Below are positions 1 to 64,000 of a DNA stretch of 64,000 nucleotides, piece after piece. The number at the start of each line of letters is the position of its first letter. The first letter of the stretch is position 1. The notes below the pieces were generated by a model. That model was given only the letters and a program-made list of their open reading frames with translations, ran no database searches and was not told the origin of the DNA. The stretch is from Polynucleobacter sp. MWH-Svant-W18 (GTDB taxonomy: Bacteria > Pseudomonadota > Gammaproteobacteria > Burkholderiales > Burkholderiaceae): assembly GCF_018687495.1 (NCBI RefSeq), contig NZ_CP061293.1, forward strand, positions 372,001 to 436,000. Direction: 5' to 3'. Position numbers and translations under genes: made by a program.

Positions 1-78
1 TTCATTCAACAAAGCCATTGCGCATTCGCAGCCATAGTCAAAATCTTCATCAGTTTGGTTTTGGTCGATGTCGGTCAT
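1..78 (-). CDS. Unrecognised protein, N-terminal fragment (cut by window edge)
   Basis: An ATG on the minus strand at 78 opens an uninterrupted frame of 26 codons that runs off the left edge. The visible N-terminus is acidic and contains a CEC pair (MTDIDQNQTDEDFDYG then CECAMALLNE). There is no signal peptide. The gene is divergent from msrQ with about 90 bases between them, which is the normal arrangement for a promoter region. I do not recognise the family. It is not MsrP, whose N-terminus would be a Tat signal. Confidence 0.55.
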   Translation of the reverse strand, partial: MTDIDQNQTDEDFDYGCECAMALLNE

Positions 79-168
79 GTTTATCCTTAATTGAGACCTC
101 AGCATAGCAAATTAATTCAAGATTTGACAGCATTACCTTAGGATCTAGGGCTCGTTTAGTATTCATCT

Positions 169-771
169 ATGAAGTATTTCAAGCCTCTCTTATTTATCCT
201 TTCTTTACTGCCATTGGGGCGCTTAGTATGGCTAGGTCTTCAGGATGACTTAGGGGCAAATCCTATTGAATTTGCCACCCGCTCTACCGGTACTTGGGCA
301 CTAGTCTTTCTCTGTATTACCTTGGCAATGACACCCTTACGTTTACTGACAGGCCAGGCTAACTTCATCAAGATGCGCCGTATGCTGGGCCTCTTTTGTT
401 TCTTCTACGCAAGCTTGCATTTTCTGATTTGGTTTTGGCTTGACCAAAATCTGGATCTGCAAACGATGTGGGCTGATGTTCTCAAACGTCCTTTTATCAC
501 CATGGGCTTTGCTAGCTTTGTTTTACTCATCCCTTTAGCAATTACTTCGAACCATTTTTCTGTCCGTGCTTTGGGAAGGCGCTGGAGCGTCTTGCATCGA
601 CTGGTATATGTGATTGCCTGTACAGCGATCATTCACTATTGGTGGCATAAGGCGGGCAAGAATGATTTGCAGACCGTCTCTATTTATGCCGCAGTCATTT
701 TTGTATTGTTATTGTGTCGGTTGCCTTGGGTGCGAGAGCATCTAGGGGTTATTCGTAATTCATTCAAATAG
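169..771 (+). CDS. msrQ: MsrQ, heme-binding membrane subunit of the periplasmic methionine sulfoxide reductase system
   Basis: This 200-residue, six-helix membrane protein of the ferric-reductase-like family passes electrons from the quinone pool or flavin to periplasmic MsrP, which repairs oxidised methionines. Diagnostic features are the RRMLGL segment before helix 3, a histidine in YASLHF that would bind heme, and paired histidines in the VLHRLVYV and AIIHYWW helices. The length is normal for the family. A TTGACA at 124-129 could be a -35 element, but the matching -10 is poor. Its usual operon partner msrP is not adjacent: the gene upstream runs the other way and the gene downstream is a small exported protein. 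Confidence 0.9.
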   Translation: MKYFKPLLFILSLLPLGRLVWLGLQDDLGANPIEFATRSTGTWALVFLCITLAMTPLRLLTGQANFIKMRRMLGLFCFFYASLHFLIWFWLDQNLDLQTMWADVLKRPFITMGFASFVLLIPLAITSNHFSVRALGRRWSVLHRLVYVIACTAIIHYWWHKAGKNDLQTVSIYAAVIFVLLLCRLPWVREHLGVIRNSFK

Positions 772-796
772 ACGCTATCTCACCTACAATCGGTCA

Positions 797-1117
797 ATGA
801 ACATTAAATTAATACTTGCAGCTTACTTAGGCTTGCTGAGCTTGGCCTTGGCCGCCCAAAGTGGACCACCACCGGGGTCTATTACTTATTCGCCATATAC
901 GCCTGAGCAATTAAGGGAATTTAATAATCAACCTATCTCTTTGACTGAGGGCCCTTTTGGTCCGGTAAATACTCCGCCGCAAGACAGAGTTCAAGCCAAA
1001 CAAGCTCCTGGAGATTCAAAATACTATAGTCAACCTGAGGGCGAGGAAGAGGCTGAAGCCACCGAAACCCAATCAGCTGATCCCTATACGCCCAGCGAGC
1101 CTATTTATCGGTTTTAG
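797..1117 (+). CDS. Small exported proline/glutamate-rich hypothetical protein
   Basis: The product has 106 residues. An N-terminal hydrophobic segment (about residues 3-19) ends in LALAAQS, a plausible signal peptidase I site. The mature part is low-complexity: SGPPPG and SPYTPEQ stretches, then an acidic run (GEEEAEATE) and a closing DPYTPSEPIYRF. No cysteine or catalytic motif is visible. It starts 26 bases after msrQ on the same strand and may be cotranscribed. I do not recognise the family; a periplasmic or surface location is inferred from the signal peptide only. Confidence 0.7.
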   Translation: MNIKLILAAYLGLLSLALAAQSGPPPGSITYSPYTPEQLREFNNQPISLTEGPFGPVNTPPQDRVQAKQAPGDSKYYSQPEGEEEAEATETQSADPYTPSEPIYRF

Positions 1118-1175
1118 CTATACGCTACTGTTAACATTGAGACACTTTTTTAGAAAGATAGAAAGATTAAGCTCA

Positions 1176-2018
1176 ATGAATACCGTTAACTCCTTGTTTA
1201 AATCTCAGCTTCGCTCACTATTGATTGCCGGTCTTTTATCTAGTGCGGTGATGGGTGGCGCATACGCTCAACAAAGCGGTCTTCCAATTAATGCGGCCGC
1301 TTCTGTGAATGGCATGATCATCACCAATGATATGGTTGAGCAGGGAATCAAGATGGCGCTCTCTCAGGGTCAGAAAGATTCGCCCGAGTTGCGTCAAGCT
1401 GTAGTCCAGAAATATATTGAAGTCTTACTACTTTCTCAGCGCGCTGAGAAAGATGGTCTTGCAGATTCTGAAAGAGCAAATACACAGTTGATGTTAATTC
1501 GTCAAAACTATTTGGCTGATCTTGAGCTATCCACTTTTATGGCAAAAAATCCCATTACTGATGCCGACGTTCAGGCTGAGTACAACAAGGAGATCGCATC
1601 GCTAGGTCCACAAGGTATGTTGGTGGAATACAAGGTAAGTGATATTGCTGTTGCCACAGAAGCTGATGCACAAGCCGCCTTAAGCCGAATTAAAAAGGGC
1701 GAGCCTTTTGATAAAGTTGCTAGAAGTGTGTCTCTGGCACCCAATAAGGTGCAGGGCGGAGCGATCGGCTGGGTTCAGGCTGGACAAGTTTCTCCGCAAA
1801 TTGCTGCAGTCTTAGTAAACCTGGGTAAGGGCCAAGTTTCTCAGTCCCCCATTCAAATGCAACAAGGTTGGTATTTGATTAAGCTTGAAGATAAAAAATC
1901 TAGTAAGCCACCTTCTTTTGAGCAAGCTAAAGCGGCCATTCGGAATGGTATGGCACAAAGAAAGCAAATGGATTTCTTATCTCAGCTCGCCAAAGATTCT
2001 AAGATCGTAGTTCAGTAA
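1176..2018 (+). CDS. Periplasmic peptidylprolyl isomerase, parvulin type (SurA/PpiC-like foldase)
   Basis: The chosen ATG start gives about 280 residues. It begins with MNTVNSLFKSQ and a hydrophobic signal peptide ending GGAYAQQ. A TTG 13 codons upstream is also in frame, but it would add a charged stretch before the signal peptide. An N-terminal SurA-like helical region (about 35-120) precedes one parvulin domain (about 140-245), recognisable from VEYKVSDIAV, the KKGEPFDKVAR segment and GGAIGWV. The protein probably helps fold outer-membrane or periplasmic proteins. It is shorter than SurA and has one parvulin domain, so it fits the generic PpiC family better than surA itself. A strong hairpin terminator follows directly. 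Confidence 0.85.
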   Translation: MNTVNSLFKSQLRSLLIAGLLSSAVMGGAYAQQSGLPINAAASVNGMIITNDMVEQGIKMALSQGQKDSPELRQAVVQKYIEVLLLSQRAEKDGLADSERANTQLMLIRQNYLADLELSTFMAKNPITDADVQAEYNKEIASLGPQGMLVEYKVSDIAVATEADAQAALSRIKKGEPFDKVARSVSLAPNKVQGGAIGWVQAGQVSPQIAAVLVNLGKGQVSQSPIQMQQGWYLIKLEDKKSSKPPSFEQAKAAIRNGMAQRKQMDFLSQLAKDSKIVVQ

Positions 2019-2035
2019 GGGCAATCTTAGGCATG

Positions 2036-2063
2036 AAAAAAGGGCTCCTCGGAGCCCTTTTTT
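2036..2063. terminator. Bidirectional rho-independent terminator
   Basis: The hairpin GGGCTCC-TC-GGAGCCC is flanked by six A on the left and six T on the right, so it can work on both strands. It lies between the convergent foldase gene and folA and serves both. Confidence 0.9.
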
Positions 2064-2553
2064 ATTTGCGCTTCAGAGTGATAAAGCTGAAGGTAATGTC
2101 GCCCTCTGATCCCGGAGTGCGCTCCATCTCATGCCATGAAGCGGGGTCGGGGACTTCAAAGAAAGTATCACCGCCATCTACATCCATATTAATTTCTGTC
2201 AGGTAGAGTGTGTCGGCTATAGGAAAAGCTTGTGTAAACAGTTGCTCCCCGCCAATCACAAATACCCGCGGTGAATCGCTCAGGAGCTGAAGAGCTTCAT
2301 CTAGAGAGCCGGCTAACTCAGCACCATTCAGTTGAAAGTTGGGATTTCTGCTAACTACGATATTGCGGCGACCAGGCAGTGGGCGACCAATGGACTCCCA
2401 GGTCTTGCGACCCATGATGACTGGATAGCCCATGGTCACGCGTTTAAAAAACTGCAAATCTGCAGAGATCTTCCAAGGCATTTGATTGTCACGACCAATG
2501 ACGTGATTGCGAGAGCGGGCCACGATCATGGAAATAGCAGGCTGGGTCATCAA
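2062..2553 (-). CDS. folA: Dihydrofolate reductase
   Basis: This 163-residue enzyme reduces dihydrofolate to tetrahydrofolate with NADPH. The family signature is complete: VIGRDNQMPWKISADLQFFKR contains the catalytic aspartate (D32, equivalent to E. coli D27), and it is followed by the NADPH-binding MGRKTWESIGRPLPGR and VIGGEQLF. It lies 16 bases downstream of thyA on the same strand. That pairing is functional, because ThyA produces the dihydrofolate that FolA recycles. The last codons run into the bidirectional terminator. Confidence 0.97.
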   Translation of the reverse strand: MMTQPAISMIVARSRNHVIGRDNQMPWKISADLQFFKRVTMGYPVIMGRKTWESIGRPLPGRRNIVVSRNPNFQLNGAELAGSLDEALQLLSDSPRVFVIGGEQLFTQAFPIADTLYLTEINMDVDGGDTFFEVPDPASWHEMERTPGSEGDITFSFITLKRK

Positions 2554-2569
2554 TTGCTTTCTGAAAGTC

Positions 2570-3364
2570 TTAAATAGCTACGGGAGCTTTAATATGGGGA
2601 TGTGACTCATAGCCGGTAATTTCAAAATCTTCAAACTCATAGTCGAAGATAGAGTCTGGCTTGCGCAAGATATTGAGTTTAGGCAATGGCAAGAAATCCC
2701 GTGAGAGCTGCAGATCGACTTGCTCTAAATGATTGCTATATAAATGGCAATCGCCACCAGTCCAAATAAAGTCGCCTACTTCTAGATTGCATTGCTGAGC
2801 CATCATGTGCGTTAGTAGCGCGTAGCTAGCAATATTAAATGGCACGCCTAAGAAAATATCTGCGCTACGTTGATAGAGTTGGCAAGAGAGCTTGCCATCA
2901 GCTACGTAGAACTGGAAGAAAGCATGACAAGGAGCCAAGGCCATCTGCGGAATATCAGCTACGTTCCAAGCAGAAACGATAATGCGTCGTGAGTCTGGGT
3001 TTTTCTTGATGGTTTCAACTACTTCAGCAATCTGATCAATGTGCTTGCCATTAGGTGCTGGCCAAGAGCGCCACTGATATCCATAAATTGGACCTAGTTC
3101 ACCATCTGGTGCTGCCCATTCATTCCAAATAGAGACGCCACGTTCTTTGAGCCAGTTATTGTTAGTACTGCCTTTGAGAAACCAGAGTAATTCATAAATG
3201 ATGGACTTGAGGTGTAGCTTCTTTGTGGTAACCATGGGAAAGCCATCCGCCAGATTAAAGCGCATCTGGTGCCCAAACACCGAGATCGTTCCTGTACCTG
3301 TCCTATCGGACTTTTGAACGCCCTTGGCAAGGACTTCCTTCATGAGATCGTGATATTGGCGCAT
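2570..3364 (-). CDS. thyA: Thymidylate synthase
   Basis: The 264-residue length equals that of E. coli ThyA. The enzyme converts dUMP to dTMP with methylene-tetrahydrofolate. The catalytic cysteine is C146 in [13 protein letters not shown]; the phosphate-binding arginines (SDRTGTGT and [11 protein letters not shown]) and the [13 protein letters not shown] substrate loop are present. It is the first gene of a two-gene thyA-folA unit. An FNR-type reductase gene ends upstream and may feed the same transcript. Confidence 0.98.
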
Positions 3365-3401
3365 AGATATATTGGCGAAAAATGGGTAATGAAGAGATAG
3401 C

Positions 3402-4448
3402 TTACTCGAATGTGGCGGGGCTTACCCCAAGCATCCGATGAAGCTTAGGCGATGTGGTGGTGTACTGGAGCTGGATGGGTTTCTCAGGGTTAAGGTAGGC
3501 GGCCGCAGCAAAGGCTGCCAATGCCGCCTCATGAAAGCCTGACAAGATGAGCTTTTTCTTGCCCGGGTAAACATTGATATCACCCACGGCATAAATTCCA
3601 GGAATACTGGTTTGAAACTTCTCCGTATCAACAAGCACTTGTTTGCGATCAATATCCAGACCCCAGTCTGCGATAGGCCCGAGTTTTGGGGAGAGGCCAA
3701 AAAAGATGAGAAGATCATCTACCGGGATGCTTTGATCGGCACCGTCAATATTTCTGACAACAATACTGTCAATACGATCACCTGCAACTGCATATTCTGT
3801 AATTTGCCCAATCAGTAATTGCATCCGTTGATTAGCGCAGAGCTCACGCATCTTCGCAATCGATGCAGGAGCTGCTTTGAAGTCATCGCGTCGGTGAATC
3901 AAAGTCACACTCGCCGCTTTATCAACAAAATAGAGTGCCCAATCTAGCGCTGCATCGCCACCACCACAAATGACTATCCGCTTGCCATGAAATTGTTCAG
4001 GGTGTTTGACGTGATAGAAGAGCTGCTTGCCAGCAAATGCTTCAATACCTTCTAGGTTCAACGTGCGGGGCTGAAAAGCACCAACCCCTGCAGCGATAAA
4101 GACTGTTTTACTGAGGAAGTGCTCTTCTTTTGAGGTGCTGATCAGAAAGCGGCCATCCGCTTGTTGCTCGAGCCGCGTAACCTCTTGCCCCAAATGAAAC
4201 TGGGCGCCAAAGGGTTCGATTTGTTTGAGAAGGTTTTGGGTCAGTTCGCGACCTGTGCAGACCGGAATTGCTGGAATATCGTAAATGGGTTTATCGGGAT
4301 ATAACTCAATGCATTGACCACCTGCTTCAGGTAATGAATCAATGACATGGGCTTTAATTTCTAGAAGGCCTAGTTCGAAAACTTGAAAAAGACCCACTGG
4401 CCCTGCGCCAATAATGACGGCATCGGTGTGAGTGGGTGAGCTCAACAC
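3402..4448 (-). CDS. Ferredoxin--NADP(+) reductase, thioredoxin-reductase-like type
   Basis: The 348-residue flavoprotein has an FAD-binding GxGPVG motif near the N-terminus ([14 protein letters not shown]) and a second nucleotide-binding motif ([14 protein letters not shown]) for NADPH. It lacks the CxxC redox centre of true thioredoxin reductases, which is what defines this FNR subclass. It also has [17 protein letters not shown], typical of the FAD C-terminal segment. The gene lies 13 bases downstream of fdxA, so ferredoxin and its reductase form an electron-transfer pair. Confidence 0.9.
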
Positions 4449-4461
4449 AAAGTCTCGAAAA

Positions 4462-4785
4462 TTACTTTACGAGTTGATCGAGTTTATTTTTAACGTCTTT
4501 CCACTCATCCGCATCAGGCAGTGCGGCTTTAGACTTCGTAATCGAAGTCCAAGATGGAGAGAGTTCAGCGTTCAGTTTGATAAAAGCTTGTTGATCACCG
4601 GGAACATCATCTTCTGCATAAATGGCATTAACAGGGCACTCGGGAACGCAAACGGCGCAGTCAATGCACTCATCCGGATCGATTACGAGAAAATTGGGGC
4701 CTTCACGAAAGCAGTCAACTGGGCAAACATCAACACAGTCGGTATATTTGCAGCGGATGCAAGATTCGGTAACAACGTAAGTCAT
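4462..4785 (-). CDS. fdxA: 7Fe-8S/FdxA-type ferredoxin
   Basis: This 107-residue soluble ferredoxin binds a 3Fe-4S and a 4Fe-4S cluster. The N-terminal cluster cysteines are in [18 protein letters not shown] and the second set in [18 protein letters not shown], the Azotobacter FdI-like (FdxA) pattern. A C-terminal extension of about 40 residues ([13 protein letters not shown] onward) is normal for FdxA. It is the leading gene of the fdxA-reductase pair and divergent from the hydroxyacid dehydrogenase gene. Confidence 0.95.
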
Positions 4786-4903
4786 GGTAGTTTTATTTCA
4801 AGAGCCCAAAAAAGGGGTTAGCCAGTTTTAAAAGATCAATTTTAGCCGAAATAGCCTATTTTTCAGGCAAAAGGGTCAATTTACTTCAGGTAAAGTTCCT
4901 CCT

Positions 4904-5908
4904 ATGAATACACCGTCAAAATCCCAAACAAAACCTAAAATCCTCGTTGCTAGGGCAATATTCCCCGAGGCTTTGGCCAAGCTCCAAGAGTCCTTTGAGG
5001 TTCGATCCAACCAAGCGGATCAGGTTTTTACCCCTACCGAGCTCCAAGCAGAGCTTGCTAAGGTTGTAGGGGCATTGGTGGCTGGTAGCGAGCGCATCGA
5101 TGCAAATGCTTTATCGCAAGCAAAAGATCTGAAGGTGGTAGCCAATATCTCAGTGGGTTATAACAATTTTGATGTACCTGCGATGACTGCTGCTGGTGTC
5201 ATGGCAACTAACACTCCTGATGTACTTACTGATACAACAGCAGATTTTGGTTTTGCTTTATTGATGGCCACTGCCAGACGGATTACTGAGTCTGAGCATT
5301 GGGTTAGAGCAGGCGAATGGAAAAAGTGGTCCATCGTCAACAACCCACTTGGAATGGATATTCATCACAGCACCATCGGCATTATTGGAATGGGTCGTAT
5401 TGGGCAGGGCATTGCAAAACGTGCCTTAGGTTTTGGGATGAATGTGATTTATCACAATCGGAGTCGTCTCTCCGAAGCCGATGAAAAAGCCTGTGCTGCA
5501 AAGTATGTATCTAAAGAAGAATTACTCCGCACCGCAGATCATGTGGTCTTGGTTTTACCCTATACCCCAGAGAATCATCACACCATTGCTGCTAAAGAGA
5601 TTGCATTGATGAAACCAACTGCAACCCTGATAAACATTGCGCGGGGAGGTATCGTGGATGACTTGGCTTTAGCTCAAGCTCTCAAAGATAAAGTGATTTT
5701 TGCAGCTGGACTAGATGTATTTGAAGGTGAGCCTACCGTTCATCCGGAGTTGCTGAAATTAAGTAATGTGGTCTTAGCCCCTCATATTGCAAGCTCAACA
5801 GAGAAGACCCGCAGGGCGATGGTCGATTTAGCTATTGAGAATTTGCGACAAGCGATTGATGGCAAAAAGCCACCAAGCTTAATTAATACTGAAGTATTTA
5901 AAGCGTAG
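4904..5908 (+). CDS. D-2-hydroxyacid dehydrogenase (glyoxylate/hydroxypyruvate reductase or D-glycerate dehydrogenase type)
   Basis: The 334-residue NAD(P)-dependent enzyme has the Rossmann motif GIIGMGRIGQGIA, the substrate arginine in INIARGGIVDD, the glutamate in DVFEGEP and the catalytic histidine in LAPHIASST, the full catalytic set of the family. It closely resembles GhrB/glycerate dehydrogenases, so glyoxylate or hydroxypyruvate is the likely substrate; exact specificity cannot be read from sequence. A purine-rich ribosome site and GTTCCTCCT precede the ATG. It faces a small membrane-protein gene. Confidence 0.9.
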   Translation: MNTPSKSQTKPKILVARAIFPEALAKLQESFEVRSNQADQVFTPTELQAELAKVVGALVAGSERIDANALSQAKDLKVVANISVGYNNFDVPAMTAAGVMATNTPDVLTDTTADFGFALLMATARRITESEHWVRAGEWKKWSIVNNPLGMDIHHSTIGIIGMGRIGQGIAKRALGFGMNVIYHNRSRLSEADEKACAAKYVSKEELLRTADHVVLVLPYTPENHHTIAAKEIALMKPTATLINIARGGIVDDLALAQALKDKVIFAAGLDVFEGEPTVHPELLKLSNVVLAPHIASSTEKTRRAMVDLAIENLRQAIDGKKPPSLINTEVFKA

Positions 5909-5916
5909 TTAAATCT

Positions 5917-5934
5917 AGCTGAAATTATTCAGCT
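5917..5934. terminator. Possible weak bidirectional terminator hairpin
   Basis: AGCTGAA-ATTA-TTCAGCT forms a 7-bp stem in the 16-base gap between convergent genes and runs into the last codon of the minus-strand gene. It lacks a clean T-tract, so termination would be inefficient or Rho-assisted. Confidence 0.35.
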
Positions 5935-6218
5935 TCGATTTCTTCAGGAAGTTCGCGCATGGCCAATTCAATACCACCGAATTTTCCTGCGACCCAGTTG
6001 TAGACTTTGCAAGCAATCCACAGCAAACCAAACCCTAATAAAGCATTGAGGATGAGGGCTGAGAGCACTGTAAATCCTGGAATCGCTCCATCACGAATGA
6101 AGGCAACAAACAGCGCTAGTAAGACGATGGGTACTGAGAAGCACAGGTAAACCAAAACGAGTGTTTTAGCTGTGTGCATTGGGTCTAGAAAGACGAGTTC
6201 TTTTTTGGTAAGTTTCAT
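5925..6218 (-). CDS. Small two-helix membrane protein, function unknown
   Basis: The product has 97 residues. Two hydrophobic segments at about 15-40 (TLVLVYLCFSVPIVLLAL) and 50-75 (LSALILNALLGFGLLW) indicate two membrane spans. A basic N-terminus (MKLTKKELVFLDP) and an acidic C-terminus (RELPEEIEAE) suggest both ends face the cytoplasm. It lies 12 bases upstream of moeA on the other side of the operon end, so the two are on the same strand with moeA first to be transcribed. I do not recognise the family and infer no function. Confidence 0.75.
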   Translation of the reverse strand: MKLTKKELVFLDPMHTAKTLVLVYLCFSVPIVLLALFVAFIRDGAIPGFTVLSALILNALLGFGLLWIACKVYNWVAGKFGGIELAMRELPEEIEAE

Positions 6219-6230
6219 GATGACGCAATC

Positions 6231-7547
6231 TTAAAGCAGTCCTTCAAAAAGCGCCACATCTACCCACTCACCAGCAGCAACATTTCCTTGGTCGTGAGCA
6301 AGGATGACAAAGCAATTCGCCTCACTCATGGAGCGTAAAATCCCTGCGCCTTGGCTGCCAGTGAGTCGAACTGTTGGCTTACCATCCTCGCCACGACTGA
6401 GAATGGCCCGCTGAAACTCGGTACGACCCGGTTTTTTGCGAATTGCTTCTGTGCAGATTGCCTGAGTCATTGGCACATCTGTATGGCTTGCCCCATTGAG
6501 TTGGAGAAGGGCTGACCTGACAAATTGGTAAAAGGTCACCATTACTGCAACAGGATTACCAGGTAAGCCAAAGAATAGGGTTTTGCGCGCAGGAGATTTG
6601 CCAGCAAGGGCCTTCAGAATGCCAAACGCCATCGGACGGCCAGGTCGCATGGCAATTTTCCAGAAGCCAACATCCCCTAACTCTTGCATGATTTGTTTGG
6701 TGAAATCCGCCTCACCAACTGAAACGCCACCCGAAGAAATCAAGACATCTGCTTTTGCCGCCGCCTCACAGAAAGCATTCTTAAGGGCGCTGGGATCGTC
6801 ACGAACAATGCCGCAGTCAATGATTTCAAGATTGAGGCGATTGAGTAAACCTGACAGGCTATAACGGTTACTGTCATAGATGCTGCCTATATCCAATGAT
6901 TCACCTAGGGTGCGCAATTCATTTCCAGAAGACAGAATGGCTACCTTGAGTTTGCGCCTTACTTTTAAGGCCGCAATACCGAGTGAGGCTGCTAAACCCA
7001 AATCCGAAGGACGCAATAAACGACCAGCAGAGATAGCAGGTTTGCCAGTTTGCAAATCTTCACCGCGGAGGCGACGATTATCTCCACGTTTTAATTGAGC
7101 TTGTTGAAAGGTAATCTGAGTCTCAGTCATCTCAGTAGTCAATTCTTGTGGAATAACCGTGTCACAATTTGCTGGCATGACTGCACCAGTCATGATCTTC
7201 AGGCACTCACCGGTCTTGAGGTTGCCCTCATAAGGCTTGCCAGCAAAGGCGGTGCCAACAACCTGCAGTGCGATCTCAGGAGTATTGGTATCAAGACATT
7301 TGCCATCAAATGCAAAGCCATCCATAGCAGAGTTATCTGCTGCAGGAACATCGATTGGAGATAGTAGATCTTCTGCCAAAATACGATTGATCGCTTGATC
7401 TAATGCAACGATTTCAATATCTGCAGGATCTGAAATCGCTTGAGATTCATTTAAGAGTTCTTCGACTAACCGAGCAATGGCTGCGCGTGCCTCATCGACA
7501 TGTAGCGATGAAGTCAGAAGAATAGGGTTGTTAGGCGAGTGCTTCAT
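6231..7547 (-). CDS. moeA: Molybdopterin molybdenumtransferase MoeA (paralogue 1)
   Basis: The 438-residue enzyme inserts molybdate into adenylated molybdopterin. Motifs include DNSAMDGFAFD, RRLRGEDL, the MPT-binding SSGNEL and YDSNRY, SGGVSVGEADF, AMRPGRPMAFG and GLPGNPVAVMV. It overlaps mobA by four bases (ATGA), so moaA, mobA and moeA are translationally coupled. A second MoeA is encoded at 57460-58701. The two share all motifs but differ at several positions inside them, which could reflect division of labour (for example molybdenum versus tungsten); that is inference. Confidence 0.95.
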   Translation of the reverse strand: MKHSPNNPILLTSSLHVDEARAAIARLVEELLNESQAISDPADIEIVALDQAINRILAEDLLSPIDVPAADNSAMDGFAFDGKCLDTNTPEIALQVVGTAFAGKPYEGNLKTGECLKIMTGAVMPANCDTVIPQELTTEMTETQITFQQAQLKRGDNRRLRGEDLQTGKPAISAGRLLRPSDLGLAASLGIAALKVRRKLKVAILSSGNELRTLGESLDIGSIYDSNRYSLSGLLNRLNLEIIDCGIVRDDPSALKNAFCEAAAKADVLISSGGVSVGEADFTKQIMQELGDVGFWKIAMRPGRPMAFGILKALAGKSPARKTLFFGLPGNPVAVMVTFYQFVRSALLQLNGASHTDVPMTQAICTEAIRKKPGRTEFQRAILSRGEDGKPTVRLTGSQGAGILRSMSEANCFVILAHDQGNVAAGEWVDVALFEGLL

Positions 7548-8152
7548 AAGGAGACTTGCTCTAAAGCTTTGAGTTCCTCGGGGGTGTTGACATTTGCAAA
7601 TGCATGAGCTTCCTCAAATACAACAGTGCCACTGCGCAGCTCTTTGAACCAACGATCAATCTTGAGATCACCTTTTTGTAAAAAGATTTCTAAAGATTCA
7701 TGCAAGTTGGTGCGCATCAAACAAAACACAGGTTGTGCCCACACCTTCCCATCAGCTTCTTTGCTTGAGGCGTAAACGAGTTGATAGTTACCTTGTTCCA
7801 GTTCATTAGCCATCCGAGAAGCCAAATCAAGGGGTAGCATGGGTGAATCGCACGGGGCACTCAATAAATATTGGGTCTTGCAGGCGCTTAGACCGGCCGA
7901 AAATCCGGCCAGTGGGCCAGAAAAGTCGGGAGTCTCGTCCATGATGACGGGGTAGCCATAAGCAGCATATTTTGTAACGTTGCGGTTGGCATTAATCAGC
8001 ATGGGGCCAACTTGTTTCTTGAGGCGCGTAATCGTCGAATCAATCAGTGGCTTGTTATGAAAGGGGATAAGCCCTTTATCAATACCGCCCATACGCTGCG
8101 CACGTCCGCCAGCCAAGATGAGTCCAGTAATGTGTTCAGCTGAAATCATCAA
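7544..8152 (-). CDS. mobA: Molybdenum cofactor guanylyltransferase MobA
   Basis: The 202-residue nucleotidyltransferase attaches GMP to Mo-molybdopterin to form the bis-MGD cofactor of DMSO-reductase-family enzymes. The GTP-binding motif [13 protein letters not shown] with downstream DKGLIPF, and the catalytic-region [10 protein letters not shown], are present. It overlaps moaA and moeA by four bases at each end, placing it in the middle of a tightly coupled operon. Its presence implies that the organism makes at least one bis-MGD enzyme. Confidence 0.95.
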
Positions 8153-9276
8153 CCACCGATATAAGACATTTCGACCTTGCGACTACCTGTCGATAAGTTA
8201 GCAGTATGGGAGCCCCGAATCTCAGAGTAATGATCATCGCGTACTGACCAGGTATTCATGATCGCGTTGGCAATCTCTAAATCACTTTTACCAGACCGCA
8301 ACATGGTTTTGAAATCAAAGCCTTCATTAGCAAATAGACAGAGATACATTTGCCCATCAGTTGAAATGCGAGCGCGCGTACATTCGTGACAGAAGGTTTG
8401 GGTCACGCTAGAGATCACGCCAATTTCACCAGAGCCATCCACATAGCGCCAGCGCTGGGCAACTTCACCAGAATAATTCGCATCAACAGGTTCCAGCGGG
8501 AATACTGCATGGATTTTGGCAATAACTTCTTTTGAAGGTAATACCTCTGCCATATTCCAGCCATTAGAGCTACCCACGTCCATGAATTCAATAAAGCGCA
8601 GAATAACGCCGCTACCCTTAAATTGCCTAGCCATCGCAACAATCTCATGATCGTTCGTTCCTTTTTTCACGACCATATTGACCTTGATATTTTCAAAGCC
8701 CACTTCTTTTGCGGCGGCTATGCCATCCAAAACATCGGCTACTGGAAAGTCAACATCATTCATTTTTCTAAAGACAGCATCATCTAGGCCATCCAAGCTG
8801 ACTGTAAGTCTTTGTAAGCCTGCCGCTTTTAAAGCAGCAGCTTTCTTGCGCAGGATGCTGCCATTGGTGGTGAGAGTGAGATCGAGTGGCATGCCTTCAG
8901 GCGTACTCAATTTCGCTAGCATCTCAATCAGTACCTCTAAATTCTTACGCAGCAATGGTTCGCCACCAGTTAAGCGAATCTTCTCAACACCTAGCGTGGA
9001 AAAGATAGTAGCTAGGCGGGTGATTTCTTCAAAGCTAAGTAATTCTTGATGGGCGAGATAGGGGTAATTGTGATCAAACACTTCTTTAGGCATGCAATAA
9101 GTGCAGCGGAAGTTACAACGATCGGTTACAGAAATGCGTAGGTCATGTAAAGTGCGACCGCGCTTATCCAAAGTCTGGCCGTGAGGCGCAAGCAGTTGTG
9201 CGCCAATAGACGGCGTAAGGCCTTTGCCTTCATGAATACGAATGGGAATTACTTTGGGGTTAACTTTTTCAACCAT
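8149..9276 (-). CDS. moaA: GTP 3',8-cyclase MoaA (radical SAM)
   Basis: This 375-residue radical-SAM enzyme catalyses the first step of molybdopterin synthesis. The N-terminal 4Fe-4S cluster cysteines are C54, C58 and C61 ([10 protein letters not shown]), the GGEPLLR motif follows, and the second cluster sits in [11 protein letters not shown] with MYLCLF. The C-terminus ends in GG (SYIGG), the hallmark tail that enters the active site. About 40 extra residues precede the usual start. It leads the moaA-mobA-moeA operon; moaC is not in this window. Confidence 0.96.
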
Positions 9277-9313
9277 GATCTCAATTATGGCTGTGAAACG
9301 GGGTTTCTGCCAA

Positions 9314-9346
9314 ACCGCCCAATATCCTTTTGGGATAAAAGGCGGT
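9314..9346 (-). promoter_or_regulatory. Hairpin between rne and moaA
   Basis: On the minus strand ACCGCC and TATCC pair with GGATA and GGCGGT across an internal loop, giving a stable two-part hairpin 38 bases before the moaA ATG. It has no T-tract, so it is not a standard terminator. It may be an RNase-processing or leader element separating rne from moaA. Confidence 0.4.
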
Positions 9347-9368
9347 CTGGAGAAAAAGCTGTAAGGCC

Positions 9369-11993
9369 TTAAACCGTTTTTTCTTGACCGCCGGTTTCAA
9401 CTAAAACCATTGGACCTTCAGGACGGGCAGCTGCAGGCTTTGGTGCTCTGCCTAAGTTGATTGACTCAGGCTGAATCTGATTTTGTGCTTCCGCATGCTT
9501 GGAGGCATCGGTGGCAACCCAAATCATGCCGGCAGATTGCACAACATTATGTAAAGGCGTTTCTTCTAGCGCTTGGAAGGCAACCTTCGGAAGTTCTGGA
9601 GCTGGTTTAGCAATCACTTCAACCTTGGCGGCAGCAGCTACTACAGCAACGGGTGCTGCAGTTTGCGTTGGTGCTGCAGCAGAGCTTTGAGCTGGACGAT
9701 TTGATTGACGTGGAGCACGTGGTCCTCGACCTTGTCTTTCAGTTTTTTCAGCTGCTGGTTTTGTATTTGAAAAACTGCTCACAATATTCTGAATTGGCAT
9801 TGATGCAGATGCACCAGCCATACCAACAGGAGGGCCAGCAAACGGGCTAGCAGATGCTGCTACAGATGAAGATGCATCACCATTCTCAGCGCGCTCACCG
9901 CGATCATTTCGGTTGCGACCACGACCACGACGGTTGCGACCACGACCACGACGCTCTTCACCTTCAACAGCCGGTGTTGCCTCATTGCCAGGAGCTGCTT
10001 CGCTTGCAGGTGTTACTGCCGCTGCATTTTCTTGACGTTCTGGTTTTGGACCGTTCTGGTTATTGCGATTGCGGTTATTACGATTGCCGTTGCGATTGGT
10101 GTTGCCTTCGCTAGCACCTTCAGCAGCATTTGCCGCCGGACGCTCTGTACGCTCGCCGTTGCGATCATTACGCTCACCACGACGATTGCGACCACGATTG
10201 CGATCACCACCATTGCCGTTGCGACTTTGATTGCGTCCACGTGTATTGCTTGGCGCTGGCTTCTCTTCGACTACTGGTGTCGATGAGAATAGTTTTTTGA
10301 TAAATCCAAATAAACCACCAGAGCTTTCAGCTTGAACTTTTTCGGTGCGGGCTGGACGCGGTTGACTCATTGGTGCGGGTTGAGTAGGAGTGATGCCCTT
10401 AACTGCAGCCTCAGGGCGTGCCTTCACATCAGCATCTTTGCGACTTACTGTGGTGTCGGTTTCCAATTCACGAGCAGCTTCTTCAGCCATCACGTAGCTA
10501 GCTTTTTGGTCATCTAGACGTGGATCGTCATGACGCAAACGCTCTAACTTGTAATGTGGCGTTTCTAAATGCTTGTTTGGAACCATCAAGACGTTCACTT
10601 TGAAGCGCGTCTCGATCTTGATGACTTCAGCACGTTTTTCATTCAAGAGAAACGCAGCCACTTCGACCGGTACCTGTGTATGAATCGCTGCTGTGTTTTC
10701 CTTCATCGCTTCTTCTTGAATAATGCGCAGAACTTGCAATGCAGATGATTCGGTATCACGGATATGACCTGTGCCGTTACAACGCGGGCAAGTGACGTGA
10801 CTACCTTCAGAAAGGGCAGGGCGCAAACGTTGGCGTGACATTTCCATCAAGCCAAACTTGGAGATCTTACCCATTTGAACGCGGGCACGATCATGGCGCA
10901 GAGCATCGCGTAAGCGGTTCTCAACATCTTTCTGAGCCTTGCTCGATTCCATATCAATGAAGTCAATCACGATCAAACCACCCAAGTCACGTAAACGTGC
11001 TTGACGAGCGATTTCATCGGCAGCTTCTAAGTTGGTACGCGTCGCAGTTTCTTCAATGTCAGAACCACGGGTCGCACGAGCGGAGTTTACGTCCACAGAA
11101 ACCAAGGCTTCAGTGTGGTCGATCACAATAGCGCCGCCAGATGGTAATGGCACTGTGCGTGAATACGCGGTTTCAATTTGGTGTTCAATTTGGAAGCGTG
11201 AGAACAAAGGCACATCGTCGTGATAGCGCTTTACGCGTGGCAAATTGTCTGGCATCACCACCGACATAAATGCTGCAGCTTGTTCGTAGATATCATCGGT
11301 ATCGATGAGAATCTCGCCGATATCAGGCTGGAAGTAATCGCGGATTGCACGAATCACTAAGCTAGATTCGAGGTAAATCAGTAATGGCGCAGAGTTGCCT
11401 TTAGCGGCTTCATCAATCGCCTTCCACAGCTGCATGAGATAACTTAAGTCCCACTGCAATTCCGTAGCATCGCGACCAATACCAGCAGTACGAGCAATGA
11501 TGCTCATGCCATCTGGTACTTCTAATTGAGACATCGCTTCACGCAGTTCTTGACGGTCTTCGCCTTCAATACGACGGGATACACCGCCTCCACGTGGATT
11601 GTTTGGCATTAATACCAAATAACGACCAGCCAGGGAGATAAAGGAGGTGAGGGCAGCACCTTTTTGGCCACGCTCTTCTTTTTCTACCTGAACAATGATT
11701 TCTTGACCTTCGCGCAGGGCATCCTTAATGGAAGCATTGCGGACGTCGATACCCTCTTTGAAATAGGCTCTAGCAACTTCTTTAAATGGTAAGAAGCCAT
11801 GACGCTCTTCACCGTAGTTGACAAAGCACGCCTCCAGGGAAGGTTCAATGCGGGTAATAACACCTTTGTAAATATTGCCTTTGCGTTGTTCACGACCGGC
11901 AGCTTCGATATCAATATCAATGAGTTTTTGACCATCAACGATGGCAACTCGCAACTCTTCTTGTTGAGTTGCATTAAACAACATGCGTTTCAT
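9369..11993 (-). CDS. rne: Ribonuclease E
   Basis: The 874-residue endoribonuclease is the scaffold of the RNA degradosome. Its N-terminal catalytic half (about 1-510) has an S1 RNA-binding region ([18 protein letters not shown]), the 5' sensor, the DNase I-like core with the metal-binding [10 protein letters not shown] and [12 protein letters not shown], and the Zn-link [10 protein letters not shown] that joins the dimer. The C-terminal half is low-complexity, first [16 protein letters not shown]-type arginine-rich RNA-binding repeats and then an alanine/proline tail. Start ATG has CTCTCCT-complement (AGGAGAG) upstream. It is transcribed away from rluC behind a long leader. Confidence 0.96.
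9910..9951. repeat. Perfect 21-bp tandem duplication inside rne
   Basis: The 21-base unit beginning CGGTTGCGACC is present twice in tandem with no mismatch (9910-9930 and 9931-9951). It encodes two copies of RGRGRNR in the arginine-rich region of RNase E. Perfect identity suggests recent slippage. Confidence 0.9.
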
Positions 11994-12368
11994 AACACTC
12001 TCCTATGGGGGAGGTTGTCGATGCGCGCTGCGTTAGGGGACAAGTTCAATGCCGCTGAGGACTGAGCCTAAGGCGGTATAGGAGTGTGGATCAAGCCAAT
12101 CTGGGCATCTTTTACCCAGCTCACCAAGTTAACGGTTGGTTAATTCGGTGCCACACTTGACGATCGCCGCAGAGACCTCCTTTAGGTCATCAATGCAGGC
12201 GCGCGCCTGAAAACTGTCTTCTAATCGCGGGTCGCGGCATACGGCACACCAACCCTGCGCCTCATTACAACGGGGGAGGGGCAACCCCGGGAGTCTTTTA
12301 AAGGGCGACTCCAAGCTCCACGATTCAAGCCTGACTTCAGGCTGGGATCAAGCCAATAAATTGGCTAG
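11994..12368 (-). promoter_or_regulatory. Long structured 5' untranslated leader of rne
   Basis: With the promoter at 12376-12404, the rne transcript would start near 12368 and carry about 375 untranslated bases. Seen on the plus strand, hairpins are AGCCTGA-CT-TCAGGCT (12328-12343), GGAGTC/GACTCC (12290-12312), GGGG-CAA-CCCC (12278-12288), the 14-bp palindrome CAGGCGCGCGCCTG (12196-12209), GACC/GGTC (12174-12188) and CTGGG/CCCAG (12101-12119). The 13-mer GGATCAAGCCAAT occurs at both ends (12088-12100 and 12345-12357). E. coli rne also has a ~360-base leader through which RNase E autoregulates; a similar role here is inference. No convincing gene lies in this 464-base gap. Confidence 0.6.
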
Positions 12369-12375
12369 AGCGTTG

Positions 12376-12404
12376 ATTATACGGCACAAGTTGAATGACA
12401 ATGG
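12376..12404 (-). promoter_or_regulatory. Probable sigma-70 promoter of rne
   Basis: A perfect minus-strand TATAAT lies at 12376-12381. At 17-base spacing the -35 position reads CCATTG (12399-12404); a better hexamer, TTGTCA, is only 14 bases away. The predicted start is near 12368. Confidence 0.55.
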
Positions 12405-12457
12405 GGTATTGTTGAGTCCCTTGTCTTCCTCTGTTGAGGGGGCAAGAGAGATAAATC

Positions 12458-13468
12458 ATGAAACCAGAGCCATTAAGTAAGCCAAAACCCACCCCAAATT
12501 CCGCCCCAGCAGCAGTTCATCTGCAGACTATTGGACCGGAGGAGGCTGGTCAGCGTTTAGATAATTATTTGCTGCGCTGGGCCAAAGGGGTCCCCAAAAG
12601 CCACGTTTATCGGATTATTCGCTCCGGTGAGGTGCGGGTAAACAAAAAACGTGCCGAGCCAACGACTCGCCTGGTGGAGGGGGATGTAGTACGAGTGCCG
12701 CCCGTCAGAATCGCCGAGCCAGCCCAAATGGCCGCAGTGAACTCTGCTCAAACCAAATCCCGAGCTCATGGTTACTCAGACAAAATGCCGATCCTGTTTG
12801 AGGATGAGGCCCTTTTGATTGTAGATAAACCTCCTGGATTGGCGGTGCATGGAGGATCTGGAATTGCTTTGGGCGTGATTGAGACCTTACGCATCACCCG
12901 CCCAGAACTGAAGTTTTTGGAATTGGTCCACCGTCTAGATAGAGATACTTCCGGAGTGTTGCTGCTGGCAAAGAAGCGTAGCGCTTTAGTAGAGCTGCAT
13001 CGCCAAATCCGTGAGGGACAAACTGATAAACGCTATTACTTGCTGGCCCATGGAGAAATCGTGCAGGGTACTCAGAGCATGCAACTCAAATACCCATTGC
13101 ATAAATATTTATTAGCGAATGGCGAACGCCGCGTGCGAGTAGATCCTGAGGGGCTTCCCAGTCATACCGCTTTGCGAGTTACAAAAGTCTTCAAGCATGA
13201 TGAGGTGGCAATGACATTGGCTGAAGCGCAGCTTAAAACGGGGCGTACCCATCAAATTCGGGTGCACTTGCAAAAGCTAGGCCATGCCATTTTGGGTGAT
13301 GATAAGTATGGCTTTGAAGAGCAAGATAAATTGATTAAATCCAAACGACTTTATCTACATGCGCACTTGGCAGGCTTTACTCATCCGCGTACCGGTGAAA
13401 AAATGCGCATTGAATCACCGCTCCCCGCGGAGTTTGCAGCCATGATGAAGAAATTTGAGTTGTCATAA
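12458..13468 (+). CDS. rluC: 23S rRNA pseudouridine synthase (RluC type)
   Basis: The 336-residue enzyme has an N-terminal S4 RNA-binding domain (about 30-85, GQRLDNYLLRWAKGVPKSHVYR region) and a RluA-family catalytic domain with the nucleophile D161 in HRLDRDTSGVLLLAK. KTGRTHQIRVHL is the second family motif. RluC in E. coli modifies 23S rRNA positions 955, 2504 and 2580. The divergent rne-rluC arrangement is conserved in E. coli too, which supports the assignment. A bulged 11-bp hairpin (12420-12446) lies directly before its ribosome binding site. Confidence 0.93.
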   Translation: MKPEPLSKPKPTPNSAPAAVHLQTIGPEEAGQRLDNYLLRWAKGVPKSHVYRIIRSGEVRVNKKRAEPTTRLVEGDVVRVPPVRIAEPAQMAAVNSAQTKSRAHGYSDKMPILFEDEALLIVDKPPGLAVHGGSGIALGVIETLRITRPELKFLELVHRLDRDTSGVLLLAKKRSALVELHRQIREGQTDKRYYLLAHGEIVQGTQSMQLKYPLHKYLLANGERRVRVDPEGLPSHTALRVTKVFKHDEVAMTLAEAQLKTGRTHQIRVHLQKLGHAILGDDKYGFEEQDKLIKSKRLYLHAHLAGFTHPRTGEKMRIESPLPAEFAAMMKKFELS

Positions 13469-13503
13469 TTGATTAATACAGTGAATCATTCGAACCCAAA
13501 ATA

Positions 13504-14175
13504 ATGCAAGTAGATACCTCAAATCGACGCTATGACCTGATTGTGTGGGATTGGGATGGAACCATCATGGACTCAACCCCCACGATCGTGCAATGCATTC
13601 AGCAAGCTTGTCGTGACTTGGGTTTTAAAGAGCCGGATGACGCTCTCGCAAGTTCAGTGATTGGTTTGGGGATTCAGGATTCCTTGCGCAGAGCAGTGCC
13701 CTGGATCGAGCCAGTACATTTTCCAAAGTTGACTGACCGCTTTCGTTATCACTACTTGGCTAAAGATCATGAGCTGGATTTATTTGTGGGCATTCGTGAG
13801 CTATTGGAAAATTTGCGTGCCGATAAATACCTTTTAGGCGTTGCCACTGGTAAATCCAGAGTAGGCTTAGATCGCTCGCTTAAGCATCACCAAATTGGGC
13901 ATCTTTTTCATGAAACCCGCACTGCTGATGAATCCTTTTCAAAACCGCATCCCGGGATGTTGCTTGAGTTGTCTGATGCCACTCAAGTGCCTACACGTCG
14001 CATGTTAATGATTGGTGATACCACGCATGATTTGGATATGGCTTCGAATGCGGGGGTGGATGCGATTGCAGTGACTTACGGCGCACATCCACTCGATACC
14101 CTGAAGACTTCAAAGTCATTGGCACATGTTGATGATGTCGCACAGCTATCACAATGGCTTAAAGAAAATTTATAA
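13504..14175 (+). CDS. HAD-superfamily phosphatase (Gph/PGP-like)
   Basis: This 223-residue hydrolase carries the HAD nucleophile motif WDWDGTIMDST (D16 and D18), the motif II region VATGKSR and the metal-binding MIGDTTHDLDMA. An alpha-helical cap domain sits between motifs I and II, as in phosphoglycolate phosphatases. Substrate cannot be assigned. It follows rluC by 35 bases and precedes the SppA-like peptidase gene; the rluC-HAD-S49 peptidase order recurs in betaproteobacteria, suggesting an operon. Confidence 0.85.
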   Translation: MQVDTSNRRYDLIVWDWDGTIMDSTPTIVQCIQQACRDLGFKEPDDALASSVIGLGIQDSLRRAVPWIEPVHFPKLTDRFRYHYLAKDHELDLFVGIRELLENLRADKYLLGVATGKSRVGLDRSLKHHQIGHLFHETRTADESFSKPHPGMLLELSDATQVPTRRMLMIGDTTHDLDMASNAGVDAIAVTYGAHPLDTLKTSKSLAHVDDVAQLSQWLKENL

Positions 14176-14214
14176 CGAATTGATATCTTAATTAGTCAGA
14201 CTAAGGAAGCAAAA

Positions 14215-15162
14215 ATGGAAAATAATCAAAACCCTAATTGGGAGCGACAAGCGCTTGAACATCTCTTATTGGAGAATCTCAAAGAGACACGCAAGGCACG
14301 CCGCTGGAGAGCGGTTCTCCGAGTATTGACCCTGTTGGTCTTTGTGGGTGTGATTTTGGCTGTGTTTGATTTCCATCTTCCGGGTCGCGGTATGGCTGTC
14401 GAGAAGCACACAGCGATGGTGACTATGGAGGGTGAAATCTCTTCAAGCTCGATGGCCAATGCAATGGATATTAATTCTGCGCTGGTAGCTGCATTTGAGA
14501 ATGAGCATAGTGCTGGAGTGATACTACGCATCAATAGTCCAGGCGGCTCACCAGTTCAAGCGGGGATGATTAATGATGAGATTCATCGCTTGCGCAAGCT
14601 CTATCCAAATAAGCCCTTGTATGTGGTGGTTGAAGATATTTGTGCATCGGGTGGTTACTACGTTGCAGTTGCGGGCGATCAGATCTTGGTAGATAAAGCC
14701 TCCTTAGTCGGTTCAATCGGTGTAATCATGGAAGGCTTTGGCTTCACTGGCTTGATGGATAAATTGGGCGTGACGCGGCGCATGATTACTGCAGGCTCTA
14801 ACAAGGGCATGATGGATCCATTTAGCAAAGAAGATCCCAAGCAAGTGGAAATGGTCAAGACCATGATTGATGAAATTCATCAGCAATTTATTCAGGTGGT
14901 GAAAGAAGGTCGTGGTACGCGCTTGAAAGAAACACCAGATTTATTTTCAGGTCGGATTTGGAATGGCGAGCAAGCCGTTAAGCTTGGTCTAGTAGATGGT
15001 TACGGTACAGTTGATTCAGTGGCGCGGGACATCTTTAAAGCCCCTGATGTCCTTGACTACACCATGAAAGAAAACTTTGCTGAACGCGTCGCGAAGCGTT
15101 TTGGTGCTGAGGCTGGAGCTGCTGCTGGTAAAGCTTTAGTAAAGACACCAGATCTGAAGTAA
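14215..15162 (+). CDS. sppA: S49-family membrane peptidase (SppA-like signal peptide peptidase)
   Basis: The product has 315 residues with one N-terminal transmembrane helix (about 33-52, VLRVLTLLVFVGVILAVF) preceded by positive charges. The catalytic serine is probably S145 in ICASGGYYVA and the general-base lysine K197 in AGSNKGMMDPF, the serine-lysine dyad of the short single-domain SppA form. INSPGGSP is the oxyanion/glycine loop. It degrades signal peptides left in the inner membrane. Its transcript ends at the terminator just downstream. Confidence 0.9.
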   Translation: MENNQNPNWERQALEHLLLENLKETRKARRWRAVLRVLTLLVFVGVILAVFDFHLPGRGMAVEKHTAMVTMEGEISSSSMANAMDINSALVAAFENEHSAGVILRINSPGGSPVQAGMINDEIHRLRKLYPNKPLYVVVEDICASGGYYVAVAGDQILVDKASLVGSIGVIMEGFGFTGLMDKLGVTRRMITAGSNKGMMDPFSKEDPKQVEMVKTMIDEIHQQFIQVVKEGRGTRLKETPDLFSGRIWNGEQAVKLGLVDGYGTVDSVARDIFKAPDVLDYTMKENFAERVAKRFGAEAGAAAGKALVKTPDLK

Positions 15163-15182
15163 ATACTTCAACAGCAAATCTT

Positions 15183-15953
15183 TTAGGCCAGCAGTAGAAA
15201 TACTGTTGGCCTATTTTGTAATGGGGCACAAGCAGCCTCATTCGGAAAGCGCTTACGCCACTCTGCAATGGATAGAGTGGAAATCATTTCAGATTTGAGG
15301 GTAAGGTCTACGCCAATGCATAGCAATGTTTGTGGTGCTAATGCCTGGAGACACGCCATCAGCATCGCGGTATTGCGATAAGGTGTCTCAATCCATACTT
15401 GGGTTTGCTCGAGTTTGCGGGATTCCACTTCAAGCTGCTTGAGTCTAGCGCTGCGATCATGGGTGTCATGCGGCAAATATCCCTGAAAAGCAAAGCGCTG
15501 ACCATTGAGGCCGCTTGCCATCAGGCCCAACAAGATCGAGCTCGGTCCCACCAAAGGCTTTACTTGAGCGCCGAGCTTGTGTGCTGCGAGTACCAATTCT
15601 GCTCCAGGATCCGCCACACCAGGTACGCCTGCTTCAGACATTAAGCCCATGTCATTTCCAGCCAACAATGGCTTGAGCAAATCTGCAGGTTTTACTGCAT
15701 CACCATACTTTGCATTACGCGCAGCACCACGCCACTCACCCATTTGCATTTCTTGAATAGTGCAATTGAGTGGTGAAACGCTATCAATAGCTTTTAATAA
15801 AGCACGTGCTGTTTTTGCATCTTCCACAATCCAGTGTTTGAGTTTTGCGGTTTGTGTAATCGTTTCAGCTGGTAACACCCAAGGCAGTTGTTCGTTACGC
15901 GCATCATCCCCTAGGGTGTTGGGAACTAAAAACAGTGTGCCGAGTTTTGCCAT
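15183..15953 (-). CDS. SAM-dependent methyltransferase of the tetrapyrrole-methylase/RsmI family
   Basis: The 256-residue product resembles RsmI (16S rRNA C1402 ribose methyltransferase): GLMSEAGVPGVADPGAELV is close to the RsmI signature, and GPSSILLGLMASGLNGQRFAFQGYLP matches its binding loop. The N-terminus differs from canonical RsmI, so this is probably the RsmI-like paralogue common in betaproteobacteria rather than RsmI itself. Substrate is unknown. The last ten codons lie inside a strong bidirectional terminator. It is downstream of the yceF-type maf gene on the same strand with a 27-base gap. Confidence 0.85.
   Translation of the reverse strand: MAKLGTLFLVPNTLGDDARNEQLPWVLPAETITQTAKLKHWIVEDAKTARALLKAIDSVSPLNCTIQEMQMGEWRGAARNAKYGDAVKPADLLKPLLAGNDMGLMSEAGVPGVADPGAELVLAAHKLGAQVKPLVGPSSILLGLMASGLNGQRFAFQGYLPHDTHDRSARLKQLEVESRKLEQTQVWIETPYRNTAMLMACLQALAPQTLLCIGVDLTLKSEMISTLSIAEWRKRFPNEAACAPLQNRPTVFLLLA
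15184..15217. terminator. Bidirectional terminator overlapping a coding end
   Basis: TAGGCCA-g-CAGTA-gaaa-TACTG-t-TGGCCTA is a 12-bp stem with one mismatch. TTTT follows on the plus strand and TTTT on the minus strand, so it can end both sppA and the convergent methyltransferase gene. It is built from the final codons and stop of the latter. Confidence 0.85.
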
Positions 15954-15980
15954 GAAAATTTCTGCCGTTCTCTTAATCTG

Positions 15981-16589
15981 TTAGTTTCTTGCGGGGATTG
16001 CAAAACCAGCTTCACGTAATAAACCCGTAAGTGCAATCAGCGGTAGTCCTATGAGGGCGGTGGGATCATCACTCTTGATGGATTCAAGCAGGCTAATGCC
16101 TAAGCCTTCTGACTTTGCGCTACCGGCGCAGTCATAAGGCTCCTCTGCAAGCAAATAGCTTTCCAAAATCTCATCGGAGAGTTTGCGAAAAGTCACTTCA
16201 GTAGGAATGCTCAAAGTAGTTTGTGTATCGCCCTTCATCAAGCACAGCGCTGTATGAAAAGTCACTGTTTGACCACGCATCAGTTGGAGTTGCGCCATCG
16301 CTCTTTCGAAATTACCGGGCTTACCAATTGCCGCACCACATAAATCGGCAACTTGGTCAGAGCCGATCACCCAAGCTTGAGGATGCTCTTTAGCAACTGC
16401 CGTAGCTTTTGCGTTTGCAAGGCGCAGGGCTAATTCGAGAGAGCTCTCGCCAGTAAAGGGGGTTTCATCTACCTTTGGTGAAACGACGTCAAACGGAATG
16501 CGAAGACGTGTCAATAATTCGCGTCGGTATACCGAGGTCGAGGCCAGGATGAGTGGCGAGTTTTGGGATGCGGTGGTGGAGATGCTCAT
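15981..16589 (-). CDS. yceF: Maf-family nucleotide pyrophosphatase, YceF subgroup
   Basis: The 202-residue house-cleaning enzyme hydrolyses modified nucleotides; the YceF subgroup prefers 7-methyl-GTP. Family motifs are LILASTSVYRRELL, SPKVDETPFTGES, VIGSDQVADL, CAGSAKSEGLGISL and GLPLIALTGLLREAG. The arrangement next to yceD, rpmF and plsX matches E. coli, where yceF also adjoins yceD-rpmF-plsX, and supports YceF over Maf/YhdE. It is divergent from yceD with a 43-base gap. Confidence 0.93.
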   Translation of the reverse strand: MSISTTASQNSPLILASTSVYRRELLTRLRIPFDVVSPKVDETPFTGESSLELALRLANAKATAVAKEHPQAWVIGSDQVADLCGAAIGKPGNFERAMAQLQLMRGQTVTFHTALCLMKGDTQTTLSIPTEVTFRKLSDEILESYLLAEEPYDCAGSAKSEGLGISLLESIKSDDPTALIGLPLIALTGLLREAGFAIPARN

Positions 16590-16632
16590 TGCTGAATGTA
16601 CTTTCAGAGTGACCTTGATTTAGACTGATGCC

Positions 16633-17211
16633 ATGAATCGTAATCAAGTTTTACCTCAAGTTCAGCTATCTTCGGAACCTAGTGCTTTGAAAAGGGTTGA
16701 TTTTTGTGCGCCCCAGTCTTATCAGGGGGCTGGATTTTTGGCGATTTCAGAAATGCCCAGACTTGCGCAGGAGGCCTCCACTGTCATTGCCGGCGATGGC
16801 TTTGATTGGCAAATGCAGACCTATTTTGAGGATTCTCCGGCTAGCGATCCCCACCAAATTCTGGATTTGGACCTAAACGGCCGAATTCACCTGATTTGTC
16901 AGCGTTGCCTGCAAGACTGCGCCATCGATTTAGCTGAAAAGCGCCGCTTTATCTTTGTGGCTACTGAGGCGGAGGCGGATGACTACCCTATGGAGGATGA
17001 GGAGCAGGAGCCCCTGGTGGCAAGCCAGCATTTCAACCTCCTAGAAACGATTGAGGACGAGATTTTGCTGTCTTTACCCTTGATTCCAAAGCATCCAGAC
17101 GGGTTTTGTGAGCCACATGCCTCAGTTTTTGGGATTGATGAGGCAGATGAGGGGGCTGATGAGCGAGAAAACCCCTTTAACATCTTGAAAAATATGAAGA
17201 AAAACTCATAA
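16633..17211 (+). CDS. yceD: YceD family protein (DUF177), 23S rRNA accumulation factor
   Basis: The 192-residue acidic protein contains the DUF177 pair of cysteines in HLICQRCLQDC (about residues 95-105), followed by an acidic stretch (MEDEEQEPL) and SLPLIPKHPDGFCE. YceD homologues in bacteria and plants act in 23S rRNA accumulation. It is placed directly before rpmF, the conserved order yceD-rpmF-plsX-fabHDG. It is likely cotranscribed with rpmF, although rpmF has its own promoter-like sequence. Confidence 0.92.
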   Translation: MNRNQVLPQVQLSSEPSALKRVDFCAPQSYQGAGFLAISEMPRLAQEASTVIAGDGFDWQMQTYFEDSPASDPHQILDLDLNGRIHLICQRCLQDCAIDLAEKRRFIFVATEAEADDYPMEDEEQEPLVASQHFNLLETIEDEILLSLPLIPKHPDGFCEPHASVFGIDEADEGADERENPFNILKNMKKNS

Positions 17212-17281
17212 GCTGAGGCTGCGTTTGCCTGTTGTTTTGAGTGCCATATGCAGAAAAATCAAGCATTTAGACGCATTTACA

Positions 17282-17290
17282 TGTTAGAAT
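17282..17290 (+). promoter_or_regulatory. Extended -10 promoter element before rpmF
   Basis: TGTTAGAAT (TGn plus TAGAAT) ends 23 bases before the rpmF start. The -35 is poor, as expected when an extended -10 is used. TAGGAG then provides a strong ribosome site. Confidence 0.45.
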
Positions 17291-17313
17291 GTCGCCTTGC
17301 TTAGGAGTTCATT

Positions 17314-17493
17314 ATGGCCGTTCAACAAAATAAAAAATCACCATCCAAACGTGGCATGCACCGTGCGCACGACTTTTTGACCGCACCTGCTACGGCTGTT
17401 GAAGCCACAACTGGTGAGGCTCATCTGCGCCACCACATCTCACCAAACGGCTACTATCGTGGTCGTAAAGTGGTTAAAACCAAAAACGACTAA
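17314..17493 (+). CDS. rpmF: 50S ribosomal protein L32
   Basis: This 59-residue basic protein begins [20 protein letters not shown] and ends [11 protein letters not shown], both characteristic of bacterial L32; the [11 protein letters not shown] core is intact. It has no zinc-binding cysteines, so it is the zinc-independent form. A TAGGAG ribosome site precedes the ATG. It lies between yceD and plsX, the conserved position, and is followed by a strong terminator that would partly insulate plsX. Confidence 0.97.
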
Positions 17494-17516
17494 TTCTTTT
17501 AGTCTAAATAGATAGA

Positions 17517-17543
17517 AGCGGCTCCAGAAAAAGCCGCTTTTTT
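17517..17543 (+). terminator. Terminator after rpmF
   Basis: AGCGGCT-ccagaaaa-AGCCGCT forms a 7-bp GC-rich stem followed by TTTTT. It lies between rpmF and plsX and probably attenuates read-through, so that L32 is made in excess of PlsX. Confidence 0.85.
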
Positions 17544-17576
17544 CTTAATAAATCACTTGCAGCAATCAATGAGTTT

Positions 17577-18590
17577 ATGAGCGTTACTCTAGCTATTGAT
17601 GCCATGGGCGGAGATCATGGAGTCGTAGTTACGGTTCCTGCCGCCTGCGATTTTCTAGAAAATCACCTAGATGCAAAAGTCGCTTTAGTTGGCGATGCAG
17701 ATTTAATCAAGCAAGCCTTAAATAAATTACCCGGCGTTCCGATGGAGCGCATTCACATTATTCCCGCGAGCGAAGTAGTCTTGATGGATGATCCCATCGA
17801 GGTCGCTTTGCGTCGCAAAAAAGATTCTTCCATGCGCGTTGCGATTGAGCAGGTGAAAGAAGGCCAGGCAGATGCTGTGATCTCTTCTGGCAATACTGGC
17901 GCGCTGATGGCGATCTCTCGTTACATTCTGAAAACACTTGATGGTGTTGATCGTCCTGCCATTGCAACCGCGATTCCCAATGAGCTCGGGCGCGGCACGA
18001 CCATGCTAGATCTTGGGGCTAATGCCGATTGCGAGCCAATGCACTTGGTTCAGTTTGCCCAAATGGCCAATGTGATGGTGCAAGTGGTTGATGGCAAGGC
18101 AAATCCCTCTATCGGCTTACTCAATATCGGTGAAGAAGTGATTAAGGGGAATGAGGTAGTCAAGCAAACGAGTGAGTTGCTACGCCAAACCCAATTGAAC
18201 TTTTATGGCAACGTAGAAGGTAATGATATTTTTAAGGGCACAACAGACATCGTTGTGTGCGATGGTTTTGTGGGCAATGTAGTGCTAAAAGCCAGCGAAG
18301 GCTTGGCCAAAATGATGAGCGGCATGATTCGTGAAGAATTTAATCGCTCGCTGATGACAAAGCTTATGGCGATTTGTGCCATGGTGCCATTGCTCAGGGT
18401 TCGTAAGCGCGTTGATCATCGTCGCTATAACGGTGCGGTACTTTTAGGGTTGCGCGGTTGTGTGATCAAGAGTCATGGCTCTGCAGATCGTTTTGCCTTT
18501 GGTTTTGCTTTGGATCGCGCCTATGAGGCAGCTAAGAATCGCATGGTTGAGCGTATTGCTCAAGCCTTTGTGGTGGAGACAAAAGAATGA
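17577..18590 (+). CDS. plsX: Phosphate acyltransferase PlsX
   Basis: The 337-residue enzyme makes acyl-phosphate from acyl-ACP, the first step of glycerophospholipid synthesis in bacteria that use PlsY. It begins with the family signature [12 protein letters not shown], and has [33 protein letters not shown] and VCDGFVGNV. It overlaps fabH by four bases (ATGA). The gene follows the rpmF terminator closely and needs read-through or a promoter within the gap. Confidence 0.97.
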
Positions 18591-19573
18591 CTATGTTTGC
18601 GAGAGTGGCAGGAACAGGAAGCTATTTACCCGAGCAGCGCCTGACTAACCAAGACTTGGTGGAGCGCCTTGCCAAAACAGGATTAGAGACCAGTGATGAA
18701 TGGATTAAAACTCGTAGCGGCATTGCTGCGCGTCACTTTGCTGCCGATCATGAATTAACCAGTGATCTTGCGGTGAAAGCTGCGCAAGCTGCATTAGAGA
18801 GTGCTGACATCACTTCTGAAGATTTAGATCTGATTATTTTGGCCACTTCTACACCAGACCATTTGGGCGGTTTTCCGAGTACGGCCTGTGTTGTGCAAGA
18901 TAAGTTAGGCGCTCATACCGCATGCGCTGCTTTTGATGTTCAAGCAGTTTGTGCTGGTTTTACCTATGCACTTGCAATTGCAGATGCCTTTATTCGTGCG
19001 GGCTCTTACAAAAAAGTATTAGTGATTGGCGCTGAAACCTTCTCTCGCATTTTGGATTTTCAGGATCGTGGTACTTGTGTCTTGTTTGGCGACGGCGCTG
19101 GGGCAGTGGTACTCGAAGCCTCCAATGAGCCTGGAATTTTATCTACGGCATTGCATGCAGATGGCAGTCAGCGTGACATTTTGTGTGTTCCTGGTCGCTC
19201 TAGTAATGGTCAAGTACAAGGCTCACCATTTATGACTATGGATGGTCAGGCGGTATTTAAATTAGCTGTCAAAGTATTGGAGCAAGTTGCTCACGAAGCC
19301 CTAGAGAAAGCCCATTTGAAGGCGGAGCAAATTGATTGGCTGGTGCCACATCAAGCGAATATTCGGATTATGGAAGGTACCGCTAAGAAGATGGGCATGT
19401 CGATGGACAAAGTGATTGTGACGGTGCATGAGCACGGCAACACTTCTGCTGCCTCGATCCCTTTAGCATTAGATGTGGGTGTACGCTCTGGTCAAATTCA
19501 ACGTGGTCAACATCTGTTATTGGAAGGTGTTGGTGGTGGTTTTGCATGGGGCGCAGCTGTACTCAAGTACTAG
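18587..19573 (+). CDS. fabH: Beta-ketoacyl-ACP synthase III
   Basis: This 328-residue condensing enzyme starts fatty acid synthesis from acetyl-CoA and malonyl-ACP. The catalytic triad is complete: C122 in [11 protein letters not shown], histidine in VPHQANIRI and asparagine in [11 protein letters not shown]. The start overlaps the plsX stop; a second ATG two codons on is an alternative. It is part of the plsX-fabH-fabD-fabG-acpP-fabF cluster. Confidence 0.97.
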
Positions 19574-19597
19574 TTTATTTTTTACTGAATTAACACT

Positions 19598-20533
19598 ATG
19601 ACATTTGCATTCGTATTTCCTGGCCAAGGTTCACAATCTGTTGGCATGCTCAATTCCATTGCGGATCGTGCTGAGGTGCGTGCAACTTTGCAGGAGGCCT
19701 CTGAGGCTTTGGGTGAAGATATTGCAAAGTTAATTGCTGAAGGCCCTGCTGAAGCATTGTCTTTAACGACCAACACTCAACCAGTGATGTTGACTGCTGG
19801 TGTCGCTTTCTATCGCGCCTGGTTGGCTGCCGGTGGCGCTACTCCTAAAGTCATGGCAGGTCATAGTTTGGGTGAATACTCCGCTTTAGTTGCAGCAGGC
19901 GTAATTTCTTTTAAAGATGCTGTTCCATTGGTGCGTTTTCGTGCTGATGCGATGCAAAATGCTGTACCAGTTGGTACTGGCGGCATGGCAGCGATCTTGG
20001 GTTTGGATGATGCAACAGTCATTCAAGTTTGTGCAGAGGCAAGTACTGCCTCTGGCGACGTGGTTGAGGCAGTAAATTTCAATGCCCCAGGTCAAGTGGT
20101 AATCGCGGGTGCAAGCGATGCAGTGAATAAAGCCTGTGAGTTACTCAAAGCTGCAGGCGCTAAGCGAGCATTGCCGCTACCGGTTTCTGCACCTTTTCAC
20201 TCTTCTTTATTGCAGCCTGCATCAGAAAAGCTCAAAACGTATTTGGCAGACATTGAATTTAAGGTGCCAACTATTTCTGTGATTAACAACGTGGATGTGG
20301 CTATTTTGAATGACCCTGTTGCAATTAAAGATGCCTTAGTGCGTCAAGCAGCAAAGCCTGTACGCTGGCATGAAACCATACAAGCGATGGCAGACCAAGG
20401 AATCATTCAAGCGGTGGAATGTGGTCCAGGTAAAGTCTTGGCTGGTTTAACCAAGCGAATTAACGATCAAATGACAGGGGTGCCTGTATTTGATGAAGCC
20501 AGCTTGAACGAAGCTTTGGCTACTCTAAAATAA
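19598..20533 (+). CDS. fabD: Malonyl-CoA:ACP transacylase
   Basis: The 311-residue enzyme loads malonate onto ACP. The nucleophile is S90 in the elbow MAGHSLGEYSAL; FVFPGQGSQSVGML at the N-terminus and the histidine in SAPFHSSLLQP complete the active site. It lies 24 bases after fabH and 39 before fabG in the fatty acid cluster. Confidence 0.97.
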   Translation: MTFAFVFPGQGSQSVGMLNSIADRAEVRATLQEASEALGEDIAKLIAEGPAEALSLTTNTQPVMLTAGVAFYRAWLAAGGATPKVMAGHSLGEYSALVAAGVISFKDAVPLVRFRADAMQNAVPVGTGGMAAILGLDDATVIQVCAEASTASGDVVEAVNFNAPGQVVIAGASDAVNKACELLKAAGAKRALPLPVSAPFHSSLLQPASEKLKTYLADIEFKVPTISVINNVDVAILNDPVAIKDALVRQAAKPVRWHETIQAMADQGIIQAVECGPGKVLAGLTKRINDQMTGVPVFDEASLNEALATLK

Positions 20534-20572
20534 TATCTATCCTAGATTATCTCGATATAGCGGAAGACAAAT

Positions 20573-21316
20573 ATGAATCTCGACTTAAGCGGACAAATTG
20601 CCTTAGTCACTGGCGCATCACGCGGCATCGGCCAAGCCATTGCAGACGAATTAGTTAAGTGCGGCGCAAAAGTGATTGGTACTGCAACTTCAGAGAGCGG
20701 TGCAAAAGCAATCGATGAGCGCTTAAAGTCTTCAGGCGGCTCTGGCTTGGTATTGAATGTCACTGAACCAAATGCGTGCGAAAACATCATTGAGCAGATT
20801 GTTAAAGAGTATGGTGGCATTCATATTTTGGTGAATAACGCTGGCATCACTCGAGATAACTTAGCGATGCGTATGAAGGCAGATGAGTGGACCGATGTGA
20901 TCGATACCAATTTGAGTTCAGTATTCCGTTTGTCTCAAGCGGTCTTACGCCCTATGATGAAAGCACGTGGTGGTCGCATCATCAATATCACCTCCATCGT
21001 TGGACATATGGGTAATGCTGGCCAGGCAAATTATGCGGCTGCAAAAGCAGGCGTTTCTGGAATGACTCGTGCCTTAGCCCGTGAAATTGGTAGCCGGAAT
21101 ATTACGGTCAATTGCGTGGCTCCAGGGTTTATTGATACAGATATGACCCGCGCTTTGAGCGAAGAGCAGCAAAATGCACTAAAAGTGAACATTCCGCTGG
21201 CCCGTTTGGGCAGTCCGGAGGATGTGGCCCAGGCTGTGGCTTTTTTGGCCTCTCCAGCCGCCGCTTACATTACGGGTAATACCCTACACGTCAATGGCGG
21301 CTTGTATCTAGCCTAA
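20573..21316 (+). CDS. fabG: 3-oxoacyl-ACP reductase
   Basis: This 247-residue short-chain dehydrogenase reduces beta-ketoacyl-ACP with NADPH. The cofactor motif is GASRGIGQAI, NNAGITRD is the structural motif, and the catalytic residues are S141, Y154 and K158 (ITSIVG, NYAAAKAG). IGSRNITVNCVAPGFIDTDMT is characteristic of FabG. It ends about 100 bases before acpP, and a promoter-like sequence lies in that gap. Confidence 0.97.
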   Translation: MNLDLSGQIALVTGASRGIGQAIADELVKCGAKVIGTATSESGAKAIDERLKSSGGSGLVLNVTEPNACENIIEQIVKEYGGIHILVNNAGITRDNLAMRMKADEWTDVIDTNLSSVFRLSQAVLRPMMKARGGRIINITSIVGHMGNAGQANYAAAKAGVSGMTRALAREIGSRNITVNCVAPGFIDTDMTRALSEEQQNALKVNIPLARLGSPEDVAQAVAFLASPAAAYITGNTLHVNGGLYLA

Positions 21317-21351
21317 TAGCAAAGTAAGGATTTTGTCATTTTTGGGCGAAT

Positions 21352-21380
21352 TTGCGAATTCGGTCCACCAAGCTGATAAA
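21352..21380 (+). promoter_or_regulatory. Possible acpP promoter
   Basis: TTGCGA and GATAAA are separated by exactly 17 bases, 38 bases before the acpP start. An extra promoter here would explain how ACP, needed in large amounts, is made above the level of its operon neighbours. Confidence 0.35.
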
Positions 21381-21418
21381 ATCCTTTTCATCGTTTTTTA
21401 CAACCCCTGGGGAAATTA

Positions 21419-21658
21419 ATGGACAACATCGAACAACGCGTTAAGAAAATCGTCGCCGAGCAATTGGGCGTCGCAGAAGGAGATATCAAGAATGAATCTT
21501 CTTTCGTGAACGACCTAGGCGCTGACTCTCTTGACACTGTTGAGCTGGTTATGGCTTTGGAAGATGAATTCGGTATCGAGATTCCTGATGAGGAAGCCGA
21601 AAAAATCACCACAGTTCAGCTCGCGATCGACTTCGCTAAATCTAAAGCTCAGGGTTAA
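21419..21658 (+). CDS. acpP: Acyl carrier protein
   Basis: This 79-residue acidic protein carries the growing acyl chain. The phosphopantetheine attachment serine is S37 in [11 protein letters not shown]; the four-helix ACP pattern is complete ([18 protein letters not shown] onward). AcpS, encoded at 30407-30799, installs its cofactor. A GGGGA ribosome site is upstream. It precedes fabF by 21 bases. Confidence 0.98.
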
Positions 21659-21679
21659 TTCCCTAGCCTAGGTATTACT

Positions 21680-22927
21680 GTGTCAGCATCAAATGGCCGA
21701 CGCCGGGTAGTAGTTACCGGCCTTGGCCTCATCTCACCTGTTGGCAATTCAGTTGATGTAGCTTGGTCTAATTTGCTTGCGGGCAAATCTGGCATCGCTA
21801 CGATTACTAAATTCGACCACACTCCACTGAGCGTGCATTTCGCTGGAGAGGTGAAGGATTTCAACGTAGAAGAATATGTCTCTGCTAAAGAGGCACGCCA
21901 TATGGATACCTTTATCCATTACGGCATCGCGGCTGGCACGCAGGCCATTCGGGACAGCGGTCTAGAGGTCACCGAGCAAAACGCTGAACGCGTTGGTGTC
22001 ATGGTGGGCTCCGGTATTGGTGGCTTGCCGATGATTGAGGAAACTGGGGCAGAGTTATTGGCTCGCGGTCCCCGTCGTATTTCTCCATTCTTTGTACCGG
22101 GCTCCATCATTAATATGATTTCTGGTCACCTCAGTATTTTGTTTGGTCTTAAAGGTCCAAACGTGGCTGCAGTGACTGCATGTACTACTGGTTTACACAG
22201 TATCGGATTAGCGGCACGTTTAATTCAGTATGGCGATGCGGATGTGATGGTTGCTGGTGGTGCTGAGTCAACCATCTCTGCATTAGGGATCGGCGGCTTT
22301 GCTTCGGCAAGAGCACTCTCTACTCGCAATGACGATCCTGCGACTGCTTCACGTCCTTGGGATAAAGACCGTGATGGTTTTGTTCTTGGTGAAGGCGCTG
22401 GCGTTGTTGTGCTGGAAGAGTATGAGCATGCCAAAGCACGTGGCGCAAAAATCTATTGCGAATTGCTTGGCTTTGGTATGAGTGGTGATGCGTATCACAT
22501 GACTGCGCCAAATATGGATGGCCCACGCCGTTGTATGGTCAATGCGATGCGCGATGCGGGCTTAAATCCGGATCAAATTCAGTATCTCAATGCGCACGGT
22601 ACCTCTACGCCCTTGGGTGACAAGAATGAAACCGAGGCAATCAAAGCCGCTCTTGGCGATCATGCTAAAAAAGCACTGATTAACTCTACCAAGTCGATGA
22701 CGGGTCACCTTTTAGGTGGCGCTGGCGGTTTGGAGTCTGTTTTCACGATTCTGGCGCTTCATCACCAGAAATCCCCGCCCACCATCAATATCTTCAATCA
22801 AGATCCTGAGTGCGACTTGGACTACTGCGCCAATACTGCTAGGGACGTGAAGATCGATCACGCCGTCAAAAACAACTTTGGCTTTGGTGGTACTAACGGC
22901 ACCTTGATTTTTGGTAAGCTGACCTAA
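21680..22927 (+). CDS. fabF: Beta-ketoacyl-ACP synthase II
   Basis: The 415-residue elongating synthase uses a GTG start. Active-site residues are C168 in [10 protein letters not shown] and histidines in [10 protein letters not shown] and [19 protein letters not shown]-like [18 protein letters not shown] and the C-terminal [10 protein letters not shown] are typical. It is the last gene of the fab cluster. In many relatives rpoE-rseA-rseB follow; here mucD follows directly after 50 bases. Confidence 0.97.
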
Positions 22928-22977
22928 TATCCTCTTTATCTCCATTTTTTGGTTTTCACCAAGTAGGTCATAGCATC

Positions 22978-24426
22978 ATGAAAAAGTACTTTATTGCGCT
23001 CTTGGCTATTTTGAGTCTTGGCCAAATATCATTTATTGCACCAGCGATTGCTCAAAATCCTCGAGTCACGATTCCGGATTTTGCCGACTTGGTTGAGCGC
23101 GCAAGTCCTGCTGTAGTCAATATTCGGACCACTGAAAAAGTGATGGTTCAGCAATCTCAAGGCGGCATTCCTGGAATGCCTGAGGATCAAGCAGAATTTT
23201 TCCGTCGCTTCTTTGGTGTACCTATTCCTGGAATTCCGAATGGGCCAAAACCAACACAGCCAAACCCTAGCAAACCACAAGAGGCCGATCGTGGCGTTGG
23301 CTCTGGTTTCATTATCGAATCAAATGGTTTGATTCTGACTAATGCTCACGTTGTTGAGGGTGCAACGACCATTTATGTCACTCTAACTGACAAGCGTGAG
23401 TTCAAAGCAAGGTTGTTGGGTATGGATAAGCGTACCGATGTAGCAGTGGTAAAAATTGAAGCGCGTGATTTACCAAAGTTGCCTTTAGGTGATTCATCTA
23501 AGGTGCGAGTGGGCGAGTGGGTCTTGGCCATTGGCTCCCCATTTGGCCTTGAAAATACAGTGACTGCGGGTATTGTGTCAGCCAAGAGTCGAGATACTGG
23601 TGATTACCTGCCCTTTATTCAGACTGACGTTGCAGTCAATCCCGGCAACTCTGGCGGCCCCTTGCTCAATACTGCAGGTCAAGTAATTGGTATTAACTCT
23701 CAAATCTTTAGCCGCTCTGGTGGCTATATGGGAATTTCATTTGCGATTCCAATTGATGAGGCGATGCGCGTTGCCGATCAACTGCGCACGAACGGCAAAA
23801 TGACTCGAGGTCGTATTGGTGTGGCCTTGGGTGAGATGACTAAAGAGGTTGCAGAGAGTTTAGGTTTAGGAAAACCGCATGGTGCTTATGTGCGCAATGT
23901 TGAACCGAATGGCCCGGCAGCAAATGGCGGCATTGAAGCGGGAGATGTCATTCTTGCTTTTAATGGACGTGATATTGCAAAGTCAACGGATTTGCCGCGA
24001 GTGGTTGGTGAAACCAAGCCAGGAAGCACTGCTACTGTTCAAGTGTGGCGTAAGGGTGCAACACGCGATTTGACAGTCACTGTGGCAGATACTGACTCTG
24101 CACAGGTAGCTACCAAAAAGCCAGATGTCCCTAATGCCAATAGTAATAGTGCGAATGCTTTCGGTGTTGCGGTAAGCGACGTATCAGATAGCAAAAAGAA
24201 GGATCTCAATATCAAAGGTGGTGTGGATGTGACCGGTTTAGGGGAGGGCTCTCTGGCGCGAGCTGGTGTTCGTCCTGGGGATGTGATTATTCGCATTGCC
24301 GACACCGATATCACCGGAGTAAAGCAGTTTGAAGCCCTGGTTAAAGGCCTTGATGCCAATAAGGCCGTTCCAGTCTTTATCCGCCGTTCTGACAGCACTC
24401 TGGTCATCCCAGTAAGACCAAAATAA
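22978..24426 (+). CDS. mucD: Periplasmic Do-family serine protease (MucD/DegQ-like)
   Basis: The 482-residue protein has a signal peptide (residues 1-26, ending PAIAQN). The trypsin-like domain has catalytic H124 (LTNAHVVEG), D154 (KRTDVAVVK) and S225 (NPGNSGGPL), and is followed by two PDZ domains (about 275-365 and 395-480). It degrades or refolds damaged envelope proteins. The position before lepA matches Pseudomonas and betaproteobacterial mucD. A GGCGCC-ttttA-GGCGCC hairpin lies in the 136-base gap before lepA. Confidence 0.95.
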   Translation: MKKYFIALLAILSLGQISFIAPAIAQNPRVTIPDFADLVERASPAVVNIRTTEKVMVQQSQGGIPGMPEDQAEFFRRFFGVPIPGIPNGPKPTQPNPSKPQEADRGVGSGFIIESNGLILTNAHVVEGATTIYVTLTDKREFKARLLGMDKRTDVAVVKIEARDLPKLPLGDSSKVRVGEWVLAIGSPFGLENTVTAGIVSAKSRDTGDYLPFIQTDVAVNPGNSGGPLLNTAGQVIGINSQIFSRSGGYMGISFAIPIDEAMRVADQLRTNGKMTRGRIGVALGEMTKEVAESLGLGKPHGAYVRNVEPNGPAANGGIEAGDVILAFNGRDIAKSTDLPRVVGETKPGSTATVQVWRKGATRDLTVTVADTDSAQVATKKPDVPNANSNSANAFGVAVSDVSDSKKKDLNIKGGVDVTGLGEGSLARAGVRPGDVIIRIADTDITGVKQFEALVKGLDANKAVPVFIRRSDSTLVIPVRPK

Positions 24427-24562
24427 GCCCTTTTTAGGCTGAAAAATAGGGTTCGGCGCCTTTTAGGCGCCACCCATTACAATTCCCTTAAGACGGCTTT
24501 TTGCAGCGCATCATCGTGGTGCGTTCTGACAAGGCGTTTTTTGAATGAGCTATTAAGACGCT

Positions 24563-26368
24563 ATGGATTTAATCCGCAATTTTTCTATCATCGCCCATAT
24601 TGATCACGGCAAATCGACGCTTGCGGATCGCATTATTCAACTGTGTGGCGGCCTTTCTGATCGAGAAATGGAAGCCCAGGTCCTCGATTCAATGGATATT
24701 GAGCGCGAACGCGGCATCACTATCAAAGCGCAAACGGCAGCTTTAAATTACAAAGCCAAAGACGGCAAGATTTATAACATCAACCTGATTGATACCCCAG
24801 GGCACGTTGACTTTTCATATGAGGTCAGCCGATCTTTATCGGCTTGTGAGGGTGCCTTATTAGTGGTTGATGCTAGTCAGGGCGTTGAGGCGCAAACAGT
24901 TGCTAACTGTTACATGGCGCTTGAGTTGGGCGTTGAAGTTGTGCCGGTACTGAATAAGATTGATTTACCCCAAGCTGATCCTGAGCGCGCCAAAAAAGAA
25001 ATTGAAGACGTCATTGGTATTGATGCATCTGAAGCCGTCACTTGCTCAGCAAAAACCGGTTTAGGTGTTGCAGATGTCATCGAGGAAATGATCGCCAGAG
25101 TGCCTCCACCAAAAGGTAACGCAGCCGATCCATTGCAAGCGTTGATCATTGACTCTTGGTTTGATAACTACGTGGGTGTGGTGATGTTGGTACGCGTTGT
25201 GAACGGCACACTCAAACCCAAAGAAAAAATTACTTTAATGGCTAATGGCTCAAGCCATTTAGTAGAGCACGTCGGTGTGTTTAGTCCAAAGTCAGTCGAT
25301 CGTCCAGAGCTATCTGCTGGTCAAGTGGGCTTTGTGATTGCTGGCATCAAAGAATTAAAGGCTGCCAAGGTTGGAGATACCGTTACGCATTCTCCAGGGC
25401 AGCAAGGTCGAGTTCCTGCGGCTGAGCCGCTGCCCGGCTTCAAAGAGGTAAAACCCCAAGTCTTTGCCGGCTTATATCCAGTTGAGGCCAGTGAATACGA
25501 TCAGCTGCGCGAGTCTCTTGAAAAACTCAAGCTGAACGATGCATCACTCTTGTATGAACCAGAGGTCTCACAAGCCTTGGGTTTTGGTTTCCGTTGCGGC
25601 TTCCTAGGTTTGCTCCACATGGAGATTGTGCAAGAGCGTTTAGAGCGTCAGTACGGCATGAATCTTATTACGACTGCGCCAACCGTGGTGTATCAAGTAC
25701 AGCAGTCGGATGGCACGATCTTGATGGTCGATAACCCATCCAAGATGCCTGAGACCAGTAAGGTTGACACCATTATGGAGCCGATCGTAACGGTCAACCT
25801 CTACATGCCACAAGAGTATGTCGGTTCGGTCATTACCTTGTGCGTTGGCAAGCGTGGGATTCAAACGGGTATGAATTACCTCGGACGCCAAGTGCAACTG
25901 ACTTATGAGTTACCGATGGCAGAAATTGTGTTGGATTTCTTTGATCGCTTGAAGTCTATTTCTCGCGGTTATGCCTCCATGGATTATGAATTTAAAGAAT
26001 ATCGTCCTGCAGATGTAGTGAAGGTCGATATCCTCATTAACGGTGAACGTGTTGATGCGCTCTCAGTAATTGTGCACAGAAGCAATAGCCAGCATCGTGG
26101 TCGCGAAGTAGTTTCTAAGATGCGCGGCATTATTCCGCGTCAAATGTTTGATGTAGCGATACAAGCAGCAATCGGCAGCAATATCGTCGCTCGTGAAAAC
26201 GTCAAAGCCTTGCGTAAAAACGTCTTGGCCAAATGTTATGGCGGTGATATTTCCCGTAAGCGCAAGTTATTAGAAAAACAAAAAGAAGGTAAGAAGCGCA
26301 TGAAGCAAGTTGGTAACGTTGAGATTCCACAAGAAGCCTTCCTGGCGATTTTGCAGGTGGAAGATTAA
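24563..26368 (+). CDS. lepA: Elongation factor 4 (LepA)
   Basis: This 601-residue translational GTPase back-translocates stalled ribosomes and helps ribosome assembly. G1 is [14 protein letters not shown]2 [10 protein letters not shown]3 DTPGHVDF and G4 [10 protein letters not shown]. The C-terminal domain unique to LepA ([15 protein letters not shown], and the end region [13 protein letters not shown]) is complete. It overlaps lepB by one base (TAATG), giving tight translational coupling. Confidence 0.98.
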
Positions 26369-27174
26369 TGAACTTCGCTCTCATTCTCTTGATCTTGGTA
26401 ATTGTTTCAGGCATTGCTTGGGTGGCTGACAAGATGTACTTTGCCCCCCAAAGAAAACTTGCCGGCATTGATCGTATGCCATTGTGGCTGGAGTACACGG
26501 CAGGTTTCTTTCCGGTCATCTGCGCGGTATTTGTACTGCGCTCTTTCATCGTGGAGCCATTTAAGATTCCATCTGGGTCGATGATCCCAACCTTGCAGAT
26601 TGGCGACTTCATCTTGGTAAATAAATTTACCTATGGCATTCGTCTGCCGGTCATCAATCAAAAGATAGTGGATTTGGGTTCACCTAAGCGGGGTGATGTG
26701 GTGGTATTCCGTTATCCACGTGATGAGTCAGTTGATTACATCAAACGAGTTGTTGCTCTACCAGGTGATGTTATTACTTATCAAGATAAGCGTCTAACAG
26801 TAAATGGCCAAGCATTGCAATACAGCGGTGGTGAGACCTATCTTGATCCAGAGAATATGCGTTACGCCAAGCGCTATACAGAAACCTTTCCAGCAGATTT
26901 GGGTGGCAATCGCCATGAGATCTTGAATGATCCTGATCGCCCATCTGCCGTATTTCCGACTGAACGTTTTCCGGGTGTGGAGTTCTGTCAGTACCAACAA
27001 GCAGGTTTGACTTGCACAGTTCCACCGGGGCATTACTTTGCAATGGGTGATAACCGCGACAACAGTGCTGATTCTCGCTACTGGGGCTTTGTGCCAGATA
27101 AGAATATTGTTGGCAAAGCTTTCTTTGTCTGGTTAAACCTGGGCAACTTAGGTCGTATCGGTGGCTTTGAGTAA
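26368..27174 (+). CDS. lepB: Signal peptidase I
   Basis: The 268-residue inner-membrane protease removes Sec and Tat signal peptides. Two N-terminal transmembrane helices (about 2-20 and 44-60) precede box B with the nucleophile S71 (PSGSMIPTL), box D with the lysine base K126 (DYIKRVVALPGD) and box E (MGDNRDNSADSRYWG). It processes the exported products encoded elsewhere in this window. It sits in the conserved lepA-lepB-rnc-era-recO order. Confidence 0.97.
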   Translation: MNFALILLILVIVSGIAWVADKMYFAPQRKLAGIDRMPLWLEYTAGFFPVICAVFVLRSFIVEPFKIPSGSMIPTLQIGDFILVNKFTYGIRLPVINQKIVDLGSPKRGDVVVFRYPRDESVDYIKRVVALPGDVITYQDKRLTVNGQALQYSGGETYLDPENMRYAKRYTETFPADLGGNRHEILNDPDRPSAVFPTERFPGVEFCQYQQAGLTCTVPPGHYFAMGDNRDNSADSRYWGFVPDKNIVGKAFFVWLNLGNLGRIGGFE

Positions 27175-27180
27175 TCCACT

Positions 27181-27972
27181 ATGAACGCACGCGCCGTCAT
27201 TGACACCATGCCCTTGCAAGAACGCTTGGGCTACAGCTTCAAGAAGCCGGAGCTCTTAAACCAGGCCTTGACTCACCGTAGTCATAGCAAGAGAAACAAT
27301 GAGCGCTTGGAGTTCTTAGGTGACTCTATTCTTAACTGCGTCGTTGCGGATTTACTGTACGAGCGTTACTCCGATTTGGATGAGGGTGATCTATCGCGCG
27401 TGCGCGCTAATCTAGTGAAGCAACAAGCTTTATATGAGATTGCACAAACTTTATCGCTATCTGATTATCTGCGCTTGGGTGAGGGTGAATTGAAGAGTGG
27501 CGGTTTTCGTCGCCCCTCCATCTTGGCCGATACGCTCGAGGCAGTAACCGGCGCAATCTTTTTAGACGGTGGCTTTGATGCTGCTAAGGCATGCTTACGC
27601 AAGCTATATTCCGTAATCTTGGTGCATGTGGATCCCAAAACCTTGGGTAAGGATGACAAAACACTTTTGCAAGAGTGTCTACAAAGCTATCAGCTGCCTT
27701 TGCCAACTTATAACGTAACTGGCACTACTGGCGCTGCCCATAATCAGCAGTTTGAGGTGGAGTGCCTGATTCCTAGTTTGCGGGTTTCTGTAAAAGGTGA
27801 GGGCGCGTCTCGTCGCGCAGCTGAACAATCCGCCGCAAAAACAGCGCTGGTAGCGGTACTGAAAGCGCTGCCGCAGGAATCTCGTAAACCAAAGAAAACT
27901 CGGTCAGCGAAGAAAAAAGCAGCAAAAAAAGAAGCTACTGAAGAGCAGTTAAACCTCAAGCTGAAGGGCTAA
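27181..27972 (+). CDS. rnc: Ribonuclease III
   Basis: The 263-residue double-strand-specific endonuclease processes rRNA precursors and regulatory duplexes. The RNase III signature [13 protein letters not shown] holds the metal ligands (E42 region, D48), with the second acidic cluster in [16 protein letters not shown] dsRNA-binding domain (about 155-225, [18 protein letters not shown] and [18 protein letters not shown]) follows. The end is a lysine-rich tail, [15 protein letters not shown]. It is 6 bases after lepB and 2 bases before the era GTG. Confidence 0.97.
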
Positions 27973-27974
27973 TC

Positions 27975-28910
27975 GTGTTTAGATGCGGCACCATCGCCAT
28001 TGTTGGGCGTCCCAATATGGGTAAATCCACCTTGCTCAATGCTTTGGTTGGTCAAAAGATCAGCATTACTTCTCGTAAGGCCCAAACCACACGCCATCGA
28101 ATTTTGGGCATTCAGAATCGTGAGGAAGCTCAATTTATCTTCATTGATACCCCAGGTTTTCAGACACGTCTGATGAATACCCTCAACAAGGCGTTGAACC
28201 GAACGGTGACTACCGCTTTGCAAGATGTCAATGTGGCTTGCTTCGTAGTTGAAGCAGGATATTTTGGTGAGGATGACAAGAAGGTATTGAAACTTTTGCC
28301 AGATGATTTGCCAGTCGTTCTGGTTCTGAATAAGCTTGATCTGTTTAATAGCCGTTTTCAGACGCCATCCGAGCGTGATCAAGCGCTGCTGAACTTTATG
28401 AAAGAAATGTCTAAACCTTGGTGTGAGTTGGGTGGGCATGAAGATCAGAAGTGTGAGTTCGCAGAAATCGTACCGATGAGCGCCAAGAGTCCTGGTGATA
28501 TCGAAAGACTCCTGGATGTATTGGAAGGCTATTTACCTGAGGCACCTGCGGTCTATGATGGCGATACGATTACTGATCGCAGTGAACGTTTCTTAGCCGC
28601 TGAAATCTTGCGCGAGAAAGTATTTCGCTTTACTGGTGAAGAACTTCCCTATACCAGCACAGTCGTGATTGATCAATTTAAGATGGATGGCAAGATGCGC
28701 CGCATTGCGGCAACCATTTTGGTAGATCGTGATAGCCATAAGGCTATGATAATTGGCGCAAAGGGCGAGCGTTTGAAGAAGATCTCCACCGATGCCCGCA
28801 TCGATATGGAAAAGCTCTTTGATGGCAAAGTCTTTTTAGAGACCTGGGTCAAGGTGAAGCGTGGCTGGGCTGATGATCGCGCTGAATTACGGGCGCAGGG
28901 TCTGGAATAA
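27975..28910 (+). CDS. era: GTPase Era
   Basis: This 311-residue GTPase is needed for 16S rRNA maturation and 30S assembly. The GTG start places the G1 loop at residues 11-18 (GRPNMGKS); most Era proteins have V where M15 stands. G3 is DTPGFQ, G4 NKLD, and the C-terminal KH domain has [17 protein letters not shown]. It is translationally close-coupled to rnc, a conserved pairing: RNase III and Era act on the same rRNA. Confidence 0.97.
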
Positions 28911-28916
28911 ATTCTG

Positions 28917-29651
28917 ATGGCCTCAATTCGTGTTGCTGACGAACCTGCTTTTGTATTGCATAGCATCCCTTATAAAGAGACCAGCTTAATCCTGGATGTT
29001 TTTACGCGGTCTCATGGCCGGATGGCCCTCATTGCTAAAGGCGCCAAGCGCCCACACTCAGTTCTTCGCCCGGTATTGCAGCGCTTTCAACCGCTACTCG
29101 TTTCTTGGAGTGGTAAATCAGAACTGCGTACCCTAACCAAATCTGAGTGGGTGGGCGGTATGCCTGCTCTAGTAGGTGATGCATTGTTGTGTGGTTTCTA
29201 TCTCAATGAACTACTCGTGAAGTTTTTAGCGCGTGAGGACGATTATGAAAAACTCTATGACCGGTATGCGGAAACTATTAATGCATTGTCAAATCTTGAA
29301 TTTGAATCCAAGGGCTTAGAGGAAATTTTGCGCCCATTCGAGCTCTCGCTGTTACAAGAGACTGGATATGCCGCCGCTTTGGACCGCTGTGTAGAAACTA
29401 ATGCTGCACCTGAAGCTGATACCCATTATGTGTATCAGCCAGAGCGTGGAGTACGACCAATGCAGGGCGATGATCCAGGGCACTGGCCGGTGTTGGTGGG
29501 CAAATCTCTTTTAGATATTGCAGCGGGGAATTTTTCAGATTCACAGACGCTTTCTGAGAGCAAGCAACTCATGCGCTTTCTACTGAGTTTGCATCTACAA
29601 GATCAAGTATTAACTACCCGCCAAATTTTGATTGATTTGAAGAAAATCTAG
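28917..29651 (+). CDS. recO: DNA repair protein RecO
   Basis: The 244-residue protein promotes RecA loading with RecR and anneals SSB-coated strands. It has an N-terminal OB fold (about 8-80, AFVLHSIPYKETSLILDVFT then LIAKGAKRP) and a helical C-terminal domain. Family lengths are 230-250 residues. It is six bases downstream of era, the standard order. Confidence 0.94.
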   Translation: MASIRVADEPAFVLHSIPYKETSLILDVFTRSHGRMALIAKGAKRPHSVLRPVLQRFQPLLVSWSGKSELRTLTKSEWVGGMPALVGDALLCGFYLNELLVKFLAREDDYEKLYDRYAETINALSNLEFESKGLEEILRPFELSLLQETGYAAALDRCVETNAAPEADTHYVYQPERGVRPMQGDDPGHWPVLVGKSLLDIAAGNFSDSQTLSESKQLMRFLLSLHLQDQVLTTRQILIDLKKI

Positions 29652-29663
29652 TAATCTACAGTC

Positions 29664-30410
29664 ATGACAGCCCAGCACGCTCTAGAACTTGGTATCAATA
29701 TTGACCATGTCGCCACTCTGCGAAATGCACGGGGTACGGTCTATCCCGACCCCATCAAAGCCGCCCAATTAGCAGAAAAGGCCGGAGCTGATTTAATTAC
29801 TCTGCACTTACGCGAAGATCGTCGCCATATTCAAGATGCGGATTTATTCGCAATACGTCCTCTAATCAAAATACGTATGAACCTGGAGTGCGCTGTTACT
29901 CCTGAAATGATTAACATTGCTTGCAAGGTCAAGCCACACGATGTATGTTTGGTGCCTGAGAAGCGCGAAGAGGTGACTACTGAGGGTGGCCTCGATGTTT
30001 TGGCTTACTTCGAGGCAGTGAAGGCCGCCACAAAGCAATTGCAAGATGCGGGTATTCGAGTGTCTTTATTTATCGACCCTGATGAAAAACAAATTCAGGC
30101 GGCTAAAGATGTCGGTGCTACTGTAGTGGAATTACATACTGGCCGCTACGCGGATTTATCAGGCCAGGAACAAACGAACGAGTTAGAGCGCATTCGCAAG
30201 GCGGCTCAGTTTGCTAAACACATCGGCTTGAGGGTCAATGCAGGTCACGGACTACATGAAGGCAATGTCATGCCAATTGCAGGGATCACTGAATTATCAG
30301 AGCTCAATATTGGTCATGCCATTGTGGCCGAGGCAGTATTCAAGGGTTGGCAAAAAGCCATCACTGATATGAAGGCTCTCATGGTTCAAGGTAGAAATCT
30401 TCAAAAATGA
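29664..30410 (+). CDS. pdxJ: Pyridoxine 5'-phosphate synthase
   Basis: The 248-residue TIM-barrel enzyme condenses 1-deoxyxylulose 5-phosphate with 3-amino-1-hydroxyacetone 1-phosphate to make PNP, the vitamin B6 precursor. Signatures are [53 protein letters not shown] and GHGLHEGNV. It overlaps acpS by four bases (ATGA), as in E. coli. Confidence 0.97.
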
Positions 30411-30799
30411 TCATCGGCATTGGTACAGACATTCTGCAGATTGAGCGCTTACAAGCGGCTTATGATCGCACCAATGGTCGTCTAGCAGAAAGAGTTTTGG
30501 GTCCTGATGAGATGTTGGTATTTCAGCATCGCCTTGCCCGTAATCACAAGCGTGGCATTGCTTTTCTAGCGACACGTTTTGCAGCCAAGGAGGCGTTTTC
30601 TAAGGCGATTGGTTTAGGAATGCATATGCCAATGACTTGGCGGTCCCTGCAAACCTTAAATGAGCCTAGCGGTAAGCCGGTGACCTCTTATTCAGGGGCG
30701 CTAGCCAAATTTATGGAAGACAAAAACTGGGAAGCCCAAGTTACCGTAAGTGATGAACAAGACATGGCAATCGCGCATGTGATTGTGACGCAAAAGTAA
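30407..30799 (+). CDS. acpS: Holo-ACP synthase
   Basis: This 130-residue transferase moves phosphopantetheine from CoA to ACP. Metal-binding D8 is in [12 protein letters not shown] and the glutamate in [14 protein letters not shown]. It works on the product of acpP at 21419-21658. The pdxJ-acpS coupling by start/stop overlap is conserved across proteobacteria. Confidence 0.96.
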
Positions 30800-30830
30800 A
30801 TGCAGGAAATAAAAATATATAGAGGAAGAG

Positions 30831-31904
30831 ATGAGTAAATCCACCATGAATCCAGGCCCAGTAACCTTAGATGTGGTCGGTCAGGTTTTAAACGCTGAAG
30901 ATCGCCGTCGCATCTTGCATCCTTTGACTGGTGGCGTGATTTTATTTGGCAGAAACTTTGCCAATCGCAAACAGCTCACTAAACTTACTGCTGATATTAA
31001 AAAATTGCGTCCTGACGTTCTCATCTCGATTGATCACGAAGGTGGGCGAGTGCAGCGTGCTAAGACGGATGGCTTTACCCATCTGCCAGCCATGCGTAAG
31101 TTAGGCGAGTTATGGGGTAGAAAGACTAAATCGAGTCACGCTGCGGAATCGGCAGCGCTAGCAATGGCAGCGGCAACGGCCTGTGGCTTCGTTTTAGCTA
31201 CTGAGCTACGTGCTTGCGGTGTCGACTTTAGTTTTACTCCAGTACTCGATCTCGATTTTGGTCGTAGTGGGGTGATTGGCGATCGTTCATTTAGTCGTGA
31301 TCCCCAAATTGTCTTTGCCCTTGCAAAGAGTTTGAATGAAGGTTTGCGCTTGGGTGGTATGGCGAACTGCGGCAAGCACTTTCCAGGGCATGGTTGGGCT
31401 GAGGCAGATTCTCACGTGGCCATTCCAGTCGATGAGCGTCCCTTAAATGAAATTCTGAATGATGATGCTAAGCCTTATGAATGGTTGGATTTAAGTTTGG
31501 CGGCTGTCATGCCTGCGCATGTGATTTACCCCATGGTCGATCAAAATCCCGCAGGCTTCTCAAAGATTTGGCTGCATTCCATCTTGCGACAAGAGCTGGG
31601 CTTTGAAGGCGTAATCTTTAGTGATGATCTTTCTATGGAGGGGGCGAGTGTTGCGGGCTCTGTAGTGAAGGGTGCTGAAATGGCCTTAGATGCAGGTTGT
31701 GATGCAGTGCTGATTTGTAATCGTCCGGATTTAGCCGATCAGTTGCTCAATGGCCTCAAAGTCTCTAAAACCAAGCTTGAAGAGTCTAAAAATCGCTTAA
31801 ATCGACTCATGCCAACAGTCACTGAAATGTCATGGGATACACTTCATAATGAACCTGAGTATCAACATGCCAAAGGTTTACTCAAGCAATTTCATCTAAT
31901 CTAA
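30831..31904 (+). CDS. nagZ: Beta-N-acetylhexosaminidase NagZ
   Basis: The 357-residue cytoplasmic glycoside hydrolase (family 3) cleaves GlcNAc from anhydromuropeptides during cell-wall recycling. Key motifs are ISIDHEGGRVQR, the catalytic-loop KHFPGHGWAEADSHVAIP and the nucleophile region GVIFSDDLSMEGA. It closes the mucD-to-nagZ run. In Gram-negatives its product can induce AmpC through AmpR; no ampC or ampR is visible here. Confidence 0.95.
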   Translation: MSKSTMNPGPVTLDVVGQVLNAEDRRRILHPLTGGVILFGRNFANRKQLTKLTADIKKLRPDVLISIDHEGGRVQRAKTDGFTHLPAMRKLGELWGRKTKSSHAAESAALAMAAATACGFVLATELRACGVDFSFTPVLDLDFGRSGVIGDRSFSRDPQIVFALAKSLNEGLRLGGMANCGKHFPGHGWAEADSHVAIPVDERPLNEILNDDAKPYEWLDLSLAAVMPAHVIYPMVDQNPAGFSKIWLHSILRQELGFEGVIFSDDLSMEGASVAGSVVKGAEMALDAGCDAVLICNRPDLADQLLNGLKVSKTKLEESKNRLNRLMPTVTEMSWDTLHNEPEYQHAKGLLKQFHLI

Positions 31905-31932
31905 CAGTGCTTGTATTTATGGAGACAGCAAT

Positions 31933-32670
31933 ATGAAAAAACGTTTTATTGCCTTAGCCTTATTTGCATCATCAACAGTAGTTTTTGCTGCCGGTGGAAC
32001 ATCATGGGGTTACGAAGGAAAAGTAGGTCCCGATAATTGGGGCAATCTTAGTCAAGAATTTGCTACTTGTAAGGTTGGTCAACAGCAAGCACCGATTGAT
32101 ATCCCAACGATGTCTGCTACTAAAGCAACGGCACCAATCAAAACAAATTACAAAGCTTCCGCTGGTGAGATCATTAATAATGGTCACACTATTCAAGTGG
32201 CATTATCTGATGCAGGTGGCGCAAATCTTTCCGGTGTGGATTACAAGTTTTTGCAAACCCATTTTCATGCACCAGGCGAAGAAAAGGTCGATGGAAAATC
32301 TTATCCATTTAATGCTCACTTAGTTCATCAGAGTGCTGATGGTAAGCTGGCAGTGATTGGTGTTTTCTTTAAAGAGGGTGCTGAAAATCCTGTATTCAAG
32401 GAGGTGTTTGCTCAAATGCCGGATAAAGAGGGTAAGGTGGCCCTTAAAGGCAAAATTGATCCCGCAGGCCTCTTACCAAAGTCACTTGCTTATTACAGCT
32501 ACGCCGGTTCTTTGACCACTCCTCCATGCAGTGAAGGCGTGACGTTTTATATTTTAAAGACGCCGATGGAAATGTCTAAGGCACAGTTGGAGCAATTTAA
32601 GAAGCTCTATCCAATGAATGCCCGTCCAACATTTCCATTGAATGGTCGTAAGATTACTGAAACTAACTAA
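31933..32670 (+). CDS. Periplasmic alpha-class carbonic anhydrase
   Basis: The product has 245 residues. The N-terminal signal peptide (1-19, FASSTVVFAAGG) directs it to the periplasm. The catalytic zinc histidines are H110, H112 and H129 (LQTHFHAPGEE and YPFNAHLVHQ), matching the alpha-CA order. GSLTTPPCSEGV carries the cysteine that pairs with C46 and the threonine that orients the zinc hydroxide. It hydrates CO2 to bicarbonate. It stands alone between nagZ and the efp terminator, with no bicarbonate transporter nearby. Confidence 0.93.
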   Translation: MKKRFIALALFASSTVVFAAGGTSWGYEGKVGPDNWGNLSQEFATCKVGQQQAPIDIPTMSATKATAPIKTNYKASAGEIINNGHTIQVALSDAGGANLSGVDYKFLQTHFHAPGEEKVDGKSYPFNAHLVHQSADGKLAVIGVFFKEGAENPVFKEVFAQMPDKEGKVALKGKIDPAGLLPKSLAYYSYAGSLTTPPCSEGVTFYILKTPMEMSKAQLEQFKKLYPMNARPTFPLNGRKITETN

Positions 32671-32701
32671 TTAGTTGAGGTGCTTAATTCAGTAATAAAA
32701 A

Positions 32702-32722
32702 AGCCCGGCATGCCGGGCTTTT
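32702..32722. terminator. Bidirectional terminator
   Basis: AGCCCGGCA-TGCCGGGCT is a perfect palindrome flanked by AAAAA and TTT. It lies between the convergent carbonic anhydrase and efp genes. Confidence 0.85.
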
Positions 32723-32742
32723 GAACATCTGTAGTTTGCTAA

Positions 32743-33303
32743 TTAGTTAGCGCGACTACGATATTCACCTGTACGAGTATCGATCTCAATCTTGTCACCA
32801 GTGTTGCAGAACAATGGTACTTGCAATTCATAGCCAGTAGCCAATTTTGCGTTCTTCAATACCTTTCCTGAGCTGGTATCGCCTTTAACTGCTGGCTCGG
32901 TATAGATGATTTCGCGAACAAGTGAGTTAGGCATCGCAACAGAAAGTGCCTTACCTTCGTAGAACACCACTTCGCAAGGCATGCTTTCTTCGAGGTAGTT
33001 CAATGCATCACCCATGAACTCTGCTTCAACTTCGTACTGGTTGTATTCCGTATCCATAAATACATACATTGGGTCAGCGAAGTAAGAGTAGGTGCACTCT
33101 TTCTTATCGAGGATCACTACATCAAATTTGTCATCGGCTTTGTAAACACCTTCGTTTGGTGCGCCAGTTAACAAATTCTTAAATTTCATTTTCACAACTG
33201 AGGAGTTGCGGCCTGAGCGGCTATATTCGGCTTTCAATACGACCATGGCATCAGTGCCGATCATGACTACGTTACCAACGCGGAGTTCTTGTGCTGTTTT
33301 CAT
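32743..33303 (-). CDS. efp: Translation elongation factor P
   Basis: The 186-residue factor relieves ribosome stalling at polyproline. Its domain I loop reads [11 protein letters not shown] and places R32 at the position modified by EarP; other bacteria have lysine here. The enzyme that rhamnosylates this arginine is encoded just upstream on the same strand, so the rhamnosyl-arginine pathway is used. Length and the C-terminal [13 protein letters not shown] are typical of the arginine-type EF-P. Confidence 0.98.
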
Positions 33304-33389
33304 CTTGCTATTCCTGGGTGCAGAGTGATTTTTCTGCGGTTTTTATCAAAAACAAGATTGTAACCGCCCGCACGCCTTTATTGCAGGGC

Positions 33390-34460
33390 CTAGGCTATAA
33401 AGCGCAGTAGGCGTGCAGGCAAGCCGCCATCCCCCTGTTTTGTCAGTAGATGGGTACGCCAGGCTTTGGCATGGCCATTCCAGTCATTGAGAGACTTAAA
33501 CCATTCGCTAGGCATTGCCCAGGTCATTGCAGCAATGGTGGCCAATCTCATTTCTTGGCTAGCGTTTTCTAGGTATAGGTCTAAAAAGGCCGCTAATTTC
33601 ACTTCATGTGCACGATCTTCTTGGGGGTAGATATGCCAAATGAATGGTTTACCAGCAAGCTGAGCGCGGATGAATGAATCTTCGCCTCTGACGATATTGA
33701 AGTCACACTGCGATAACACCCAGTCATATTCATCTTGAGACACAAAGGGCATGGATAAGAGTTGTATGTTTGAAGGTAAATCAATAGCTTTCTCGCCATA
33801 GAGATTTAAGAGTTCAGCATGGCCATGGGTCAGTAAGACATCAATGTTTTCCCCAAGGCTAGCTAGGTCCTCAAGCCATTTGTGCAAGGGTGCGCCTGGA
33901 TAGCAAAAAATACTGATGCGTTTTGCTTTGGGGCGCAGTTTGAGCCAGATCTCTTTTAGGCTCTTTGGGATTTGGTGGGCAACTACACCCCCCTCAGAAG
34001 GTATAGGGTCTAGTAGCAAACCTCCAACGCCATCTTGAAAGCCTGGAAAGAAAAAATACTTTGGAATGCCGTGCGATTGCGGGGATGCCTTGCCATGAAA
34101 TTCAGCGACCCAAGGCTCTGCACTCAAATACTCAAGATTGATGATGATGGGTTTGACGGAGGCAATAAAGAGCCCTGCAAGATAGCGTTCTGGTAAATCA
34201 CAGCCAAATGCTTCAATAACCACATCTGGAGTTTGAATTGGGTGGCGTGCGTTGCTATAGCTTGCTTCCCATGGCTGAATATCGATTTTGTGCCCCAGAG
34301 CTTCATCGCTGCCAGAAGCGAGTAAATTAAGGGTTGGCAAGTCATCGCAGAAAATACGGACTTCTTGGCCATGAATGCTGGATAAGCTTCGGGCCAGACG
34401 CCAACAAATACCAGCATCACCATAGTTGTCTACGATTTGGCAGAAAATATCCCAACGCAT
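33390..34460 (-). CDS. earP: EF-P arginine rhamnosyltransferase EarP
   Basis: The 356-residue glycosyltransferase (GT104, DUF2331) adds rhamnose from dTDP-rhamnose to R32 of EF-P. The N-terminal [21 protein letters not shown] is the family signature and [14 protein letters not shown] lies in the nucleotide-sugar site. The ATG at 34460 is preferred over a TTG two codons upstream because homologues begin at this point. The start shares two bases with the divergent uvrC start. AAAGAAGAA upstream could be the ribosome site. Confidence 0.95.
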
Positions 34461-36393
34461 GAGCAATTCTTCTTTTGAAAACCTTCAGCAGGACGTTAAA
34501 CGGCTACCCGGATTGCCGGGGGTATATCGCTTCTTTGATGAAGCAGGGCAGATTCTGTATGTTGGCAAAGCACGTCATCTCAAAAAACGGGTCTCCAGTT
34601 ATTTTCAAAGCAAACAGCTTTCACCACGAATAGCGCTCATGGTGGGCAAAATCGCCCGTTATGAAACCACAGTAACACGGACTGAAACCGAAGCCCTCAT
34701 TCTAGAGAACAATCTCATTAAAGAGTTGGCTCCGCCATTCAACATTCTCTTTAGGGATGATAAGTCCTATCCCTATGTGATGTTGACTGGTCATCCATTT
34801 CCAAGGCTAGCGTCATATCGTGGCAAAGTCGATAAGCGTAATCATTACTTTGGCCCCTTTCCGAATTCTTGGGCAGTACGCAATAGTGTGCAAATTCTGC
34901 AAAAAGTATTTCGTTTGCGAACTTGCGAGGACTCTGTCTTTAAGAACCGTAGCCGCCCTTGTCTATTGCATCAAATTCATCGCTGTAGCGCCCCGTGTGT
35001 TGGGCGTCTTAGTGCCCAGCAGTATGGTCAGGATGTAGCCCAAGCGACCCGTTTTCTGGAGGGTGACCATAGTCGGGTTTTATCTGAGCTTGAAAAAGAA
35101 ATGCACATTCACAGTGAAGCGATGGAATTTGAAATGGCTGCAGTGCTCCGTGATCGCATTGCAGACCTTTCGAGTGTGTTGCAGCAGCAGTCTATGGATA
35201 CGGTTGCTGAAGGTGAGGGCGATGTTGATGTGATTGCGGTTGCACAAATGGAAGGTATGGTTTGTGTCAATCTCGCCATGATTCGTGGCGGTCGTCACTT
35301 AGGGGATCGGGCTTATTTCCCAAAGGGGCTCCGAACCACCTCTGGTGAATTACCATCTCCGCCAGAAATTTTAGAAGCCTTTATTGCGCAACATTATTTA
35401 GAGGAGACTGCAGAAGAAATTGCCACCGATGCCTCATCTCGCGCAACAACGAATTTAATTCCGCCAGTATTGGTGTTAAATCATCCACTACAGTCTATTA
35501 GTGATGATGTCTCAAAGCTGAGCGATGCACCCCCTGAAGATCTGCATGAGTTGCTCAACGCGCAGGCTGGCAGAAAAATTACCTTCCTACATCAGCCTCA
35601 AGGGCAAAGGCGCCATTGGCTGGCAATGGCTGAAGGCAATGCCAAACTTGCATTAACCAAGCGCTTAGTAGAGACAGGCGGCCAATTAGCAAGAGCACGC
35701 GCTTTGGCAGACATTCTGGCGCTTGATTTAGAAAGTCTCGAACACTTGCGTATTGAATGTTTCGACATTAGTCATACCTCTGGTGAAGCAACGCAAGCTT
35801 CTTGTGTAGTTTATGCAAAGAACGCTATGCAATCCAGTGAGTATCGTCGCTTTAATATTAACGACATTACACCTGGTGATGATTATGCGGCGATGCGCCA
35901 AGTCTTACAAAGGCGCTATGCAAACTTCCAAGAACTGCCACTTGATAAAATTCCACAAGTAATTTTGATTGATGGCGGCAAAGGTCAAGTCGAGATGGCC
36001 AGGCAAGTTCTTTCAGAATTTGGTATGGATGTCGGCCTGATTGTTGGTGTTGCTAAAGGCGAGGGTCGTAAAGTGGGCTTAGAAACTTTGATCTTTGCTG
36101 ATGGGCGCCCCGCATTAGAGTTGGGCATTGATAGCGCTGCATTGTTGTTAGTGGCACAAATTCGGGATGAGGCTCACAGATTTGCCATTACTGGTATGCG
36201 TGCTAAGCGTGCCAAAGCTAGAACAGTCTCTCGTTTAGAGGAGATTGAAGGAATTGGTGCCAAACGACGTCAAAAACTTCTAGCCCGTTTTGGAGGCCTA
36301 AAAGGGGTTGCCAATGCCAGTATTGAGGAGATTGCCAGTGTTGAGGGGGTCTCACTGACTTTGGCTGAACAAATTTATCGTCAACTCCACTAA
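34459..36393 (+). CDS. uvrC: Excinuclease ABC subunit C
   Basis: This 644-residue nuclease makes both incisions around UvrAB-marked lesions. It has an N-terminal GIY-YIG domain (about 10-95, [19 protein letters not shown]), a Cys-rich [16 protein letters not shown] element, a UvrB-binding UVR motif (about 200-235), an RNase H-like domain with FDISHTSGE and LIDGGKGQ, and C-terminal HhH motifs ([13 protein letters not shown]). A TTG 11 codons upstream is in frame but would extend the protein into the divergent earP. The first 20 bases show no clear ribosome site. Confidence 0.95.
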
Positions 36394-36426
36394 ATTATTC
36401 ACCTCCACTTGGTTTATGCTTATTCC

Positions 36427-37002
36427 ATGCCATTCAATATCCCCATTGCCTTAACTTGGTTGCGTGTTGCAGCAATACCCTTGCTGGTCGCCGTTTTCTA
36501 CTTTCCCAATACTTGGTTCACTCCTTTTGAGAAAAATCTTTTAGCAACGATTATTTTTATTTTTGCCGCAGTGACAGATTGGTTAGATGGATTTCTGGCG
36601 CGCCGCATGCAGCAGGAATCAGCGTTTGGTCAGTTCTTGGATCCTGTTGCAGACAAATTGATTGTGGCGGCAGCGCTCTTGGTGCTACTCAATATGGACC
36701 GTGTACAAGTTTGGGTGGCGCTGATTATTATTGGCCGCGAAATTACGATTTCGGCATTACGAGAGTGGATGGCTTTATTGGGTGCAGGTAAAAGCGTAGC
36801 GGTACATATGGTGGGTAAATTGAAAACCACTGCTCAACTCATTGCGATTCCATTTCTGCTGCTGAACGATACTTTGTTCGGATGGTTGGATTGCGCCAGA
36901 ATTGGTACATGGTTGATTTGGGTGGCTTGCTTTTTAACGCTTTGGTCGATGTTCTATTACATGAAAAAAGCCTTGCCTCAGTTGGCCGGCAAAATCGACT
37001 AA
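36427..37002 (+). CDS. pgsA: CDP-diacylglycerol--glycerol-3-phosphate 3-phosphatidyltransferase
   Basis: The 191-residue membrane enzyme makes phosphatidylglycerophosphate, the precursor of phosphatidylglycerol and cardiolipin. The CDP-alcohol phosphotransferase motif D-G-x2-A-R-x8-G-x3-D-x3-D is in DWLDGFLARRMQQESAFG and QFLDPVADK. It has about five hydrophobic helices. The ATG chosen gives MPFNIPIALTWLRV, which matches other PgsA N-termini; a TTG six codons upstream is less likely. The uvrC-pgsA-tRNA-Gly order matches E. coli. Confidence 0.95.
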   Translation: MPFNIPIALTWLRVAAIPLLVAVFYFPNTWFTPFEKNLLATIIFIFAAVTDWLDGFLARRMQQESAFGQFLDPVADKLIVAAALLVLLNMDRVQVWVALIIIGREITISALREWMALLGAGKSVAVHMVGKLKTTAQLIAIPFLLLNDTLFGWLDCARIGTWLIWVACFLTLWSMFYYMKKALPQLAGKID

Positions 37003-37118
37003 TACTTCTAAACCCCTGCAGGATGGGGATGAGCGGTAGATTTCAATGGGCGGATTTTTGGTTTCCAGCGGGAATAATGCTTTCTTCGCGATTGTTTGCT
37101 AAACTACTGCCCTGTTAT

Positions 37119-37194
37119 GCGGGAATAGCTCAGCTGGTAGAGCGATACCTTGCCAAGGTATAGGTCGGGAGTTCGAACCTCCTTTCCCGCTCCA
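37119..37194 (+). tRNA. glyW: tRNA-Gly (anticodon GCC)
   Basis: A 76-base cloverleaf with encoded CCA. The acceptor stem GCGGGAA pairs with TTCCCGC, the anticodon stem GATACC/GGTATA encloses loop TTGCCAA with anticodon GCC, and the T arm contains GTTCGAACC. It follows pgsA, as glyW does in E. coli. Confidence 0.98.
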
Positions 37195-37200
37195 AGTTCG

Positions 37201-37230
37201 ATGGGAAGCCCTCAAAAGCTTCCCATTTTT
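37201..37230 (+). terminator. Terminator-like hairpin between the two tRNA genes
   Basis: ATGGGAAGC-cctcaaaa-GCTTCCCAT is a perfect 9-bp stem followed by TTTT. It sits between tRNA-Gly and tRNA-Cys, so the two tRNAs may be partly independent transcripts, unlike E. coli glyW-cysT. Confidence 0.8.
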
Positions 37231-37242
37231 GATTCGGATACT

Positions 37243-37316
37243 GGCGCGTTGGCCGAGTGGTTAGGCAGGAGCCTGCAAAGCTTCGTACGGGGGTTCGATT
37301 CCCTCACGCGCCTCCA
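37243..37316 (+). tRNA. cysT: tRNA-Cys (anticodon GCA)
   Basis: A 74-base cloverleaf with encoded CCA. Acceptor GGCGCGT pairs with ACGCGCC, anticodon stem GGAGC/GCTTC encloses CTGCAAA with anticodon GCA, and the T loop is GGTTCGATT. In E. coli a leucine tRNA follows; none is seen here. Confidence 0.97.
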
Positions 37317-37326
37317 GTAATTTCGC

Positions 37327-37354
37327 TTGACGAAATGGGGGCATCCCCTAAAAT
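37327..37354 (+). promoter_or_regulatory. Probable sigma-70 promoter for the lipoprotein gene
   Basis: TTGACG and TAAAAT are separated by 16 bases, about 48 bases before the ATG at 37402. It lies just past tRNA-Cys; the overlapping hairpin ATTTCG-cttga-CGAAAT (37319-37335) may end the tRNA transcript. Confidence 0.55.
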
Positions 37355-37401
37355 ACTTTCAGTCAGATCAGTTGGTAGCGTCCACTATTCAAAAGCGAAA
37401 C

Positions 37402-37863
37402 ATGATTAAAATTCATACCTTTAAAGTCAGCGCATTAGCATTGTTCTTATCCGCTTTGTTAGGCGCATGCGCAAGCTCCGGTGACTCTGCCACAGGCACT
37501 CCTGCTGAAGTTCAAGAAACACAAGCTCAGCTCTTAGGAGATATGCCTCTGCCAGCCGCCTCAAAAATGATGGGCTCAGATTCTTTAATAATTGGTCGTG
37601 GCGATAACTGGGTGGGTCGCGTAGTGTTGTCGGGTGTACAAACACCAACCGATATTTATGCATTTTTCCAATCAGAATATCCAAGAGCTGGTTGGACTAC
37701 CGTGAGTGCCGTGAAATCGAAAACAAGTATTTTAGTTTTCACAAAAGGTGATCGCACGGCGACCGTCGAGCTCAATGAAGGCCCATTCACTGGACCTAAA
37801 ACGATCATCACTATTACTTCGTCACCTAAGAATGCCAATGTGGTGGCACCTACCCGGAAGTAA
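37402..37863 (+). CDS. Lipoprotein of unknown function
   Basis: The product has 153 residues. A lipoprotein signal with lipobox LLGAC (cysteine about residue 23) indicates membrane anchoring. The mature part contains VVLSGVQTPTDIYAFFQSEYPRAGW, suggesting a compact domain that I cannot name, then a threonine/isoleucine-rich stretch and a basic C-terminus. The ATG chosen gives a clean signal peptide; an upstream in-frame TTG would lengthen it by 25 residues and overlap the promoter. Confidence 0.8.
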   Translation: MIKIHTFKVSALALFLSALLGACASSGDSATGTPAEVQETQAQLLGDMPLPAASKMMGSDSLIIGRGDNWVGRVVLSGVQTPTDIYAFFQSEYPRAGWTTVSAVKSKTSILVFTKGDRTATVELNEGPFTGPKTIITITSSPKNANVVAPTRK

Positions 37864-37884
37864 TGTAGTGGCGAACTAATGAAA

Positions 37885-37908
37885 AAGGCCTCCAGTGGAG
37901 GCCTTTTG
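37885..37908. terminator. Bidirectional terminator
   Basis: AAGGCCTCC-agt-GGAGGCCTT with A-rich left and TT right flanks. It separates the convergent lipoprotein and lexA genes. Confidence 0.85.
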
Positions 37909-37923
37909 CTTTAAGCGGTTTGC

Positions 37924-38643
37924 TTATAAGCCTTCAGCCCTTATGAGGCCTACTGCTTGACCTTCAATCGCAAAGTTGGGCTGACTGGAATCAACCAAAA
38001 TGTTTTTGAAGTCGGGATTTTCTGCTTGCAGTTCAATCACCATGCCATTGGCGGTTTTCTTTTGCTGCCAACGCTTCACAGTGACTTCGTCATCTAAACG
38101 TGCAACCACGATATCACCATTGCGCACTTCAGTCGTTTTTCTAACGGCTAAATAATCACCATCCAAAATACCGGCATCGCGCATGCTCATGCCTTTTACT
38201 TTTAATAAGTAATCAGCACCTTTACTAAATAAACTTGGATCAATTGGTACATGTTTTTCAACATGCTCAACTGCCATGATGGGTGAGCCAGCTGCAACTC
38301 GACCAATTAATGGCAGCGTAAGTTGTTGTAGGGCGCCAGATGGCAATGACATCTGGCGATATTGATTGGTGTGGTGTGTTTGGTTGAAACGTTGTGGAAT
38401 GCGAATGCCACGAGAGGTACCAGGTGTTAATTCGATATAACCTTTTTTCGCTAAGGCGCGGAGGTGCTCTTCAGCAGCGTTAGCAGATGCAAATCCCAGT
38501 TGGGCAGCAATTTCTGCGCGCGTGGGTGGAGAGCCGCTCTCATCGATGGCCTTCGTAATTAATTCCAAAATCTCACTTTGACGGGAAGTGAGTTTGGGGA
38601 GGGCAGTCAGCTCCTCTGGAAAATCGACTGTATTTATGTCCAT
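37924..38643 (-). CDS. lexA: SOS repressor LexA
   Basis: The 239-residue repressor has an N-terminal winged helix (about 18-83; [11 protein letters not shown] is the recognition region) and a C-terminal S24 autoprotease domain. Self-cleavage occurs at A118-G119 (VAAGSP), with S153 (GMSMRDAGI) and K190 (VTVKRW) as the catalytic dyad. The ATG at 38643 is chosen because the SOS box and promoter lie right upstream; the GTG at 38682 would start transcription inside its own promoter. About 17 residues precede the usual N-terminus of LexA. Confidence 0.96.
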
Positions 38644-38644
38644 A

Positions 38645-38678
38645 CTGGGATTGTATACAGCACTATTTGATATTTCAA
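38645..38678 (-). promoter_or_regulatory. lexA promoter with overlapping LexA (SOS) box
   Basis: On the minus strand TTGAAA (38673-38678) and TACAAT (38650-38655) are spaced by 17 bases, a near-consensus sigma-70 promoter. CTGTATACAATCCCAG (38645-38660) is a CTG-N10-CAG LexA box that covers the -10. The expected start is about 38643, the A of the lexA ATG. Confidence 0.85.
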
Positions 38679-38706
38679 GCACTTTTGCTGGGGGGATAAT
38701 GGAAGG

Positions 38707-39750
38707 ATGAATCCAAGCTCAGCTCCAGTCGAAAAATCTCCGCACATTTTGATCTTGGGGATGGGCGGCACGATTGCAGGTTTGGCGCTAAACCCGGAGT
38801 TGAATCCAAGTATTTACCAGGCGGGAGAGTTGGGGGTGGAGGCCCTCTTAGAAAAGGTTAAACAGGCTATTCCAGAGAGGGTGAAACTGGTTTCTCGCCA
38901 GATAGCGAATATCGATAGCCGCGACTTAAGTGAAGAGCTGCTAACCCTATTGGGCCTAACTGTTAGGGAGGCACTGAGGGATCCAGCAGTGCAGGGCATT
39001 GTGATCACCCATGGAAGCGATACCGTTGAGGAAGCAGGTTTTTTCTTATCAGCAACTTGCGGCAAACTTGCTGAAAAATTTGGCAAAAGAGTGGTTTTTA
39101 CGGGCGCCATGCTCCCGGCAAATGCACCCCAGGCTGACGGACCCATAAACCTATTGGATGCCTTGAAATGGGCCTCAACTGCTCCAGAAAATTGTCCTGG
39201 TGGGATATTTGCGGTCTTTGCCGGCAAGGTTTGTCTGGCTCGAGATTTGGCAAAACGCCACACTTCGGCACTCAATGCCCCTTTAATGGATTCCCCATCA
39301 AGCCCTATTGGCCTGATCAACCCTTCTTGGTTATCTAGGCTAAAGGCTGTTGAGGCTGCCTGCGGCGAGGATTTACCAATTCCACAACAGTGGCCTTGGG
39401 TGGAAATTTTGACCAGTCATGCAGGCGCTAGACCTGAAATGATGGAATTTTTAATCCATTCTGAGGTTCAGGGTCTAGTGTTGGCGGGGACAGGTCTTGG
39501 CGGCCTGCATCAGGCCTGGAGCGAACCCTTAAAGCGCGCCGCAGCCAAAGGTTTGGCTTTAGTGAGAACTTCACGCACAGGCGCGGGTATGGTCATGGGT
39601 GATGCTGAGTTTGGTTTGGCAGCAGACAGCCTTTCTGCCCCTCGGGCGCGAATTGCGCTTCAACTCGCATTAAATGCTGCAAATGTCGATAAATCCCTGA
39701 CTTGGCAGGATTTTTTTGCTAGAATGGTGGTCTTGCCTGATTTTAGGTAA
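38707..39750 (+). CDS. ansA: L-asparaginase
   Basis: This 347-residue amidohydrolase converts asparagine to aspartate and ammonia. The first catalytic motif is GMGGTIAG (threonine nucleophile) and the second is [14 protein letters not shown], with the Asp-Thr pair; [15 protein letters not shown] is also conserved. There is no signal peptide, so a cytoplasmic location is likely. It is divergent from lexA, and the SOS box sits about 47 bases before it, so LexA might also affect it. Confidence 0.93.
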
Positions 39751-39812
39751 GTGCTGAAAAGCAGTTTTTAAAGTGTTGTACGTAATACCTACAATTTGTT
39801 ACTACCTTGTCA

Positions 39813-39861
39813 CACTGGCGCTAACTTTAAAACCATCGGAAGTTAGCAAGACGCCCAGGTG
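39813..39861 (+). promoter_or_regulatory. Candidate S6:S18 autoregulatory leader in rpsF mRNA
   Basis: A perfect 8-bp stem GCTAACTT/AAGTTAGC (39820-39827 and 39840-39847) sits inside an outer imperfect stem CACTGGC/GCCCAGGTG (39813-39861). It ends 23 bases before rpsF. The rpsF leaders of many bacteria bind the S6:S18 complex; whether this one has the required CCG bulge cannot be settled by eye. A TACAAT at 39790-39795 may be the promoter -10. Confidence 0.4.
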
Positions 39862-39884
39862 ACTTTATCCTTAAGGAGTGTTAG

Positions 39885-40259
39885 ATGCGTCATTATGAAA
39901 TCGTCTTTATCGTCCATCCGGACCAAAGCGAGCAAGTGCCTGCGATGATCGATCGCTACAAAGCTACATTAGCAGCTGCGGGCGGCAAAATCCATCGTAT
40001 GGAAGACTGGGGTCGTCGTCAGATGGCTTACATGATCGACAAGCTTGCTAAAGCCCACTACGTTTGCATGAACATTGAGTGCGACCAGAAAACTCTGGAA
40101 GAGCTCGAGCATGCGTTCAAATTTAACGATGCTGTTTTGCGTCACCTCATCATCAAGACTAAGAAAGCTGAAGTAGAGCCTTCCATCATGATGAAAGAAG
40201 TGCAACGTGAAGAGGCGCGCAAATCAGCTCAATCCGAAGCTCCTGTAGCAGCGGAATAA
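39885..40259 (+). CDS. rpsF: 30S ribosomal protein S6
   Basis: The 124-residue protein begins [19 protein letters not shown], a clear S6 start, and contains [17 protein letters not shown]. It binds S18 and 16S rRNA on the platform of the small subunit. A strong AAGGAG ribosome site precedes it. The order rpsF-priB-rpsR-rplI is the standard operon. Confidence 0.98.
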
Positions 40260-40318
40260 GTTAGAAATTTGAAGAGGAATACACGGACTAGAAAACGTAT
40301 CAGAGAAGCGGAGCGGCG

Positions 40319-40612
40319 TTGAATCATTTCACCCTCACTGCAATCTTGGTATCTAAAGACGCGATTCGATTTACACCAGCAGGAATACCGGTGATGCATT
40401 GCCAGCTAGAACATAGCGGTCAAGCAAACGAGGTAGGAGTGGCAAGGAAAATCTTGATGAGCGTTGAAGCCATTGCAATCGGTCCCATACAAAAGGATCT
40501 AGAGCAAATGGATTTAGGAACTGAGGCAGTGTTTGAAGGATTCTTAGCCCCGAAGACTCTACGTAATCAAAGACTCGTTTTCCATATTAACCACATTCAA
40601 TTGAAAAATTAA
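40319..40612 (+). CDS. priB: Primosomal replication protein N (PriB)
   Basis: The 97-residue OB-fold protein helps restart collapsed forks by stabilising PriA-DnaT-DNA. It is small and SSB-like ([29 protein letters not shown]). The start codon is TTG. Its position between rpsF and rpsR is diagnostic. The TTG start probably keeps PriB below the ribosomal proteins made from the same message. Confidence 0.93.
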
Positions 40613-40625
40613 AGAGGAAATCATC

Positions 40626-40898
40626 ATGGCGTTTGGAAAGAAACCCGATTTCAAAAAGAAACCAGCTCAGAACCCATTGTTCAAGCGTAAACGTTATTGC
40701 CGTTTCACAGTTGGTGGCGTTGAGCAAATCGATTACAAGGATGTAGACACATTGAAGGACTTCATTGGCGAGAACGCCAAGATCACTCCTGCGCGTTTAA
40801 CAGGCACAAAAGCAAAATATCAGCGTCAGTTAGACACTGCTATTAAGCGTGCTCGTTTCTTGGCTTTATTGCCATTCTCCGATCAACACAAGAAATAA
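40626..40898 (+). CDS. rpsR: 30S ribosomal protein S18
   Basis: This 90-residue basic protein has [20 protein letters not shown] and the conserved core [17 protein letters not shown] with [14 protein letters not shown] at the end. It binds S6. GAGGAAA precedes the ATG. It is 13 bases after priB and 13 before rplI. Confidence 0.97.
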
Positions 40899-40911
40899 TT
40901 GGGAGCCCTCA

Positions 40912-41364
40912 ATGCAAATCATTCTTTTAGAAAAAGTAACAAACTTGGGCAACCTCGGCGACGTTGTACGCGTTAAAGACGGTTTCGCTCGTAATTTCTT
41001 AATCCCACAACGCAAAGCCCGTCGTGCTACTGAAGCAGCTATTGCTGATTTTGCGCTGCGTCGTGCTGAGTTGGAAAAATTGGCTGCTGAGAAATTGGCT
41101 GCAGCTGAAGCAGTTGGCATAAAGCTCAAAGACCTGGTTCTTGAAATTGGTCAAAAAGCAGGTGTTGACGGTCGTTTGTTTGGTTCCGTAACCAATCACG
41201 ATATCGCTGATGCGTTGAAAGCCAAAGGTTTCATGATTGAGAAAGCTTCTGTTCGTATGCCTACCGGCCCATTGAAGATGGTTGGTGATCACCCTGTAGC
41301 GGTTGCTGTTCATACCGATGTAGTGGCTGACATCACGATTCGTGTAGTTGGCGAGCAAGCGTAA
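40912..41364 (+). CDS. rplI: 50S ribosomal protein L9
   Basis: The 150-residue protein begins [19 protein letters not shown] and has [13 protein letters not shown], both diagnostic for L9, then the long connecting helix and C-terminal domain. GGGAG precedes this ATG; a longer frame starting inside rpsR is not the real gene. It closes the ribosomal operon and is followed by dnaB after 24 bases. Confidence 0.97.
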
Positions 41365-41388
41365 GTTTTAGGTCTGTAAATTAGCCTC

Positions 41389-42828
41389 ATGGCTGAATCT
41401 CGTTCTCGTTCCCTGATGCCAAATCCCGGCATGATGGGTCCTGGGGATGCAGTCGTGCAGGCTTTAAAAGTCCCACCACACTCTGTAGAAGCCGAGCAAT
41501 CACTGCTCGGCGGTCTACTGATCGATAACACCGCCTGGGATCGTCTCGGTGGCGTGTTAACGGATAAAGATTTCTATCGTCCTGAGCATGCTTTGATCTA
41601 TAAGGTCATTGCCCGTTTGGTTGGTGACAATCATCCCGCTGACGTCATTACGGTTCATGATGCAATTAAATCTGAACAGGGTGGCGACTTAGTCAGTGTT
41701 GACTACCTAAATTCTCTGGCGCAAAACACACCTAGCGCTGCAAATATCAAAGGCTACGGCGACATCGTTCGTGACCGCAGTATTCTGCGTCGTTTAATTG
41801 AAGTTTCAGACAACATTGTTAATTCTGCTTTTGTACCAGAGGGTCGTTCAGTAAGAACGCTGTTGGATGAGGCTGAATCTCGTATTTTGCAAATCGGTGA
41901 AGAGGGTAGTCGCAAAGCGGATTACCTTGAAATCGAACCACTTCTAAGAACAGTAGTTGCTCGTATCGATGAGTTGTATAACCGCCAAGGTGGTAGCGAC
42001 ATTACGGGTATAGCTACTGGCTTTATTGATTTAGATAAGCAAACTAGCGGCCTGCAAAAAGGCGACCTCGTAATTGTTGCTGGAAGACCCTCGATGGGAA
42101 AAACGGCTTTCGCACTGAACATTGCCGAGAACGTTGCCTTGGCTGAAGGCTTACCGGTTGTAGTGTTTTCGATGGAAATGTCCGGAGAGCAATTGGCTTC
42201 CCGTTTACTGGGTTCAGTAGGGCGCGTTGATCAAAGCCGTATGCGTACCGGTAAGTTGCAAGATGATGAGTGGCCACGTGTTACTGATGCAATCGCTCGT
42301 TTAAGTAATACCCAAATTTTGATTGATGAGACTGGCTCTTTATCCAGTTTAGAGTTACGTGCCCGTGCCCGTAGAATTGCCAGAAACTTTGGCGGCACTT
42401 TAGGTCTAGTAGTGATTGATTACTTACAGTTGATGAGTGGTTCTGGTTCTGAAAATCGTGCCACTGAGATTTCTGAAATCTCTCGCTCACTCAAATCCCT
42501 CGCAAAAGAATTGCAATGCCCAGTAGTGGCACTCTCACAGTTAAATCGCGGCCTTGAGCAGCGCCCCAATAAACGCCCAATCATGTCTGATCTGCGTGAG
42601 TCAGGCGCTATCGAGCAAGATGCTGACTTGATTATGTTCATCTATCGTGATGAGGTATATCACCCAGACACGACTACCGATAAAGGGATGGCAGAGATCA
42701 TCATCGGTAAGCAACGTAACGGCCCAATCGGTACAGTACGTCTTAGCTGGCAAGGCCCATATACCAAGTTTGATAATCTGGCGATGGGGTCTATTGGTTA
42801 TTCTTCAGGTGGTTACGAGCCGTTTTAA
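41389..42828 (+). CDS. dnaB: Replicative DNA helicase DnaB
   Basis: The 479-residue hexameric helicase unwinds DNA at the replication fork and loads DnaG primase. The N-terminal domain starts at VPPHSVEAEQSLLGG. The RecA-like motor has Walker A GRPSMGKTAFALNIAENV, Walker B LVVIDYLQLM and the arginine-finger region. No intein is present in the Walker loop, unlike in some bacteria. A terminator hairpin follows at 42867-42890. Confidence 0.97.
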   Translation: MAESRSRSLMPNPGMMGPGDAVVQALKVPPHSVEAEQSLLGGLLIDNTAWDRLGGVLTDKDFYRPEHALIYKVIARLVGDNHPADVITVHDAIKSEQGGDLVSVDYLNSLAQNTPSAANIKGYGDIVRDRSILRRLIEVSDNIVNSAFVPEGRSVRTLLDEAESRILQIGEEGSRKADYLEIEPLLRTVVARIDELYNRQGGSDITGIATGFIDLDKQTSGLQKGDLVIVAGRPSMGKTAFALNIAENVALAEGLPVVVFSMEMSGEQLASRLLGSVGRVDQSRMRTGKLQDDEWPRVTDAIARLSNTQILIDETGSLSSLELRARARRIARNFGGTLGLVVIDYLQLMSGSGSENRATEISEISRSLKSLAKELQCPVVALSQLNRGLEQRPNKRPIMSDLRESGAIEQDADLIMFIYRDEVYHPDTTTDKGMAEIIIGKQRNGPIGTVRLSWQGPYTKFDNLAMGSIGYSSGGYEPF

Positions 42829-42866
42829 ATTCCTGCGACTAAATAAAACTACAGTAAGAAATAAAA

Positions 42867-42890
42867 AGCCTCGCAATGCGAGGCTTTTTT
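42867..42890. terminator. Bidirectional terminator after dnaB
   Basis: AGCCTCGCA-TGCGAGGCT with AAAAA on the left and TTTTT on the right. It ends dnaB and the convergent small secreted-protein gene. Confidence 0.9.
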
Positions 42891-42918
42891 CATCGAAGGA
42901 CAAAAATTTTAAATCGCT

Positions 42919-43185
42919 TTACTTGCCGCCTTCACACTTCTTGATCGAGGCAGCTTTGGCAGCACCATATAAAGGCTTGCCATCCTTGCTCACAGCTTTT
43001 ACTTCGCAATCATCGGGCTTGGCATCACCCATACATTTTTTGATGGAGGCATCCTTTGCTGCGCCATAGAGTGGCTTGCCGTCGTGACTAACTGCCTTGG
43101 CTTCACACGCAGCCTTATCAGCAAATGCAAAACTCGGAAATGCGAAACTCAATACAACACTCAATGCGATGATGATGTTCTTCAT
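42919..43185 (-). CDS. Small secreted two-repeat protein (PsiF-repeat-like)
   Basis: The 88-residue protein has a signal peptide (1-22, ending FAFADKA) and two tandem repeats, C27-C51 and C60-C84. Each reads Cys-E-x-KAVS-x-DGKPLYGAAK-x-A-SIKKC, so each begins and ends with cysteine. This resembles the PsiF repeat (phosphate starvation-inducible family). The four cysteines could form two disulfides in the periplasm. Function is unknown. The repeats differ at the DNA level, so the duplication is old. Confidence 0.75.
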   Translation of the reverse strand: MKNIIIALSVVLSFAFPSFAFADKAACEAKAVSHDGKPLYGAAKDASIKKCMGDAKPDDCEVKAVSKDGKPLYGAAKAASIKKCEGGK

Positions 43186-43275
43186 ATTGCTCCCTTTTAG
43201 TAAAAGACTGCGTTGAATGGCTACTTAAACACTCTAATCAATATTCAATTGTTTGTGAATATAGGGTAATCGATA

Positions 43276-43806
43276 TTAGGGGGCTATACGTCTAGCCTCA
43301 GTAAATTTAGCGGCCCAGTAAGGTGAGGTGATGTAATCAAGGCGAACCGTGCCACCTGCGCTCGGGGCATGTACAAATCTTCCTTGACCCACATAAATCC
43401 CTGCATGGGAATATTTTTCACCAGTGGTGTTGAAAAATACGAGGTCTCCTGGTGCTGGAGCTTGACCTTCAATGCTTCTGCCTTGGCTGCTCATCAGTTG
43501 AATCGTGCGAGGCAACTTAATGCCCGCTGCTTTGTTGTAAACGTAGACGATGAGCCCACTGCAATCAAAGCCACCTTTTGGGGTATTGCCACCATAACGG
43601 TAGGGCACATCCACCAAGCCCACAGCCGCAATCGAAATATCTTCGGTACCAACGCTGGTGTCTTGTTTAAATTGAGCAACTTTTGACGGACCTGAGTTAC
43701 CCCGAAAAACACTACAGCCACTGAGTACCAGCAGAGTACAAATAAAAATGCCGCACCCTATGAGAGTGCGGCATGAGAGGGTTTGCTTAGAGTGCGTCAG
43801 CAGCAT
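43276..43806 (-). CDS. NlpC/P60-family cell-wall peptidase, lipoprotein
   Basis: The 176-residue product has a lipobox LSGC (C31), so it is probably anchored in the outer membrane. The C40 peptidase domain has catalytic C82 (GGFDCSGLIVYVY), H134 (YSHAGIYVG) and H146 (RFVHAPS). Relatives (Spr/MepS, NlpC) cut peptidoglycan stem-peptide bonds. The ATG chosen overlaps the end of phoH by 20 bases, which suggests translational coupling; a GTG eight codons upstream is possible but would lengthen the overlap. Confidence 0.9.
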   Translation of the reverse strand: MLLTHSKQTLSCRTLIGCGIFICTLLVLSGCSVFRGNSGPSKVAQFKQDTSVGTEDISIAAVGLVDVPYRYGGNTPKGGFDCSGLIVYVYNKAAGIKLPRTIQLMSSQGRSIEGQAPAPGDLVFFNTTGEKYSHAGIYVGQGRFVHAPSAGGTVRLDYITSPYWAAKFTEARRIAP

Positions 43807-45433
43807 GATCCGCAAGACGTGAACGTTCACCGCGTGCCAGAGTCACATGCCCACCATGGCGCCAACCTTTGAAGCGGTCCACGACATAGGTAAGACCAGA
43901 TGAGCCTTCAGTTAAGTAAGGAGTATCGATCTGCGCAATGTTTCCTAGGCAAACAATCTTTGTTCCAGGACCCGCACGGGTAACGAGCGTTTTCATTTGC
44001 TTTGGCGTTAAGTTTTGCGCTTCATCAATAATGACGAACTTACTCACAAAGGTTCTGCCGCGCATAAAGTTCATGCTCTTGACCTTGATGCGCGAACGAA
44101 TGAGTTCTTGAGTTGCAGCGCGACCCCATTCGCCAGCATCGTCATTGCGCTGGAGCACTTCTAAGTTGTCATCGAATGCGCCCATCCATGGCTGCATTTT
44201 TTCTTCTTCGGTGCCCGGTAAGAAACCAATGTCCTCGCCTACTGGAACGGTTGCTCGAGTAATGATGATCTCGTTATAGCGTTTACTATCCAGCACTTGT
44301 TCTAGACCTGCAGCCAGCGCTAACAAGGTTTTACCAGTACCTGCTTGACCTAAAAGGGTCACAAAATCCACATCTGGGTTCATGAGCAAGTTCATGGCGA
44401 AGTTCTGTTCACGATTACGTGCAGTTACGCTCCAGACATTGTTTTTCTGATGAGAAAAGTCTCTGAGCGTTTGCAGGAGAGCCGTTTTGCCGTTGATCTC
44501 CCTAACATGGGCATAGAAGGGAGTGGAGCCATCCGGATTTTCTTGATACACAAATTGATTGACTAGCATGCTCGGTACTGCGGGACCAGTAACTCGGTAA
44601 TACATCGTGCCAGACTTAGAGTCAGCCCAACTTTCCATATCTTTGCCATGCTTAGGCCAGAAGTCAGCAGATAAAGCCATCACTCCGGAGTACATCAAGT
44701 CACGATCTTCTAATACTTGGTCATTGAAGTAATCTTCAGCAGGTAGACCAAGTGCACGCGCTTTAATACGCATATTGATATCTTTCGATACCAATACCAC
44801 TTCTTGACCATTGCGAGTTTTTTGTAACTCGCTCACTACGGCCAAAATCATGTTGTCACCTTTGCCCTCTGGGAGTCCCTCGGGCAAGGCTTGAGTGGCG
44901 AGTTTGGTTTGGAAGAAGAGGCGACCAGAAACATCTTGGTTACCAAGCTTGTTTAGGGGAATGCCATCATCTAATGTGCCACTAGTACCGGCAATCAACT
45001 GATCTAAAGATCTGCTGACTGTACGAGCATTACGTGCAACCTCAGTCATCCCTTTCTTGTGGTTGTCTAATTCCTCAAGAGTGGTCATCGGTAAATACAG
45101 ATCATGTTCAGAGAAGCGGAACAATGAACTAGGATCATGCATCAACACGTTGGTATCGAGGACGAACAAACTTGGGGGTCCAGTGCGCACAACGCGTTTA
45201 GGCTTAGCTGGTGCGGCAGCCTTATGCTCATGGCGAGCGGGACTACGATCCGCCTTAATTTTTTCCAAGGCTACTTCAGCTGCAGATAAATCTTCTGCCA
45301 CATCATTAGTCCAATCGGAAGTTTCCATCACTACTGGTTTTGCTGGGGCGGGACGTTTCTTCAAATCTGGAGTGTCTTTGCGACTGAGTTTTACTTGATC
45401 AGCAATTTGAGTTGGGATGGGTGGCAATGGCAT
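43787..45433 (-). CDS. PIN-domain/PhoH-family ATPase
   Basis: The 548-residue protein has an N-terminal PIN nuclease domain (about 85-240, FVLDTNVLMHDPSSLFRF with acidic residues) fused to a PhoH ATPase (about 320-548). Walker A is LLGQAGTGKTLLALAAG and Walker B is KFVIIDEAQNL. This is the PhoH2-type architecture, linked to RNA unwinding and cleavage. The ATG at 45433 has a TAGGAGAG ribosome site 6 bases before it. The frame extends further upstream but would read through the leader terminator. Confidence 0.9.
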   Translation of the reverse strand: MPLPPIPTQIADQVKLSRKDTPDLKKRPAPAKPVVMETSDWTNDVAEDLSAAEVALEKIKADRSPARHEHKAAAPAKPKRVVRTGPPSLFVLDTNVLMHDPSSLFRFSEHDLYLPMTTLEELDNHKKGMTEVARNARTVSRSLDQLIAGTSGTLDDGIPLNKLGNQDVSGRLFFQTKLATQALPEGLPEGKGDNMILAVVSELQKTRNGQEVVLVSKDINMRIKARALGLPAEDYFNDQVLEDRDLMYSGVMALSADFWPKHGKDMESWADSKSGTMYYRVTGPAVPSMLVNQFVYQENPDGSTPFYAHVREINGKTALLQTLRDFSHQKNNVWSVTARNREQNFAMNLLMNPDVDFVTLLGQAGTGKTLLALAAGLEQVLDSKRYNEIIITRATVPVGEDIGFLPGTEEEKMQPWMGAFDDNLEVLQRNDDAGEWGRAATQELIRSRIKVKSMNFMRGRTFVSKFVIIDEAQNLTPKQMKTLVTRAGPGTKIVCLGNIAQIDTPYLTEGSSGLTYVVDRFKGWRHGGHVTLARGERSRLADHAADAL

Positions 45434-45441
45434 GGACTCTC

Positions 45442-45603
45442 CTAAAAGAAAAAACCGCCATGCGGAGTGCATTGGCGGTTTATTACGAAACTGGTTGCAA
45501 TGATTTCTAAAAAACGGAGGGGGTTATTCCCCGAACCTGTTCTGAAATATTCAGGTTTCTGATTCAAACGGCTTGTCAGACTTTCCCGTCGTTTACGGTG
45601 CAT
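45442..45603 (-). CDS. Possible leader ORF upstream of phoH
   Basis: A 53-codon frame starts at ATG 45603 (MHRKRRESLTSRLNQKPEYF onward). It runs through the terminator-like hairpin at 45453-45480 and stops with TAG at 45442-45444, which is the first part of the phoH ribosome site TAGGAG. A candidate promoter (TTGCAA-N16-TAAAGT) would start almost at its ATG. There is no clear ribosome site and no known family, so it may be untranslated. Confidence 0.25.
   Translation of the reverse strand: MHRKRRESLTSRLNQKPEYFRTGSGNNPLRFLEIIATSFVINRQCTPHGGFFF
45446..45480 (-). terminator. Terminator-like hairpin in the phoH leader (candidate attenuator)
   Basis: On the minus strand AACCGCCA-atGC and GC-ATGGCGGTT form an 8-11 bp stem followed by TTTTTTCTTTT, a textbook intrinsic terminator. 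It ends only 13-20 bases before the phoH ATG, and is preceded by about 180 bases with no gene. A terminator in this position must be leaky or regulated for phoH to be expressed. Confidence 0.7.
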
Positions 45604-45665
45604 ATGAATTACTTTACCCCAAATTTTAGGGTTTGCAAGCACCTCGGAACAAATTGTTGTAAAAA

Positions 45666-46133
45666 TTACTTGGTAGCCTGGGCCGCTTGTAATACCTCTG
45701 TCACATGACCAGGAACTTTAAGTCCACGCCACTCTTTTACGAGCTTGCCAGAGGAGTCAAAAAGGAAGGTGCTACGCTCGACTCCACGGACCTGTTTGCC
45801 GTACATATTTTTCATTTTCATGACACCAAAGAGTTGGCAAAGCTTTTCTTCAGTATCGGCAACCAGTTCAAATGGCAGCTCTAATTTGCTGCGAAAATTA
45901 TCATGAGACTTGAGGCTATCGCGTGATACGCCAACGATCAAAGTATTGGCTTTAGTAAATGCCTCAATATTGTCACGAAACTCACCTGACTCAGCAGTGC
46001 AACCTGGAGTCATATCTTTAGGGTAAAAGTACAGCACCAATTTTTTGCCTTTAGCGGATGCGGGAGAAAAAGTCAGTCCTGATGTTGCAGGAATGGCGCA
46101 CTCTGGCATGGATTGACCGATAGCTACTGTCAT
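45666..46133 (-). CDS. bcp: Thioredoxin-dependent peroxiredoxin (Bcp/PrxQ family)
   Basis: This 155-residue peroxidase reduces peroxides using the peroxidatic cysteine C45 in MTPGCTAESGEF. The E. coli resolving cysteine at position 50 is G here; C99 (EEKLCQLFG) is the only other nearby cysteine apart from C12. A one-cysteine or atypical mechanism is likely. It follows arnD on the same strand after 37 bases and is followed by the phoH leader. Confidence 0.93.
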   Translation of the reverse strand: MTVAIGQSMPECAIPATSGLTFSPASAKGKKLVLYFYPKDMTPGCTAESGEFRDNIEAFTKANTLIVGVSRDSLKSHDNFRSKLELPFELVADTEEKLCQLFGVMKMKNMYGKQVRGVERSTFLFDSSGKLVKEWRGLKVPGHVTEVLQAAQATK

Positions 46134-46170
46134 GATGATCCTTTGTTATTTGCTACTAAGTAAGTCTAAA

Positions 46171-47088
46171 TTAGTGATTCTGAATAATCAGCTCGCCACT
46201 GCGGTTTGGTATTTCACCCCAGGTGACGGGTAACACGGCTATTTTATCGAGTTGCTTGGTCGCTTCCCAGGATTTATGCAGTTCACCCATAGTCACTAGA
46301 TCATGGCCTTGAGCTAGCCATCCAGCTAAGAGCCGTTCAAAGGCTGGCAATAGCTTTTGCCCCTCTAGTTCAGCATGTAAGGTGAAAACCTGATCATTGG
46401 GGTTGCTTTGCGTGATCTCTAAGAGTTTTTTGACTGCGCCGAATTCATCTGCGCCATTGATCCCAATGAGTTCATCAAAAGTGGGTAAGGTCGTGGGATA
46501 TTGCACATGCCTTGCTTTGCCTGCAGGTAGCGCCAATCGATACGGCATGAGATTGGGTTCAGCCCTGCCATCGGATGAGTAGGCGATACCCCATTGATCC
46601 AGTTGTTCAAATGCTACTTCGTTCATTTGCCAGCCAGCAGCACCATAAGTTACTGGCACATGACCAAAAATTTCAACGAAGCGATCCCAACTTTTTTGCA
46701 TCATTGCTTTGGTCCATGCGGAGTCTTGATCGCGCACTGCGTCTTGCCAAGCTACATGGTCCCAAGTATGAATACCAGTTTCATGACCGGCTTGGTCAAT
46801 TGCACGCATTTCTGCAGTAGCTTGTTTGCCAATATCTGGACCTGGTAGGAGGACACCATAGAGGAGGGTTTTAATGCCGTAGTGCTCAACGACAGAAGTA
46901 CGGCTCACTTTTTTCAGAAAGCCTGGGCGGAAGACCCGCTTTAAGGCCCAACCAGTATGGTCGGGACCCAGGCTAAACAAGAAGGTAGCCTTCAGGCCAA
47001 AGCGCTTGAGTGTGCGGGCTAGATTTGGGACACCTTCTTTGGTGCCACGTAAGGTATCAACATCAACCTTGAGAGCAATCTTTGCCAT
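46171..47088 (-). CDS. arnD: 4-deoxy-4-formamido-L-arabinose-phosphoundecaprenol deformylase ArnD
   Basis: The 305-residue polysaccharide deacetylase-fold enzyme removes formyl from the undecaprenyl-linked sugar, leaving L-Ara4N. It starts with KVDVDTLRGTKEGVPNLARTL, the ArnD version of the metal-binding Asp motif, and has HETGIHTWDHVAWQD, where the histidines bind the metal. The protein matches ArnD across its length. It lies 12 bases downstream of the ArnA dehydrogenase gene in the arn operon. Confidence 0.92.
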   Translation of the reverse strand: MAKIALKVDVDTLRGTKEGVPNLARTLKRFGLKATFLFSLGPDHTGWALKRVFRPGFLKKVSRTSVVEHYGIKTLLYGVLLPGPDIGKQATAEMRAIDQAGHETGIHTWDHVAWQDAVRDQDSAWTKAMMQKSWDRFVEIFGHVPVTYGAAGWQMNEVAFEQLDQWGIAYSSDGRAEPNLMPYRLALPAGKARHVQYPTTLPTFDELIGINGADEFGAVKKLLEITQSNPNDQVFTLHAELEGQKLLPAFERLLAGWLAQGHDLVTMGELHKSWEATKQLDKIAVLPVTWGEIPNRSGELIIQNH

Positions 47089-47100
47089 GAACCCCTGTAC

Positions 47101-48147
47101 TTATTCTGTATCGACTAAAGAGCGGGCTTTTTCTACGTCTTGACGATAAGCTTCAAAAATATTCTTGAGGGCATCTGTCATCGAAGTAGTTGGCTTCCAA
47201 GCTAATTCACTCATCGTGTTATCAATCGCTGGAACACGGTTTTGCACATCTTGATAACCTTCACCGTAATACGCGCCTGATGTTGTTTCAACAATCTTAA
47301 CTTCATTTGCGGTCTTGGCGTATTCAGGAATACTGCGAGCAATCTCTAACATTTGATTAGCAAGTTCACGTACTGAGTGATTATTTTTTGGATTGCCGAT
47401 GTTGTAAATCTTGCCGTTAGCCACGCCATCTTTGTTATCAATGATGCGCATCAATGCATCGATACCATCATCCACATAAGTGAAGGCGCGCTTCTGCGCA
47501 CCACCATCAACAAGGTTGATAGGCTCGCCACGCACAATATGACCTAAGAACTGAGTCACTACGCGGGATGAACCTTCTTTTGGTGTGTAGATACTATCTA
47601 GACCAGGGCCAATCCAGTTAAATGGACGGAACAGAGTAAAGCGCAGGCCTTCCATGCCATAACCCCAAATCACACGATCCATGAGCTGCTTGGAGCAAGC
47701 GTAGATCCAACGTGGTTTATTGATGGGGCCATAGACCATATTGGATTTGGCAGGATCAAATTCACTGTCCTCGCACATGCCATAAACCTCGGAGGTTGAT
47801 GGAAATACCAAATGCTTTTTATATTTCACAGCAGAGCGGACGATTGGCAAGTTCGCCTCGAAGTCTAGCTCGAATACTTTCAATGGTTGTTGTACATAGG
47901 TTGCGGGAGTGGCAATTGCCACTAAGGGCAAGATGACATCGCATTTACGGATGTGATACTCCACCCATTCTTTATTAATGGTGATGTCGCCTTCAAAAAA
48001 ATGCATGCGCGGATGGTTAATCAAATCACCGAGACGGTCATTTTGCATATCCATGCCGTAGACATCCCAATCGGTTGTCTCCAGAATGCGTTTTGAGAGA
48101 TGGTGACCAATAAAACCGTTCACACCAAGAATGAGTACTTTTTTCAT
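47101..48147 (-). CDS. UDP-glucuronic acid oxidative decarboxylase (ArnA dehydrogenase half)
   Basis: The 348-residue NAD-dependent short-chain enzyme oxidises and decarboxylates UDP-glucuronate to UDP-4-keto-pentose. NAD motif GVNGFIGHHL opens the Rossmann fold. Active-site residues are S119-E120 (FPSTSEVYGM), Y149 and K153 (WIYACSKQLMDRV), matching the C-terminal half of E. coli ArnA. It is a separate gene here, not fused to the formyltransferase, which is encoded 38 bases upstream. UDP-glucuronate must come from a Ugd encoded elsewhere. Confidence 0.93.
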   Translation of the reverse strand: MKKVLILGVNGFIGHHLSKRILETTDWDVYGMDMQNDRLGDLINHPRMHFFEGDITINKEWVEYHIRKCDVILPLVAIATPATYVQQPLKVFELDFEANLPIVRSAVKYKKHLVFPSTSEVYGMCEDSEFDPAKSNMVYGPINKPRWIYACSKQLMDRVIWGYGMEGLRFTLFRPFNWIGPGLDSIYTPKEGSSRVVTQFLGHIVRGEPINLVDGGAQKRAFTYVDDGIDALMRIIDNKDGVANGKIYNIGNPKNNHSVRELANQMLEIARSIPEYAKTANEVKIVETTSGAYYGEGYQDVQNRVPAIDNTMSELAWKPTTSMTDALKNIFEAYRQDVEKARSLVDTE

Positions 48148-48185
48148 TGTTACTGCCTCGTTTTAATCTAATTTGTATTTCATGC

Positions 48186-49055
48186 TTATTTGCTTGCCGG
48201 AAACCATTCCAAAATTTCTACTACCTGGCGGTCCCCGCAGATGCCGAATACCTGATTATCAACCACTTGGATGCCACAAACCCCAAGATTGAGATGCTCA
48301 GGAATAGGCTGATTGAGACTCGTTTTGGCCACAATCATGGTTTTGCCTGCATATTCTGTAAACGCACCTGGATAAGGGGGCGCAACCGCCCTGACCAGGT
48401 TGTGAACCTGCGCAGCAGTTTGATTCCAATGAATTTGCCCGTCGGCAGGCTTTCTGCCGCCAAAATAACTACCTTTTTTGAGCTCATTAGGCTTACGGGG
48501 TACTTTCCCAGCAATCAGGCTGGGAAGAACTGCTTCAATCACTTTTACCGCCGCTTGGCTGACTTTGCCGAAAACCTCGGTGGCGGTTTCATCGGCACCA
48601 ATAGTCACTGCAACTTGACCAACAATATCGCCGGCATCTGGTTTTGCTTCCATGATGTGTAAGGTGGCACCAGTTTCGGATTCGCCATTCAGAATCGCCC
48701 AATTCACTGGTGCGCGGCCACGGTACTTTGGTAGTAGCGAGCCGTGCATATTCAATGCAGCAATCTTGGCGCACGCCAAAATCTGCGCAGGGATCATGTG
48801 TCGATAGTAGAAAGAAAAAATGTAATCCGGTGATAGTGCTTGCAGCTTAGGAATTAAATCATTTAATTTACTTGCACTTGAAGTGATGCAAGGAATATTT
48901 TTTTCTTCGCAGAGTTTTGCTACGCTACCGAACCACACATTCTCATTAGGATCATCCTGGTGAGTGACTACTAGATCAACCTGAATACCTGCATTGAGAA
49001 GTGCCTTGAGGCAATTGACACCAACATCGTGATAAGCGAAAACGACTGCGTGCAA
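48186..49055 (-). CDS. UDP-L-Ara4N formyltransferase (ArnA formyltransferase half)
   Basis: This 289-residue enzyme transfers formyl from N10-formyl-tetrahydrofolate to UDP-L-Ara4N. The catalytic residues N102, H104 (LNMHGSLLPKYRG) and D140 (KPDAGDIV) sit at the same positions as in E. coli ArnA. The C-terminal OB-like domain is complete. It is adjacent to arnC (one base) and is the stand-alone counterpart of the N-terminal half of bifunctional ArnA. Confidence 0.93.
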   Translation of the reverse strand: MHAVVFAYHDVGVNCLKALLNAGIQVDLVVTHQDDPNENVWFGSVAKLCEEKNIPCITSSASKLNDLIPKLQALSPDYIFSFYYRHMIPAQILACAKIAALNMHGSLLPKYRGRAPVNWAILNGESETGATLHIMEAKPDAGDIVGQVAVTIGADETATEVFGKVSQAAVKVIEAVLPSLIAGKVPRKPNELKKGSYFGGRKPADGQIHWNQTAAQVHNLVRAVAPPYPGAFTEYAGKTMIVAKTSLNQPIPEHLNLGVCGIQVVDNQVFGICGDRQVVEILEWFPASK

Positions 49056-50018
49056 TTATTTTTTCTCTAAAACAGTTTGCACCACATAACGTGGACGATT
49101 ACGGATTTGCTGGTAGATGCGACCAATATATTCACCCAGCAAGCCAAGCCCAAAGAGCATCACGCCAATGAGAAAGAAGGTTAGGGCAAAGAGGGTAAAG
49201 ACACCTTCAACCTCAGCGCCTAGAAGGAAGCGGCGGACCAAGAGGTACACAAACAAGCTACCAGCAGCGAGTGAGAGCAACATGCCGAGGATGGAGAAAA
49301 TCTGCAAAGGCATGATCGAAAAGCCAGTGACCAAATCAAAGTTCAAACGAATGAGTTGGTATAGGCTGTACTTCGACTCACCAGCAAAGCGCTCTTCATG
49401 CTTGACGGTGATTTCGGTAGGGTTCGCAGCAAAGGTATAAGCTAGCGCCGGAATAAAGGTGTTGTTCTCATCACATTGTCGAACGAGGTCAACAATCCGA
49501 CGGCTGTAACCACGCAACATGCATCCTTGGTCAGTCATGGTGATACGCGTAATTCTTTCACGTAGACGATTCATCAAACGTGAAGCAAATTTTCTGAAAA
49601 AGCTATCGCGACGATCTGCACGAATCGTGCCAACATAATCATGACCCTTGATTAATTGATTTGCGAGAGCATCAATTTCTTCAGGGGGATTTTGTAAGTC
49701 AGCATCTAGGGTAATGATGTATTCACCCTTGGCGTATTCAAAGCCCGCCATGATGGCCATATGTTGACCAAAGTTGCTATGAAATAAGACGGCGCGAGTG
49801 ACATCAGGGCGCAATTCAACTTGCTTAGCCAAAATCCCTGCTGAGCGATCTTTACTGCCGTCGTTTACAAAAACGATTTCGTAAGAAAGTTGGTGTTTGC
49901 CAGCCAGGGCATCTAAGGCTGGGTAGAGGCGATCAAAGAGGGCTTGAAGACCATCTTCCTCGTTATATACGGGGATAACAACGCTGAGCTTTGGATTGGC
50001 AACTAAATTAGCAGTCAT
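49056..50018 (-). CDS. arnC: Undecaprenyl-phosphate 4-deoxy-4-formamido-L-arabinose transferase ArnC
   Basis: The 320-residue family 2 glycosyltransferase attaches formyl-Ara4N to undecaprenyl phosphate at the inner membrane. The nucleotide-binding VVIPVYNEEDGL and DADLQNPPEEI (DxD-like) motifs are present, with two C-terminal membrane helices (about 235-260 and 270-295). The ATG at 50018 is preferred over a TTG ten codons upstream, because MTANLV leads directly into the family core. Confidence 0.93.
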   Translation of the reverse strand: MTANLVANPKLSVVIPVYNEEDGLQALFDRLYPALDALAGKHQLSYEIVFVNDGSKDRSAGILAKQVELRPDVTRAVLFHSNFGQHMAIMAGFEYAKGEYIITLDADLQNPPEEIDALANQLIKGHDYVGTIRADRRDSFFRKFASRLMNRLRERITRITMTDQGCMLRGYSRRIVDLVRQCDENNTFIPALAYTFAANPTEITVKHEERFAGESKYSLYQLIRLNFDLVTGFSIMPLQIFSILGMLLSLAAGSLFVYLLVRRFLLGAEVEGVFTLFALTFFLIGVMLFGLGLLGEYIGRIYQQIRNRPRYVVQTVLEKK

Positions 50019-50068
50019 GGCGCAATTTTGCCTGATTCTGGGTTTCAAACCCTTAAAACTGAATATGA

Positions 50069-51232
50069 CTAGTTTTTACGGTGTTTCTTGAGGATTCCCA
50101 CTAGTTCGCTGGCAATGCGAGTGATGTCTGCATCTGCCATGCCTGGGAAGAGTGGGAGAGTCAAAATAGAGCGCCCGATGCGCTGAGCATTAGGGGTATC
50201 ACTTGTCTTGTAGCCCAACTCTTTATATAAAGTAAAGCTGGTGATTGCTGGGTAGTGCACCCCAGTACCAATGCCCAATTCTTTCAATTCAGTCATGACT
50301 TGAGCACGATCAACATTGAGCTCATCAAGTGGCAGGACCACTTGAAACATATGCCAATTGCTCTCAGTAAAGTTTTCCACTGGGAGTTCTATTTTGAGAG
50401 TTTCTAATCCAGCAGACTTCAGTTCAGCACGGATCGCATCGAAGTATTGGCGCGCTAATGCAGCGCGACGTGCTTGATACGCAGGTAATTGTTTCAGCTG
50501 TTGCAAGCCAATCACCGCATTCACATCGGTGAGATTATCTTTACCACCTAATACATCAACGTCCATACCATCCATACCCTGACGGGTTAGGCCTTGGAGG
50601 CGGAATTTTTCAGCTAGCTTGGCTTCATCATCATTATTGAAAACCAGGCAACCGCCCTCGACAGTGGTGAGGTTCTTATTGGCTTGAAAGCTAAAGCTCA
50701 CGAGATCTCCGAAGCTGCCAATCTTCTTGCCTTGCCATTGTGAACCAAAGGCTTGAGCGGCATCTTCAATCACGCGCAGATTATGTTGTTTAGCAATTGA
50801 ATAGAGCTGATCCATATTGACTGGTAGACCTGCAAGATAGACTGGCATGATCGCTCGTGTTTTTGGTGTGATCGCTGCCGCTACTTTATTGAGATCAATA
50901 TTGCGTGTATGTGGATCAATATCAATAAAGACCGGTTTTGCACCAACGCTCAAGATAACATTGGAAGTTGCTACCCAAGAAATTGGGGTGGTAATCACTT
51001 CATCACCTACACCAATACCAGCAACTTGTAATGCAATCTTCATAGTCGCTGTGCCATTCGCAAAGCAGCGTACTGGACGACCACCAAAATATTCACTCAG
51101 TGTTGCTTCAAACTCGGCCAGTTTTGGTCCAGAAGTTACCCAGCCAGAACGCAATACTTCTGCAACTGCATCAATCGTTTCTTGATTGAAGCTTGGGCGC
51201 GTAAAGGGGATGAATGCAGGACTGGTGGACAT
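50069..51232 (-). CDS. arnB: UDP-4-amino-4-deoxy-L-arabinose aminotransferase ArnB
   Basis: The 387-residue PLP enzyme of the DegT/DnrJ/EryC1 family converts the 4-keto sugar to UDP-L-Ara4N. The PLP lysine is K186 in SFSFQANKNLTTVEGG; VIEDAAQAFGS and FANGTATM are family motifs. It is 16 bases downstream of arnT. The substrate comes from the ArnA dehydrogenase and the product goes to the formyltransferase of the same operon. Confidence 0.93.
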   Translation of the reverse strand: MSTSPAFIPFTRPSFNQETIDAVAEVLRSGWVTSGPKLAEFEATLSEYFGGRPVRCFANGTATMKIALQVAGIGVGDEVITTPISWVATSNVILSVGAKPVFIDIDPHTRNIDLNKVAAAITPKTRAIMPVYLAGLPVNMDQLYSIAKQHNLRVIEDAAQAFGSQWQGKKIGSFGDLVSFSFQANKNLTTVEGGCLVFNNDDEAKLAEKFRLQGLTRQGMDGMDVDVLGGKDNLTDVNAVIGLQQLKQLPAYQARRAALARQYFDAIRAELKSAGLETLKIELPVENFTESNWHMFQVVLPLDELNVDRAQVMTELKELGIGTGVHYPAITSFTLYKELGYKTSDTPNAQRIGRSILTLPLFPGMADADITRIASELVGILKKHRKN

Positions 51233-51247
51233 GGGTCTTATATTACT

Positions 51248-52957
51248 TTACTGCGGACCGTTTGCCAGGTTGGATGTGTCGGGGTGTTTCACGATCACCC
51301 TGCGAGAGTCTCGATCTACTTCTTGCATGGGCAGATTTAGCTCCTGAAGTGCGACATACTGCTCAGGAACCATTAAGGCATACGCTGTAGGGTCTTCTTT
51401 CCAGCGAATGATGAAGGCATCTAGGCTTGGCATCCAGAGCTCTGGCTCTTGATTGACGCCAAACTCCAGTTCATCTGGAGATTCAACCATGATCATGGTT
51501 CTACCAAGATAAAACGGCACCGTGTGATCTAACAGCCGTACAGAATAGAAGTTCACTTTTTCTGGAATGGATGCTTTTACTCGGTTAGCAAGATCAATAC
51601 CAGAAACCGCACGACCTAAGCTTTCATGACCAGTTCCTGCAATGATGGCGCAGAGAAAGAATCCACCAGCAAAGCTCACAATACTTTGTAGACCATTGCG
51701 CTTGGATTGAAGTGCCGCAAACAGACTAAAACTGATGAGTGCAATGAGTGCTGCAATGACCCAATAGGTATATTGCGCATAAGCTTCAATTTCATCAGGC
51801 CTTGCTTGTTTGCCGATGTCAGATAAAAAGAGAAAGCCAATGCAACCGAGGGTTGCAAAACCCAGGGTTTGTAATTTCCAAGGTAATCCCATGGAATTGG
51901 TAAAGCCCAATAAACGATCTAGTCGATTGCCGATCAATAATGCAAGGGCAGGAAAAATAGGAATGATGTAGCCCGGCAGCTTTGAGTGTGAGACGCTAAA
52001 GAAAACAAAAATCACCACAAACCAACAAGTTAAGAGTCGACCGCTGGAGAATTTGGTGATGTCATGTTTGCGCTCAGACCACGCTTGCGCAATTGCTCCA
52101 GGAATTTGCAATACCCAAGGCAATAAACCAATGATTAGTAGTGGGACAAAATAATAAATTGGGCCTGTTCTGCTGTGTGCATCCTGAGTGAAGCGTTGTA
52201 AATGCTCATGGATGAAGAAGAACTCTAAAAATTCAGGATTGCGCTGTGCTACCAAGATAAACCAGGGCGCAGTGACCGCTAAAAACAAAACGATGCCACT
52301 GAATAAACGAATACGCGTCCAAATTTTCCAATCCCATGCGCTCACAGAATAAGCAATAAACACCATTGCTGGAATGGCTGCACCAATCAATCCCTTGGAA
52401 AGCGTGGCAAGCCCCATCAGGATCCAACAGACCCACATCCAATTGCGACGATGTAGTGTGTTGGGCGAGGTTTGTGCCAATAGAACGCTGCACAGTGCGG
52501 CGACCAAAAGGGACGATAGACCCATGTCCAAAGAATTGAAGTGACCGCTAATCACCCACATAGGGCTGGATGCAAGCACTACAGCTGCTAACCATCCAGC
52601 TCTCGCACTATAGATGCGTGCGCCTGTAAAGCCAATCAACAAAATCGTCAGGAAGCCGGTGAGTCCGGTCCATAAGCGCGCTTGCCAATCACCAATGCCA
52701 AACACTTGAAATGCTGCTGCGGTCGCCCACATTTGCAGGGGCGGTTTCTCAAAATATTTATAGCCGTTGTAACGGGGTGTAATCCAATCACCCGTAACCA
52801 ACATCTCGCGCGCAATTTCAGCATAGCGTCCCTCATCGGATGGAATGAGGTGGCGGTAGTTCAGTGTGCCAAACCAGAGCAAGCCATAAATAATGACGAG
52901 CAATAAAATTTTGCCTGGGTGCAAAGCGGATGATTGTCGAATTTGCCCAAATTGCAT
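51248..52957 (-). CDS. arnT: Lipid A 4-amino-4-deoxy-L-arabinose transferase ArnT-like
   Basis: The 569-residue multi-spanning glycosyltransferase (GT83/GT39-like) transfers L-Ara4N from undecaprenyl phosphate to lipid A phosphates, masking negative charge and giving resistance to cationic peptides. The first loop contains PSDEGRYAEIAREML (the DE motif) and EKPPLQMW; about 12 hydrophobic segments follow. The ATG overlaps the stop of the Mth938-like gene (TAATG). A broader PMT-family specificity cannot be excluded from sequence, but the operon supports ArnT. Confidence 0.9.
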   Translation of the reverse strand: MQFGQIRQSSALHPGKILLLVIIYGLLWFGTLNYRHLIPSDEGRYAEIAREMLVTGDWITPRYNGYKYFEKPPLQMWATAAAFQVFGIGDWQARLWTGLTGFLTILLIGFTGARIYSARAGWLAAVVLASSPMWVISGHFNSLDMGLSSLLVAALCSVLLAQTSPNTLHRRNWMWVCWILMGLATLSKGLIGAAIPAMVFIAYSVSAWDWKIWTRIRLFSGIVLFLAVTAPWFILVAQRNPEFLEFFFIHEHLQRFTQDAHSRTGPIYYFVPLLIIGLLPWVLQIPGAIAQAWSERKHDITKFSSGRLLTCWFVVIFVFFSVSHSKLPGYIIPIFPALALLIGNRLDRLLGFTNSMGLPWKLQTLGFATLGCIGFLFLSDIGKQARPDEIEAYAQYTYWVIAALIALISFSLFAALQSKRNGLQSIVSFAGGFFLCAIIAGTGHESLGRAVSGIDLANRVKASIPEKVNFYSVRLLDHTVPFYLGRTMIMVESPDELEFGVNQEPELWMPSLDAFIIRWKEDPTAYALMVPEQYVALQELNLPMQEVDRDSRRVIVKHPDTSNLANGPQ

Positions 52958-53334
52958 TAAATGGGCTCCACAATTAAAGCCAGCAGTACTTGGCGTCCTT
53001 CGCCAACCAAAATGTTGTAGGTGCGGCAAGCGGCTTGAGAATCCATGATTTCAAAGCCAATTTTTGCTGAAATGAGGGCTTTTAAGAGTTCTGGTTTGGG
53101 AAAGCGCTGTTTCCGCCCAGTTCCAATCAGGATCAATTCGGGCTTGAGGACAACCATTTGTGCAAAATGGTCTGCTTCTAGAGTGTCAAATGACTGCACA
53201 GGCCACTCATTGATTGCCCCGTCAGAGCTCAATAAGACAGCATGGGCATAGGGCGTCCGGTTGATTTCGACGTAACCATCCCCGTAGCCGGTGATCGTAT
53301 TTGCTCCGGAATAGGGGTCAGATTGAAGCTTCAA
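52957..53334 (-). CDS. Mth938-like (DUF498) domain protein
   Basis: The 125-residue protein contains the family features GYGDGYVEINRTPY, LILIGTGRKQRFP and GFEIMDSQAACRTYNILVGEGR. The start codon is TTG at 53334; no in-frame ATG exists before an upstream stop, and AGAGAG lies in ribosome-site position. Its function is unknown; the family is related to mitochondrial NDUFAF3. It heads the arn operon and is translationally coupled to arnT. A perfect palindrome TTGAAGCTTCAA (53324-53335) covers its start. Confidence 0.85.
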   Translation of the reverse strand: MKLQSDPYSGANTITGYGDGYVEINRTPYAHAVLLSSDGAINEWPVQSFDTLEADHFAQMVVLKPELILIGTGRKQRFPKPELLKALISAKIGFEIMDSQAACRTYNILVGEGRQVLLALIVEPI

Positions 53335-53413
53335 GTGGACTCTCTGTCATAATTATGTGGATTATAGCTAGCTGTTTTTTCCAAGATTTCAAGAACTTAC
53401 CCTTAAATTTATT

Positions 53414-54670
53414 GTGAAACCCATCCTAAAGTCCCAAAAACTCAATCACGTCTGTTATGACATTCGTGGGCCGGTGCTTGAGATCGCTCAGCGCATGGAA
53501 GAAGAGGGTCACAAACTCATCAAATTAAACATCGGAAACGTAGGGGTTTTTGGTTTTGATCCTCCCGAGGAGATTCAGTTGGACATGATTCGAAATTTGA
53601 GTAATGCCTCAGCATATTCTGACTCCAAAGGGATTTTTGCTGCTCGTAAAGCCATCATGCAGTATTGCCAAGAAAAAGGCATTCAAGGCGTAATGCTTGA
53701 TGATGTCTATACCGGCAATGGCGTTTCTGAACTCATCGTTCTATCGATGAATGCATTGCTCAATGATGGCGATGAAGTCTTAGTGCCTGCGCCAGACTAT
53801 CCACTGTGGACTGCTGCAGTGAGTTTATCTAGTGGCACACCAGTGCACTATCTTTGCGATGAAGCGAATGACTGGGCACCAGACTTAAATGATCTGCGTA
53901 AAAAAATTACACCACGTACCAAAGCGATTGTCGTGATTAATCCCAATAATCCAACAGGCGCAATTTATTCCAAAGAAGTATTGCTAGAGATTACAAAAAT
54001 TGCTCGTGAGCACGGCTTAATTTTGTTTGCTGACGAAATTTACGACAAGATGTTGTATGACGAGGAGAAGCATATCTCCTTGGCTTCTTTGTCTACCGAT
54101 GTGGTAGTAATAACTTTCAATGGCCTCTCTAAGAACTATCGCTCATGCGGCTACCGTGCAGGCTGGATGGTGGTTTCTGGGGATAAAGAGATGGTGCGCG
54201 ACTATATTGAAGGCCTCAATATGTTGGCCTCGATGCGCTTATGTGCAAATGTGCCAGGTCAGTATGCAATCCAAACTGCCCTTGGTGGTTACCAAAGCAT
54301 TAATGATTTGGTAGCTGAAGGCGGGCGCCTTGCAAGACAACGTGATCTTGCTTGGAAGTTGATTACAGAAATTCCCGGTGTGACTTGCGTTAAACCTAAA
54401 TCTGCTTTGTATTTATTTCCAAAATTAGATCCCGAGATGTACCCGATTGAAGATGACCAACAATTTGTTGCGGATCTTCTGAAAGAGGAGAAAGTATTGT
54501 TAGTGCAGGGCTCTGGTTTTAATTGGGGCAAGCCTGATCATTTCAGGGTGGTGTTCTTACCGCATGAAGATGTGCTTAAAGAAGCGATCAGCCGTCTCGC
54601 GCGTTTTCTGGAGCGCTATCGTAATAAACATGGCCGCAAGGCTTCTTCAACCGCATCAAAGGCATCATGA
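53414..54670 (+). CDS. alaA: Aminotransferase, AlaA-like (class I PLP enzyme)
   Basis: The 418-residue enzyme uses a GTG start. The PLP lysine is K240 in FNGLSKNYRSCGYRAGW; PNNPTGAIYS and FADEIYDKM are standard class I motifs. E. coli AlaA makes alanine from pyruvate with glutamate. It overlaps hom by four bases (ATGA). Neighbouring hom and thrC suggest a biosynthetic operon for amino acids. Confidence 0.9.
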   Translation: MKPILKSQKLNHVCYDIRGPVLEIAQRMEEEGHKLIKLNIGNVGVFGFDPPEEIQLDMIRNLSNASAYSDSKGIFAARKAIMQYCQEKGIQGVMLDDVYTGNGVSELIVLSMNALLNDGDEVLVPAPDYPLWTAAVSLSSGTPVHYLCDEANDWAPDLNDLRKKITPRTKAIVVINPNNPTGAIYSKEVLLEITKIAREHGLILFADEIYDKMLYDEEKHISLASLSTDVVVITFNGLSKNYRSCGYRAGWMVVSGDKEMVRDYIEGLNMLASMRLCANVPGQYAIQTALGGYQSINDLVAEGGRLARQRDLAWKLITEIPGVTCVKPKSALYLFPKLDPEMYPIEDDQQFVADLLKEEKVLLVQGSGFNWGKPDHFRVVFLPHEDVLKEAISRLARFLERYRNKHGRKASSTASKAS

Positions 54671-55977
54671 AACCGATTCAAGTTGGTCTATTAGGTATTG
54701 GCACTGTTGGTGGTGGCGTATTCACCGTGCTCGAGCGCAACCAAGATGAGATAACCCGTCGTGCGGGCCGTGGCATTCGCATTAATACTGTAGCTGATCT
54801 TAATGTTGAGCGTGCCAAAGAGATCGTGAAAGATCGTGCACAAATCGTCACTGATGCGCGTGCCGTCATCAATAATCCTGAAATCGATATCGTTGTGGAG
54901 CTCATTGGGGGCTACGGTATTGCTAAAGATTTGGTTTTAGAGGCGATTGCTGCCGGTAAGCATGTTGTGACGGCAAATAAAGCCTTAATTGCTGTTCACG
55001 GTAATGAGATTTTCAAAGCTGCTCATGCCAAGGGTGTGATGGTTGCCTTTGAGGCAGCAGTTGCTGGAGGCATTCCGATTATTAAAGCCTTGCGTGAAGG
55101 CTTAACTGCTAATCGTATTGAATGGATTGCCGGCATTATCAATGGCACAACGAACTTCATTCTTTCTGAGATGCGCGATAAAGGTTTAGATTTTGAGACT
55201 GTGCTGAAAGAAGCGCAACGTCTTGGCTATGCCGAAGCAGATCCTACTTTTGATATTGAAGGTGTTGACGCTGCTCACAAAGCAACCATCATGAGCGCAA
55301 TTGCATTTGGTATACCGATGCAATTTGATAAAGCCCATATTGAAGGTATTACTAAATTAGCCGCAAGTGATATTTGCTATGCAGAGCAGTTAGGTTATCG
55401 CATTAAGTTACTTGGTATTGCTAAGAAATCACCAACCGGTGTTGAGTTGCGTGTGCACCCGACCTTAATTCCCGCAAAGCGCTTGATTGCAAACGTTGAG
55501 GGTGCTATGAACGCGGTTCAAGTGTTTGGCGACGCCGTCGGCACTACTTTGTATTACGGCAAAGGCGCTGGTGCTGAGCCTACTGCTTCTGCAGTGATCG
55601 CTGATTTAGTAGACATTACTCGCTTGCTGAGTGCGGACCCTGAGCATCGTGTTCCATACTTGGCATTCCAGCCAGATGCAGTGCAGGACACCCCCGTATT
55701 GCCGATTGGTGAGATCTCTACAAGCTATTACTTGCGTATGCGGGTAGCGGATCAGGCTGGCGTGTTGGCTGATATCACCAAGATCTTAGCTTCACATGGT
55801 GTATCAATTGATGCGCTCTTGCAAAAAGAAGCCGACGAAGGTGAAAGTCAAACAGATTTAGTTGCGTTGACACATGAGACCAAAGAGAAGAACATGCTTG
55901 CCGCAATTAAAGAGATCCAGAATCTCAAAACGGTTGCAGGCGAAGTTGTGAAGATTCGTTTAGAAAATCTGTCTTAA
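54667..55977 (+). CDS. hom: Homoserine dehydrogenase
   Basis: This 436-residue NAD(P)-dependent enzyme reduces aspartate semialdehyde to homoserine. Rossmann motif GLLGIGTVGGGVF, catalytic-region AAVAGGIPIIKALREGL, GIINGTTNFIL and a C-terminal ACT domain (about 350-436, MRVADQAGVLADITKIL) are present. The ACT domain usually mediates threonine feedback. It is translated from within the end of the aminotransferase gene. Confidence 0.96.
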   Translation: MKPIQVGLLGIGTVGGGVFTVLERNQDEITRRAGRGIRINTVADLNVERAKEIVKDRAQIVTDARAVINNPEIDIVVELIGGYGIAKDLVLEAIAAGKHVVTANKALIAVHGNEIFKAAHAKGVMVAFEAAVAGGIPIIKALREGLTANRIEWIAGIINGTTNFILSEMRDKGLDFETVLKEAQRLGYAEADPTFDIEGVDAAHKATIMSAIAFGIPMQFDKAHIEGITKLAASDICYAEQLGYRIKLLGIAKKSPTGVELRVHPTLIPAKRLIANVEGAMNAVQVFGDAVGTTLYYGKGAGAEPTASAVIADLVDITRLLSADPEHRVPYLAFQPDAVQDTPVLPIGEISTSYYLRMRVADQAGVLADITKILASHGVSIDALLQKEADEGESQTDLVALTHETKEKNMLAAIKEIQNLKTVAGEVVKIRLENLS

Positions 55978-55996
55978 GCAAAATTCAGCAAAATCC

Positions 55997-57439
55997 ATGC
56001 GTTATCAATCTACTCGTGGCAACAGTCCACAACAATCTTTTCTAGAAATTCTCTTGGGAGGATTGGCGCCGGATGGCGGATTGTATTTACCAACCCAATA
56101 TCCACAAGTCACTCCAGCGCAATTAGATTCATGGCGTAGTTTGTCCTACGCTGATCTGGCTTATGAAGTATTAAGTCTGTATTGCGACGATATTCCTGAG
56201 GTAGATTTGCGTACACTTTTGCGTAAAACATATACAGAGCAGGTGTACTGCAATGGGCGTCCTCAAGATAACGCTAAAGACATCACACCTTTGCATTGGT
56301 TGGGTGAAGAACATGGCACACGCATTGGTTTGCTCAGCCTTTCAAATGGCCCAACACTAGCCTTTAAAGATATGGCCATGCAATTGCTCGGCAATCTGTT
56401 TGAATATGCCCTAAAGAAAAAAGGGCAACAACTCAATATCTTAGGCGCAACCTCTGGTGATACTGGTAGTGCTGCTGAATACGCGATGCGTGGCAAAGAG
56501 GGTGTGAAAGTATTTATGCTCTCACCCCGCGGGAAGATGAGTTCATTTCAGTCTGCGCAGATGTATTCCTTGCAAGATCCCAATATTTTCAATTTAGCGG
56601 TAGAAGGGGTCTTTGACGACTGCCAAGATATTCTTAAAGCGGTAAGTAATGATCACGCCTTTAAAGCCAATAATCAGATTGGTACTGTGAACTCCATTAA
56701 CTGGGGTCGTGTAGTGGCTCAAGTGGTTTACTACTTCCAGGGTTATTTACTGGCAACTGCATCCAGCTCTGAGAAAGTATCTTTCACTGTACCGTCTGGT
56801 AACTTCGGTAACGTATGTGCTGGCCATATTGCTCGCATGATGGGTTTACCAATTGCGCACTTGGTTGTAGCAACCAATGAGAATGATGTTTTGGATGAGT
56901 TTTTCCGGAGTGGCGTGTATCGTGCACGCAAGTCCGCCGAGACTTTACATACATCTAGTCCATCGATGGATATTTCTAAAGCGAGTAACTTTGAGCGCTT
57001 TGTCTTTGACTTCATGGGTCAAGACGGCAAGGCTACTGCGGCGATGTTCAAGCAAGTCGATACAAGCGGTGGCTTTGATATCTCTCAAGATGCAGTCTTT
57101 AAAGAGTTGGGTAAGTATGGCTTTCAATCGGGTCGCAGTACTCATGCCAATCGCCTAGAAACAATCCGTGATATCGATAGCCGTTATGGCGTCATGATTG
57201 ACACCCATACTGCTGATGGCGTGAAGGTAGCTCGTGAGCATCTACAAGCAGGTGTTCCTATGCTCGTGCTAGAGACTGCCTTGCCTATTAAGTTTGAAGA
57301 AACGATTCAAGAAGCTTTGGGGCGTCCTGCCGAATGCCCGCCTGCATTTAAAGATATTAAATCGAAGCCGCAGCGCGTAGAAAATATGGATGCTGATGTG
57401 AATCAGGTCAAAGCATTTATTACGACCCATCTCAGTTAA
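55997..57439 (+). CDS. thrC: Threonine synthase
   Basis: The 480-residue PLP enzyme makes threonine from phosphohomoserine. The PLP lysine is K124 in GPTLAFKDMAMQL; GATSGDTGSAAEYAMRG binds phosphate; TVPSGNFGNVCAGH is also a family motif. It follows hom after 19 bases. Homoserine kinase (thrB) is not in this window. Confidence 0.96.
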   Translation: MRYQSTRGNSPQQSFLEILLGGLAPDGGLYLPTQYPQVTPAQLDSWRSLSYADLAYEVLSLYCDDIPEVDLRTLLRKTYTEQVYCNGRPQDNAKDITPLHWLGEEHGTRIGLLSLSNGPTLAFKDMAMQLLGNLFEYALKKKGQQLNILGATSGDTGSAAEYAMRGKEGVKVFMLSPRGKMSSFQSAQMYSLQDPNIFNLAVEGVFDDCQDILKAVSNDHAFKANNQIGTVNSINWGRVVAQVVYYFQGYLLATASSSEKVSFTVPSGNFGNVCAGHIARMMGLPIAHLVVATNENDVLDEFFRSGVYRARKSAETLHTSSPSMDISKASNFERFVFDFMGQDGKATAAMFKQVDTSGGFDISQDAVFKELGKYGFQSGRSTHANRLETIRDIDSRYGVMIDTHTADGVKVAREHLQAGVPMLVLETALPIKFEETIQEALGRPAECPPAFKDIKSKPQRVENMDADVNQVKAFITTHLS

Positions 57440-57459
57440 TACACAAGCAACTAATCGCT

Positions 57460-58701
57460 ATGACTAAGCCTCCCATGTTGACTGCACAACAGGCCTTGGA
57501 TCATTTGCTGTCGCATGCTAAGCCAGTCGGCGAGACTGAACAAGTTGCAATGCAAGCTTCCTTAGGTCGTGTTCTTGCTGAAAACGTCAGCAGCTTAGTC
57601 GATGTGCCTCCACTGGATAACACCTCGATGGATGGCTACGCTGTTCGTACTGCAGATACTCAAAATCCCGGTAGTGTTCTCAAAATTGCACAACGGATTC
57701 CGGCTGGATCGATGGGTACTACTTTAGAACCAGGCACTGCTGCCAGAATTTTTACTGGCGCGCCAGTTCCGCCTGGTGCGGATGCTGTAGTCATGCAAGA
57801 GGATTGCAGTATTCCTGAAGGTTTAACTGATCAAGTACAGGTCAATATCACTCCATCATCGGGTCAGTGGATTCGTCGAAAGGGCGAAGATCTCACTGCA
57901 GGTAAAACAGCCTTAACTGCAGGCACTTTTTTGCGCCCACAAGAGCTTGGCGTTGCTGCCTCTGCTGGTCTGACGCATTTAAATGTAAAGCGTCGTGTCA
58001 GAGTGGCCGCTTTCTTTACTGGTGATGAGTTAGCTCTCCCTGGTGAACCACTGAAGCCAGGTGGCATCTATAACTCCAATCGCGATACTTTATTGGCATG
58101 TCTAAAGGCTTTGGGGTGTGATGCCACAGATTTGGGAATTGTTCCGGATCGGCTAGATGCAACTAGGGCAGCATTACGTAAAGCAAGTAAAGATCATGAT
58201 TTGATTATTACGTCTGGTGGTGTATCGGTTGGAGAAGAAGATCACATTAAGCCTGCAGTGACGGCCGAAGGGAGATTGGACTTATGGCAGATTGCAATCA
58301 AGCCTGGCAAGCCATTAGCATTTGGTGCAGTTCGTAAATCCGATGAGGTAAAAGATGGCGAAGCGTGGTTTATAGGGCTGCCTGGTAACCCAGTCTCAAG
58401 CTTTGTCACTTTCTTACTATTTGTGCGACCCTTTATTTTGAAACTACAAGGTCGTGAAGTAAAACAGCCGCAGTCTTATTTGATGCGGGCAGATTTTGAT
58501 TGGTTAAAAGCAGATCGTCGTAACGAATTCCTGCGCGTGAAGCTTAATGGCAATGGTGGCTTGGATATATTTCCGAATCAAAGCTCTGGCGTCCTTACCA
58601 GCGCATCTTGGGGTGATGGCTTGGTTGATTGCCCTCCCAACCAGCCAATCAAGGCCGGTGACCTAGTGAAATACATCCCCTTTGATGCACTCCTCAAATA
58701 A
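57460..58701 (+). CDS. moeA: Molybdopterin molybdenumtransferase MoeA (paralogue 2)
   Basis: The 413-residue protein has the same motifs as the first MoeA (6231-7547), with substitutions: LDNTSMDGYAV, RRKGEDLTAG, FTGDELALPG, YNSNRD, SGGVSVGEEDHI, KPGKPLAFG and GLPGNPVSSFVTF. It is 20 bases after thrC and 18 before moaD. It sits in the amino acid operon with moaD and moaE. Whether it handles the same metal as paralogue 1 is unknown. Confidence 0.94.
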   Translation: MTKPPMLTAQQALDHLLSHAKPVGETEQVAMQASLGRVLAENVSSLVDVPPLDNTSMDGYAVRTADTQNPGSVLKIAQRIPAGSMGTTLEPGTAARIFTGAPVPPGADAVVMQEDCSIPEGLTDQVQVNITPSSGQWIRRKGEDLTAGKTALTAGTFLRPQELGVAASAGLTHLNVKRRVRVAAFFTGDELALPGEPLKPGGIYNSNRDTLLACLKALGCDATDLGIVPDRLDATRAALRKASKDHDLIITSGGVSVGEEDHIKPAVTAEGRLDLWQIAIKPGKPLAFGAVRKSDEVKDGEAWFIGLPGNPVSSFVTFLLFVRPFILKLQGREVKQPQSYLMRADFDWLKADRRNEFLRVKLNGNGGLDIFPNQSSGVLTSASWGDGLVDCPPNQPIKAGDLVKYIPFDALLK

Positions 58702-58719
58702 TCGGTTTACGATGAGTTC

Positions 58720-58977
58720 ATGAAAATCGAATTACGCTTCTTCGCATCACTGCGTGAAACGCTTGGCGTCTCGCAAGAGAACATCGCTTTACCGACTGCA
58801 GTAAAAACGATTGCTGACCTCAGAATGCACCTCATTGATCGTGGTAATCCATGGTCTGAAGTCTTGGCTGAAGGTAAGGTGTTGCGCTGTGCACTCAATC
58901 AACATATGGTTGATGAAAGTACGGCATTGATTGAGGGCGCGGAAGTGGCATTCTTTCCGCCGGTTACGGGGGGCTGA
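58720..58977 (+). CDS. moaD: Molybdopterin synthase small subunit MoaD
   Basis: The 85-residue ubiquitin-fold sulfur carrier ends in the essential GG (PPVTGG), which is thiocarboxylated and donates sulfur to precursor Z. MKIELRFFASLRETLG at the N-terminus is typical. It ends one base before the moaE ATG. Confidence 0.96.
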   Translation: MKIELRFFASLRETLGVSQENIALPTAVKTIADLRMHLIDRGNPWSEVLAEGKVLRCALNQHMVDESTALIEGAEVAFFPPVTGG

Positions 58978-58978
58978 T

Positions 58979-59440
58979 ATGTCAAGCTCAATCCGCATCC
59001 AAGAAAATGATTTTGATATTAGCGCTGAAATAGCGGCGCTGCGCAAAGGCGACCCAAGGGTGGGTGCTGTAGTGAGTTTCTTGGGCACAGTGCGTGATAT
59101 GAATGACGGCAGCCAAGTAAAGGGGATGACCTTAGAGCACTACCCTGGGATGACTGAAAAAGCCCTCCAAGAAATTCTGGACCAAGCAAAGTCCCGTTGG
59201 GATACTTACCAGACTCTAGTGATTCATAGAGTTGGACCATTACTGCCTGAAGATCAAATTGTTTTAGTGATAGTGACCAGCGCTCACAGAGGCGAAGCAT
59301 TTGCTGCCTGTGAGTTCATCATGGACTACTTAAAAACCGCAGCCCCCTTTTGGAAAAAAGAAGATACCCCGCAAGGTTCACGTTGGGTCGATGCCCGGAT
59401 TACCGATGAAGCTGCAATGGCTCGTTGGAAGAAGAACTAA
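58979..59440 (+). CDS. moaE: Molybdopterin synthase catalytic subunit MoaE
   Basis: The 153-residue protein binds MoaD and inserts two sulfurs to make molybdopterin. GAVVSFLGTVRD, LEHYPGMTEKAL, VIHRVGPLLPED and the active-site FWKKEDTPQGSRWV are conserved. The ATG at 58979 is one base after the moaD stop (TGATATG); a frame starting earlier within moaD is not the real gene. It is the last gene of the operon. Confidence 0.95.
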   Translation: MSSSIRIQENDFDISAEIAALRKGDPRVGAVVSFLGTVRDMNDGSQVKGMTLEHYPGMTEKALQEILDQAKSRWDTYQTLVIHRVGPLLPEDQIVLVIVTSAHRGEAFAACEFIMDYLKTAAPFWKKEDTPQGSRWVDARITDEAAMARWKKN

Positions 59441-59483
59441 TTCCATTTTCTTTGCCGTATTAGATTCTCTAGTGAGGTTTTTA

Positions 59484-59524
59484 TTGGTGCATCAAGTTGC
59501 ACCAAAATAAGCACTTCTGCACCA
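59484..59524. promoter_or_regulatory. Phased TGGTGCA/TGCACCA elements upstream of the OxlT-like gene
   Basis: TTGGTGCA (59484-59491) and TGCACCAA (59498-59505) form an 8-bp inverted repeat with a 6-base spacer. A third copy TGCACCA (59518-59524) is in direct orientation 20 bases from the second, about two helical turns. This looks like a transcription-factor operator. The orientation is opposite to the NtrC consensus, so NtrC is not claimed. Confidence 0.5.
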
Positions 59525-59622
59525 TCTAAGAGAATGCCTTAGTAATTACCCGTAAATTTAGATCAAAATGCATTAACAAAAGTTTTTAGAAATTTTGATT
59601 AAACAAAACCTAGGAGATTCTC

Positions 59623-60891
59623 ATGACAGCAGCAGCATTGAGCACGGAAAGTACTAGTAGCAACCCCTTGAAGTCGAAATGGGTGCAATTGGCTTTAGGC
59701 GTAATTTGTATGATGTCCATATCTAGCCCTCAATATGTGTGGGCATTATTTACCAAGCCAATCATGGGGCAGCTTGGCGTTACTTTGACAGAACTGCAAA
59801 TAACATTTTCTATCTTGATTGTGTTGCAAACTTTCTTCTCGCCTTTCCAGGGTTACTTAGTCGATAAATTTGGTCCTCGTCTTTTGTTATCCATTGGAAC
59901 AATTCTGACGGGCGCAAGCTGGGTTCTTTCAGCCAACCTGACTACCGTATCGCACCTTTACATTACCTATGGCGTTTTGGGTGGATTGGGGACTGGTATT
60001 GTTTACATCGGTGTTGTTGGTTTAATGGTTCGTTGGTTCCCAAATAATCGTGGATTTGCGGTGGGTATGGTTGCTGCTGGTTATGGTATCGGCGCATTGC
60101 TGACTACTTTCCCAATTTCTGCGAGTTTGACTGAGACCGGCATTCAGGGCACGTTGACATTCTTTGGTTACATCATTGGCGCTGTTGGTTTGTTGGCTGC
60201 GCAAGGTATTCGCGTTCCTCATGCTGATCGTCTGCAAACGGCCGATCAGATAGAGGCTGCTGCAACGGGAGTTCCACCAAAGACAATGTTGAAGACACCA
60301 GTTTTTTGGCTAATGTTTTTGATGATGTCCATGATGTCTACATCGGGTTTGATGGTGATCTCTCAAATGGGTGCGTTTGCAAAAGACTTTGGTATTACAT
60401 CGGCCATGGTTTTTGGTATGGCCGCCTTACCTTTAGCTTTAACAATTGATCGCGTTACCAATGGTTTAACTCGACCAATATTTGGTTGGATATCTGACCG
60501 CATTGGACGCGAGTACACAATGACGATTGCCTTTGGTTTAGAGGCTATTGCCATGTTTGCTTGGGTAATGACACGCTCTGACCCTGTGTTGTTCGTATTG
60601 CTGTCGGGTATTGTGTTCTTTGGCTGGGGTGAGATTTTCTCTTTATTCCCATCTACTTTGACTGATACCTTTGGTCAAAAGCATGCCACTACAAACTATG
60701 GTTTCCTGTACATGGCTCAAGGTGTTGGTTCCATTATTGGCGCTCCAGTTGCAGCCTATATTCATGGTGTAACTGATAGCTGGCTTCCCGTGTTTGGCAT
60801 CATGATCGTATTAGATGCTACAGCAGCTATTCTTGCATTCTTTGTGCTCCGCCCAATGCGTGCAAAGTATTTGAAGACACGCACCGCATAA
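59623..60891 (+). CDS. Major facilitator transporter, oxalate/formate antiporter (OxlT) family
   Basis: The 422-residue protein has 12 predicted helices split by a central loop (about 200-220). It begins with an unusual charged/serine-rich leader (STESTSSNPLKSKW), then SSPQYVWALFTKP, typical of OxlT-family members. GWISDRIGREYTM is the MFS loop motif. The substrate is probably a small monocarboxylate or dicarboxylate. A strong TAGGAGA ribosome site precedes it. It has its own upstream operator-like repeats and downstream terminator, so it is a single-gene unit. Confidence 0.9.
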   Translation: MTAAALSTESTSSNPLKSKWVQLALGVICMMSISSPQYVWALFTKPIMGQLGVTLTELQITFSILIVLQTFFSPFQGYLVDKFGPRLLLSIGTILTGASWVLSANLTTVSHLYITYGVLGGLGTGIVYIGVVGLMVRWFPNNRGFAVGMVAAGYGIGALLTTFPISASLTETGIQGTLTFFGYIIGAVGLLAAQGIRVPHADRLQTADQIEAAATGVPPKTMLKTPVFWLMFLMMSMMSTSGLMVISQMGAFAKDFGITSAMVFGMAALPLALTIDRVTNGLTRPIFGWISDRIGREYTMTIAFGLEAIAMFAWVMTRSDPVLFVLLSGIVFFGWGEIFSLFPSTLTDTFGQKHATTNYGFLYMAQGVGSIIGAPVAAYIHGVTDSWLPVFGIMIVLDATAAILAFFVLRPMRAKYLKTRTA

Positions 60892-60910
60892 GCTGTCATT
60901 AGGAAATAGA

Positions 60911-60940
60911 AAAAGGCTACCAAGTTTGGTAGCCTTTTTT
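60911..60940. terminator. Bidirectional terminator
   Basis: AGGCTACCA-agtt-TGGTAGCCT with AAAA on the left and TTTTT on the right. It serves the OxlT-like gene and the convergent gamma-glutamyltransferase-like gene. Confidence 0.9.
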
Positions 60941-60965
60941 AATGGCACTAGATAATTATTCGATA

Positions 60966-62564
60966 CTAGAACGAGCTCACCGCGCCATCACTTCTAGGAT
61001 CCCATCCTCCTTGTAGTGTGCCTGATGGATCGCGAATAATACAGCCTGCATGACCAACAGTTTCATCAAAGGCATCTAACATTTCTATCTCATGACCCAA
61101 GGCATGAAGCTCTTTTGCTACCCAAGGGTTAAAACGCGATTCCAATTTCAGGCTATCACTCGTTTGGCCCCAAGTTCGCCCGAGAAGCCAGCGGGGGCGA
61201 CTGATAGCATCCTGTGGATTGAGTCCATAAGTAGCTGTGCGTGTAAATACTGCGCATTGAGTTTGGGGTTGGCCATCTCCACCCATCGTGCCGTAAACCA
61301 TGGAGCGACCATCCTTGAATAAGGCCAATGCCGGATTCAGGGTATGGAATGGTTTGCGGTAAGGCTCGAGATGATTGAGGGTTTTGGGATCAAGGGAAAA
61401 ACTGCAACCACGGTTTTGCCAGTTGACGCCTGGGCTAGGAAGCACAATGCCAGAACCAAACTCGTGATAAATACTTTGAATAAAGGAAACACAATTGCCA
61501 TCTCCATCAATCACGCCCATCCAAATGGTGTCAGCTGGACCTTTGCCCTGACCCCATGGAAGCGCTCTCTCTGGATCAATATTCTTAGCAAGTTTTTTCA
61601 AAAAAGCAGGGTCTAAGAACGATTGCGCATGTTTTGTCATGTATGCGGGATCGGTTACGAATTGATCTCGTACCTTAAATGCTTGTTTGGTAGCTTCAAC
61701 ACAATGATGAACATATTCGGCACTATCAACCTTAAATCGTTTTAAGTTCAACTGGTCCAAGATGCCGATAATCATTAATGAGACCACACCTTGCGTAGGC
61801 GGCGTCATGTTATAGACCTTGCCCATACTGTGTTTTAGCTCAAGAGGGTCTATGAGTTTTGCCTTGTGACGTTGTAAGTCGTCTAATCTCAGTGGACTTC
61901 CTAAATCAGTGAGTTCTTTGGCCAGCGATTCAGCCAATTCACCACGGTAATAGTCATCACTTCCTTTTTTGGCAATCTGCCGTAAGGTTTTTGCAAGACG
62001 CTCTTGCTTAAAGATGCTTCCGACAGTTGGGGCTTTGCCGTTTACTAAAAAAGTCTCTGCAAATCCTGGGATAGGGCTAAGCTCCTGAGCCTTCTTTGCA
62101 GTTAGGCTCGACTGGCTGAAGGTGACAGGTGTTCCGGCTTCGGCATAGTGAATCGCATCAGCAAGAAGACGGGCAAGAGGGAGTTTGCCACCCAGCCCTT
62201 GTTTAGATAGCTGATGCGCTGCTCCCCAGCCGGAAATAGTTCCAGCAACTGTATTGGCGGCTACTGCACCACGAAATGGGATGGCCTTAGTGATGCCACG
62301 TTCTGCATACCATTGTTTAGTGGCCAATCCAGCAGCTGCTCCACAGGCATCAATTCCACCCATTGCTTTGCCCGGAGAATGAATGACCCAGAAGGAGTCT
62401 CCGCCAATAGAGTTCATATGGGGATAGACCACAGCGATAGTTGCAGCAGCAGCCACCATGGCTTCTAGGGCATTGCCACCTTCTCGCAAAACTGATAATG
62501 CTGATTCTGAAGCTAAGGAGTGTGGCGCAACCGCCATTCCTCTAATTCCCCATTTTGGTTGCAT
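60966..62564 (-). CDS. Gamma-glutamyltransferase-family (Ntn hydrolase) protein
   Basis: The 532-residue protein matches the GGT fold: GMAVAPHSLASESALSVLREGG at the start, and the autoprocessing threonine is probably T346 in ADTIWMGVIDGDGN, followed by VSFIQSIYHEFGSG. FALGGxGGDGQPQ-type MGGDGQPQTQ is near the C-terminus. It has no signal peptide, unlike E. coli Ggt, so it is more like cytoplasmic YwrD-type members. A possible promoter (TTGTGC-N17-TATATG, 62620-62648) lies upstream. Natural substrate is unknown. Confidence 0.88.
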   Translation of the reverse strand: MQPKWGIRGMAVAPHSLASESALSVLREGGNALEAMVAAAATIAVVYPHMNSIGGDSFWVIHSPGKAMGGIDACGAAAGLATKQWYAERGITKAIPFRGAVAANTVAGTISGWGAAHQLSKQGLGGKLPLARLLADAIHYAEAGTPVTFSQSSLTAKKAQELSPIPGFAETFLVNGKAPTVGSIFKQERLAKTLRQIAKKGSDDYYRGELAESLAKELTDLGSPLRLDDLQRHKAKLIDPLELKHSMGKVYNMTPPTQGVVSLMIIGILDQLNLKRFKVDSAEYVHHCVEATKQAFKVRDQFVTDPAYMTKHAQSFLDPAFLKKLAKNIDPERALPWGQGKGPADTIWMGVIDGDGNCVSFIQSIYHEFGSGIVLPSPGVNWQNRGCSFSLDPKTLNHLEPYRKPFHTLNPALALFKDGRSMVYGTMGGDGQPQTQCAVFTRTATYGLNPQDAISRPRWLLGRTWGQTSDSLKLESRFNPWVAKELHALGHEIEMLDAFDETVGHAGCIIRDPSGTLQGGWDPRSDGAVSSF

Positions 62565-62680
62565 ATTTCATCTCCAGTTCAATAATGAATTTTGTTATGT
62601 CCGTATTGTATGGCTCATGCATATAGTCGCCTGACTTGTTATGCACAAATTTGGTTAGCCTAATTAAGCTGTATTGGGAT

Positions 62681-62923
62681 TTAGCTTTTAAAGAAATTCA
62701 GCTTTTCAGACCTTTGTAAACGCTTTAAGCGGAGCTCGGCTTTAGAGGCTTCAGATCGATCCGGGTGCTCTTGGGTAGCCAAGAGGATGACTGGTCTACG
62801 AGACCTGGTATAGCGCGCACCTTGTCCTGAATTGTGGGCTTCCAGGCGATGTTCTAAACGGTTAGTGATGCCCGCATAGTAGCTGCCGTCAGCACATTCT
62901 AAAAGGTAAACAAGCCAGGTCAA
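62681..62923 (-). CDS. GIY-YIG domain protein (UPF0213-like)
   Basis: The 80-residue protein is a single GIY-YIG domain: WLVYLLECADGSYYAGITN gives the two Tyr motifs, followed by RLEHRLEAHNSGQGARYTRS and the glutamate in EASKAELRLKRL. Relatives (YhbQ type) are small nucleases of uncertain role. It is divergent from clpB with 94 bases between. Confidence 0.88.
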   Translation of the reverse strand: MTWLVYLLECADGSYYAGITNRLEHRLEAHNSGQGARYTRSRRPVILLATQEHPDRSEASKAELRLKRLQRSEKLNFFKS

Positions 62924-62961
62924 AGTAGGGGTAAATTCGCTGAAAAAGAGGGTGAAAAAGC

Positions 62962-62990
62962 CTTGAATTTTGGCATATTGTCCTTATATT
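62962..62990 (+). promoter_or_regulatory. clpB promoter, possibly heat-shock (sigma-32) type
   Basis: CTTGAA (62962-62967) and CCTTATAT (62982-62989) fit a relaxed sigma-32 pattern. The same bases also read TTGAAT-N16-TATATT, a good sigma-70 promoter. The start of clpB is 28 bases downstream. Confidence 0.5.
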
Positions 62991-63017
62991 CTATAGATAG
63001 ATATCTGGAGTTTAAAA

Positions 63018-64000
63018 ATGAGAATAGATAAATTAACAACCAAATTTCAAGAGGCACTTAGCGAGGCTCAAAGTATCGCTCTAGCCAAAGACAATCAATA
63101 TATTGAGCCTGCCCACGTTCTACTGGCAATGTTGCGTGATTCTGATGGCGCAGCTAAAAGTTTATTAACCCGTGCTGGCGTTAACGTTCCAGGCCTGGAA
63201 AAAGGCGTAGAAAAGGTGATCAGCAACTTGCCAGAAGTCCAAGGCACTAGCGGTGAAGTTCAAGTAGGACGTGAGCTGAGCAATTGGTTGAACTTATGTG
63301 AAAAAGAAGCCAATAAACGTAATGACCAGTTTATTGCTGGTGAACTATTTTTGCTGGTAGTTGCGGATGACAAAGGTGAGCTCGGTAAAGTGGCTCGCGA
63401 GAATGGATTAAATCGTAAATCGTTAGAAGCGGCTATTGATTTAGTGCGCGGAGGAGAATCAGTGAATAGTGCAGATGCCGAAGGTCAACGTGAAGCCCTC
63501 AAAAAATACACGGTCGATTTAACAGAGCGTGCTCGTATGGGTAAACTTGATCCAGTGATTGGTCGTGATGATGAGATTCGTCGCACCATTCAGATCTTAC
63601 AGCGTCGCGGTAAGAATAACCCTGTGCTCATTGGTGAGCCTGGTGTTGGTAAAACTGCAATTGTGGAAGGCTTGGCACAACGTATTGTGAACGGCGAAGT
63701 TCCTGAGACTCTAAAAGATAAGCGCGTCTTGGTCTTAGATATGGCCTTGCTCCTAGCGGGTGCAAAGTATCGTGGAGAATTTGAAGAGCGCCTCAAAGCT
63801 GTTCTCAGTGATGTTGCTAAAGACGAAGGTCAAACCATCATCTTTATCGATGAAATTCATACGATGGTTGGTGCTGGCAAAGGTGATGGTGCCATGGATG
63901 CTGGCAATATGCTGAAGCCTGCCTTAGCGCGTGGTGAATTGCATTGCATCGGTGCAACCACTTTAGATGAGTACCGTAAGTACATCGAAAAAGATCCTGC
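63018..64000 (+). CDS. clpB: ATP-dependent disaggregase ClpB, N-terminal part (cut by window edge)
   Basis: The open frame of 327 codons runs off the right end. [19 protein letters not shown] starts the Clp N domain (about 1-145), followed by the first AAA+ module: Walker [18 protein letters not shown], Walker [19 protein letters not shown] and [12 protein letters not shown]. ClpB with DnaK rescues aggregated proteins after heat stress. The rest (middle domain and second AAA+ module) lies beyond the window. Confidence 0.97.

Follow-up and report, generated by a model that had tools for sequence, protein, structure and literature searches.

In the pyrBI operon of E. coli, the leader ORF pyrL spans an intrinsic terminator and stops close to the first structural gene, and a closely coupled ribosome prevents the terminator hairpin (PMC5021804, PMC4824070); pyrL is the classic regulated case of a ribosome-repressed terminator (PMC5021804). 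Translating ribosomes of E. coli also repress, nearly completely, terminators located a few base pairs past a stop codon, an effect that is lost beyond about 27 nt (PMC4824070). The trpL RNA of Sinorhizobium meliloti begins at the AUG of its leader ORF, and the position of the ribosome controls termination (PMC7298713). Leaderless initiation itself differs from the canonical route in its dependence on 70S particles, initiation factors and initiator tRNA (PMC9031893). Among phoH genes, the nearest precedent is the mycobacterial phoAT-phoH2 pair, in which a short ORF lies directly upstream of a PIN-PhoH gene (PMC7390352, PMC4826407).

Here we describe the leader of phoH in the freshwater bacterium Polynucleobacter sp. 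MWH-Svant-W18 (NZ_CP061293.1) and its relatives. With a probability of roughly 0.77, as judged from sequence comparison, we regard it as a ribosome-coupled, pyrBI-type transcription attenuator with a leaderless leader ORF. Two of the four pyrBI-type features can be read from the sequence, namely an in-frame overlap of ORF and terminator and a predicted terminator between promoter and gene. The leader departs from pyrBI in its apparently leaderless ORF and in its target, phoH, and the two systems are unrelated in hairpin, peptide and lineage. The phoH leader would thus extend known pyrBI-type attenuation with a leaderless ORF. The initial annotation of this DNA knew of no leader described for PhoH2-type genes, and our search of the open-access literature, with most subscription papers outside its scope, likewise found no earlier description in these genera.

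Coordinates are positions within the window, the 64,000-nt stretch that was analysed, and all features lie on its minus strand, on which the sequence from bcp to phoH reads promoter, ATG, 53 codons, TAG and phoH. The upstream gene, bcp (45666-46133), encodes an AhpC/TSA peroxiredoxin by domain match and is the neighbour in nearly all relatives. The putatively regulated gene, phoH (43787-45433), is of the PhoH2 type, with PIN_4 and PhoH domains in a Pfam search (PF13638, 3.7e-35; PF02562, 2e-47); the NCBIfam PhoH2 model matches it at 2.7e-72, but below the model's cut-off. Between them lies an upstream ORF (uORF; 45442-45603, MHRKRRESL...GGFFF*) with its ATG at 45603 and its TAG at 45444-45442; the same frame is also listed from an upstream GTG. 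Codons 41-51 form the terminator hairpin (45452-45481), called from fold energy and covariation, with the stem AACCGCCA...TGGCGGTT at 45453-45480 and an extra A-U pair at 45452/45481. The U-tract TTTTTTCTTTT (45444-45454), a conserved set of alignment columns, encodes the final residues FFF and enters the stop codon. Within TAGGAGAG (45437-45444) the uORF stop overlaps the phoH Shine-Dalgarno sequence, the TAG being the first three bases of TAGGAG and lying 9-11 nt upstream of the phoH ATG at 45433. A check against the sequence placed the terminator hairpin, the 53-codon ORF and the TAGGAG overlap exactly where the initial annotation had put them. Only about ten bases separate the end of the terminator from the phoH ATG; to reach phoH, transcripts from the conserved promoter would have to read through.

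That annotation had also offered two candidate promoters, one of which stood. The sigma70-type promoter TTGCAA-N16-TAAAGT (45611-45638; TTGCAA 45638-45633, TAAAGT 45616-45611) recurs as TTG-N3-N16-TAAAGT in 56/56 Polynucleobacter leaders checked, 47 of them with TTGCAA. The other, TTGTTC-N18-TAAAAT (45652-45623), is present in the sequence but is not conserved and was rejected. The hexamer TAAAGT ends 7 nt upstream of the uORF ATG, and this spacing stays within 6-9 nt across 64 unique Polynucleobacter leaders. At such a distance the expected start site falls 0-2 nt before the ATG, so that the uORF would be leaderless with essentially no untranslated stretch; we thus infer that transcription starts at the uORF AUG or within two bases of it, much as in S. 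meliloti trpL. The resemblance to trpL ends there: trpL encodes a 14-residue peptide with Trp codons and forms mutually exclusive structures (PMC7298713), whereas the phoH uORF continues through the terminator.

The hypothesis put forward in the initial annotation was tied to conservation of the hairpin and the ORF in close relatives. Both are conserved in about 60 Polynucleobacter leaders, and both recur in other Burkholderiaceae. A search of 61 genomes of the genus recovered the PhoH protein in 58, and bcp-phoH leaders were taken from these and from a scan of public genomes. Of 64 unique leaders, 63 keep the uORF frame open as far as the U-tract, each of the other two frames being open in only 1/64, and the indels in the alignments are multiples of three. 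In 60/64 leaders 0-17 nt separate the end of the uORF stop from the phoH ATG downstream. Core-clade leaders mostly have a gap of 232-236 nt and keep CTTGCAA, GGTAAAGT, the ATG, the hairpin and TAGGAG; the one broken uORF among core leaders with otherwise conserved flanks is that of locus L102. Variants elsewhere in the genus include a uORF overlapping the phoH start (L014 and L134), a stop 3 nt before that start (L132), a shortened 21-codon ORF through a terminator in the divergent clade around L126-L139, and, in the divergent L136-L138, an ORF that persists without a clear terminator. In the group of L010 and L119-L121 the uORF stop directly abuts the phoH ATG, and an extra terminator directly after bcp isolates that gene, an arrangement suggesting that phoH is served by the leader promoter.

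The alignment of synonymous and nonsynonymous change that the initial annotation proposed, with substitutions inferred on a phoH-based tree, divides the uORF into two unequal parts. Codons 1-9 (45577-45603) have accumulated 18 substitutions, with a codon-position pattern of 1/5/12 and a w of 0.14, and codons 10-38 have accumulated 356, with a pattern of 108/126/122 and a w of 0.77. Codons 10-38 contain 0 stops in the 53-codon set against 8.9-13.4 expected under random substitution, a set that was selected for intact ORFs and that gains one stop (L102) when all core members are included. Since dN/dS over these codons does not single out frame 0 (0.77, against 0.98 and 0.61 in the other frames), the absence of stops and the in-frame indels were used as coding proof instead. 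Near-neutral drift of the peptide, together with an almost complete lack of nonsense changes, suggests that the act of translation, and not the peptide, is under selection. The first codons may be constrained by leaderless initiation, by CGA-CGG as a slow pair of rare codons, or by a role of the peptide.

A consensus fold of 60 leaders contains two helices. One is the mid-leader hairpin ACCUG/CAGGU at codons 16-23 (ACCTG...CAGGT, 45535-45556), whose five pairs are kept in 53-60 of the 60 sequences with double changes GC/AU/UA, CG/UA/GC and GC/AU. The other is the terminator, of which seven stem pairs are present in 60/60 sequences, one of them changing among C-G, U-A and U-G, and whose fold energy is about -13 to -17 kcal/mol in core leaders. 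A simple terminator scan overlooked this hairpin, apparently owing to its long loop region; the fold energies detected it, and the predictions place an intrinsic terminator between the promoter and phoH. A feature of pyrBI is UTP-dependent pausing upstream of the terminator. The phoH leader carries a conserved hairpin and a U-rich stretch in that position, and the hairpin may be an RNA polymerase pause hairpin. The consensus fold holds only these two non-overlapping hairpins, with no mutually exclusive terminator and antiterminator helices. As the two are compatible with each other, the leader is not a trp-type switch. An antiterminator noticed by eye, GACGG near the start pairing with CCGUC of the terminator, was discarded: the partner varies between CCGUC and CCGCC while GACGG stays constant, and the pairing is absent from the consensus fold. 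No regulatory codon run is conserved, the Polynucleobacter leaders having only an Arg/Lys-rich start that is absent in Burkholderia and Cupriavidus; neither kind of feature that might name a signal was found in the leaders. A search of Rfam gave no riboswitch, sRNA or leader family above gathering score in the phoH leader, and a trpB match (E 4.6) was rejected as resting largely on the terminator.

The same layout is found in Cupriavidus, Ralstonia, Pandoraea, Burkholderia, Paraburkholderia, Caballeronia, Pararobbsia and Mycetohabitans. Among 58 unique Burkholderiales leaders from outside Polynucleobacter, an ATG follows a -10 element (TATATT, TACATT, TATAGT and others) by 8 nt in 53, and 52 have the frame open across the terminator, compared with 20 and 16 for the other two frames. 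Open frames come cheaply in the GC-rich genera (simulated P(open) 0.28-0.92 per leader), where weight is placed on w, on the control terminators and on the counts for all three frames. The uORF peptides of Cupriavidus, Ralstonia, Pandoraea, Burkholderia, Paraburkholderia and Mycetohabitans are unrelated and span 36-162 residues; w is 0.18-0.44 over their first twelve codons and about 0.7 overall. Cupriavidus, Ralstonia and most Pandoraea leaders have the uORF stop at the phoH ribosome site or close to it. The uORFs of Burkholderia-type genomes mostly end 76-163 nt before phoH, still beyond the terminator, which in Burkholderia and Paraburkholderia lies about 180-270 nt before phoH, a distance that makes a second promoter downstream of it possible. 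A separate draw of the family showed the uORF-through-terminator layout in 35 of 40 further genomes, some of which are apparently the same species as earlier ones (for example L155/L024 and L159/L030), the count of 58 comprising unique sequences only. Beyond these genera, both the uORF and a comparable terminator are missing from Massilia and relatives, and in most other sampled Burkholderiales families the bcp-phoH gap is short or no leader is recognisable.

As a background, terminators in the window and in the fetched loci were scanned for the same arrangement. The window has 27 terminator-like sites on both strands, and the phoH leader alone has an ORF with a -10 and ATG running through. 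In the phoH loci of 79 relatives, 2 of 188 control terminators pass the same test as against 44 of 60 within the bcp-phoH gap; picking the longest ORF with an ATG close behind a -10 favours open frames somewhat, and the control terminators were scanned by a similar rule. The two passing controls (L014, minus strand, ~2240-2414; L078, minus strand, ~8124-8256) are probably due to chance.

The initial annotation had proposed that a ribosome on the uORF would melt the terminator and end at the phoH start, and the conserved frame, terminator, promoter spacing and stop position are all in keeping with such a mechanism. On the predicted leaderless uORF, a ribosome would load directly on the 5' AUG, and the mid-leader hairpin would probably slow RNA polymerase, letting the ribosome catch up. 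A ribosome following closely would cover the 5' arm of the terminator as it emerges, no hairpin would form and transcription would proceed into phoH; the ribosome would then halt within the phoH Shine-Dalgarno sequence, where it could also aid the phoH start. Were the uORF untranslated or translated late, the hairpin would form and transcription would end in the U-tract, before the uORF stop, leaving a nonstop RNA of about 155 nt. The output of phoH would in this way report translation of a leaderless message relative to transcription. The terminated RNA would be stopless like the arfA mRNA of E. coli, whose product is under trans-translation (PMC10107115); the truncated arfA product is itself the regulator, whereas here the regulated gene lies downstream.

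The nonstop product would be expected equally if the leader were a constitutive attenuator that sets a fixed low readthrough into phoH and mainly makes a short RNA, perhaps a dual-function, peptide-encoding sRNA. With a terminator about 155 nt beyond it, the promoter would yield such an RNA, the promoter and first 27 nt belong to the best conserved stretches of the leader, and the mid-leader hairpin is conserved as well. We nonetheless think this quite unlikely, since a small RNA has no need for the lack of stops and frameshifts in the otherwise near-neutral codons 10-38, and since an ORF through the terminator recurs in genera whose RNA sequence is unrelated. Protein-level constraint on the first nine codons, and on the first twelve in other genera, would suit a uORF whose product is a functional small protein, made together with PhoH2 and serving, like PhoAT, as its partner or antitoxin, the terminator only setting stoichiometry; in mycobacteria phoAT is co-transcribed with phoH2, and its product is an antitoxin-like protein that binds PhoH2 (PMC7390352, PMC4826407). 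The remaining codons, however, evolve at a w of about 0.7-0.8 and lengths vary from 21 to 162 codons, the peptides of different genera have no evident common motif and the four tested gave no NCBIfam match, and the terminated RNAs would lack a stop codon, all of which makes a functional small protein distinctly improbable. Compared by description, PhoAT also appears to differ from a uORF that is hardly constrained past its first codons and spans a terminator, and the weak peptide constraint argues against equivalence of the two.

Where the uORF stops at or near the phoH ribosome site, as in Polynucleobacter, Cupriavidus, Ralstonia and Pandoraea, it might simply deliver ribosomes to the phoH start, or cover nascent RNA against Rho, with the hairpin incidental. 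The leaders that retain the ORF without a clear terminator (L136-L138 and L144) fit such a role, and suggest that the uORF may do something besides antitermination. As the sole function we consider it unlikely: the ORF of Burkholderia and Paraburkholderia mostly ends well before phoH yet spans the terminator, and the hairpin pairs are held throughout the 60 sequences, with covariation. That the hairpin is an ordinary bcp terminator, with phoH transcribed from elsewhere and the open frame a coincidence, seems highly improbable. Although bcp lies directly upstream, and Herbaspirillum/Collimonas-type loci (L047, L058 and L180) have a terminator right after bcp and no uORF, there is no promoter space between hairpin and phoH, a conserved promoter lies upstream of the hairpin, the frame statistics would be unexplained and the L010 group carries a further terminator for bcp itself.

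For ribosome-coupled attenuation, most of the apparent exceptions fit once the stop position is considered. In L034 and L046 the uORF stops inside the terminator hairpin, with 14 nt left to the U-tract, and in L161 (8 nt), L074 and L079 within about 10 nt upstream of the hairpin; all five obey the E. coli rule of about 27 nt. L161 is one of the five non-conforming loci among the 40 further genomes. The others are L140, with no terminator and no uORF; L144, with a uORF and no terminator found; L163, with only a five-codon ORF ahead of a strong terminator; and L179 (genome G151), in which phoH is a pseudogene with ten in-frame stops and the full uORF and main terminator are both lost. We count the joint loss in L179 in favour of attenuation, together with L102, in which a broken uORF accompanies a fused phoH. 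Counted against it are the short ORF of L163, the ORFs that persist in L136-L138 and L144, the missing antiterminator and regulatory codon run, and the counter-example of L125 (G023), which keeps an intact uORF and leader before a phoH pseudogene with 6 in-frame stops. The fused phoH of L102 (genome G017) lacks a stop and continues into the NlpC/P60 gene downstream (717 codons from its start).

PhoH2 proteins are widespread and, to our knowledge, their role and control are poorly known. That the leader is conserved across Burkholderiaceae suggests a tie between phoH expression and translation; a testable prediction about the purpose of PhoH2 follows. The distinct requirements of leaderless initiation hint at a possible signal: with no Shine-Dalgarno sequence on the uORF, phoH would be made only if initiation at a bare 5' AUG keeps pace with RNA polymerase. 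It is conceivable, and we offer it tentatively, that the family-wide device makes PhoH2 expression report leaderless (70S-type) translation capacity and thereby couples a PIN-PhoH nuclease/helicase to the condition of the translation apparatus. The diverged leaderless ORFs through terminators also form a natural series for measuring transcription-translation coupling on leaderless mRNA.

Three smaller features of the Polynucleobacter leader deserve mention. The rare Arg codons CGA-CGG occupy uORF codons 5-6 (45586-45591), CGA in 44/44 and CGG in 43/44 leaders; they are used 4.0 and 2.8 times per 1000 codons and supply about 12% of Arg codon use in the window, and the stretch includes the 3' arm of a possible small hairpin, CCGU-AAACG-ACGG. 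Sensing of arginine codons was rejected, as the pair is near-invariant in Polynucleobacter but has no equivalent in Burkholderia or Cupriavidus leaders. About 60 nt before the main terminator, a terminator-like hairpin at 45509-45532 consists of GGGGAAUAACCCC followed by CUCCGUUUUUU; as a second terminator, GGGGAAUAACCCC...UUUUUU was dismissed on account of its confinement to a subclade. Finally, the promoter spacer (45617-45632) is palindrome-like in about half of the Polynucleobacter leaders (CCCCAAAATTTGGGG or GCCCAAAATTTGGGG; ACCCTAAAATTTGGGG in the window) and degraded in divergent groups of the genus, and is possibly an operator.
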